Assembly: GCF_021298855.1 (NCBI RefSeq)
Contig: NZ_JAJTHI010000046.1
Coordinates: forward strand, 1 to 34,702
DNA from: Gemmatimonas sp.
GTDB lineage: Bacteria > Gemmatimonadota > Gemmatimonadetes > Gemmatimonadales > Gemmatimonadaceae
Direction: 5' to 3'
Length of the DNA: 34,702 nucleotides
Positions 1 to 34,702 of this stretch are shown here, piece after piece. A program made the position numbers and the translations under genes. The stretch's first letter is position 1. The number at the start of each line of letters is the position of its first letter. The notes under the pieces were generated by a model, which was not told where the DNA came from, did no database searches, and saw only the letters and a program-made list of their open reading frames with translations.

Positions 1-70
1 GTGCCTGCGCCGCGCCGCGTCCTGCTGCCGGATTCACGATGAGAGCAATCACGCGGGGCGGGATGGGAAC

Positions 71-646
71 GTGTGTAGTGGCGGGGCCCGGTGTTTCGAG
101 CCACGCTGCCGCCGGAACGGAAACAGTGCACGACCGTGTGGCGCGTCACTGACGGTAGCCACGGTACGCACCAGCTTGCCGGACAAGTTACCCTCGCGTG
201 TGCGGATGGGGGCGCGGGGGGCGCGCCATCGGCCAGCGGTCGACGTGCCTGCCGGCAGCGACCCGGTAGTGGGTTTCGACATCCACAGGGGGTCGAGCAG
301 CGATTCGGCCAACCGCGCCTTCCGCGTGGCCAACCCGGACTTCCGCGACATCAGCATTCGGCTCGAGGGCACGTACAACGGCGGTGCCTTCACTTCCGTC
401 CGCGATGTGAACGCCAAGCCGGACGTGCCGCTGTCGAAGCCGCTCACGATCGGTGCAGGCGGTGACGACGTGACGGTCACGATCGACATGACCGAGTGGT
501 TCCTGCGCCCCAACGGCGGCCTCTACTCCCCCGCCGTGGGGAACAGCGCCGGCTTCGTGCGCGCCAGGATCCGGAACAACATCCGGAACGCCTTCCGCGC
601 GTTCCGTGACAAGAATCGCGGCGGCAAGAACGACGACGACCGCTGA
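71..646 (+). CDS. C-terminal part of a secreted protein of unknown function (partial or decayed 5' end)
   Basis: The last 100 or so residues look like real protein: a V-D-V-P-A-G stretch, then FDIHR, a segment around VANPDFRDISIRLEGTYNG, an amphipathic beta-rich region (DVTVTIDMTEWFLRPNGG) and a charged tail ending NDDDR. From memory this resembles the C-terminal half of DUF4382-like lipoproteins common in Gemmatimonadota, which normally begin with a lipoprotein signal and a beta-sandwich. Here the upstream residues are Arg/Pro/Cys-rich and do not look like that domain. No signal peptide is visible. The frame stays open to the left edge of the window, so the GTG at 71 is only the first available start. 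The gene is either cut by the window edge or carries a frameshift or deletion near 150-250. The C-terminal half is well supported as coding; the start and the function are not. Confidence 0.5.
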   Translation: MCSGGARCFEPRCRRNGNSARPCGASLTVATVRTSLPDKLPSRVRMGARGARHRPAVDVPAGSDPVVGFDIHRGSSSDSANRAFRVANPDFRDISIRLEGTYNGGAFTSVRDVNAKPDVPLSKPLTIGAGGDDVTVTIDMTEWFLRPNGGLYSPAVGNSAGFVRARIRNNIRNAFRAFRDKNRGGKNDDDR

Positions 647-665
647 ACGCCGCTCAGGAGAGACA

Positions 666-703
666 CCCCGGCATCCCGTGCATCTGGCGGCGGGATGCCG
701 GGG
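666..703. terminator. Bidirectional terminator-like hairpin
   Basis: A perfect 13-bp stem (CCCCGGCATCCCG at 666-678 with its complement at 691-703) and a 12-nt loop lie between the convergent ends of the first gene (stop at 646) and the peroxiredoxin gene (stop at 745). There is no clear T-run on either side, so it may work as a hairpin-only terminator or mRNA 3'-end stabiliser. Confidence 0.6.
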
Positions 704-744
704 CTCGTTCACGGAAGATCGATGTGCGCGATGCCGCTGGCGGC

Positions 745-1299
745 TCAGCGCGAGGGCGACGCCGCGCCTGCGGCCACGACGGCCGCGCCAAGGGCAGTGT
801 ACGCATCTTCCGACATCTGATTGAACGGTCGCGCGATGTAGGCAATGCGCCCCTGCGGATCGATGACATACAGGTGCCGCTTGTGCCAGAGCATGCCGCT
901 GGCGCCATAGGCCTTGCCCACGATCTTGTTGCCGTCGGTGGCGAACCGGAACGGGAAGTTCTTCTTGCGCGCCCAACCGGTGAGGTCCGCCACATCGTCG
1001 GTGCTCACCCCCACGAGCGTGACCTCCTGCCCGCCCTTGAACAGCGTGGCGTACCGGTCGCGGTACGCTTCCATCTGGGTCGTGCATCCGGGGGTGCCCG
1101 CCTGCGGGAAGAAGGCCAGCACCACCGTTTCACCGCGATGCGCCGAGAGCGTGAAGGGGGCCGTATCGGCACCCTTGGCCGTCACGGTGGTGACGGTGAA
1201 ATCGGGCGCCAGGTCGCCCACCTTGAGCGTCTGGGCGGCGAGGGGATCCGCGGCGATCAGCAGCGCCAGCGGGAGCAGTGTGCGGAGTGTGCGGGGCAA
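745..1299 (-). CDS. Periplasmic peroxiredoxin (AhpC/TSA, BCP-like, 1-Cys)
   Basis: This 184-aa protein is a thiol peroxidase of the AhpC/TSA superfamily. Residues 1-23 form a signal peptide (two Arg, a Leu-rich core, AAQ before the likely cleavage site), so the enzyme should act in the periplasm. The VGDLAPDFTV entry strand is followed by FFPQAGTPGCTTQM, which holds the peroxidatic Cys (about C72) in the usual TPGC context. The resolving Cys that many BCP proteins have five residues later is replaced by Met, and no other Cys is present, so it is a 1-Cys form needing an external thiol. A TPGC-type site reduces H2O2 or organic peroxides in characterised relatives; the substrate here is inferred. 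The start is TTG at 1299, because an in-frame TGA lies 18 nt upstream and no ATG or GTG falls between. The gene is monocistronic and converges on the first gene. Confidence 0.88.
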   Translation of the reverse strand: MPRTLRTLLPLALLIAADPLAAQTLKVGDLAPDFTVTTVTAKGADTAPFTLSAHRGETVVLAFFPQAGTPGCTTQMEAYRDRYATLFKGGQEVTLVGVSTDDVADLTGWARKKNFPFRFATDGNKIVGKAYGASGMLWHKRHLYVIDPQGRIAYIARPFNQMSEDAYTALGAAVVAAGAASPSR

Positions 1300-1339
1300 C
1301 GGATCCGTTCCGAGTCATGAGTAGGAGTGCCGGCTTTCG

Positions 1340-1367
1340 AGTCTAATGCACCAGCGGAAACGTCAGC
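1340..1367 (-). promoter_or_regulatory. Possible promoter of the peroxiredoxin gene
   Basis: On the minus strand GCTGAC (1367-1362), a 16-nt spacer and TAGACT (1345-1340) lie about 40 nt upstream of the TTG start. The match to a sigma70-type promoter is only moderate. Confidence 0.3.
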
Positions 1368-1419
1368 GCACCGGTTCCCGCGCGCGAGGCCGCCCCGCCC
1401 GCCCCGCCGCCCCGTGAGC

Positions 1420-1616
1420 GGATCCCTGAGGGGGTGACGCCGGCGCACGGAGGAGCGGAGCGACGGAGGGCGCACGGCCACCCCGGAAGAGAGCAGCGAA
1501 CGGGGTGAGCGGGAGCAGGCGGGGCGTGTTGCCCGGGAACGCCACGGCCCACGCCCACGACCCACGAACTTCGACCCACGACCCACGAACTTCGACCCAC
1601 GACCCACGACCGGCAA
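1420..1616 (-). repeat. Intergenic element, family A copy 1: CCCACGA tandem repeats plus conserved block
   Basis: Most of the 380-nt gap between aconitase and peroxiredoxin is this element. Positions 1554-1609 hold two 21-bp units (CCCACGA followed by CCCACGAACTTCGA) and two more CCCACGA heptamers. Next to them, 1420-1500 contains a block with CTGAGGGGGTGACGCCGG (1426-1443) and CGGCCACCCC (1475-1484). Read on the minus strand, the order is GTCGTGG-type repeats, then GGGGTGGCCG, then CCGGCGTCACCCCCTCAG. The same order and the same 18-mer recur at 34245-34470. Both copies lie just downstream of a gene (acnA, ppa) in the same orientation relative to it. No ORF or transposase is present. Confidence 0.7.
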
Positions 1617-1630
1617 ACCGCCGAAGGCAC

Positions 1631-1662
1631 AACGGGCCCCGAGCCGAAGCCCGGAGCCCGTT
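1631..1662 (-). terminator. Terminator hairpin of acnA
   Basis: On the minus strand, just after the aconitase stop, AACGGGC and GCCCGTT flank an inner GC stem closed by a TTCG tetraloop. It is followed by GTGCCTTC rather than a clean T-run. The position and the stable tetraloop hairpin support a 3'-end function. Confidence 0.65.
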
Positions 1663-1680
1663 CCGCTGCCACCGAAACGA

Positions 1681-4422
<2,742 letters not shown>

Positions 4423-4517
4423 GCAGGGGGAGTGTCCGGCGCGCGCCGACCCCTCGGGCGGCCACGCGCGTTCGCAGTGGAGCCACTCATCGCGCCGCCG
4501 CCCTCCCCGCGGAAGGG

Positions 4518-4541
4518 CCCGGTACCGACGAGGCTACCGGG
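4518..4541 (-). terminator. Hairpin overlapping the marR stop codon
   Basis: CCCGGTA (4541-4535 on the minus strand) and TACCGGG (4524-4518) form a perfect 7-bp stem with a 10-nt loop that includes the MarR stop. It may separate the SRPBCC-marR transcript from acnA. There is no T-run, so it could equally be a protein-binding palindrome. Confidence 0.35.
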
Positions 4542-5034
4542 AAATATCGGCGGGTGCGCGGGAATTCGCTGCGGGGGGGGCGGCGACCGGGCTCAGGAGA
4601 CCGGCCAGGGCCCGGAGCTCGGGCGTGGCGGTGGCAAAAAAGCGGGCATCGACGGCCTCAACGACCGGGAAGGCCCGCCGGGCGAGACGGCGGCCGGTGG
4701 CGGTGACCTCGATGCAGCGGGCGCGGGCGTCGTCGGGGTGCGGCCGCCGCTCCAGATACCCCATCTTCTCGAGGGCGCGCAGGACCTCGGAGGTCATGAC
4801 GGCGTCGGTTCGGGCGTGCTCGGCGATGTCGCGCTGCGTCACCGGCGGGTGGCCCCGCTCGCGGGTGAGCCACGCGCTGCTGGCCAGCAGCACGAACTGG
4901 GCGTGCGTGAGGCCGAGCGGCTCGAGGGCGTGCCGAATGGCACGCTGCCAAGTGATGGCCACCTGCCAGAGCACGAATCCCGGGCTGGCACTGGGCTCGG
5001 GGAAGCGGGAGAGGGACGCGTTGTCAGCGGGCAT
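4534..5034 (-). CDS. MarR-family transcriptional regulator
   Basis: This 166-aa protein has the MarR winged-helix layout: an N-terminal helix (FVLWQVAITWQRAI), GLTHAQFVLLASSAW, the recognition-helix region TQRDIAEHARTDAVMTSEVLRALEKMGYLERRPHPDD, and wing residues ending in RCIEVTATGRRLA. MarR proteins bind palindromic operators as dimers and are usually released by small aromatic or oxidised ligands; the ligand here is unknown. The start is the ATG at 5034. It lies inside the end of the SRPBCC gene (11-nt overlap) with no Shine-Dalgarno of its own, so translation is probably coupled. The two palindromes in the upstream promoter (5499-5510 and 5531-5542) are the obvious candidates for its autoregulatory operators. 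The Ala/Pro-rich tail after residue 145 is likely disordered. Confidence 0.88.
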   Translation of the reverse strand: MPADNASLSRFPEPSASPGFVLWQVAITWQRAIRHALEPLGLTHAQFVLLASSAWLTRERGHPPVTQRDIAEHARTDAVMTSEVLRALEKMGYLERRPHPDDARARCIEVTATGRRLARRAFPVVEAVDARFFATATPELRALAGLLSPVAAPPAANSRAPADISR

Positions 5035-5482
5035 GGTCAGGCGCGGTGCGCGCCGCCGCATACTCGGCCAGCCTGCGCACGGTGTGAGGAAGCCCCCGCT
5101 GAAAGCCGGGGCCCATGAGGCGGGCGAAGAGCGCGGCCAGCGGGCCGCCAATTTCGACCCGGTGCGTAATCTCGCAGCCGCCGCCGGCGAGCGGCGTGAG
5201 CTCGTGGCGAAAGCGGATGCGGACCAGGGGCAGTCGGCGATGCGGCACGAGGGTGAGGGTGTCGAACCCGTGCCCAGGGTCACAGCGCTCCAAAAGGAAG
5301 CGCAGCGGGGGGCCGGCGGCGGGGCGGAGGGACCCGGTGACGCCGGTGGCGAACGGGCCGTCGATGGAGGCGCCCCGGACATCGTCGTCCCAGGCCGCCC
5401 AGGTGGCCGGGTCGCGATAGCAGGCCCAGACGGCGTCGGCCGAGGCCGTCGAGGTGGCGGTGGCAGCAGTGACCCACGGCAC
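5024..5482 (-). CDS. SRPBCC (START/polyketide-cyclase-like) family protein
   Basis: This 152-aa protein has the sequence pattern of the SRPBCC fold: an N-terminal beta strand and helix around VWACYRDPATWAAWDDDV, a run of beta strands (GFDTLTLVPHR, LVRIRFRHELTPLAGGGCEITHRVEI), and a long C-terminal helix beginning GPGFQRGLPHTVRRLAEYA. Such proteins hold hydrophobic ligands in a deep cavity; no substrate can be assigned. The start is GTG at 5482, preceded by AAGGAG at good spacing. It is the first gene of a two-gene unit with the overlapping marR gene. This suggests that it handles or responds to the ligand sensed by that regulator, which is an inference. Confidence 0.8.
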   Translation of the reverse strand: MPWVTAATATSTASADAVWACYRDPATWAAWDDDVRGASIDGPFATGVTGSLRPAAGPPLRFLLERCDPGHGFDTLTLVPHRRLPLVRIRFRHELTPLAGGGCEITHRVEIGGPLAALFARLMGPGFQRGLPHTVRRLAEYAAARTAPDHAR

Positions 5483-5494
5483 GGTGGCTCCTTG

Positions 5495-5554
5495 ATGATA
5501 CGTGTACGTAGTACGGGGTTCACTCAGTATTACGTACACGTAGCAAATGCGCAA
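5495..5554 (-). promoter_or_regulatory. Promoter with two MarR-type operators upstream of SRPBCC-marR
   Basis: On the minus strand TTGCGC (5554-5549), a 16-nt spacer and TAATAC (5532-5527) make a plausible promoter. TACGTGTACGTA at 5499-5510 and its exact inverted copy TACGTACACGTA at 5531-5542 are each near-palindromes of the form TACGT-NN-ACGTA. One lies in the -35/-10 spacer and the other just after the expected transcription start. This is the usual geometry for steric repression, most simply by the MarR protein encoded by this unit. Confidence 0.6.
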
Positions 5555-5621
5555 GCCCGGCGTGGCCGGCGCGGGTGGCTCCGGCCGCGGCGGGGCCCAT
5601 GGGTGTGGCCTTGCCCCGGCC

Positions 5622-5667
5622 TGCCAGCCGACATGCCAGCCGACATGCCAGCCGACATGCCGGCCGG
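5622..5667 (+). repeat. Three 12-bp tandem repeats upstream of the response regulator
   Basis: TGCCAGCCGACA occurs three times without change (5622-5633, 5634-5645, 5646-5657) and runs into a degenerate fourth start, TGCCGGCCGG. The array ends 25-35 nt before the response-regulator start, directly upstream of a candidate -10 box. OmpR-type regulators bind direct repeats with a period near 10-11 bp, so a regulator-binding array is possible. Simple slippage expansion is the alternative. Confidence 0.7.
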
Positions 5668-5685
5668 CGCTACCGGCCCTAGATT
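5662..5685 (+). promoter_or_regulatory. Candidate -10 box and palindrome of the response-regulator gene
   Basis: TAGATT at 5680-5685 lies 7 nt before the ATG at 5693, giving a near-leaderless start. The palindrome GGCCGG-N5-CCGGCC (5662-5678) sits immediately upstream, where a regulator could control promoter access. Confidence 0.5.
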
Positions 5686-5692
5686 CCCAGCG

Positions 5693-6370
5693 ATGCGTGT
5701 CCTGCTGGTGGAAGACGACGATACCTTGCGCGACAGTGCTACGGCGTACCTGCGCGCGTCGGGGTTTGCCGTGGATCCTGCCGCCACCGGGACGATGGCG
5801 CGAGAACTCGCCGCCGTCAGCCCCTACGACGCCGTCGTGCTGGATGTGCGGCTCCCCGACGACGACGGGTTTGCCCTGTGTACCCTGTTTCGGCGCCGGG
5901 TACCAGCCCCCCGCATTCTCATGGCCACGGCGCGGGACGGGGTGGAGGATCGCATTGCCGGCCTCGATCTCGGCGCCGACGACTACCTCGTGAAGCCCTA
6001 TGCGCTCGGGGAGCTCGTGGCCCGCGTGCGCGCGTTGCTGCGCCGCCCCGATCATGCCGCGCCCACGGTGTTGCGGGTGCACGACCTGGTGCTCGATCCG
6101 GCCACGCGGGAAGCCCGCCGCGGGGCGCGGGTGATGGTCCTCACCACCAAGGAGTTTGCGGTGCTGGAGGTCCTCATGCGCGCCGCCGGCCGCGTGCTCA
6201 CCCGCGAGTACATCGGCGAGCACGCCTGGGACGACAACTTCGATCCCTCGAGCAACGTCATCGACGTGTATATCGCCCGGCTGCGGCGCAAGGTGGACGG
6301 CCCGGAAGACGAACCGCTGCTCAGTACCGTGCGCGGGGCCGGGTACCGGCTGGCGGCGCCGCGCCCGTGA
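5693..6370 (+). CDS. OmpR/PhoB-type response regulator
   Basis: This 225-aa protein has a receiver domain (residues 1-112) and a winged-helix DNA-binding domain (about 128-222). The receiver keeps the acidic pair D8/D9, the phospho-acceptor D51 (VVLDVRLPDDDGF), T79 (MATARDG) and K101 (DDYLVKPYALGEL). The output domain shows LTTKEFAVLEVLMRAAGRVLTRE and the typical ending VRGAGYRLAAP. It should be phosphorylated by the kinase encoded 28 nt downstream. The metal-type RND efflux operon begins about 2.1 kb downstream, and CusR/CzcR proteins are of this subfamily, so efflux control is a reasonable inference. The start is the ATG at 5693; longer in-frame extensions run through the repeat array and are not protein-like. 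Confidence 0.95.
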   Translation: MRVLLVEDDDTLRDSATAYLRASGFAVDPAATGTMARELAAVSPYDAVVLDVRLPDDDGFALCTLFRRRVPAPRILMATARDGVEDRIAGLDLGADDYLVKPYALGELVARVRALLRRPDHAAPTVLRVHDLVLDPATREARRGARVMVLTTKEFAVLEVLMRAAGRVLTREYIGEHAWDDNFDPSSNVIDVYIARLRRKVDGPEDEPLLSTVRGAGYRLAAPRP

Positions 6371-6398
6371 GCCGCCGCGTCGTGCCGGAGTTGGTCTC

Positions 6399-7778
6399 GT
6401 GAGTCCGGTCGCCACGGAGGGCAGCCGCCCGCGCATCCGCCTCCGCTTCACTGCGCTCTATGCCGCGACCCTGCTGGTGGTGCTCGTGGGTGCGGCGACG
6501 GTGCTGCGCTTTGCCCTGCGCGCCACCCTGCAGCGCGAGTTCGAGGAATCGGTGCGCGCGTCGGCGGGGCTGGTCACCCAGTTCTTCCGCACGGAGGTCA
6601 ACGAGTATCGCACCATCGAGGCCACGCTCACGCACATTTCCGGGGAGCTGGTCTTCGAAGATCGCATCATCCGCTACCGCGCGCCCGACGGGCGGCGCTT
6701 CCGCGGCAATCGGGCGCTGGCCACGCCCGTGGTGCCCGCGCTGCGCACGCCCATGCAGTCGGTGCGCTTTCCCCTCGATGCCGACCTGGCACCGGGGTGG
6801 CAGGTGGAGGTGGACGCGAGCATGACCAATATGCTGGCGCTGCAGGCGCGCATTGACCGCTGGTTTCTCTTCGGCATTCCCCTGCTCGTACTCACGGCGG
6901 CGGTGGCCGGGTGGTGGCTGACCGGCCGGACGCTCTCGCCGGTGGGGAGTATGGCCGACGCGGCGGCGCGTATTGCCCCTGCCAGCGGCACCCGCCTGCC
7001 GGTCACCAACCCCGACGACGAGCTTGGCCGGCTCGGGACGCGCTTCAATGCGCTGCTCGACCGGCTCGACGGGGCACTGGCGCAGCAGCGGCAGTTCATT
7101 GCCGACGCGGCCCACGAGTTGCGCACGCCCATTGCCCGCATGCGGGCGCGAGTGGAACTCGCTCTGCTCAAGGCCCCCGACGTCGCCACGGGTGCCGATC
7201 GCACGGAGATTCTGCGCGCGCTCGACGCCGAACTGCGCGCCATCACGCATCAGGTCGACGAGCTGCTGCAGCTGGCCCGCGCCGATGCGGCGGGGGATGA
7301 GGCGGTCGCCCACGCCGAGCGGCTCTTTCTCGACGACCTCGTGGCCGATGAGCTGCCGCGCTGGCAGCCGCAGGCCGAGCAGCTCGGGGTCGCGCTCACG
7401 GTGGGCGCGCTGGAGGAGGCCGCCGTGCGCGGCGATGCCGTGCTGCTGGCGCGCCTCTGCGGTGTGCTGGTGGACAACGCGTTGCGCTACAGCGGCACGC
7501 CCGGCAACGTGCGCGTGTCCGTGCAGGCACGTACCGACGTCGTGGTGCTCACGGTGGAAGACAACGGCCGCGGGGTGCCGGTGGCAGACCGGGTGCGCAT
7601 CTTCGATCGCTTCTTCCGCGGCGAGGAGGCGCGGCATCGCCGGGCCGACGGCAGCGGGCTCGGCCTCGCGATTGCCTCGTGGATCGTGCGGCGCCACGGC
7701 GGCACGATCCGGGTGGACGACAGTGAACTCGGCGGGGCGAGATTCGTGGTGGAGTTGGGGCGGGCAACCGTCGGCTGA
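6399..7778 (+). CDS. Sensor histidine kinase (HAMP, HisKA, HATPase)
   Basis: This 459-aa inner-membrane kinase has TM1 at about 18-42, a periplasmic sensor region of roughly 115 residues, TM2 at about 155-176, a HAMP linker (SPVGSMADAAARIAP...), and a HisKA helix with the phospho-acceptor H239 (ADAAHELRTPIARMRA). Its ATPase domain has N360 in the N-box (LVDNALRYS), G1 (VEDNGRGVP) and G2 (GSGLGLAI). All catalytic motifs are intact. The periplasmic part has no obvious His/Met/Cys metal cluster, so the ligand cannot be read from sequence. The start is taken as GTG at 6399, which gives a normal N-terminus (SPVATEGSRPRIRLRF). It directly follows the response regulator and is surely cotranscribed with it. 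Confidence 0.93.
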   Translation: MSPVATEGSRPRIRLRFTALYAATLLVVLVGAATVLRFALRATLQREFEESVRASAGLVTQFFRTEVNEYRTIEATLTHISGELVFEDRIIRYRAPDGRRFRGNRALATPVVPALRTPMQSVRFPLDADLAPGWQVEVDASMTNMLALQARIDRWFLFGIPLLVLTAAVAGWWLTGRTLSPVGSMADAAARIAPASGTRLPVTNPDDELGRLGTRFNALLDRLDGALAQQRQFIADAAHELRTPIARMRARVELALLKAPDVATGADRTEILRALDAELRAITHQVDELLQLARADAAGDEAVAHAERLFLDDLVADELPRWQPQAEQLGVALTVGALEEAAVRGDAVLLARLCGVLVDNALRYSGTPGNVRVSVQARTDVVVLTVEDNGRGVPVADRVRIFDRFFRGEEARHRRADGSGLGLAIASWIVRRHGGTIRVDDSELGGARFVVELGRATVG

Positions 7779-7797
7779 TGATGATCACCGCCGCCAG

Positions 7798-7912
7798 TGA
7801 ACCAAGAACCAAGAACTAAAAACTAAGAACTAAGAACTGAGTACCGCGAACCTCTCGCGGACCACGGGGAATTTCTGGTTCGCAGTGAACGTTCTTCGTT
7901 GTCGGTTCTTCT
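7798..7912. repeat. Intergenic element, family B: GAACCAA/GAACTAA degenerate repeats with inverted arms
   Basis: Between the convergent kinase and FliS-like genes, 7799-7840 is a run of GAACCAAGAACCAAGAACTAA-type heptamers, conspicuously AT-rich against the background. A 6-bp GC hairpin (7844-7860) follows. Then, in inverted orientation, GTTCTTCGTTGTCGGTTCTTC (about 7889-7909) is a degenerate complement of the left arm. The layout resembles that of families C and D. Confidence 0.6.
7844..7860 (+). terminator. Hairpin downstream of the histidine kinase gene
   Basis: CCGCGA (7844-7849) and TCGCGG (7855-7860) form a 6-bp stem inside the family B element. There is no T-run. It may end the two-component transcript. 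Confidence 0.35.
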
Positions 7913-7921
7913 CCTCCCCCC

Positions 7922-8275
7922 TCAGCACACCGGCAGATCACGCCGATCGGCGGAGAGCCCAACCAGTGGCCGCCGGCCAGCGCGGCGCCAGGCTTCGCGC
8001 AGGGTGCGCAGGCACTGTGCGGCGCTGACGAAGTCGCGGGCGTCCACGCATTCCTCGCACCACGCGTACAACGCGTCGAAGCTGCGCGATGCCGAGGAGT
8101 CGAGGTCGAGCGCTTCGCGGAGCACGGCAATGGCGTGCCGCGCGCCCGAAAGGTCGAACGCCTCACACGCGCCGATCGCGCGATCGTAGGCGCGAACGAG
8201 CAGCACGAGCGGGTCGGGCGCCTGTAGATCGGCATCGATCACCGCGCTGGCGAACAGGGGCGTAGGGACGGGCAC
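7922..8275 (-). CDS. Orphan FliS-like helical protein
   Basis: This protein is about 117 aa and all-helical. The pattern DPLVLLVRAYDRAIGACEAF, then a helix around ARHAIAVLREALDLDSS, then SFDALYAWCEECVDARDFVSAAQCLRTLREAWRRA, follows the order seen in FliS flagellin chaperones: the P-x-x-LVxxLYD entry, a helix ending in LD, the LY turn, and the LxxLRxAW C-terminal helix. FliS caps the flagellin C-terminus before export. No other flagellar gene is nearby, so the partner here is unknown, and the protein may only share the four-helix fold. The start is uncertain: GTG at 8275 is used because the 25 residues added by the GTG at 8350 look non-coding. Neither start has a good ribosome-binding site. 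Confidence 0.5.
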   Translation of the reverse strand: MPVPTPLFASAVIDADLQAPDPLVLLVRAYDRAIGACEAFDLSGARHAIAVLREALDLDSSASRSFDALYAWCEECVDARDFVSAAQCLRTLREAWRRAGRRPLVGLSADRRDLPVC

Positions 8276-8445
8276 GTCGGGGGGAGCTGGAGAGAGCACA
8301 CGGCGCTGAGGACTACCGCCACACCAGAGAGATCGGCGCGCGTTGCGCACTTCTTGAGCGCGTCATCGCCCAGAGTGTGACCAATTGCACGATTGGCCGT
8401 CGGCGACCTCCTGGTCGTGTTCACGAGCCGTTCATGATCGGTGCG

Positions 8446-8451
8446 TAGCTT
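8446..8451 (+). promoter_or_regulatory. Candidate -10 box (TAGCTT) for the RND efflux operon, leaderless geometry
   Basis: TAGCTT is followed by exactly 6 nt (8452-8457) and then the ATG of the tolC-like gene. Transcription would begin at or next to the start codon. No Shine-Dalgarno is present and no clear -35 is seen. Confidence 0.55.
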
Positions 8452-8457
8452 GGCGGC

Positions 8458-9783
8458 ATGGACGCTCCCCCTCCCATGACCAGACCTCGGCGCGGCCGGG
8501 GCATCAGGCTGGCCGGCCGCTGGGTGCTGCTGGCGGCCCTGCTGCCGGCCGCCGCCGCCGCGCAGGCGCCGCCAACGGCCTCTGCCCCCTTGGATCTGCC
8601 ACAGGCGCTCGCCGTGGCACGCCGCACCGGACCGCTCAAGCGGCTCACCGAAGCGCGCCGTCAGGTGGGGCTGGGCCAGGTGGGCGAAAGCACGCAGTGG
8701 CTCAACCCCACCTTCGAATGGCGGCGCGAGAATCTCGGCAGCCCGCTGCTGCCGGATATCTTTTCCACGCTGTACCTGCCGTTTGACTTCTCGGGACGAC
8801 GGTTTGCCCTGCGGCAGGCCGCCGCTGCCGGGCGCGAACGCGTCACGGCCGACGCCGTGAACGACCTCCGCGAGGCGGAGCTGCAGGTGGCCCGCGGCTG
8901 GTTGCGCGCGGCGCTGGCGCAGGGGAGCGTGGACATCGTGGCGCAGCAGTACGAGGCGCTGCGCGAAATCGCGCGGGTGGACGCCGAGCGGCTGCGCGAG
9001 GGGCTGGTGAGCGAGGCCGTGGGGCTGCGCACCTCGCTCGAGGCCGACCGCTCACGGGTGGCGCTCGTGGCGGCCCGCAATGAGGCCGCCGCGGCGCGTG
9101 CCGAACTGGCGCGCCTCATTGGCGTGGCCGATGCGGCGCCCCCGGCGGTCGCGCCACTCACCACCCCGGCGTTTCCGGCCGCCCCCGACACCGCGGACGC
9201 CCTGCAGGCGGCCATGATGCGGCGCCCCGACGTGCAGGCGCGCGATGCCGCGCTGCGCGAAAGCCAGCGGCGTCTGGCCGCCGAGCAGCGTGGCGTGCTG
9301 GGGGAGGTCCAACTGCAGGGGGGGACCAAGGAAACCGGTGGCTTCATGACTGGACAGCTGGGGTTGGCGATGCCCATGCCGGTGTTCAACCGCAACAGTG
9401 GCGCGCGGCAGCGGGCGGCGGGGCAGGTGAGCGAGGCGCGGGTGCTGCGCGACGATCTGCGGCTGGCGGTACGCGTGACGGTGTTGCGCGCGCTCGCGCA
9501 CTACCGCGATGTGCAGGGCGCCGCCGCTGATGCAGCCACGTTCGATGCCCGCGGCCGTGAGGTGGCCCGCATTGCGCGGCTTTCCTACCGGGAGGGGCAC
9601 GTCACACTCACCGAACTGCTCGACGCCGAACGCGCCGCGGCGGAAGCCTTGCAGCAGCAGCTGCGATGGGCGGCCGATGCCTGGCTGGCCCGCCTCGAAC
9701 TCGAACGGGCGCTCGGCGCGCGCCTCGACCGCGACAGTCCCCTCGATCTGCCCGTCCTCGCTCCACTCCCTCCCCGTCCATGA
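8458..9783 (+). CDS. TolC-family outer-membrane channel of an RND efflux system (CusC/CzcC-like)
   Basis: This 441-aa protein has an N-terminal signal peptide (Arg-rich start, GRWVLLAALLPAAAAAQA, cleavage near residue 36). It then shows the internally duplicated helical pattern of outer-membrane efflux proteins: QALAVARRTGPL, the long coiled helix with LREAELQVARGWLRAALAQ, a second repeat with ALQAAMMRRPDVQARDAALRESQRRL, and the final helix with YREGHVTLTELLDAERAAAEA. The protein would form the trimeric outer-membrane exit duct for the pump encoded downstream. It is the first gene of a three-gene operon; its stop overlaps the adaptor gene start as ATGA (9780-9783). The start is the ATG at 8458, directly after the leaderless-type -10 box. 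Confidence 0.92.
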   Translation: MDAPPPMTRPRRGRGIRLAGRWVLLAALLPAAAAAQAPPTASAPLDLPQALAVARRTGPLKRLTEARRQVGLGQVGESTQWLNPTFEWRRENLGSPLLPDIFSTLYLPFDFSGRRFALRQAAAAGRERVTADAVNDLREAELQVARGWLRAALAQGSVDIVAQQYEALREIARVDAERLREGLVSEAVGLRTSLEADRSRVALVAARNEAAAARAELARLIGVADAAPPAVAPLTTPAFPAAPDTADALQAAMMRRPDVQARDAALRESQRRLAAEQRGVLGEVQLQGGTKETGGFMTGQLGLAMPMPVFNRNSGARQRAAGQVSEARVLRDDLRLAVRVTVLRALAHYRDVQGAAADAATFDARGREVARIARLSYREGHVTLTELLDAERAAAEALQQQLRWAADAWLARLELERALGARLDRDSPLDLPVLAPLPPRP

Positions 9784-11021
9784 CCATGACCGCCCACTTC
9801 GTCTTCCTGTCGTCTGCCACCGGACGACGCGTACTGCTGGCCGGCACCGCGCTTCTGGCGGCGTGCAGCGGGGCAGCCGATGGCGGTGGTGACGGCGCCC
9901 CGGCCCTGGCCGGAAATGCGCCGCCGGCCATGGATACGGCCACCCTGTCGGCCGACGCCGTGCAGATTGCCGGCTTCACCACCGACACCGCGCGCACGGT
10001 GCCCTGGCGCGCCTCCGTGACCGTGCCGGGGCGGCTGGAGCTCGATCCGAACAGCCTCGAAACCATCGGCTCCATTACCGAGGGGCGCATCACGCACGTC
10101 ACGGTGCGTGTAGGTGACCGCGTGGCGGCGGGGCAGGCACTGGTCATGGTGCACAGCCACGAGATCATGGACGCCCGCAGCACCCTCAAGGCCAGTCTGG
10201 CGCGGGTCACGGCCATGGAGGCCGAGCGTGATCTGGCCATTTCGGCGGCGGAGCGCGCCCAGCGGCTCTTCGACAACAAGGCCATGTCGCGCGCGGAACT
10301 CGACCGTGCCGTCGTCAACCGGCGGGTGGCGGAATCCAACTACACGCAGGCCGTGGCCGAGCGCGACCGCGCCACGGCGCTCGTGGAGCATCTGGCGGGC
10401 ACGGGGCCGCTGCCGGCAGGTGCCGACGAGCACGATGTCATCATTCGCACGCCCATCGCCGGTGTGGTCACCGGCCGCGAGGCGCAGCCGGGCACGGTGG
10501 TGCTCCCCGGCACCCCGCTGCTCACGGTGGGCAGCCCCGACCGGCTGCAGCTGGAGATGCATCTCCCCGAGCAGCAGGCCGTGGGGATCGAGGTGGGGGC
10601 CACGGTACGCTACGCCCTCACCGATCGTCCCGACCAGCGCTACGACGCGGTGGTCATGCGCGTGGCGCCCACGGTGGACACGCTCAGTCGCACCGTCCAG
10701 GTCATTGCCCGGCTCAGCGGACGCACTGCCGGGCGGGCGGAAACGTTCGTGCAGGCCGACATCAGCGGCCGCGGCACCACGCCGGCGCTGGTCATTCCCG
10801 ATGGTGCGCTGCAGACGATTGACGGCGACACCGTGGTGTTCGTGGCCGAGCAGCGGGGGGCCGGCATGCACGTGCGCGCGACGCCGGTGCGTATCGGTCG
10901 GCGCTCGTCGGAGCGGGTGGAGGTGCTGGTGGGGCTGCCGGAGGGGGCCATCGTGGTGGTCCGCGGTGTGGCGATTGCCAAGGCGGAACTGCTGAAGCGT
11001 CGCAGCGCTGGCGGGGAATAG
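9780..11021 (+). CDS. RND efflux periplasmic adaptor lipoprotein (CusB/CzcB-like)
   Basis: This 413-aa membrane-fusion protein bridges the RND pump and the outer-membrane channel. The N-terminus ends in a lipobox, LLAAC with Cys at about 29, so it is anchored by lipid. The order is the usual one: barrel-sandwich half (GSITEGRITHVTVRVGDRVAAGQALVMV), a coiled hairpin (about 130-210, DARSTLKASLARVTAMEAE...RAELDRAVVNRR), the second lipoyl half (IRTPIAGVVTGREAQPGTVV), beta-barrel (LQLEMHLPEQQAVGIEVGA), and the membrane-proximal domain (ALVIPDGALQTIDGDTVVFV). No His-rich N-terminal extension typical of some metal adaptors is seen. It overlaps the channel gene by 4 nt and is followed 3 nt later by the pump gene. 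Confidence 0.93.
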   Translation: MTMTAHFVFLSSATGRRVLLAGTALLAACSGAADGGGDGAPALAGNAPPAMDTATLSADAVQIAGFTTDTARTVPWRASVTVPGRLELDPNSLETIGSITEGRITHVTVRVGDRVAAGQALVMVHSHEIMDARSTLKASLARVTAMEAERDLAISAAERAQRLFDNKAMSRAELDRAVVNRRVAESNYTQAVAERDRATALVEHLAGTGPLPAGADEHDVIIRTPIAGVVTGREAQPGTVVLPGTPLLTVGSPDRLQLEMHLPEQQAVGIEVGATVRYALTDRPDQRYDAVVMRVAPTVDTLSRTVQVIARLSGRTAGRAETFVQADISGRGTTPALVIPDGALQTIDGDTVVFVAEQRGAGMHVRATPVRIGRRSSERVEVLVGLPEGAIVVVRGVAIAKAELLKRRSAGGE

Positions 11022-11024
11022 CGC

Positions 11025-14000
11025 ATGAACGCCCTCATTCGCTTCGCGCTCCGGCAACGGGGCGCGGTCGTGGGCGTCACGCTCGCGCTCATGGCCGCGG
11101 GGTTGTACGCCCTGCAGCACATTCCCTTCGATGCCTTCCCCGACCTCACGGGCACGCGGGTGGAGGTCATCACCACCGCGCCGGGGATGGCACCGGAAGA
11201 GGTGGAGCGGCTGGTCACGTATCCCATCGAGTCGAGTCTCATGGGCGTGCCCGGCGCACAGGGGGTGCGCTCGGTCTCGAAGTTCGGGCTGTCGCTCGTG
11301 ATCGTGCCCTTCCCCGACAACGTGGATGTGTACTTCGCGCGCCAGCTGGTGCAGCAGCGCCTCACCGATGCCAAGGGCGCGTTGCCGGTCGGCGTGGAGC
11401 CGGCGCTGGGGCCGGTCTCCACCCCCATGGGCGAGCTGTACCAATACGTGCTCACCAGCGACTCGCTGTCACTCACCGACCTCAAGACGCTGCACGACTA
11501 CGTGGTGCGCCCGCGCTTGCGCACCGTGCCCGGCGTGAGCGAGGTGAACTCGTGGGGCGGTCTCACGGAACGCGTGGAAGTGGTGGTGGACCCGGTGCGG
11601 CTGGCCGGCTATCAGCACACCGTGGTGGACGTGCACGACGCCCTCGCCCGCAATACGTTGGCCTTCGGGGGCAGCTATCTCGAGCACGGTGGCGAACGGT
11701 TCACGCTGCGCGGCCTGGGGCGGGTGGAGAATGCCGCCGAGGTGGAGCGGGTGGTCATTGGCTCGCATCGCGGCGCGCCGGTGCGCGTGGGGGACGTGGC
11801 CACGGTGCGACTGGGGGCCCTGCCGCGCAACGGCGCCGTGACCAAGGATGGAGAGGGTGAGGTGGTGAGCGGCATGGTGCTCAAGCTCAAGGGCGCCGAT
11901 TCCCGCCGCGTCATCGCCGACGTGCGCGCACGCATGGAGGAGATCAAGCAGGCGCTGCCGTCGCACGTGCGGGTGGTCCCCTTCTACGACCAGACCGACC
12001 TGGTGGCCCGCACCACCAACACGATCGTCAAGAATCTCATCGAGGGTGGGCTGCTCGTCATCGCGGTGCTCTTCCTGTTCCTCCGCAACGTGCGCGCGGC
12101 GCTCATCGTGGCGTCGGTCATTCCCATCTCCATGCTCATCGCCTTCGTGGGCATGGCGCTCTTCGGCTACAGCGCCAACCTCATGAGTCTGGGCGCGCTC
12201 GACTTCGGTCTCATCGTGGACGCGTCCGTGGTGATGGTGGAAAGCTTCATCCGCCGCATGGAGGGGCACCGCGGCCTCAACACCCAGGGGCTGTTCGAGC
12301 GTGCCGCGGTGGAAGTGGGACGCCCCATCCTGTTCGGCATCGCCATCATCGTGGCCGTGTACATCCCCATCTTCACGCTCGATGGCATGGAGGGGCGCAT
12401 GTTCAAGCCCATGGCCTTCACCGTCGTGTGTGCCGTGCTGGGGTCGCTCTTCCTCGCGCTCACGTACGTTCCGGCGGTTTCCAGCTGGGCGCTGCGTGGC
12501 GGCCATGGGGAGCCGGCGGCGTGGATGCAGCGGCTCACCGGGAGCTATCGGAGGGTGCTGGGCAACGTGCTGCGCGCGCCGCGTCCGGTGTTGGGCGTGT
12601 CGGCGGTGCTGGTGGTGGTGGCCATCTACTCCCTCACCCGCATCGGCACCGAGTTCATGCCCAAGCTGGACGAGGGCTCGATTCTCATCACCACCCGGCG
12701 CATGCCCAGCGTGGACCTCGCCGATGCGACGCGGCTGTCGCTCGCGGCCGAGCGTATCGTGAAGCGGTTCCCTGAAGTGGTCACCACCGTCACCAAGGAA
12801 GGGCGCCCTGACCTGGCCACCGAGGCCATGGGGCTCTTCGAGGGCGACATGTACGTCATTCTCAAGCCGCGCGACGAGTGGACCAGCGCGAGCAGCACCG
12901 AGGAGCTGGTCACGAAGTTGGACTCGGCGCTGCGCGTGGTGCCGGGGCTCGAGGTGGCGTTCACCCAGCCGCTGGCCATGCGCCTCGACGAGGCGGAGAG
13001 CGGCATCAAGACCGACCTCGGGATCAAGGTGGTGGGCCCCGATCTCGACCAGAACCAGGCGCTGGCAGAGCGGATTCGGCGTGTGGTGGCCACGGTGCCG
13101 GGGAGCGCCGATGTGGCCGTGGAGGTGGCGGAGGGGAGCGGCCAGGTGCGCATGCAGATCCGTCGCGAAGCGCTGGCGCAGTACGGACTGTCGGTGGCCG
13201 ATGTGCGCGACGCCATCGACATGGCCATGGGCTCGCAGAAGGCGGCCGAACTGATCGACGGCTTCCGGCGCGTGGACATCGTGGTGCGCATGCCGGAGGC
13301 GTATCGCCGTGATGCGGCGGCCGTGGGGCGGCTCACCATTCGCGCGCCCGGCGGCGAGCTGCTGCCGCTCACGGCGGTGGCGAGCGTGCAGAGCACCACG
13401 GGGCCGGAACTCATTGGCCACGAAGATGCGCAGCGTCGCTCCCTGGTGCTGAGCAATGTGCGCGGGCGTGATCTGGGGAGCTTCGCGGAGGAGGTGCGCG
13501 CCCGGGTGGCGCGTGAGGTGCCGCTGCCGGCGGGGGTGTTTCTCGAATGGGGCGGTCAGTACGAGAATCAGCAGCGGGCCATGGGGCGCCTGACCGTGGT
13601 CGTGCCGCTCGCGCTGCTGCTCATCTTCGGGTTGCTGTATCTGTCCTTCCGCTCGGTGTCGCAGGCGGTGCTGGTGCTCTCCAACGTGCCGTTCGCACTG
13701 GTGGGCGGCATTGCGGCGCTGTGGCTGCGCGGACTCAATCTCAGCCTGTCGGCCAGTATTGGCTTCATCGCGCTCTTCGGCATTGCGGTGCTCAACGGCG
13801 TGGTGATGGTGGAGCATCTCAACCACCTGCGTCACGAGGGACACGGCGATGGGGGAGAGGTTCCGGAACCTGTGGACGATCGTGTGGAGCGCGGGGCGTC
13901 CGACCGGCTGCGCCCGGTACTCATGACGGCGCTGGTGGCGAGCCTGGGGTTCGTGCCCATGGCCCTCAGCACGACCCCGGGCAGTGAGGTGCAACGGCCG

Positions 14001-14138
14001 CTGGCGAGCGTGGTGATTGGCGGGCTCGTGACGAGCACGGTGCTCACCCTGTTCGTGCTGCCGGTGTTGTACGCATGGCTCGAGACGCGGCGTGCGGCCA
14101 CTCGGGGGGCGCGGTCCCGTCGCCAACCGGCCGCATGA
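11025..14138 (+). CDS. Heavy-metal efflux RND pump (CusA/CzcA family)
   Basis: This 1037-aa inner-membrane proton antiporter belongs to the HME-RND group: N-terminal TM1, the PFDAFPDLTGTRVEV motif, and the TM4 signature ALDFGLIVDASVVMVES with D393 and D399 as the proton-relay acids typical of CusA/CzcA. Two periplasmic porter regions (about 35-335 and 560-860) separate the two TM bundles. RND pumps of other classes lack the DFGLIVD motif, which supports metal-cation export. Which metal (Cu/Ag or Zn/Co/Cd) cannot be told: the methionines that define CusA could not be aligned by eye. It completes an operon with the channel and adaptor. The upstream two-component system is the likely regulator. 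Confidence 0.95.
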   Translation: MNALIRFALRQRGAVVGVTLALMAAGLYALQHIPFDAFPDLTGTRVEVITTAPGMAPEEVERLVTYPIESSLMGVPGAQGVRSVSKFGLSLVIVPFPDNVDVYFARQLVQQRLTDAKGALPVGVEPALGPVSTPMGELYQYVLTSDSLSLTDLKTLHDYVVRPRLRTVPGVSEVNSWGGLTERVEVVVDPVRLAGYQHTVVDVHDALARNTLAFGGSYLEHGGERFTLRGLGRVENAAEVERVVIGSHRGAPVRVGDVATVRLGALPRNGAVTKDGEGEVVSGMVLKLKGADSRRVIADVRARMEEIKQALPSHVRVVPFYDQTDLVARTTNTIVKNLIEGGLLVIAVLFLFLRNVRAALIVASVIPISMLIAFVGMALFGYSANLMSLGALDFGLIVDASVVMVESFIRRMEGHRGLNTQGLFERAAVEVGRPILFGIAIIVAVYIPIFTLDGMEGRMFKPMAFTVVCAVLGSLFLALTYVPAVSSWALRGGHGEPAAWMQRLTGSYRRVLGNVLRAPRPVLGVSAVLVVVAIYSLTRIGTEFMPKLDEGSILITTRRMPSVDLADATRLSLAAERIVKRFPEVVTTVTKEGRPDLATEAMGLFEGDMYVILKPRDEWTSASSTEELVTKLDSALRVVPGLEVAFTQPLAMRLDEAESGIKTDLGIKVVGPDLDQNQALAERIRRVVATVPGSADVAVEVAEGSGQVRMQIRREALAQYGLSVADVRDAIDMAMGSQKAAELIDGFRRVDIVVRMPEAYRRDAAAVGRLTIRAPGGELLPLTAVASVQSTTGPELIGHEDAQRRSLVLSNVRGRDLGSFAEEVRARVAREVPLPAGVFLEWGGQYENQQRAMGRLTVVVPLALLLIFGLLYLSFRSVSQAVLVLSNVPFALVGGIAALWLRGLNLSLSASIGFIALFGIAVLNGVVMVEHLNHLRHEGHGDGGEVPEPVDDRVERGASDRLRPVLMTALVASLGFVPMALSTTPGSEVQRPLASVVIGGLVTSTVLTLFVLPVLYAWLETRRAATRGARSRRQPAA

Positions 14139-14250
14139 GCCGGGAGCGCCGGGCGCGGGTGTCGCTCCCTCCGGCTCCCCGCTGGCGGGATCGGCCGTCT
14201 TGCACCAACTTGACGTGTTCCTTCGAGTCCCCTTGCCCCCGAAGACGACG

Positions 14251-14487
14251 ATGAGCCTCCAGCCCCCGAAGAAGCTGCGCAAGCAGTTCACCAACTCCAC
14301 GCACCCGCTGATCGTCCTCAAGTTCGAGAGCGGTCACCAGATCAAGGTCTACCAGAACGAAGGCAAGGAGTTTGACGCCTGGGCCGGTGAGACGATCAAG
14401 CTGCTCGCCGTCACCGACCCGACGTCGAGTGACTGGGAACTGATCGAGAACCGCAAGGCGGACGCCTTCGAGGACGCCACGGCCTGA
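14251..14487 (+). CDS. Small protein of unknown function (78 aa)
   Basis: A 78-aa soluble protein begins SLQPPKKLRKQFTNSTHP and continues with alternating strands (LIVLKFESGHQIKVYQNEG, AGETIKLLAV, DWELIENRKA), suggesting a small beta-barrel or SH3-like fold. It has no signal peptide or TM segment; its N-terminus is basic and its C-terminus acidic. I do not recognise the family. Codon use and composition (Lys/Asn/Thr-rich) differ from the Ala/Arg-rich shadow ORFs around it and indicate a real gene. The start is the ATG at 14251, after GAAGACGACG, which is a weak ribosome-binding site. It lies alone between the RND operon and psuG on the same strand. Confidence 0.75.
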   Translation: MSLQPPKKLRKQFTNSTHPLIVLKFESGHQIKVYQNEGKEFDAWAGETIKLLAVTDPTSSDWELIENRKADAFEDATA

Positions 14488-14542
14488 CGGGTTGCGTACG
14501 ACCACCGTGCGCGCGCCCGCGCGCATGGCCTGACAGACGACG

Positions 14543-14592
14543 CGGTGCACCGTGTGGCGGCCGTTGCCCCGCGGTGCACCGCGCTGTACTAT
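14543..14592 (+). promoter_or_regulatory. psuG promoter with two GCGGTGCACCG palindromes
   Basis: TTGCCC (14564-14569), a 17-nt spacer and TACTAT (14587-14592) form a good sigma70-type promoter. CGGTGCACCG occurs at 14543-14552, upstream of the -35, and again at 14572-14581 in the spacer, where it extends to a 14-bp perfect palindrome (14570-14583). The centre-to-centre distance is 29 bp. This is the layout of a repressor operator pair; the regulator is unknown. The expected start of transcription coincides with the GTG at 14600. Confidence 0.65.
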
Positions 14593-14599
14593 GGCCAGT

Positions 14600-15550
14600 G
14601 TGAGTCAACGCCCGCTGCGCCCCCGCCGTACCGCCAGCATCACGGCCGCGCTCGAGCGCGGAGGCGCCGTCGTCGCACTCGAGAGTTCCGTGCTGGCGCA
14701 GGGGCTGCTGCCCCCCTTCAACCGCGAAGCGGCCGCGCGCATGATGCGCGCCGTGGAGCAGTCGGGAGCCACCCCCGCCATCACCGCCATCGTGCGCGGT
14801 GAACCGTCGCTGGGGCTCGAAGCGGCCGACCTCGAACGCTTCCTCGCCCGCGACGGCGTGCGCAAGGTGTCGGCGCGCGACCTCGGTATCGCCATGGCCG
14901 ACGGTGCCGATGGCGCGACCACCGTGGCGGCCACGCTGGCGCTGTGCCAGCTGTGTGACATCGAGCTCTTCGCCACGGGCGGCATCGGCGGCGTGCATCG
15001 TGAGGCCCCGTTCGACGAGTCGGCCGATCTCGTGGAGCTGGCCCGAAGCCCCGTCATCGTGGTGTGCGCCGGCGCCAAGTCCATTCTCGACCTGCCGGCG
15101 ACGCTCGAGCGACTGGAAACCCTCGGGGTCCCGGTCGTGGGATACGGTACCGACGAGTTGCCGGGCTTCTTCTCGGTCACCACCGGCCTGCGGCTGGCGG
15201 CGCGCCTGGATACCCCGGCTGCCATTGCCCGCGCCTGGCGGGCGCACCGTGCGCTGGGGCGCTCGAGCGCCATGCTCGTGGTGCAGCCCCCGCCGGCGGA
15301 ACACGCCCTCCCCGAGGCGGTGGTGGCCCAGGCCACGGCGCAGGCGCTCGCTGCGGCCCGTGAGGCCGGGGTGCGCGGCGCCGCCGTGACCCCCTTTCTG
15401 CTGGCCCGTATCCAGCAGCTCACCAACGGGCGCTCGGTGCACGCCAACCTGGCGCTCCTCGAACACAACGCCCGGCTGGCCGGCCAGATTGCCGTGGCCT
15501 TGCTGGCGCTTTCCTCCACCTCCGCCGGTTCACCCCGTGCCGAGCCGTAA
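14600..15550 (+). CDS. psuG: Pseudouridine-5'-phosphate glycosidase
   Basis: This protein of about 316 aa reversibly cleaves pseudouridine 5'-phosphate into uracil and ribose 5-phosphate (PsuG/IndA family, cytoplasmic). Family motifs are clear: VVALESSVLAQGLLPP near the N-terminus, SGATPAITAIVRG, VSARDLG, GATTVAATLAL, FATGGIGGVHREAPFDESADL, VVCAGAKSILDLPATLE, VVGYGTDELPGFF. Later motifs such as PFLLARI and NGRSVHANLALLEHNA follow in the usual order. The pseudouridine kinase that normally accompanies it is not in this window, either fused or adjacent. The start is taken as GTG at 14600, because the -10 box predicts transcription beginning there and an ATG at 14591 would overlap the -10 itself. 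The alternative ATG adds three residues. Confidence 0.93.
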   Translation: MSQRPLRPRRTASITAALERGGAVVALESSVLAQGLLPPFNREAAARMMRAVEQSGATPAITAIVRGEPSLGLEAADLERFLARDGVRKVSARDLGIAMADGADGATTVAATLALCQLCDIELFATGGIGGVHREAPFDESADLVELARSPVIVVCAGAKSILDLPATLERLETLGVPVVGYGTDELPGFFSVTTGLRLAARLDTPAAIARAWRAHRALGRSSAMLVVQPPPAEHALPEAVVAQATAQALAAAREAGVRGAAVTPFLLARIQQLTNGRSVHANLALLEHNARLAGQIAVALLALSSTSAGSPRAEP

Positions 15551-15574
15551 CCCCCGCTCCATGTCGGTCCAGCG

Positions 15575-15604
15575 TTGAACGAAAGCCGTCGATCACGGTA
15601 CTAT
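15575..15604 (+). promoter_or_regulatory. Promoter of the TPR-TPR-M16 unit
   Basis: TTGAAC (15575-15580), an 18-nt spacer and TACTAT (15599-15604) precede the first TPR gene by a leader of about 30 nt that contains GGAGG. This is a conventional leadered promoter, unlike the leaderless type seen at other genes in the window. Confidence 0.65.
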
Positions 15605-15639
15605 CCGGTAACCCGCTCGATCCGGAGGCCAGTCTCGCC

Positions 15640-16833
15640 ATGACCAACCCGTTCCTGAGTTCCGAGGAATACGACGAGCGCGCCCATGCCCTCTACAACG
15701 AGGGGCGGTACGACGAGGCGCTCGAGTTGCTGCGCGAGGGACTCACGCGGTACCCGCAGGCGGTGGAGTTGCACGTGGGCGCCGGCTACGCGCGCCTGGC
15801 GCGGGAAGAGTATGCCTGGGCGCGCCGCAGCTTCGAGGAGGCGCTCACCCACGACCCCGAACACGAGGACGCGCTGGCCGGCCTGGGCGAAGTGCTGCTC
15901 AAGTTCGGCCAGGTGGACGCGGGGCTGCGCGCGTACGATCGCACCATCGAACTCGGCTATGAGGACGATGTCGACCTCATGCTGCAGATCGGGCGGGCCC
16001 TCTTTCGCGAAGGGTTCGTGGAGCACTCGCTGACGTTCTTCGAGCGCGCCGTGCGCAACGCCGAAGACTCGGCCGAGGCGGTGGCGTGCATCGGGTATGC
16101 CCAGCACCGGCTGGGGAACGACGTCGAAGCCATGGTGGCACTGCGGCGTGCGCTCGTGCTCGACCCCCAGTTCGCGGAAGCGCGGGTGTACATCGCCAAC
16201 CTGCTCTACGACGCCGGCGATCTCGACGCCGCGCTGCTGGAGTTCGAGCAGACGACACCCGAGGATCACTGGGACGAGCTCGGGATCTGGCGGCTCATCG
16301 AACTCAAGAAGTCGGTCTACAAGCTCCAGGACTCCGACGGTGAGCTGAAGCCGTGGGAAGCCCGTCTGGTGGAGCTGGCGGGAGAGCCCGACCCCATCGA
16401 TGAACTGCTCGCCGAGGTGGAGCAGGCGGCCATCGAGTCCGACACCGAAGACGGGTCCCCGTCGCAGGATCAACTGGAAGCGCTCGGCTCGCTGCTGACC
16501 GGCCTCGTCGGTCAGCAGCAGGCCGGGGAGTCTCCCGGCGAGCAGGGCAGCGGGCAGGCCAATGAACCGGGCGCGGCCACGACCGATGTGCTCATGGCCG
16601 ACAATGGCACGCACCGCGTGATCATGCGTGACGGCAGTGCATTCGAGGGCTCGTGGGAGGAGATCGTGCAGGCGCTGCGCGACGCGCGCGATGCCGGCCG
16701 CCCACTCGACGAATACATGGCCATGGAGGCACGTCGCTTCTATGGTGCCACCGGCATGCGCGTGGCGTCGCATGCACCCGAAGCGTTCATCCGCGGCAGC
16801 GCCGACGCGGGCATGTTGCGCATCGTGCGCTGA
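15640..16833 (+). CDS. TPR-repeat protein (cytoplasmic)
   Basis: This 397-aa protein has at least five tetratricopeptide-like units over residues 5-205. Examples are RAHALYNEGRYDEALELLREGLTRYP, ELHVGAGYARLAREEYAWARRSFEEALTHDP and VAYIANLLYDAGDLDAALLEF-type helices with the canonical small-residue and Asp-Pro spacing. After a helical stretch with VYKLQDSDGELKPW comes an acidic/Gln-rich linker (about 270-310). A C-terminal globular segment follows (THRVIMRDGSAFEGSWEEIVQALRDA...DEYMAMEARRFYG). There is no signal peptide or TM segment. TPRs mediate protein-protein contacts; the partner is unknown. The ATG at 15640 has GGAGG 12 nt upstream. It leads a same-strand cluster with a second TPR protein and an M16 protease. 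Confidence 0.9.
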   Translation: MTNPFLSSEEYDERAHALYNEGRYDEALELLREGLTRYPQAVELHVGAGYARLAREEYAWARRSFEEALTHDPEHEDALAGLGEVLLKFGQVDAGLRAYDRTIELGYEDDVDLMLQIGRALFREGFVEHSLTFFERAVRNAEDSAEAVACIGYAQHRLGNDVEAMVALRRALVLDPQFAEARVYIANLLYDAGDLDAALLEFEQTTPEDHWDELGIWRLIELKKSVYKLQDSDGELKPWEARLVELAGEPDPIDELLAEVEQAAIESDTEDGSPSQDQLEALGSLLTGLVGQQQAGESPGEQGSGQANEPGAATTDVLMADNGTHRVIMRDGSAFEGSWEEIVQALRDARDAGRPLDEYMAMEARRFYGATGMRVASHAPEAFIRGSADAGMLRIVR

Positions 16834-16891
16834 CCTGCGGAATGCCGCGCGAGGCAGTGACCATCGGTCGCCGCCGTCCGCCCCCCTCATC

Positions 16892-17989
16892 ATGACAGCC
16901 GCACCCGACGCAGCCTCTCCCAACCCTCGCGCCGCGCTCGATGCGGCGCGTGTCGTCTTCGGCAATTCCGCGGAGGCGCCAGCGCCGGCGCTGTGGAGCG
17001 CGGCGCAGCACGTGCTGCAGCAGGTCATCGCGCGCCCATCGCTTACCGGGCAGGCGCTGGTGGCCGAGGTGCGCCAGCTGGGGGTCATCACTCTCAGCGA
17101 TGCGCACGCTCTCGTGGCGCTGGCCACGTGGGCCGACCGCTCGGCGGTGGCGGCGACGAACGAGTCGGAGCGACTCATGGCGCGCGAAGCGTGGATGGCG
17201 CTCGATCACGCCGTGGCCAACAGCGCGGCGCCCAGAGTGGCCATGCCGGTGTCGCCGTATGCGCCGCCGGTGCCCGGGCCCTCCTCGTCGCCGTTGCCGG
17301 GAAGCGCGTCGGCGGCCGCTGGCCGCGCTGCCGCGGCCGCTGGGGCCGCTGGGGCGAAAGCCACCGCAGCCAACGCGCCAGCGCTCGATCCCGCCAACGA
17401 GGTGGCGCCCACGGCGCCCCATCGCCAGCGCTTTCTGCTGGCGCTCAGTGCATTGGTGGTGATCGTGGTAGGGGGCGCGGGGTGGGGATGGTGGTACAGC
17501 GGGCGTGCCGGGCGTGAGTTCAACGCGGGCGCCGAGGCGTATCGGGCCGGGTCGCGTGAGGCCGCGCGGGTGGCGTTCGCCAGGGCGGCGCAGCTCGACC
17601 CCGCTGACGCCCGCCCGCTGATCTACCTGGGGCGTCTCTCGCGTGAAGAGGGCGATCTGGCCCGGGCGCGGCGGCTTCTCACGACCGCCGTGCGCCTGGC
17701 GCCTGGCAGCAGTCTCGCCGCCCGCGAGCTGGCGGCGCTCATGCTGGCCGATGGACAACCGGACATCGCGCGCCGCTTCTACGTGCGCGCACTCGAAATC
17801 GACCCGGCCGATCGCACGGCACAGGGATTCCTTGGCTGCGCCCTGTACCGGCTGCAGCGTTACGACGAAGCACGGCGATGGGTCGAGCGCGCCGGTCCGG
17901 GAGAGTGGCAACAGTGCGCACCGCCGCTGCCACCCCCGGCACCGGTGCCCTACGGCGCGCCCGGCTATCCGTCACCTCCCCCGACATGA
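16892..17989 (+). CDS. Membrane-anchored TPR protein
   Basis: This 365-aa protein has a helical N-terminal domain (about 10-110) with no recognised family. An Ala/Pro/Ser/Gly-rich linker (about 115-175) and one TM helix (about 188-207, FLLALSALVVIVVGGAGWGWW) follow. Then comes a C-terminal TPR block (REFNAGAEAYRAGSREAARVAFARAAQLDPADARPLIYLGRLSR and two more repeats) and a Pro-rich tail. The topology places the TPRs on the opposite side of the membrane from the N-terminal domain, most simply in the periplasm. The start ATG at 16892 lacks a clear Shine-Dalgarno. Its stop overlaps the M16 protease start as ATGA, so the two are translationally coupled and probably act together. Confidence 0.85.
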   Translation: MTAAPDAASPNPRAALDAARVVFGNSAEAPAPALWSAAQHVLQQVIARPSLTGQALVAEVRQLGVITLSDAHALVALATWADRSAVAATNESERLMAREAWMALDHAVANSAAPRVAMPVSPYAPPVPGPSSSPLPGSASAAAGRAAAAAGAAGAKATAANAPALDPANEVAPTAPHRQRFLLALSALVVIVVGGAGWGWWYSGRAGREFNAGAEAYRAGSREAARVAFARAAQLDPADARPLIYLGRLSREEGDLARARRLLTTAVRLAPGSSLAARELAALMLADGQPDIARRFYVRALEIDPADRTAQGFLGCALYRLQRYDEARRWVERAGPGEWQQCAPPLPPPAPVPYGAPGYPSPPPT

Positions 17990-20646
17990 CCGACACGCTG
18001 CGGCGTCCCAGCGACGCCATTGCCCTGCATCACGACACTCATCGGGAAGTGCTCCCCAACGGCCTCACGCTGATCGTTCGGCGTGATGCGTCGGCCCCCG
18101 TGGTGGCCATCGTGACGTATGTGAAGGCCGGCTACTTCGACGAAACCGACGACATCGTCGGCATTGCGCATGTGCTGGAGCACATGTTCTTCAAGGGCAC
18201 ACCCACGCGTGGCGTGGGGCAGATCGCGCGCGAGACGAAGGCCAATGGCGGCTATCTCAACGCGCACACGATCTACGATCACACCAGCTACTACACGGTG
18301 CTCCCTTCGGCCAGCTTCGTGGCGGGGCTGGAGATCCAGTTCGATGCCTACGCGCGCAGCGTCATCGATGCCGACGAACTGGCGCGGGAGCTCGAGGTCA
18401 TCATCCAGGAGGCCAAGCGCAAGCGCGACACGCCGCAGGCGGTGGCCATCGAAACGTTGTACGCACTGCTGCACGACCGGCATCGCATCCGTCGCTGGCG
18501 CATTGGCGAGGAAGCGCCGCTGCGGGCACTCACCCGCGACCAGCTCATGGGCTTCTACCGCGCCTGGTATCGCCCCGACAACACGGTGCTGTGCGTGGTG
18601 GGCGATGTGCACGTCGACGATGTGCGCCGGGAGGTGCTGGCGCGGCACGGCACGCTGGCGCCGGGAGCGCCTGCGCGCGACCGCGGCCCGCGGGAAACGG
18701 GGCTGCCGGGGGTGCGAAGGCAGGAGTGGAGCGGTGATGTGGCACAGCAGCAGCTGGTCTTCGGGTGGCGCGCCCCCGCACTCGATCACCCGGACACGCC
18801 CGCGCTGGACCTGGCGGGCATTGCCCTGGGCACGGGACGAGCGTCGCGCCTCTACCGGGCCGTGCGTGAGCAGCAGCTCGCGAGCAGCGTGAGCGCCTGG
18901 CACTACACGGCGGGCGACGTGGGCGTGTTCGTGGCGCATGGTGAGGGCGCTGCCTCTAGCGCGCGGGACGCGATGCGCGCCATGTGGCGCGAAGTGCAGG
19001 CCGCTCGCCACGAGGGGTTCCGGCGCGGCGAGATCCTGCGCGCGCAGCGCATTCTCGAGGCGCGTTGGCTGCGTCGGCTCGAAAGCATGGATGGCCAGGC
19101 GCAGTATCTGGCGGGCTGGGAGGCCGATGGCGGTCTCGAGGTGGCGTCGCAGTACTACGACGCGCTGCTCTCCCTCGATGCCGCGGCGGTGCAGGCGGCT
19201 GCGCAGCGTCACCTCGACCCGGCGCAGGTGTCACTGGTGTCGTACCGCCCCGACGGCAGCGAGCCGCTCGTGGCCAGCGACGACGCGTTGCGCGAGCTGC
19301 TCAACGCCGAGGCCCGGTTGGGGAGCGCCGTGTTGCCGCCCTCCGGGGTGCCCACGCCGAGCGTGCCGCCGCCGGTGGTGGCGGCGCCGGCGGTGCACGT
19401 GGCGCTTACCGCCGAGCAACAGGGCGACGTGCATGTGTACCGCACCACGCAGGGCGTTCCCGTGCTGGTGCTGCCGCGCGCAGGCGCGCCGCTGGTGCAC
19501 GTGGGCGTCTTCCAGCGCGGAGGCGCCACACTCACCGACGAGGCGCACGAGGGGTTGGCGCGTTTGGCGCTGCAGGCCTCGCTCAAGGGCACGCGGGCGC
19601 GCTCGGGGGCGCAGCTGGCCGAAGCCGCCGAGGAGCTGGGCAGCAGTATCGGGGTGAGCGCGTCACTCGAGAGTCTGGGGTGGAGCATGTCGGTGCCGGC
19701 GCGCCATCTCCCGGCCGCCACCGAACTGCTGGGCGACGTGGTACTGCACCCCACCTTCGGGGCCGAATCCATCGACACGGAGCGCACCTTGGCGCTGGCC
19801 GAAGTGGCGCGCCTGCGTGACGACATGCAGCGCTGGCCCATGCGGCTGGCCACGGTAGCGGCGTTCGACGGCCATCCGTACGCCCGCTCGGTGCTGGGGA
19901 ACGACCGCTCGCTGCCGGCGCTTACCGGCGAGGTGGTGCGTGACTTCCACGCCCAGCATGTGCAGCGTGGGGCTTCGGTGGTGGCGGTGGTGGGCGACGT
20001 GCAGCCCGACGACGTGGCGCAGCTGGTGCAGCGGCACCTGCGTTCGCTGCACTTTGCGCCTGTCGCGTCGCTGCCCATGCACGTGTGGCCTGCCGCGCAC
20101 GTGGTGCGCGCCGACACGCGCGCTCGGCAGCAGACGGCGCTCGCGCTGCTCTTCCCGGGCGCCTCGCGCGGCGACGTCGCGCGCTTTGCCGCGCGCGTGC
20201 TGGCGGCCATCGCGAGTGGGCTGGGGGGACGGTTCTTCGAGCAGCTGCGTGACAAGCAGTCGCTGGCGTACACGGTGCAGGCGTTTCCCCTGGAGCGCGT
20301 GGCGGGCGGCGCTTTCGGGGCGTACATCGCCACGAGCCCTGCGCGCGAAGAGGAGGCGCGCGCCGGCCTGCTGGCGGAGTTCGCGAAGTTCGTGGAGCAG
20401 CCCCCCACGGCCGACGAACTCGCGCGGGCACAGCGCTATCTCATTGGTGCCCACGCCATTGCACAGCAGTCTGGCGGCGCCGTGCTTTCCGAGATGGTGG
20501 ACGCGTGGATGTTCGGCGAAGGGCTGCACGAACGGCACGAGGTCACGGCACAGTTGGCCGCGGTCACCGCGCACGAGGTGCAGGCGCTGGCGGCGCGGTA
20601 CTTCGATCCGTCGCGACTGGCCGAGGGCGTGGTGCGCGGGGAGTAA
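17986..20646 (+). CDS. Two-domain M16 (pitrilysin-like) zinc metalloprotease
   Basis: This protein of about 886 aa is made of two M16 halves in one chain. The first half carries the inverted zinc motif H62-V-L-E65-H66 (AHVLEHMFFKG) and the third ligand E142 in ELEVIIQEAKRKRD, so it is predicted active. The second half (from about 480) has the M16 fold signature (VLVLPRAGAPLVHVGVFQRGG, the SLAYTVQAF segment late in the domain) but no HxxEH, as is usual for the structural half. No signal peptide is visible at the ATG at 17986, although many relatives are periplasmic. The preceding ORF extends in frame but is not protein-like. The gene overlaps the upstream TPR gene by 4 nt. M16 enzymes of this type clear short peptides; the substrate here is unknown. 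Confidence 0.93.
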   Translation: MTDTLRRPSDAIALHHDTHREVLPNGLTLIVRRDASAPVVAIVTYVKAGYFDETDDIVGIAHVLEHMFFKGTPTRGVGQIARETKANGGYLNAHTIYDHTSYYTVLPSASFVAGLEIQFDAYARSVIDADELARELEVIIQEAKRKRDTPQAVAIETLYALLHDRHRIRRWRIGEEAPLRALTRDQLMGFYRAWYRPDNTVLCVVGDVHVDDVRREVLARHGTLAPGAPARDRGPRETGLPGVRRQEWSGDVAQQQLVFGWRAPALDHPDTPALDLAGIALGTGRASRLYRAVREQQLASSVSAWHYTAGDVGVFVAHGEGAASSARDAMRAMWREVQAARHEGFRRGEILRAQRILEARWLRRLESMDGQAQYLAGWEADGGLEVASQYYDALLSLDAAAVQAAAQRHLDPAQVSLVSYRPDGSEPLVASDDALRELLNAEARLGSAVLPPSGVPTPSVPPPVVAAPAVHVALTAEQQGDVHVYRTTQGVPVLVLPRAGAPLVHVGVFQRGGATLTDEAHEGLARLALQASLKGTRARSGAQLAEAAEELGSSIGVSASLESLGWSMSVPARHLPAATELLGDVVLHPTFGAESIDTERTLALAEVARLRDDMQRWPMRLATVAAFDGHPYARSVLGNDRSLPALTGEVVRDFHAQHVQRGASVVAVVGDVQPDDVAQLVQRHLRSLHFAPVASLPMHVWPAAHVVRADTRARQQTALALLFPGASRGDVARFAARVLAAIASGLGGRFFEQLRDKQSLAYTVQAFPLERVAGGAFGAYIATSPAREEEARAGLLAEFAKFVEQPPTADELARAQRYLIGAHAIAQQSGGAVLSEMVDAWMFGEGLHERHEVTAQLAAVTAHEVQALAARYFDPSRLAEGVVRGE

Positions 20647-20651
20647 GGTAC

Positions 20652-20805
20652 GGCGCGTCGGGGACGCGCCTGGGTATGACAAGGCAGGGGGCAGGGTGCC
20701 GGTGCTCAGGGAGAAGGAAGCAGGACCGTTTCCCCCTCACTCCCTGCCCCCTGCCCCCTGCCCCCTGCTCCCTCCCTTGCGAACCCAACGCGCGCGCCAG
20801 CGCGC
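20652..20805. repeat. Intergenic element, family C copy 1 (GACAAGG / GGGGGCAGG inverted arms with end hairpins)
   Basis: A left hairpin (GGCGCGT-CGGGG-ACGCGCC, 20652-20670) is followed by ATGACAAGGCAGGGGGCAGGG (20676-20696). After a purine-rich core, the right arm is TCCCTGCCCCCTGCCCCCTG... ending CTCCCTCCCTTGCGAACCC (about 20740-20786). The right hairpin GCGCGC-GCCA-GCGCGC is at 20790-20805. The element fills the gap between the convergent M16 and membrane-glycosidase genes, and its hairpins could terminate both. No ORF is supported inside. Confidence 0.75.
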
Positions 20806-20811
20806 ACTCCA

Positions 20812-22356
20812 CTACGGGGTGGTGCGCACCTCGCGCATGCGGCGGGCCGCCAGACCAATGGCGCTCACCGCGGCGCGCTGGCGGCCGTTGGCGGCGCGCA
20901 GGCCAAGCCAGCCGTCGTAGTCGGCGGGTTCGCCGATGATGGCGGCACCGATCCACGGCTGACGGGAGGCCCAGGCCAGTGTGCGGCGGATGGCGGCGGT
21001 CTGGGCGGCATCTCCGTGCGCGTGCGGCAGGCCGCCCACGTTCACGAGCCAGTGCGGCTGCGCGCCCCCTCCGCGCTGCACGGCCTGGGCATGCCAGCGC
21101 TCCAGCGCACGCAGGCGCCCGTCCACGGCGGGGAGCCCCGAGAAGCTGGGGTAGATGGATGCCCCCACCAGCTCCACCGGCGACTGCGGCTGGGTGGCCC
21201 AGCGGTAGACGGCGCTGTCGGTGGCGTCGAGCCGGGCCGCGCTCCACCCCAGCACGGTGCGCGGGCGCACGCGCTCCACCTCGCGCGCGCTTCGCGTGAG
21301 GATGTCGCGCCACCACGCGGCGGATGGCGGGGCGGCAAAGAACCAGCGCGGCAGCGGCGGCGCCACGGCGGGGAAGAGCACATCGGGGCGCACGCGCTGC
21401 AGGACGCGGGCAATGCTCGCCACCCGCTCGGCGTCATCGGCGGGGCCGGGGCGCCCGTCGACCCGCAGGCCAATGGCAATGCGCACGCTGTCGGCGCGCA
21501 ACGGTTCCAGCACGCGCGAGAGCGAGTCGAGCGCCGCGGTGCGCGTGCCGTCGTTCTCGAGCAGCAGGAACACCACGTTGGGGGCGAACGCCTCCACCAA
21601 CGCGCCGTCTGCCCGCACGGCCCGCGCCGGCGGCGCGCCATCGAGAGCGGGGTAGAGGCGCACCCCGAGCACGAAGTCGCCACTGGGGCGCGCCTGCATG
21701 GGCTCCGCGTAGGCCACGCGGTAGCTGCGCACGGCGGCCATGCCGCGCGGCCACTCGATGACCAGCAGCGTGGTGAGGGCCGTGGCTGCCAGCACCAGCA
21801 GGGCGCGCACCGCCCCCGACAGGCGCCAGCGCGCCGGATAGGCGGGCGCGAGCATGGGCACGAGTGCCGTGAGCGGCGAGACGAGCGCGGCGCGCCCCAC
21901 CGTCATGCCCACCACCACGTCGCGCGCCGAGAGCACCGCCTGCAGCGCCTCGGGAGCCTGCCCCCGCTGCGCCACGAGATAGTCACCCGCGGCGATGGCC
22001 ACCAGGAGAAGATCGTAGAGCAGGATGGGGATGCCCACCAGCACTGACACCAGTCGCGCCACCAGCGCGTAGCTCACCTGCAGGGCAAAGGCGACCGCCA
22101 CGGCCGGAATGATCCACGTGATCCCGGCAATGGTGCGCGAACCGGCTTCGGTAGCCGATGCGATACCCACCACCAGTGCCGGCACGACCAGCAGTCCGCA
22201 GAAGGCCGCCAGCTGCGTGAACGCCCGCGGTGCCTCGCGGCGCGCCGACATCCATCCGGCGAGCGCCACGTCCCAGGCGAGCACGGCCGCAGCAATGCCC
22301 ACCACCACCAGCGGCAGGGGATCACGCAGAGCGTTGCGCAGCAGCAGTTCGAGCAT
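20812..22356 (-). CDS. Membrane protein with C-terminal glycosidase-like domain, unknown function
   Basis: This 514-aa protein has about six TM helices in residues 14-202 (for example PLVVVGIAAAVLAWDVALAGW, FCGLLVVPALVVGIA, VSVLVGIPILLYDLLLVAI, VRALLVLAATALTTLLVI). A soluble region of about 310 residues follows. Its segments (LVEAFAPNVVFLLLENDG, RIAIGLRVDG, VELVGASIYPSFSGLP, HWLVNVGGLPHAHGD, WIGAAIIGEPADYDG) alternate strands and helices like a TIM barrel of a glycoside hydrolase or polysaccharide-associated family. E and D residues near the ends of strands are possible catalytic acids. I do not recognise a named family. The start is taken as the ATG at 22356, where the hydrophobic N-terminus begins; the ORF extends 25 codons further upstream. 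It is divergent from the CDP-alcohol phosphatidyltransferase gene. Confidence 0.75.
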   Translation of the reverse strand: MLELLLRNALRDPLPLVVVGIAAAVLAWDVALAGWMSARREAPRAFTQLAAFCGLLVVPALVVGIASATEAGSRTIAGITWIIPAVAVAFALQVSYALVARLVSVLVGIPILLYDLLLVAIAAGDYLVAQRGQAPEALQAVLSARDVVVGMTVGRAALVSPLTALVPMLAPAYPARWRLSGAVRALLVLAATALTTLLVIEWPRGMAAVRSYRVAYAEPMQARPSGDFVLGVRLYPALDGAPPARAVRADGALVEAFAPNVVFLLLENDGTRTAALDSLSRVLEPLRADSVRIAIGLRVDGRPGPADDAERVASIARVLQRVRPDVLFPAVAPPLPRWFFAAPPSAAWWRDILTRSAREVERVRPRTVLGWSAARLDATDSAVYRWATQPQSPVELVGASIYPSFSGLPAVDGRLRALERWHAQAVQRGGGAQPHWLVNVGGLPHAHGDAAQTAAIRRTLAWASRQPWIGAAIIGEPADYDGWLGLRAANGRQRAAVSAIGLAARRMREVRTTP

Positions 22357-22412
22357 GTCTCGTGACGATAACGGCCACCGGGGATCGCTGGCACCCCGGG
22401 GGCGTGCCCGGG

Positions 22413-22418
22413 TAGCTT
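22413..22418 (+). promoter_or_regulatory. Candidate -10 box (TAGCTT) for the CDP-alcohol phosphatidyltransferase gene, leaderless geometry
   Basis: TAGCTT, a 6-nt gap (22419-22424) and ATG. Hexamer and gap are identical to those at 8446 and 31639. No Shine-Dalgarno precedes the start. Confidence 0.55.
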
Positions 22419-22424
22419 TCACCC

Positions 22425-22964
22425 ATGACACGCGCGTCGAATGGTACCGCCCTCGTGACGTTACCCAACCTCGTCTCCACCTCCCGGGTGGTGCTGGGGT
22501 TCGGGTTTCTCGTGACGGAGGCGGTGGCGCCGCGGTTGGCGCTCATCGCCATCGCGTCGCTCACCGACTTTCTCGACGGCTGGCTCGCGCGCCGTACACA
22601 GGCGTCGTCGCGCCTCGGCGCACTGGTGGACCCGGTGGCCGACCGCTTCTTCGCCCTGTGCGTGGTGATCGGCTTCGTGGCCAGCGCGCAGCTCAGCGTG
22701 TGGCAGGCCGTGGCGCTCATGTTTCGCGACCTGATGTCCATCGTGGGCTGGTTCGTGGCCCGCAATGTGAGCTGGCTGCGCCCCATCACCTTCAAGGCGC
22801 GACTGCTGGGCAAGGCCGTCACCGGCCTGCAGTTGGCCACCTTTCTGGTGGTGCTGCTCTGGCCCGGCGCCACCGACCGCATGGTGTGGGGTGTCTTCGG
22901 CGTGGGGGTGGCCGCCACGATCGACTACACGCTCATGCTCTGGCGGGAGCGGGTGCGGGGGTAG
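22425..22964 (+). CDS. CDP-alcohol phosphatidyltransferase
   Basis: This 179-aa integral membrane enzyme transfers a phosphatidyl group from CDP-diacylglycerol to an alcohol. The CDP-OH-P signature D-x2-D-G-x2-A-R-x8-G-x3-D-x3-D is complete: D48, D51-G52, A55-R56, G65, D69, D73 (TDFLDGWLARRTQ...LGALVDPVAD). It starts TLPNLVSTSRVVLGF, the usual amphipathic entry of PgsA-type enzymes, and has about five hydrophobic helices. PgsA (glycerol-3-phosphate acceptor) is the commonest function at this length, but the acceptor cannot be fixed from sequence. It is monocistronic and divergent from the membrane-glycosidase gene. Confidence 0.92.
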   Translation: MTRASNGTALVTLPNLVSTSRVVLGFGFLVTEAVAPRLALIAIASLTDFLDGWLARRTQASSRLGALVDPVADRFFALCVVIGFVASAQLSVWQAVALMFRDLMSIVGWFVARNVSWLRPITFKARLLGKAVTGLQLATFLVVLLWPGATDRMVWGVFGVGVAATIDYTLMLWRERVRG

Positions 22965-23021
22965 GAGAACGCGGGGCGCGGAGGAGGGGAGGCGCGGGGG
23001 CCGCGGAAGTCGGAGAAACAG

Positions 23022-23049
23022 AACGCCCCCGGGGATCCCCGAGGGCGTT
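23022..23049 (-). terminator. Terminator downstream of the 87-aa gene
   Basis: AACGCCC (23022-23028) and GGGCGTT (23043-23049) with an inner GGGGATCCCC stem form a strong hairpin. On the minus strand it is followed by CTGTTTC. It lies 33 nt after the stop of the 87-aa gene. Confidence 0.75.
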
Positions 23050-23081
23050 CGCACATCTGCAAGCGTCTATGTCTGCAGCGG

Positions 23082-23345
23082 TCAGACCGAGGCGGTTTCC
23101 TGCTTTTTCGCCGGCTGCGCGAAGCGCTCGCCAAGCGTCCGCAGTTCCGCGAATTCCGTGGGCTTGAGCTCGGAATACCGGTCCTGGAGGTAGACCATCG
23201 TGGCGTCAAACCACTCCTTCTGGTCTTCGGGATGACACCCGATCACACCGCACTGCATGATCTGCTGGAAGAGCTCGTCACGGGCCTCCTGATAGGGGGA
23301 GGGCACCATGGCGTCACGACGCGGACGAAGCTTGGGCTTGGCCAT
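23082..23345 (-). CDS. Small protein of unknown function with conserved-looking Cys/His (87 aa)
   Basis: An 87-aa soluble protein with a basic N-terminus (AKPKLRPRRDAM), a helix around YQEARDELFQQIMQCGVIGCHPEDQ containing C-x5-C-H, then KEWFDATMVYLQDRYSEL and a helical tail with PTEFAELRTLGERF. No family is recognised. The start is the ATG at 23345, which has AGAGG immediately upstream. The longer in-frame start at 23396 would add a Cys/Arg-rich stretch that looks like leader. A TAGATT hexamer lies 4 nt before that longer start, so a promoter there with a leader of about 45 nt is plausible. A strong terminator follows the gene, which supports an independent transcript. Confidence 0.8.
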   Translation of the reverse strand: MAKPKLRPRRDAMVPSPYQEARDELFQQIMQCGVIGCHPEDQKEWFDATMVYLQDRYSELKPTEFAELRTLGERFAQPAKKQETASV

Positions 23346-23469
23346 TTCCTCTGGGTAGTGCGTCGAACAGGCTGCCCGGCGTATCCGGCGCAGCATGGAA
23401 AATCTAACCGATGAGAAACCGGGATCCTAGGGGCGGAGGGTGCCGTGGGGACCTCGTCACTCCCCCTCC

Positions 23470-24324
23470 TTACGCACTCCACGGCAGGAGTGCTGCCACG
23501 AGGGCGTCGGGGGTGTCCTCGGCGACCAGCATACCGGGAGGGCGCGACGTGATCAGGGGCGTTACCCGGGCCCGCGGGAGCAGGCGGTGCCATGCCGCCG
23601 CCCGTGCCGCGGCATCCTCGCGGCTGCTGGGCGGGGTATCGCCGCCGCACCAGAGCAAGACGTCGCAGTGCACCGCCGCCAGATCGGGCTCCGGCTGTCC
23701 CGCGTCGGGGGTCATGGACACGCTGCTGGCCAGCTGCAGCAGCTCCGCCGCTCCGTTGCTCCCGACCCACGGGGCCAGGTAGCGCATCACCAGGCGCTCG
23801 GGCATGCGCTCGCGCGCTCCCACCGCGTCGGTGAGCAGCGGTTCGAGCAGGGGGCGGGCCCCGAAGAGGCTGTTGGCACTCAGCGCCGACAAGGCCGAGG
23901 TCCGCTGCAACGACCGGATGGCCGCCCCCGGGAGATCGTCGGGGGCCGGCGGTTCGAGCAGCGCCAGCTTTCGCACCCGGTCGGGCTCCTGCGCCGCCAG
24001 CAGCAGCGCCACCAGCGCCCCCGTATCCTGTCCGGCCACGCACACCTCGCCCAGGCGGAGGGCCGTGAGGGCCCGGTCCACGTAGTCGGCTTGTGCTGAC
24101 AGGGAGTAGGACACATCGGCCGGGCGATCGGACTCGCCGAAGCCCAGCAGGTCGATGCTGACCACGGTGCGGCCGGCGCTGGCCAGCTGCGGCGCGACGG
24201 CACGCCAGAGGAAGGCACAGGTGCCGAACCCGTGCAGCAGCACCACCGCCCGTCCGGCACGTCCGACGCGCTCGACATGGAGGGCGCCGCTGCCCACGGG
24301 AATGCGCAGGTGTTCGGTGTACAC
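23470..24324 (-). CDS. Alpha/beta-hydrolase-fold protein with Asp at the nucleophile position and no usual catalytic His
   Basis: This 284-aa protein has the fold markers HGFGT (31-35, oxyanion loop), LLGFGESDRP (59-68) and the nucleophile elbow VAGQDTGALVALLLA with D100. An Asp nucleophile is typical of haloalkane dehalogenases, epoxide hydrolases and fluoroacetate dehalogenases rather than Ser esterases. A likely acid is D229 (WCGGDTPPSS). The C-terminal position that normally reads GHFxxEDxP reads RPPGMLVAEDTP, so the catalytic His appears replaced by Gly near 264. The enzyme may be inactive, or may use another base. The start is taken as GTG at 24324, because TATCCT lies exactly 6 nt upstream and residue 2 onward matches the family N-terminus. 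ATG at 24345 is the alternative. It is divergent from the dsbA-like gene. Confidence 0.85.
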   Translation of the reverse strand: MYTEHLRIPVGSGALHVERVGRAGRAVVLLHGFGTCAFLWRAVAPQLASAGRTVVSIDLLGFGESDRPADVSYSLSAQADYVDRALTALRLGEVCVAGQDTGALVALLLAAQEPDRVRKLALLEPPAPDDLPGAAIRSLQRTSALSALSANSLFGARPLLEPLLTDAVGARERMPERLVMRYLAPWVGSNGAAELLQLASSVSMTPDAGQPEPDLAAVHCDVLLWCGGDTPPSSREDAAARAAAWHRLLPRARVTPLITSRPPGMLVAEDTPDALVAALLPWSA

Positions 24325-24330
24325 GTGGGG

Positions 24331-24336
24331 AGGATA
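24331..24336 (-). promoter_or_regulatory. Candidate -10 box (TATCCT) for the alpha/beta-hydrolase gene, leaderless geometry
   Basis: On the minus strand TATCCT (24336-24331) is followed by a 6-nt gap and then GTG at 24324. The spacing is the same as in the TAGCTT cases. Confidence 0.5.
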
Positions 24337-24368
24337 GCGCACCATGGCGCACCGAACCACCGGGCGCG

Positions 24369-24374
24369 TAGCTT
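24369..24374 (+). promoter_or_regulatory. Candidate -10 box (TAGCTT) upstream of the dsbA-like gene
   Basis: TAGCTT followed by 5 nt and an ATG at 24380. That ATG opens a short reading frame rather than the dsbA-like gene, so the dsbA-like mRNA would begin with a leaderless upstream ORF. Confidence 0.5.
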
Positions 24375-24379
24375 CCCGC

Positions 24380-24481
24380 ATGCTATTTCGGAGCGATGGT
24401 GCCCGGCGCCGCCGCTCTGCAGGTCCTGGACCCCACCGGCCGCGGCCGGATGACGACGAGGAGAGCGAGTGGCCAAGGTGA
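24380..24481 (+). CDS. Possible leaderless upstream ORF overlapping the dsbA-like start (33 aa)
   Basis: The ATG at 24380 follows a TAGCTT box by 5 nt. It encodes 33 residues (begins LFRSDGARRRR, ends DDDEESEWPR) and stops at TGA 24479-24481, 13 nt inside the dsbA-like gene. It is Arg-rich then acidic, with no recognised motif. The arrangement would allow translational coupling or a leader peptide. It may also be chance, since the dsbA-like gene has its own ribosome-binding site. Confidence 0.35.
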   Translation: MLFRSDGARRRRSAGPGPHRPRPDDDEESEWPR

Positions 24482-25191
24482 CGCCGAAGAAGAAGTCGAA
24501 CACCGGATTCCTGGCGGTGATCGGGGTGCTGTTGCTGGTGGGTGGTGGCGTGCTGTGGGGCACGATGCAGAACAAGCCCAAGCCCATTGAGCTGCCCAAG
24601 GATGCGCCGGCGATGAAGGCCGAGGGGTACCTGCGCGGCAACCCGAATGCGCCGATCACGATCATCGAGTTCGCCGACTTCGAGTGCCCGGGGTGCGGCC
24701 AGTTCGCCACCATTCAGGGTCCCGACATCAAGGCGCGGATCGTGGACGCGGGGCTCGCGAATTTCCGCTTCTACGACTTTCCGCTCACGTCGATTCACCA
24801 GAACACGCTCTTTGCGCACCTGGCGGCGGCGTGCGCGAACGATCAGGGGAAGTTCTGGGAGATGCACGACCAGCTCTTCGCCAACCAGCCCGACTGGAGC
24901 ACGATGGCCACGACCAACCCGCGCAAGGTGATCGAGGCGTACGCCACGGCGGTGGGGCTCGACATGGCCACGTACAACAGCTGCATGGATGAGCAGAAGC
25001 ACCTGCCGCGCATTCAGGCCAACGCCACCGAAGGGCAGTCGCGCGGCGTGAACAGCACCCCCACCATCATCGTGGGGAACAAGATCTACCCCGGCGGCCT
25101 GACTGCGGACGGCATCAAGAAGCTGGTGGATTCGCTGACGGCAGCGGGAGCGGGTGCGGCGCCGGCGGCGGACACGGCGGCGAAGCAGTAA
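24469..25191 (+). CDS. Membrane-anchored DsbA-like thiol-disulfide oxidoreductase
   Basis: This 240-aa protein has a short basic N-terminus, one TM anchor (about 13-32, GFLAVIGVLLLVGGGVLWG) and a DsbA-type thioredoxin domain facing the periplasm. The active site is C73-P-G-C76 in EFADFECPGCGQF. The cis-Pro loop is VNSTPTIIVGNKIYPGG near 192-208. Two further Cys occur in the helical insert. Proteins of this Thioredoxin_4 type form or isomerise disulfides in exported proteins. The start is GTG at 24469, with GAGGAGA upstream at good spacing. The Ala-rich C-terminal tail is probably disordered. No DsbB or VKOR partner is adjacent. Confidence 0.9.
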   Translation: MAKVTPKKKSNTGFLAVIGVLLLVGGGVLWGTMQNKPKPIELPKDAPAMKAEGYLRGNPNAPITIIEFADFECPGCGQFATIQGPDIKARIVDAGLANFRFYDFPLTSIHQNTLFAHLAAACANDQGKFWEMHDQLFANQPDWSTMATTNPRKVIEAYATAVGLDMATYNSCMDEQKHLPRIQANATEGQSRGVNSTPTIIVGNKIYPGGLTADGIKKLVDSLTAAGAGAAPAADTAAKQ

Positions 25192-25490
25192 CGGCGGAAC
25201 GGCGTACTGCGGCGTACCTGCAGACGGCAGACGGCAGGAACCACAGCACGCAGTGCGCAGGAATGCGGAAGAACAACACGGCGGCGTGCGCTGCGCGCCG
25301 CCGCCGATGTCCCAACCGCAAAGGAAATCGGGCGCCCCGCGAAGCGGTGGCGCCCGTTGTGTTCAACCACATCCCTGCCGTACTGCCCACTGTGGTTTCT
25401 GTCGTCTGCCGTCTGCTGGTCAAGCGCAGTTCAGACCGCAGTAACTCCCGCAGTTACTCCCGCAGTACCCCCGCCGTTACGCCCGCCGCC
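25192..25490. repeat. Intergenic element, family D: GCAGACGGCAG inverted arms with GTACTGCGG repeats
   Basis: This fills the 285-nt gap between the convergent dsbA-like and 119-aa genes. The left arm GCAGACGGCAGACGGCAG + GAACCACAG (about 25220-25246) is matched at 25 of 27 positions by the inverse of the right arm (about 25389-25415). Outside the arms lie GTAACGGCGG and GTACTGCGG-type units: GGCGTACTGCGGCGTAC on the left, and three GCAGTTACTCCC-like units at about 25436-25470 on the right. The core holds a GC hairpin at about 25279-25304 and a TTCG-loop hairpin (25330-25355). The right end provides the stop codon and last residues of the 119-aa gene. Confidence 0.7.
25330..25355 (-). terminator. 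Terminator hairpin inside element D
   Basis: GGGCGCC (25330-25336) pairs with GGCGCCC (25349-25355), with an inner CCGC/GCGG stem. On the minus strand the loop reads TTCG and the hairpin is followed by GATTTCCTTTG, a T-rich tract. It would end the transcript of the 119-aa gene. Confidence 0.65.
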
Positions 25491-25836
25491 GCCGCGCCGC
25501 CGCCTGGTCCAGCCGCAGTTCCGGCATGGGCGCCGCCTGTTCCGCCGTCGCGCCGGGCTCGGGCACCAGCGCCTCGCCCAGCGCCACCAGCGCGCGGGTC
25601 ACGACCACACTGGCCAGCGGCTCCGGCACGGCAAGCTCCCGCACATAAATGTCGAGTGCCCGCTCGTAGCCCACGTCGGTGGCGAGCGTATCCACGAACA
25701 GCAGCGCATTGTCCACGTGCGCCCGAATGAGGGCCTCTTCCGCGCGCGCCTGAGCGAGCCGCAACCGCTGCTCGGCGTCAGCCGACAGCTTGCGGGGGAA
25801 GAGGGTTTCCGGGAAGAGCTTGCTGAGAATGGACAT
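25477..25836 (-). CDS. Helical protein of unknown function (119 aa)
   Basis: A 119-aa soluble helical protein: SILSKLFPETLFPRKLSADA, then RLRLAQARAEEALIRAHVDNALLFVDTLATDVGYERALDIYVRELAV and a further helix, with a Pro/Ala/Arg-rich tail ending ARRRRA. No family is recognised. The start is the ATG at 25836 with AGGAC at proper spacing. The last several codons run into the end of repeat element D, whose GTAACGGCGG sequence supplies the TAA stop, so the original C-terminus was probably shorter or different. A strong hairpin plus T-run lies upstream on the opposite strand and belongs to a family C element. Confidence 0.75.
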   Translation of the reverse strand: MSILSKLFPETLFPRKLSADAEQRLRLAQARAEEALIRAHVDNALLFVDTLATDVGYERALDIYVRELAVPEPLASVVVTRALVALGEALVPEPGATAEQAAPMPELRLDQAAARRRRA

Positions 25837-25903
25837 ATGGGTCCTGACGATTTAACGCCGCTGCGGGTTTCGTTCCGTGATACACCGCACGTATGGCGGA
25901 GTT

Positions 25904-26056
25904 GCCGCGCCTGGCGGCGCGGCTTTTGTGACGAGGAAGGGGGCAGGGGGCAGGGGATCGGGAAGAAGGCGGAAGCATCTGCTCCCTTCTTCCTGATCCC
26001 CCGCCCCCTGCCCCCTCCCTTGTCAACCAAAGCGGCGCGCCCACCGGGTGCGCCGC
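25904..26056. repeat. Intergenic element, family C copy 2 (near-perfect palindrome, about 45-bp arms)
   Basis: The left end is a perfect hairpin (GCCGCGCC-TGGC-GGCGCGGC, 25904-25923) with TTTTG, then GTGACGAGGAAGGGGGCAGG and further repeats to about 25975. The right arm (about 25982-26027) is its near-exact inverse down to GATC-GGAAGAAGG in the core, and ends CCCTTGTCAACCAAA. The right hairpin is GCGGCGC...GCGCCGC (26032-26056). The right hairpin can terminate acs. The left hairpin faces no gene ending there, so it belongs to the element itself. Confidence 0.8.
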
Positions 26057-26062
26057 GCACCA

Positions 26063-28027
26063 TCACGATTCCTGCGCTTCGTACTGTTCCTTCAGCCCGG
26101 CAACAACCGAAGGATCCGCCAGCGTGGTCGTGTCCCCCAGCGCCCGCCCCTCGGCAATGTCGCGCAGCAGCCGGCGCATGATCTTGCCGCTGCGCGTCTT
26201 CGGCAGGTCCGCGCTGAACAGAATGTCATCCGGCCGCGCCAGCGCCCCGATCTTGAGCGCCACGTGCTCCCGGAGCTCATCGCGCAGCGCGCCGCTGTGC
26301 GTGAACCCCGCGCGCAGCGTCACGAACGCCGCGATCGCCTGCCCCTTGAGCTCGTGACTCTTGCCCACCACGGCGGCTTCCGCCACGGCAGGGTGATCCA
26401 CCAGCGCGCTCTCCACTTCCATCGTGCCGATGCGGTGCCCCGCCACGTTGAGCACGTCGTCCACCCGCCCGAGAATCCACAGGTAGCCGTCGTCGTCGCG
26501 CTTGGCGCCGTCGCCCGGGAAATAGAGATCGGGGCGTCCGGGCCACTTGCTGAAGTATGTGTCCACGTAGCGCTGGTCGTCGCCCCAAATGGTGCGCAGC
26601 ATGCTCGGCCACGGATGCGTGATGGCGAGGAGGCCGCCGCCCACCGGCAGGTCGTTCGCCTGGCTGTCGAGCAGCGTGGCGCGAATGCCCGGGAACGGCA
26701 CGGTCGCACTGCCCGGCTTCGTGTGGGTCAGCCCCGGCAGCGGGGTGATCATGATGCTGCCCGTTTCCGTCTGCCACCACGTATCCACGATGGGGCACCG
26801 CTCCTTGCCGATCACGCGGTGGTACCACATCCAGGCTTCGGGGTTGATGGGCTCCCCCACGCTGCCCAGCAGGCGCAGCTGCGACAGGTCGTGCTTCTCC
26901 ACGTAGGGCGTGCCCCACTTCATGAAGGCGCGAATGGCCGTGGGCGCCGTGTAGAAGATCGTCACGCCGTAGCGCTCGCAGATCTGCCAGAAGCGATCCT
27001 TGTCCGGCCAGTCGGGCGCACCCTCGTACATCACGCACGTGGCGCCGTTGGCGAGCGGGCCGTACGTGAGATACGTGTGACCGGTGATCCAGCCGATGTC
27101 GGCGGTGCACCAGTACACGTCCTCGTCCTTGAGATCGAACACGTACTTGGTCGTGGCCATCGCGCCGGTGAGGTAGCCGCCCGTGGTGTGCACGATGCCC
27201 TTCGGCTTGCCGGTGGTGCCGCTCGTGTAGAGGATGAACAGCACGTCCTCGGCGTCCATCGCCTCGGGCTCGCAGTACTTGGGCACCTCCCGCTTGAGCC
27301 GGTGCCACCAGTGGTCGCGTCCCTCCTGCATCTCGGCGAACGTCTCGTCGCCCACGCCACTCCGCCGACGCATGACCACCAGCACGCGCTCGATGGTGGG
27401 GCACTCCTTCAGCGCTTCATCCGCGTTGCGCTTGAGCGGCACCGTCTGCCCGCGGCGATACCCGCCGTCGGCGGTGATGAGCACCTTGCAGCCGCAGTCG
27501 TTGATGCGGTCGCGCAGCGAGTCGGGAGAGAACCCGCCGAACACCACCGTGTGAATGGCGCCGATGCGCGCGCAGGCGAGCATGGCCACGACGGCCTCGG
27601 CGATCATGGGCAGGTAGATTGCCACGCGATCGCCCTTGGTCACGCCGAGCTTCTTGAGCATGTTGGCCGCGAGATTCACTTCGCGGTACAGGTCCCAGTA
27701 GGTCCAGGTGCGGCGGTCGCCCGGCTCGCCTTCCCAGATGAGCGCGGCCTTGTTGCGGCGGGGGCCGTGAATGTGCCGGTCCACGCAGTTCACCGACACG
27801 TTGAGCTTCCCGCCCTGGAACCACTTGGCGTAGGGGGGCGTCCACTCGAGCACCGTGTGCCACGGCTGCATCCAGTCGAGGGATTCGGCTTCCTTCGCCC
27901 AGAAGAACTCGGGGTCGAGGGCGGCATCGTCATGCACCCGCGCGTCGGTCACGTGCGCACCGGCACTGAAGGCCGGCGGGGGCGGGAACGAACGGGTTTC
28001 CTGCAGCAGGACGTCGATATCGCTCAT
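26063..28027 (-). CDS. acs: Acetyl-coenzyme A synthetase
   Basis: This 654-aa AMP-forming enzyme activates acetate to acetyl-CoA in the cytoplasm through acetyl-AMP. The P-loop motif [11 protein letters not shown] lies at 267-277, TWWQTETG (acetate pocket Trp) in the middle, and the hinge Asp region [20 protein letters not shown] before the C-terminal lid. The lid carries RSGKIMRR with the adenylation Lys K615, the residue controlled by reversible acetylation in characterised Acs proteins. Length and N-terminus ([23 protein letters not shown]) match full-length Acs. The ATG at 28027 has no strong Shine-Dalgarno. It is divergent from ccmA. It supplies acetyl-CoA to the TCA cycle, in which aconitase (in this window) also acts. 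Confidence 0.97.
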
Positions 28028-28134
28028 GAGCCTGTGACCGGCGCGGCCGGTGGTGGGGAATGCGGCGTTCGTGCGGGGCGTGGCCGTGCCCCCCCGAGAC
28101 CCTGGCGAACGTCGCGGGGCACCGCCTGATCCGC

Positions 28135-28140
28135 TAATGT
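28135..28140 (+). promoter_or_regulatory. Candidate -10 box (TAATGT) for the ccmABCD-hemD operon, leaderless geometry
   Basis: TAATGT followed by a 6-nt gap (28141-28146) and the ccmA ATG. No Shine-Dalgarno and no clear -35 are seen. Confidence 0.5.
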
Positions 28141-28146
28141 AGAGCG

Positions 28147-28935
28147 ATGCCGAGTCCCTACGAAACCGGTGCGAGCGCGGTCGCGCGTTCTGCCACCGGT
28201 TCCGCCCTGCAGCACCTGCCGCCGGCCGTCGAGGCCGAGGGGCTGGTACGGGCGTTCGGGGGACGAAAGGCGGTCAACGGCGTGTCGCTGACCCTGGCCG
28301 ACGGTGACTGCCTGGCGCTCTTCGGTCCCAATGGCGCCGGGAAGACCACCCTGCTGCGGCTCCTGGGCGGGTTGCTCAAGCCCACCACGGGGACGACGAA
28401 GTTGCACGGGGTGCCCCTGCCGGGGCCGGCCGAAACGCGCCGGCTGGTGGGGCTCATCAGCCACCACTCCATGCTCTACCCGGCACTCACCGTGCGCGAG
28501 AACGTGCGTTTTGCCGCCGAGTGCCAGGGTGTGGTGGACGCCGAGATGGCCACGACCGCGGTGCTGGACCGGCTGCGGGTGCTCGACCGTGAACACCAGC
28601 CGGTCCGCTTTCTGAGCCGCGGGCTGCAGCAGCGTGTGAGCATCGCGCGGGCGCTGGTGCACGGCCCGCGGCTGGTGCTGCTCGACGAGCCTTATACGGG
28701 GCTCGACGAGGTGGGCGCGCTCGCGTTTACGGACGCCCTTCGCGCGCTGAAGGCCGGCGGGGCCACCCTGGTCCTGGTCACGCACAACCTGGTGGAGGGG
28801 ATCGCCCTCGCCACACGCGCCGTGATCATGCGCCAGGGCGCGTTCGTGTACGACGAACCCACGCCGGCCGGCGGTTTCGATCTGGCCGAGTTTCAGGGGC
28901 GGTATCGGGCACTGGTGCACGAGGGGTTGGCGTGA
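28147..28935 (+). CDS. ccmA: Heme exporter ATP-binding protein CcmA
   Basis: This 262-aa ABC ATPase has Walker [11 protein letters not shown] (59-68), signature LSRGLQQR (156-163, a variant of LSGGQ common in CcmA), Walker B LVLLDEP (176-182) and the switch His in LVTHN. With CcmB it drives release of heme-loaded CcmE during cytochrome c maturation. The first 28 residues (an Ala/Ser-rich stretch before [11 protein letters not shown]) are longer than in most CcmA proteins and may be disordered, or the true start may be later. However, the leaderless-type -10 supports the ATG at 28147. The stop overlaps the ccmB GTG by 4 nt (GTGA). Confidence 0.9.
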
Positions 28936-29708
28936 GCGACGGGACGCATGAACCGATGCCGGGCGTGACGAAGCGTCGCGCCGCGCCCGCGTCTCTCGCG
29001 CCCGCGTCTCTCGCGCCCGCGTTTCTCGCGCCCGCGTTTCTCGCCGATGCGCTGCGCATTGCGCGCAAGGATCTGCGCATCGAGTTCCGCACCCGCAGCG
29101 CCTTCCTCGCGGCCACCGTGTTTGCGGTGCTGGCCGTGGTGATCTTCCGCTTCACCTGGGATCCCACCGCCATTCCGGCCTTCGACCTCGCGCCGGGGGT
29201 CCTGTGGGTGATTTTCACCTTTTCCGGGCTGCTGGGGCTCAACCGGTCGTTCGGGCTGGAGCTTTCCGAACGCGCCTACGACGGGCTGTTGGCCAGCCAG
29301 GTAAGCCGCGAAAGCATTTTCGTGGGAAAGGTTCTGGCCAACCTGGCGTTCGTGTCGGGGGTACAGGCGCTGGCGCTTCCGGCGGTGGCGCTGTTCTTCG
29401 ATCTTCAGGTGGGGAGCGCATGGAGTGTGCTCATTGGCATCGTGCTCTGCGCGTCACTGGGGCTCGCCGCCGTCGGCACGCTGTTCGCCGCCATCGCCAG
29501 CAACACGCGCCTGGCCGAGCTGTTGCTCCCCATGATGACGTTGCCGTTCTTCGTGCCGCTGGTTATTCCGGCGGCGCAAACCTCGGCGTACATCCTCCGC
29601 GGGCAACCGCTGGAAGACGCCATGCCGTGGTTCAAGCTGTTGCTCGCGTTCGACCTGGTCTTCGTGACGGCGTGTATCGTCGTCTTTCCGTACACGATCG
29701 AGGAGTAG
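28932..29708 (+). CDS. ccmB: Heme exporter permease CcmB
   Basis: This 258-aa inner-membrane protein has about six TM helices after residue 50: LAATVFAVLAVVIFRF, GVLWVIFTFSGLLGLNRSF, VLANLAFVSGVQALALPAVALFF, LIGIVLCASLGLAAVGTLFAAIA, LLLPMMTLPFFVPLVIPA, LLLAFDLVFVTACIVVF. The segment IARKDLRIEFRTR and the ELSERAYDGLLASQVSRESIF loop are typical of CcmB. It pairs with CcmA. The start is GTG at 28932 with GAGGGG upstream. Residues about 18-37 are a low-complexity PASLAPASLAPAFLAPAFLA stretch encoded by a 15-bp tandem repeat and are unusual for the family. Confidence 0.92.
   Translation: MSDGTHEPMPGVTKRRAAPASLAPASLAPAFLAPAFLADALRIARKDLRIEFRTRSAFLAATVFAVLAVVIFRFTWDPTAIPAFDLAPGVLWVIFTFSGLLGLNRSFGLELSERAYDGLLASQVSRESIFVGKVLANLAFVSGVQALALPAVALFFDLQVGSAWSVLIGIVLCASLGLAAVGTLFAAIASNTRLAELLLPMMTLPFFVPLVIPAAQTSAYILRGQPLEDAMPWFKLLLAFDLVFVTACIVVFPYTIEE
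28982..29041 (+). repeat. Four 15-bp tandem repeats in the 5' end of ccmB
   Basis: CGCGCCCGCGTCTCT occurs twice, followed by two copies with a single change (CGCGCCCGCGTTTCT), at 28982-29041. Because the unit is 15 bp, copy-number change keeps the frame and adds or removes five residues (A-S/F-L-A-P). Confidence 0.85.
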
Positions 29709-29713
29709 TGCAC

Positions 29714-30430
29714 ATGGCGACTGCGGCCGCCACCATCAGCGCCCCGGGCAAGCTGCCGGAGGCCAAGGCTGTCGACGGGTTTCTTGCCGTGGCGCTCGTA
29801 GCGGTGCTCGCGGTCTGCGTACGCGCGATCTGGTTCACGCCGGTCGACGCCATGCTGGGCGCGGCGCAGAAGATCTTTTACGTGCATGTGCCGGCCGCGA
29901 TCCTGGGGCTGTATGTGGCATGCAGTCTGCTCGCCATCAGCAGCATCCTCTATCTGTGGCTCAAGGACGAGCGGCTCGATCGGCTGGCGGAGGCCAGCGC
30001 CGAGATCGGGCTGCTGTTCATGGGCATCGTGCTGGCCACGGGGCCGGTGTGGGCGCGCACCAGCTGGGGCACCTGGTGGGTGTGGGAAGCCCGCATCACC
30101 AGCACCCTCTTCCTGTGGCTCCTTGTCCTTGGCTACCTCGTGCTGCGCGGCGCGGTGGAGAGCCCGGAGAATCGCGCGCGCCTTTCGGCGGTCATGGGGT
30201 CGCTGGCCGCGCTGCTGGTGCCGTTCATCCATCTCACGGTGAAGCTGTTCCGCGGCATGCACCCCGGGCCGGTCGTACTCAAGCCGGAGAGGCCGTCGCT
30301 GCCCCCCGAAATGCTGGCCACGTTCCTCATGGCCCTCGCCGCGTTCGTGCTGCTCTTCTTTGCGCTGCTGCGCGTGCGCTTCCGCTGGGCCACGCTGCGT
30401 GACGCGCGCGCGGCGCTGGAGGCCGCGTGA
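29714..30430 (+). CDS. ccmC: Heme exporter protein CcmC
   Basis: This 238-aa membrane protein of the heme-handling family has six TM helices. The WWD signature appears as SWGTWWVWEARITSTL (residues about 115-130), with Glu where Asp is common. The two heme-ligand His regions are KIFYVHVPAA before it and PFIHLTVKLFRGMHP after it. CcmC presents heme to CcmE for covalent attachment in the periplasm. The ATG at 29714 is chosen because GAGGAG lies about 9-10 nt upstream; a GTG at 29708 is in frame but too close to that site. It is in an operon with ccmA and ccmB (5-nt gap) and overlaps the next gene by 4 nt. Confidence 0.93.
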   Translation: MATAAATISAPGKLPEAKAVDGFLAVALVAVLAVCVRAIWFTPVDAMLGAAQKIFYVHVPAAILGLYVACSLLAISSILYLWLKDERLDRLAEASAEIGLLFMGIVLATGPVWARTSWGTWWVWEARITSTLFLWLLVLGYLVLRGAVESPENRARLSAVMGSLAALLVPFIHLTVKLFRGMHPGPVVLKPERPSLPPEMLATFLMALAAFVLLFFALLRVRFRWATLRDARAALEAA

Positions 30431-30609
30431 GTGCGGAGCCGTTCCCGCGGACCGTGACGGTGCAGGACACGGTGGCCTATGTGGCCAAGCGTGAGGGGCC
30501 GCCAGCAACCGAGGCCTACATGTGGGCCGGGTATGCGATCACGGTGGGGACGTTGCTCGCGTATGTCGTACTGATGGCGCGCCGCATCGCCAAGTCGAAG
30601 CACGGCTGA
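30427..30609 (+). CDS. CcmD-like small membrane protein
   Basis: A 60-aa protein with a polar N-terminus (SAEPFPRTVTVQDTVAYVAKREG), a single TM helix (about 31-50, YMWAGYAITVGTLLAYVVLM) and a basic C-terminus (ARRIAKSKHG). This matches the size, topology (TM followed by an Arg-rich end) and operon position of CcmD, which stabilises the CcmABC-CcmE complex. CcmD is poorly conserved, so the call rests mainly on context. The start is GTG at 30427, overlapping the ccmC TGA. The next expected genes ccmE and ccmF do not follow; hemD does. Confidence 0.8.
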   Translation: MSAEPFPRTVTVQDTVAYVAKREGPPATEAYMWAGYAITVGTLLAYVVLMARRIAKSKHG

Positions 30610-30652
30610 GGAAGGGGGTAGGGTGCAGGGAGCAGGTGGCAGGGGGCAGGTA
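30608..30652 (+). repeat. Single family C repeat arm at the hemD start
   Basis: GAGGAAGGGGGTAGGGTGCAGGGAGCAGGTGGCAGGGGGCAGG-type sequence matches the left arm of the family C elements but has no inverted partner. It begins at the ccmD-like stop and runs about 30 nt into the predicted hemD reading frame, where it also provides a purine-rich Shine-Dalgarno-like tract. Confidence 0.65.
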
Positions 30653-31426
30653 CCGCTCGCCGAGTTGTTGCGTAGCGTGCGCATCGCGGTCACACGCGCG
30701 GGGGAACGCGGCGGGCCGCTGGCCGAAGCGCTGCGACGCGTGGGCGCCACGGTGCACGAGATTCCGCTCACGCGCATCGAAACGCTTGACCTCGCGCCAC
30801 TGCACGCGGCGGTGGCGCGACTTGCCGAGTACGACTGGGTGCTGCTCACCAGCGTGAACGCGGTGAAGCATCTCGCGCGGGTGGTGAAGGAGCGCGGCGC
30901 CGAAGCGGCCATGGCCACGCGTCGCTTGGCCGTCGTGGGCACCGCCACCGCGCAGGCGTGCGAGGCGCACGAGTGGCGCGCGCCCACCGTGCAGCCCGAA
31001 AAGATGCAGGCCGAGGGGATGCTCGATCTCATGGCCGAACGCTCGGACATCGACGGCTCGCGCATGCTGTATCCGGCCGCCGCCGGCGCCCGTGACGTGC
31101 TCCCCGAGGGGCTGCGCGCGCTCGGGGCCACGGTGCACGTGATTCCGTGCTACCAGAGCGCCGCCGATCCCGACGGGCAGGCGCGCATCCGCGCGCTGGC
31201 TGCCGCCGGCGAGATCGACCTCGTGACCGTGGCCGCGCCGAGCGCCGTGGACTCGCTGCTCGACGCCCTGCCGCCGGAGTTCGCGAGCCGGTTGCCCGTG
31301 GCGGCGATCGGGCCGGTCACCGCGCGGGCGGCGCGGGTGGCGGGCTTTCCGGTGAAGGTGGAGAGCACGGCGGCCACGATGGAGGGGTGGGTGAAGGCGA
31401 TCGTGGGGGCGTACCGGGGCGGGTGA
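30623..31426 (+). CDS. hemD: Uroporphyrinogen-III synthase
   Basis: This protein (267 aa as called) cyclises hydroxymethylbilane to uroporphyrinogen III with inversion of ring D. It is poorly conserved but recognisable: VRIAVTRAGERGGPLAEALRRVGATVHEIPLTRIE at the N-terminus, DWVLLTSVNAVKHLARVV, AVVGTATAQACEAH, VLPEGLRALGATVHVIPCYQS, DLVTVAAPSAVDSLLDAL and AAIGPVTARAAR near the end. The first 16 residues (QGAGGRGQVPLAELL) come from a repeat arm and are not family-like. Starts at GTG 30623 (AAGGGGG upstream) or GTG 30677 (begins RIAVTRA, no ribosome-binding site) are both possible. It follows the ccm genes, and hemC and hemB follow it. A hairpin plus T-run ends the unit. Confidence 0.88.
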   Translation: MQGAGGRGQVPLAELLRSVRIAVTRAGERGGPLAEALRRVGATVHEIPLTRIETLDLAPLHAAVARLAEYDWVLLTSVNAVKHLARVVKERGAEAAMATRRLAVVGTATAQACEAHEWRAPTVQPEKMQAEGMLDLMAERSDIDGSRMLYPAAAGARDVLPEGLRALGATVHVIPCYQSAADPDGQARIRALAAAGEIDLVTVAAPSAVDSLLDALPPEFASRLPVAAIGPVTARAARVAGFPVKVESTAATMEGWVKAIVGAYRGG

Positions 31427-31433
31427 ACGGATT

Positions 31434-31599
31434 GGCCGCGCGGAGCGCGGCCTTTTGTTGACAAGGCAGGGAGCAGGAAGAAGGGCTTCAGGGGGGCAGG
31501 AAGCAGGGGGCAACCACGCGTTGGCGCCCTCTTCACTCTGCACCCTGACGGCCTTCCCCCTGCTTCCTGCCTTGTCAAAAGAGCGCGCCACAGGCGCGC
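31434..31599. repeat. Intergenic element, family C copy 3, with hemD terminator
   Basis: The left end is GGCCGCG-CGGAG-CGCGGCC (31434-31452) plus TTTT, a canonical intrinsic terminator for hemD. GTTGACAAGGCAGG and purine repeats run to about 31513. The right arm (about 31527-31580) ends CCCCCTGCTTCCTGCCTTGTCAAAAG, an inverse of the left arm. The right hairpin is GCGCGCC-ACA-GGCGCGC (31583-31599); read on the minus strand it is followed by CTCTTTTG. No minus-strand gene ends here, so the right terminator-like hairpin is part of the element. Confidence 0.8.
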
Positions 31600-31638
31600 C
31601 ATCCTCACAAAACCCATCCGCCCCCGCCCCCGATCGCT

Positions 31639-31644
31639 TAGCTT
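31639..31644 (+). promoter_or_regulatory. Candidate -10 box (TAGCTT) for hemC, leaderless geometry
   Basis: TAGCTT, a 6-nt gap (31645-31650) and the hemC ATG. It lies downstream of the family C copy 3 element, so hemC-hemB-ppa would be transcribed separately from ccm-hemD. Confidence 0.6.
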
Positions 31645-31650
31645 GTAGAG

Positions 31651-32601
31651 ATGACCGGTCCACTCCGCATAGGAACCCGCAGCTCCGAGCTCGCCCTCTT
31701 TCAGGCCCGCCAGGTGGCATCAATGCTGGCCGCCATCGGCGTCGAGTCGGAGCTCGTGACGTACACCACCATCGGTGACCGCATTCTCGACAAGCCGCTG
31801 TCGGCGATTGGCGAGAAGGGGCTCTTCACCGCCGAGCTTGAAGCAGACCTGCTGGCCGGTCGTACCGACTGTGCGGTGCATTCGCTCAAGGACCTGCCCA
31901 CGGCCGATCCCGAGGGATTGACGGTGGTGGCGCTGCTCGAGCGCGAAGATCCGCGCGATGCGTTCGTAACGCGCCCCGGCATCACGGCCACCAGGTTGGA
32001 AGAGCTGCCGGAAGGCGCGAAGGTGGGCACGAGTTCCTTGCGGCGCCGCGCACAGTTGCGCGCCCTGCGCCCCGATCTCGAGGTGTGCGAACTGCGCGGC
32101 AACGTGGGCACGCGCCTCCGCAAGATCGACGAAGGGCAGGTGGATGCGGCGCTGCTGGCGGCGGCGGGACTGCGCCGCCTCGGCCTCGGACACCGCATCG
32201 TGTCGCTGCTCAATGCGCCCGACTGGCTCGGCGCACCGGGGCAGGGGGCCATTGCGGTGCAGGCGCGCGCAAATGACGAGAAGATGCTCGGCATCCTGCG
32301 CCAGCTCGATCACGCCCCCACGCGTCTCGCGGTGAGCGCCGAGCGCGCGCTGCTGGCGAGCCTCGAGGGCGGGTGCCAGGTGCCGATCGGTGCGGCCACG
32401 CTCGACGAGCCCGAGTACGGCCTCATGCTGCATGGCATCGTGGCCAGCATCGATGGCTCCACGGTGGTGCGCGGTGGCTTGCCCATCGATCGGCAGGATC
32501 CCGCCGCGAGTGGCCGCGAGCTCGCGCGCCAGCTGCACGCTGCGGGCGGCGCCGGCATCCTGGCGGAGCTGCGCGAGGCGCAGGCACCGAAGCACTCCTG
32601 A
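31651..32601 (+). CDS. hemC: Hydroxymethylbilane synthase (porphobilinogen deaminase)
   Basis: This 316-aa cytoplasmic enzyme polymerises four porphobilinogens to hydroxymethylbilane on a dipyrromethane cofactor. The cofactor Cys is C242 in [11 protein letters not shown]. Other family motifs are [14 protein letters not shown] at the N-terminus, [11 protein letters not shown] (77-83, with the catalytic Asp), [11 protein letters not shown] and [13 protein letters not shown] (Arg cluster for substrate carboxylates). Length is normal. The ATG at 31651 follows a TAGCTT box with no Shine-Dalgarno. HemB, encoded 35 nt downstream, makes its substrate, and HemD, encoded upstream, uses its product. Confidence 0.97.
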
Positions 32602-32636
32602 AGCCCTTCCGAAGAACTCCTGAACGAGAGCCGGTC

Positions 32637-33671
32637 GTGACCGAAGGCACTTTCAGCACCGAAGCGTTCGACCCGAGCGAGTTCGGCATGGCGCGACCCC
32701 ACCCGGTGCGTCTGCGCCGGCTGCGTCGCACCGAGGCCATTCGCCGCGCGGTGCGCGAGACGCGCCTCGACCCCGCGCAGTTCATCTGGCCGCTGTTCGT
32801 GCGGTCGGGTGAAGGGTTCCGTCAGCCCATCGGCAGCATGCCCGGGGTGTACCAGACGAGCGTGGACGAACTGCTCAAGGATGCGCAGCGGGCGGTGGAC
32901 GCGAAGATCGGCGGCATCCTGCTCTTCGGCATTCCCGACACGAAGGACGATATCGGCTCGTCCGCGTGGGATCCGCACGGTCCGGTCGTGGAGGCGGTGC
33001 GCGCGGTGAAGCGGGCGTTCCCGCAGCTGCTCGTCATCACCGACGTGTGCATGTGCGAGTACACGAGCCACGGCCACTGCGGCGTGCTCACCGCCGACGG
33101 TGACGTGGACAACGATGCCACGCTGCTGCTGCTGGCCAAGGAAGCCATCGCGCACGCCGAGGCGGGCGCCGACATGGTGGCGCCCAGCGACATGATGGAC
33201 CATCGCATTGGGCACCTGCGGGAGGCGCTCGACGACGAGGGGTACGCGCATGTGCCCATCATGAGCTATGCGGCCAAGTACGCCTCGGCGTTCTACGGCC
33301 CGTTCCGCGAGGCCGCGGAGAGTACGCCCACCTTCGGCGACCGCCGCAGCTACCAGATGGATCCGGCCAACGCCCGCGAGGCGCTGCGCGAAGTGCGTCT
33401 GGATGTGGAGGAAGGCGCGGACATCCTCATGGTGAAGCCCGCCGGCGCCTACCTCGACATCATCGCGGCCGTGAAGCGCGAGACCGGGTTGCCACTCTGC
33501 GCGTATCAGGTGAGTGGCGAGTACTCCATGATCAAGGCCGCCGCCGAGCGCGGCTGGATTGACGGAGAGCGGGCGATGATGGAATCGCTCGTGGCCATCG
33601 CACGCGCCGGCGCCGATCTCATCATCACCTACTTCGCCATCGACGCGGCCGCCGTGCTGGCGCGCCGTTGA
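32637..33671 (+). CDS. hemB: Delta-aminolevulinic acid dehydratase (porphobilinogen synthase)
   Basis: This 344-aa enzyme condenses two 5-aminolevulinates to porphobilinogen. The active-site zinc cysteines are present ([14 protein letters not shown]138, C140, C148), so this is a Zn-dependent type rather than the Mg/Asp type. The two Schiff-base lysines are K214 ([16 protein letters not shown]) and K267 ([12 protein letters not shown]). The start is GTG at 32637. An ATG at 32688 would give [14 protein letters not shown], closer to typical HemB N-termini, and either could be right. It lies in a unit with hemC and ppa; its stop is 20 nt before the ppa ATG. Confidence 0.97.
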
Positions 33672-33691
33672 ACCATCCCGGAGTCCGCCAC

Positions 33692-34231
33692 ATGCTGCAC
33701 AATCCCTGGCACGACATTGCCCCGGGCTACGCGCCGCCGGAGCAGGTCACGGCCATCATCGAGATCCCGTCGGGTTCGCGCAACAAGTACGAACTGGACA
33801 AGGAAACCGGGCACTTCAAGCTCGATCGCGTGCTGTATTCCGCCGTGCACTATCCGGGCGACTACGGGTTCATCCCGCGCACGTTGCACGAAGACGGCGA
33901 CCCGCTCGATGTGCTGGTGAAGATCAACGAGCCCACCTTTCCCGGCTGCCAGATCAATGCGCGTCCCATCGGGGTGCTCATGATGCTCGACAAGGGGGAG
34001 CCCGACGACAAGATCCTGGCGGTCCCGGCGGACGATCCGTACTACTCGGATGTGTTCGACATTGCCGATCTGTCGCCGCACTACCTCAAGGAGGTCGAGC
34101 ACTTCTTCCAGATCTACAAGGATCTCGAGGGGAAGCGCATGGAGATCATGGGGTGGCGCAAGAGCGAGGCGGCCATGGAGATCGTGAAGGAGTCGATCGC
34201 GCGCTACGCGCGCCAGTACGCGGCGGAGTAG
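33692..34231 (+). CDS. ppa: Inorganic pyrophosphatase (family I)
   Basis: This 179-aa cytoplasmic enzyme hydrolyses pyrophosphate, pulling biosynthetic reactions forward. The family I signature DGDPLDVLV is at 68-76, with the metal-binding Asp residues 68, 70 and 73. Other active-site segments are EIPSGSRNKYELDKETG, YPGDYGFIP, and the DDPYYSDVFDI and YKDLEGK region. Length is typical of bacterial hexameric enzymes. The ATG at 33692 has GGAG 8 nt upstream; a TTG at 33668 overlapping the hemB stop is less likely. PPi is a product of acetyl-CoA synthetase (in this window), but adjacency to hemB looks incidental. Confidence 0.96.
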   Translation: MLHNPWHDIAPGYAPPEQVTAIIEIPSGSRNKYELDKETGHFKLDRVLYSAVHYPGDYGFIPRTLHEDGDPLDVLVKINEPTFPGCQINARPIGVLMMLDKGEPDDKILAVPADDPYYSDVFDIADLSPHYLKEVEHFFQIYKDLEGKRMEIMGWRKSEAAMEIVKESIARYARQYAAE

Positions 34232-34244
34232 GGGCGGAGTCGCG

Positions 34245-34470
34245 TTTGGGTCGTGGCGGGATTGTGGCTTGGTCATGGCTTTGCCATGGCTGGGTCGTGG
34301 TTTGGTCGTGGTTTGGTCGTGGCTTGGTCGTGGCAGGCGGTGGTAGCCCGCCCCCGTCACGCCATGCACCCCCTGCGCGCGTTGCTTCGGGGGTGGCCGA
34401 GGCGCTGACGCGCCCGGCGTCACCCCCTCAGAGACGCGCTACGGGCGGCATGGCGCGCCGGGGGCTGACA
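34245..34470 (+). repeat. Intergenic element, family A copy 2: GGTCGTGG tandem repeats plus conserved block
   Basis: Positions 34245-34340 consist of degenerate TTTGGTCGTGG units (at least four clear copies plus variants such as TTGCCATGGC). Then follow CACCCCCTGCGCGCGTTGCTT, GGGGTGGCCG (34390-34399), CCGGCGTCACCCCCTCAG (34414-34431) and GACGCGCTACGGGCGGC. The same elements in the same order occur inverted at 1420-1616, including the identical 18-mer. It lies directly downstream of ppa, as copy 1 lies downstream of acnA. Confidence 0.7.
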
Positions 34471-34702
34471 CTCGTGTGCCGCGCGGGGGCCTGCACGCAA
34501 TGCCAGCCCGCAGCGGGCCGCGCCCCCCGCCGGGCGGCTCTGGGGGGGTGCCGGCGGCGCGCCGCGCAACAGCGCGGCGACGCCCGGCCATCCCCGAAGC
34601 CACGCGCGAAGGGGTGGTGCGGAACCGCGGCGGGCGGTCGATCGCGCCCGGCGACCGCGCCATCGTTCGGGCGCATGGCGTACAGGTGACCCGCCCCCGT
34701 CA
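34471..34702. other. GC-rich tail with no supported gene
   Basis: The open frames here are Arg/Gly/Pro-rich and look like translated GC-rich non-coding DNA. GCCCGCCCCCGTCA at the right edge repeats a sequence at 34348-34361, so this may be the continuation of the family A element or the edge of another one. No gene, promoter or terminator can be supported. Confidence 0.4.

Follow-up and report, generated by a model that had tools for sequence, protein, structure and literature searches.

This locus raises the question of what a long palindrome is doing between two convergent genes of Gemmatimonas sp. (assembly GCF_021298855.1, contig NZ_JAJTHI010000046.1; the 34,702 nucleotides analysed are called the window below), and whether it has altered the end of a neighbouring protein. 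The original prediction, covering the interval 25192-25490, which comprises a core and its outer flanks, assigned the palindrome to a repeat family D and proposed that it had invaded a coding end. Our main reading, to which we give a probability of about 0.6, is that family D is a lineage-restricted, non-coding, non-autonomous palindrome of the REP/BIME/MITE type, settling at the 3' ends of genes as a putative terminator. Coordinates of the features are collected in Table 1.

Table 1. Features at and around the family D element of the window.
Feature	Position	Strand	Evidence
Upstream convergent gene, DsbA-like thioredoxin-fold protein, 240 aa	24469..25191	+	Pfam Thioredoxin_4 8.1e-31, DSBA 2.8e-10
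Left outer flank, copy-specific, partly inverse to right outer flank	25192..25219		Flank comparisons
Core element (family D), full palindrome, three helices	25220..25416		Fold z -13, 29-copy alignment A1, model R1
Left 27-bp arm, GCAGACGGCAGACGGCAGGAACCACAG	25220..25246	+	Sequence, alignment
Inner hairpin 1; minus-strand T-rich tail 25278-25270	25279..25306		Helix 2: 95.9% of cells paired; mean 5.17 T per 9, 29 copies
Inner hairpin 2; T-rich tracts 25357-25365 (plus) and 25328-25320 (minus)	25329..25356		Helix 3: 97.2% of cells paired; means 5.38 and 5.45 T per 9
Right 27-bp arm, inverse of left, 25/27 matched	25390..25416	-	Sequence
Right outer flank, degenerate 12-bp units, reaching last codons of 119-aa gene	25417..25486		TRF
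119-aa gene, genus-conserved, convergent with dsbA-like gene	25477..25836	-	Matches in 21/30 genus genomes including own

The core is a non-coding palindrome of 197 bases, and the 27-bp arms described in the original prediction are real, with the number of matched positions given there. Among the inverted repeats listed for the window, the longest contains them and has 52-nt arms (25206-25257 and 25379-25430; 79% complementary). The number of outer units differs between the sides, as had also been stated: TRF reports a degenerate 12-bp repeat of 4.3 copies on the right (25436-25486), and the left side carries roughly one TACTGCGG unit. The predicted folding energy of the core is -140.2 kcal/mol versus -80.6 +- 4.6 for 200 dinucleotide shuffles, none of which folded as well, and either strand forms one long stem closing two inner hairpins (z -13.0 and -11.2 by strand).

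The dsbA-like gene converges on the 119-aa gene, whose product matched no Pfam family, in nearly all of the orthologue loci. The proposal that family D invaded the 3' end of the 119-aa gene, giving it its stop, draws on the overlap of the outer tandem units with the last codons (25477-25486), and this contact of the right edge with the gene stands. The stop and the tail, however, are present in relatives without the element: none of the 20 orthologues has a D arm within 420 nt downstream of the stop, the tail AAARRRRA is exact in five of them (G020, G019, G015, G003 and G014), and most others end in close variants such as ARRRA. Because relatives without D have the same tail, the stop (TAA or TGA) is older than the element. 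Orthologues with this tail and no D arm nearby are what the original prediction had itself listed as counting against it; invasion of the coding end is almost certainly wrong, and as a correction the repeat is no longer credited with shaping the end of a protein.

The gap between the two genes is 285 bp in the window's own genome (G000; 4.09 Mb in 91 contigs) and 188 bp in G020, its closest relative. Of the 17 other relatives in which the pair converges with a positive gap, 16 have a spacing of 7 to 107 bp and the last has 436 bp; at the remaining two orthologue loci, the called frames overlap (-68) in one and no dsbA-like gene lies within the locus in the other. In eight relatives, the gap contains a stem of at least nine consecutive pairs, which is often a simple bidirectional terminator. 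From this comparison, the D element of G000 therefore occupies a position at which relatives carry a short terminator or next to nothing. In G020, a different inverted repeat with (GGCAGGTAGCAGGA)n arms lies between the same two genes. To judge from these sequences, the element appears to have filled a short gap and to have left both proteins unaltered.

Other repeats were observed in the same window. A second palindrome with 41-nt arms (90% complementary) containing GGGGGCA heptads lies at 25929-26025 between the 119-aa and acetyl-CoA synthetase genes, similar palindromes are found at 31458-31578 and 20683-20762, and intergenic tandem arrays of 7, 7 and 11 bp (CCACGAC, GAACTAA and GGTCGTGGCTT) occupy 1542-1611, 7799-7838 and 34249-34334, respectively.

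The genome search suggested by the original prediction revealed a dispersed family. When G000 was searched with the element, 87 matches on both strands were obtained and merged by eye into about 41 unrelated places, at which 200-bp sequences are 85-95% similar. Nine of these places are at contig ends, which is expected because repeats break assemblies. In a DNA search of 30 genomes of the genus, matches at E<=0.001 were found in nine and were strong only in G000, G020 and G005, and a family-wide search gave matches at E<=1e-6 in four of 179 genomes, all within one of 35 genera. The covariance model R1 was trained on 29 copies, 21 from G000 and eight from G020, and gives 214.9 bits for the window copy, which is one of them; it has matches at E<=0.001 in 13 of the 30 genus genomes, mostly weak or shorter forms. 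The arm word CTGCCGTCTGC occurs 117 times in G000 and is rare in most of the genus, with at least 25 occurrences per genome in six of the 30; when named genomes were scanned with one exact arm pattern, a single record, Gemmatimonas sp. UBA2094, was found. Taken over these searches, family D seems to be narrow in range and lineage-restricted. The arm word also occurs in a mirror arrangement in G019 (L127) and G015, with the loop positioned where the G000 form has its outer end, and G015 has a 119-bp unit carrying a mirror-arranged D-like hairpin in 5.9 tandem copies that are 99% alike (L143:1083-1784).

For the analysis of genomic context, the nine contig-end places were dropped, leaving 31 sites with 32 copies, and genes were called by a codon-usage gene caller that recovered the genes of the window. 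All 31 sites lie wholly or almost wholly between genes, the overlap with the end of a called gene reaching at most 30 bp at two of them, and no called gene covers a core. Twelve sites are convergent, 17 tandem and two divergent, and 29 of the 31 lie downstream of at least one gene. Other gaps of at least 30 bp at the same loci (n=65) comprise 6 convergent, 39 tandem and 20 divergent ones, and thus convergent gaps are enriched among the D sites versus the rest (Fisher p 0.0014).

The fold is conserved among the copies. RNAalifold on the 29-copy alignment gave 56 pairs, 16 of which are changed on both sides, with a small covariation term (-1.88 of -93 kcal/mol). Pairs were counted after minor completion of the structure to 57 pairs (1648 cells in 29 copies), and 94.1% of the cells are paired versus 88.6 +- 0.4 after shuffling and 28-55% in slid controls; cells changed on both sides number 90 versus 32.8 +- 4.4. 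These paired changes are found in the long stem and in the two inner hairpins. Such a strong conserved fold is what a family of structured non-coding RNA genes acting in trans would have, and we consider that explanation very improbable, since no Rfam family matches the window at the gathering threshold, the low-threshold matches are generic long-hairpin microRNA models far below their cut-offs, both strands fold about equally well, and the copies are many and variable.

The inner hairpins resemble terminators. The arrangement of a bidirectional intrinsic terminator, a GC-rich hairpin and then a T-rich tract, is found on three of the four hairpin sides at 5.2-5.5 T per 9, with interrupted tracts: the two outward sides have means of 5.38 and 5.17, the minus side of hairpin 2 has 5.45, and the plus side of hairpin 1 has 2.55, at an overall T fraction of 0.153. 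Within the element, a simple scan for consensus terminators yielded a single terminator-like site, a weak one. The layout of the family D core thus looks like that of a pair of intrinsic terminators serving both strands, with T tracts that are interrupted; the two hairpins would act back to back, and the window element probably functions as a two-way transcription stop.

The paired changes can also come from template-switch repair and not from selection. Another explanation is that family D is not mobile: palindromes would arise and stay perfect by template switching during replication and be exchanged between copies by gene conversion. Template switching is described as able to make and mend stems in the relevant part of PMC8794818. 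Within a copy, the left and right arms have 98 mismatches versus 121.3 +- 6.0 when arms are permuted between copies (0 of 20,000), and the three-letter steps adjoining the arms show a matched-pair change in eight of the 29 copies read as exact. The step in the window copy is mismatched (CAC versus TGG) and looks as if it had recombined. The outer flanks prolong the palindrome in a copy-specific manner, their inverse match being better within than between copies (19 of the 21 own-genome copies; 68-551 of 20,000 permutations reach the observed value, depending on window size); a first crude comparison of this symmetry was weak (mean 21.9 own versus 18.5 cross). The copy C41a and its G020 orthologue L095 have 18 differing columns out of 198; three adjacent pairs of hairpin 1 are changed on both sides and still pair, and one changed pair is broken; two changes that keep pairing separate C45 from L099, and none separates C7 from L094. 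Template switching and conversion alone, however, leave the 85-95% similar sequences at some 41 unrelated places unaccounted for, as well as the copy at the window site, which is free of D in the 20 orthologues. An immobile family D is possible and in our judgment rather unlikely.

Sites can be compared between genomes. When 25 sites of G000 were compared by eye with the regions fetched from G020, D was present at nine, absent at 12 and undecided at four. Arm-like remnants are seen in G020 at C41b and C75 and in G005 at C44a and C44c, and because they remain, some of the differences are deletions; at such sites D appears to be older and to have been lost, and its absence is not always ancestral. 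At C37, C19b, C58, C52 and C44d, G020 has a short gap without a remnant. A clean insertion into a hairpin loop was considered for C41b and rejected: G020 keeps a right-arm-like stretch there, which may be a deletion remnant. Some sites have other families. G020 has a GGGGGCA-type palindrome at C32, and at L048 (~1503-1650) in G003 a single terminator hairpin, followed by a T tail, sits between a left arm resembling that of D and a CCCCCTG-type right arm; by eye, this is the site of the G000 copy C44d. The original prediction had placed family D in one class of elements with different sequence families, and inverted, partly tandem-repeat arms around structured cores, together with other such families at equivalent sites in G020 and G003, agree with this.

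Under our main reading, D would spread as non-autonomous mobile DNA served by an enzyme in trans, and copies would persist where a terminator is wanted or tolerated. The tentative candidate for the enzyme, and the only one of its class seen, would be the single Y1 transposase of G000, a RAYT/TIRYT-type protein of 200 aa (Pfam Y1_Tnp; L085:1270-1872, minus strand, contig 30). Its gene is flanked by inverted tandem 12-mer arrays (GAGCTGGGGTCA)n, which are also found at about ten other places in G000, and copies in relatives are flanked by inverted repeats of the GGGGTCAG type; no D arms appear in the flanks inspected at any of the eight Y1 loci of the genus, of which L085 is cut by a contig end. 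A Y1 transposase is present in five of the six genomes rich in CTGCCGTCTGC (at least 25) versus three of the 24 others (Fisher p 0.002, kinship uncontrolled, with the 59% complete G005 among the genomes), and no Y1 transposase is found in G003 (99% complete) despite its D-like matches. On these associations, mobilisation of D in trans by the Y1 transposase is possible.

Another kind of mobility would make D a MITE belonging to a classical DDE insertion sequence that carries the same terminal inverted repeats (GCAGACGGCAG ends), as its size near 200 bp, 27-bp inverted ends and want of coding capacity might suggest. The direct similarity of the flanks, however, is not above permutation at four window sizes, giving no sign of a target-site duplication; the ends of the copies in the 29-copy alignment fray with no sharp stop; and no DDE transposase was found among the ten genes scanned, which are the RAYT gene and nine adjoining contig-end D copies. 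We regard a DDE-type origin as distinctly unlikely.

The nearest known systems share some of these properties. GTAG REPs, BIMEs and REPINs with RAYT transposases are described in the pertinent parts of PMC3733652 and PMC3116915 as dispersed inverted pairs that form long hairpins and are extragenic. As far as those descriptions go, D is like them in consisting of dispersed inverted doublets with long hairpins that are extragenic, mostly in tandem or convergent gaps, and carry compensatory changes, and in having its unit in both mirror arrangements (the form of G000, and an inside-out form seen at L127 and in the tandem array of G015). It is unlike REPs and REPINs in its length of about 197 bp, in its two inner hairpins with T-rich tails, and in that no RAYT gene is flanked by D. 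No GTAG tag lies within 10 nt of the core ends in any of the 29 copies, and the CGTC of D lies inside the paired 27-bp arm in the alignment, not as an unpaired tag before an 8-9 bp stem as in CGTC REPs. Integron attC core sites have the form RYYYAAC ... GTTRRRY, and none was found in the 29 copies.

TIRtrons, RAYT-like genes whose long terminal inverted repeats share GGGGWSAS, are treated in a section of PMC3733652, and by that account the Gemmatimonas Y1 transposase, with inverted flanks containing GGGGTCAG, fits them; the D arms, in contrast, have another sequence, and D is not the repeat flanking the Y1 gene. The MITEs named in the same source (NEMIS, RUP and ERIC) are, within what it says of them, like D in being 70-300 bp elements beside genes with terminal inverted repeats and no coding capacity, but for D no target duplication was seen and no parent element was found among the ten genes scanned. 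Inverted pairs of uptake signals are used as terminators in Neisseria and Pasteurellaceae, and about 1,892 signal copies are reported for N. meningitidis Z2491, according to the portion of PMC1852404 on this subject. To the extent covered there, D resembles them as a repeated word in inverted pairs that is enriched between convergent genes and differs in number, G000 having 117 arm words. Eight letters, GCCGTCTG, are common to the D arm and the Neisseria signal GCCGTCTGAA, and this may be a matter of chance. A genus-wide uptake signal was rejected, the arm word being enriched in only six of the 30 genomes.

On present evidence from these comparisons, D appears to be neither a GTAG REP/REPIN, nor a CGTC REP, nor a classical MITE. 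We found no description of it in our literature searches for repetitive palindromic sequences or inverted repeats of Gemmatimonas, and PMC11237797, in its passages on repeats, gives counts for Gemmatimonadota chromosomes without a description of family D. We therefore regard D as a new family within the broad REP/BIME/MITE kind.

A wider proposal, which we think unlikely and offer as speculation, is that this Gemmatimonas lineage assembles its terminator regions from interchangeable palindromic modules. The modules, inverted arms made of short tandem words and inner terminator hairpins, would be swapped, turned inside out, joined across families as in the G003 hybrid, and re-matched through template switching. 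Terminators would then be mobile repeats that repair themselves, and a single Y1 transposase that recognises structure and not arm sequence might move them in trans. As a lineage-restricted palindrome of the REP/BIME/MITE type, family D extends REP- and MITE-like repeats to the little-studied Gemmatimonadota, and its core resembles a terminator already fitted for both directions. Gain, loss and exchange can be followed at orthologous sites where some genomes have D, others lack it and others carry a different family.
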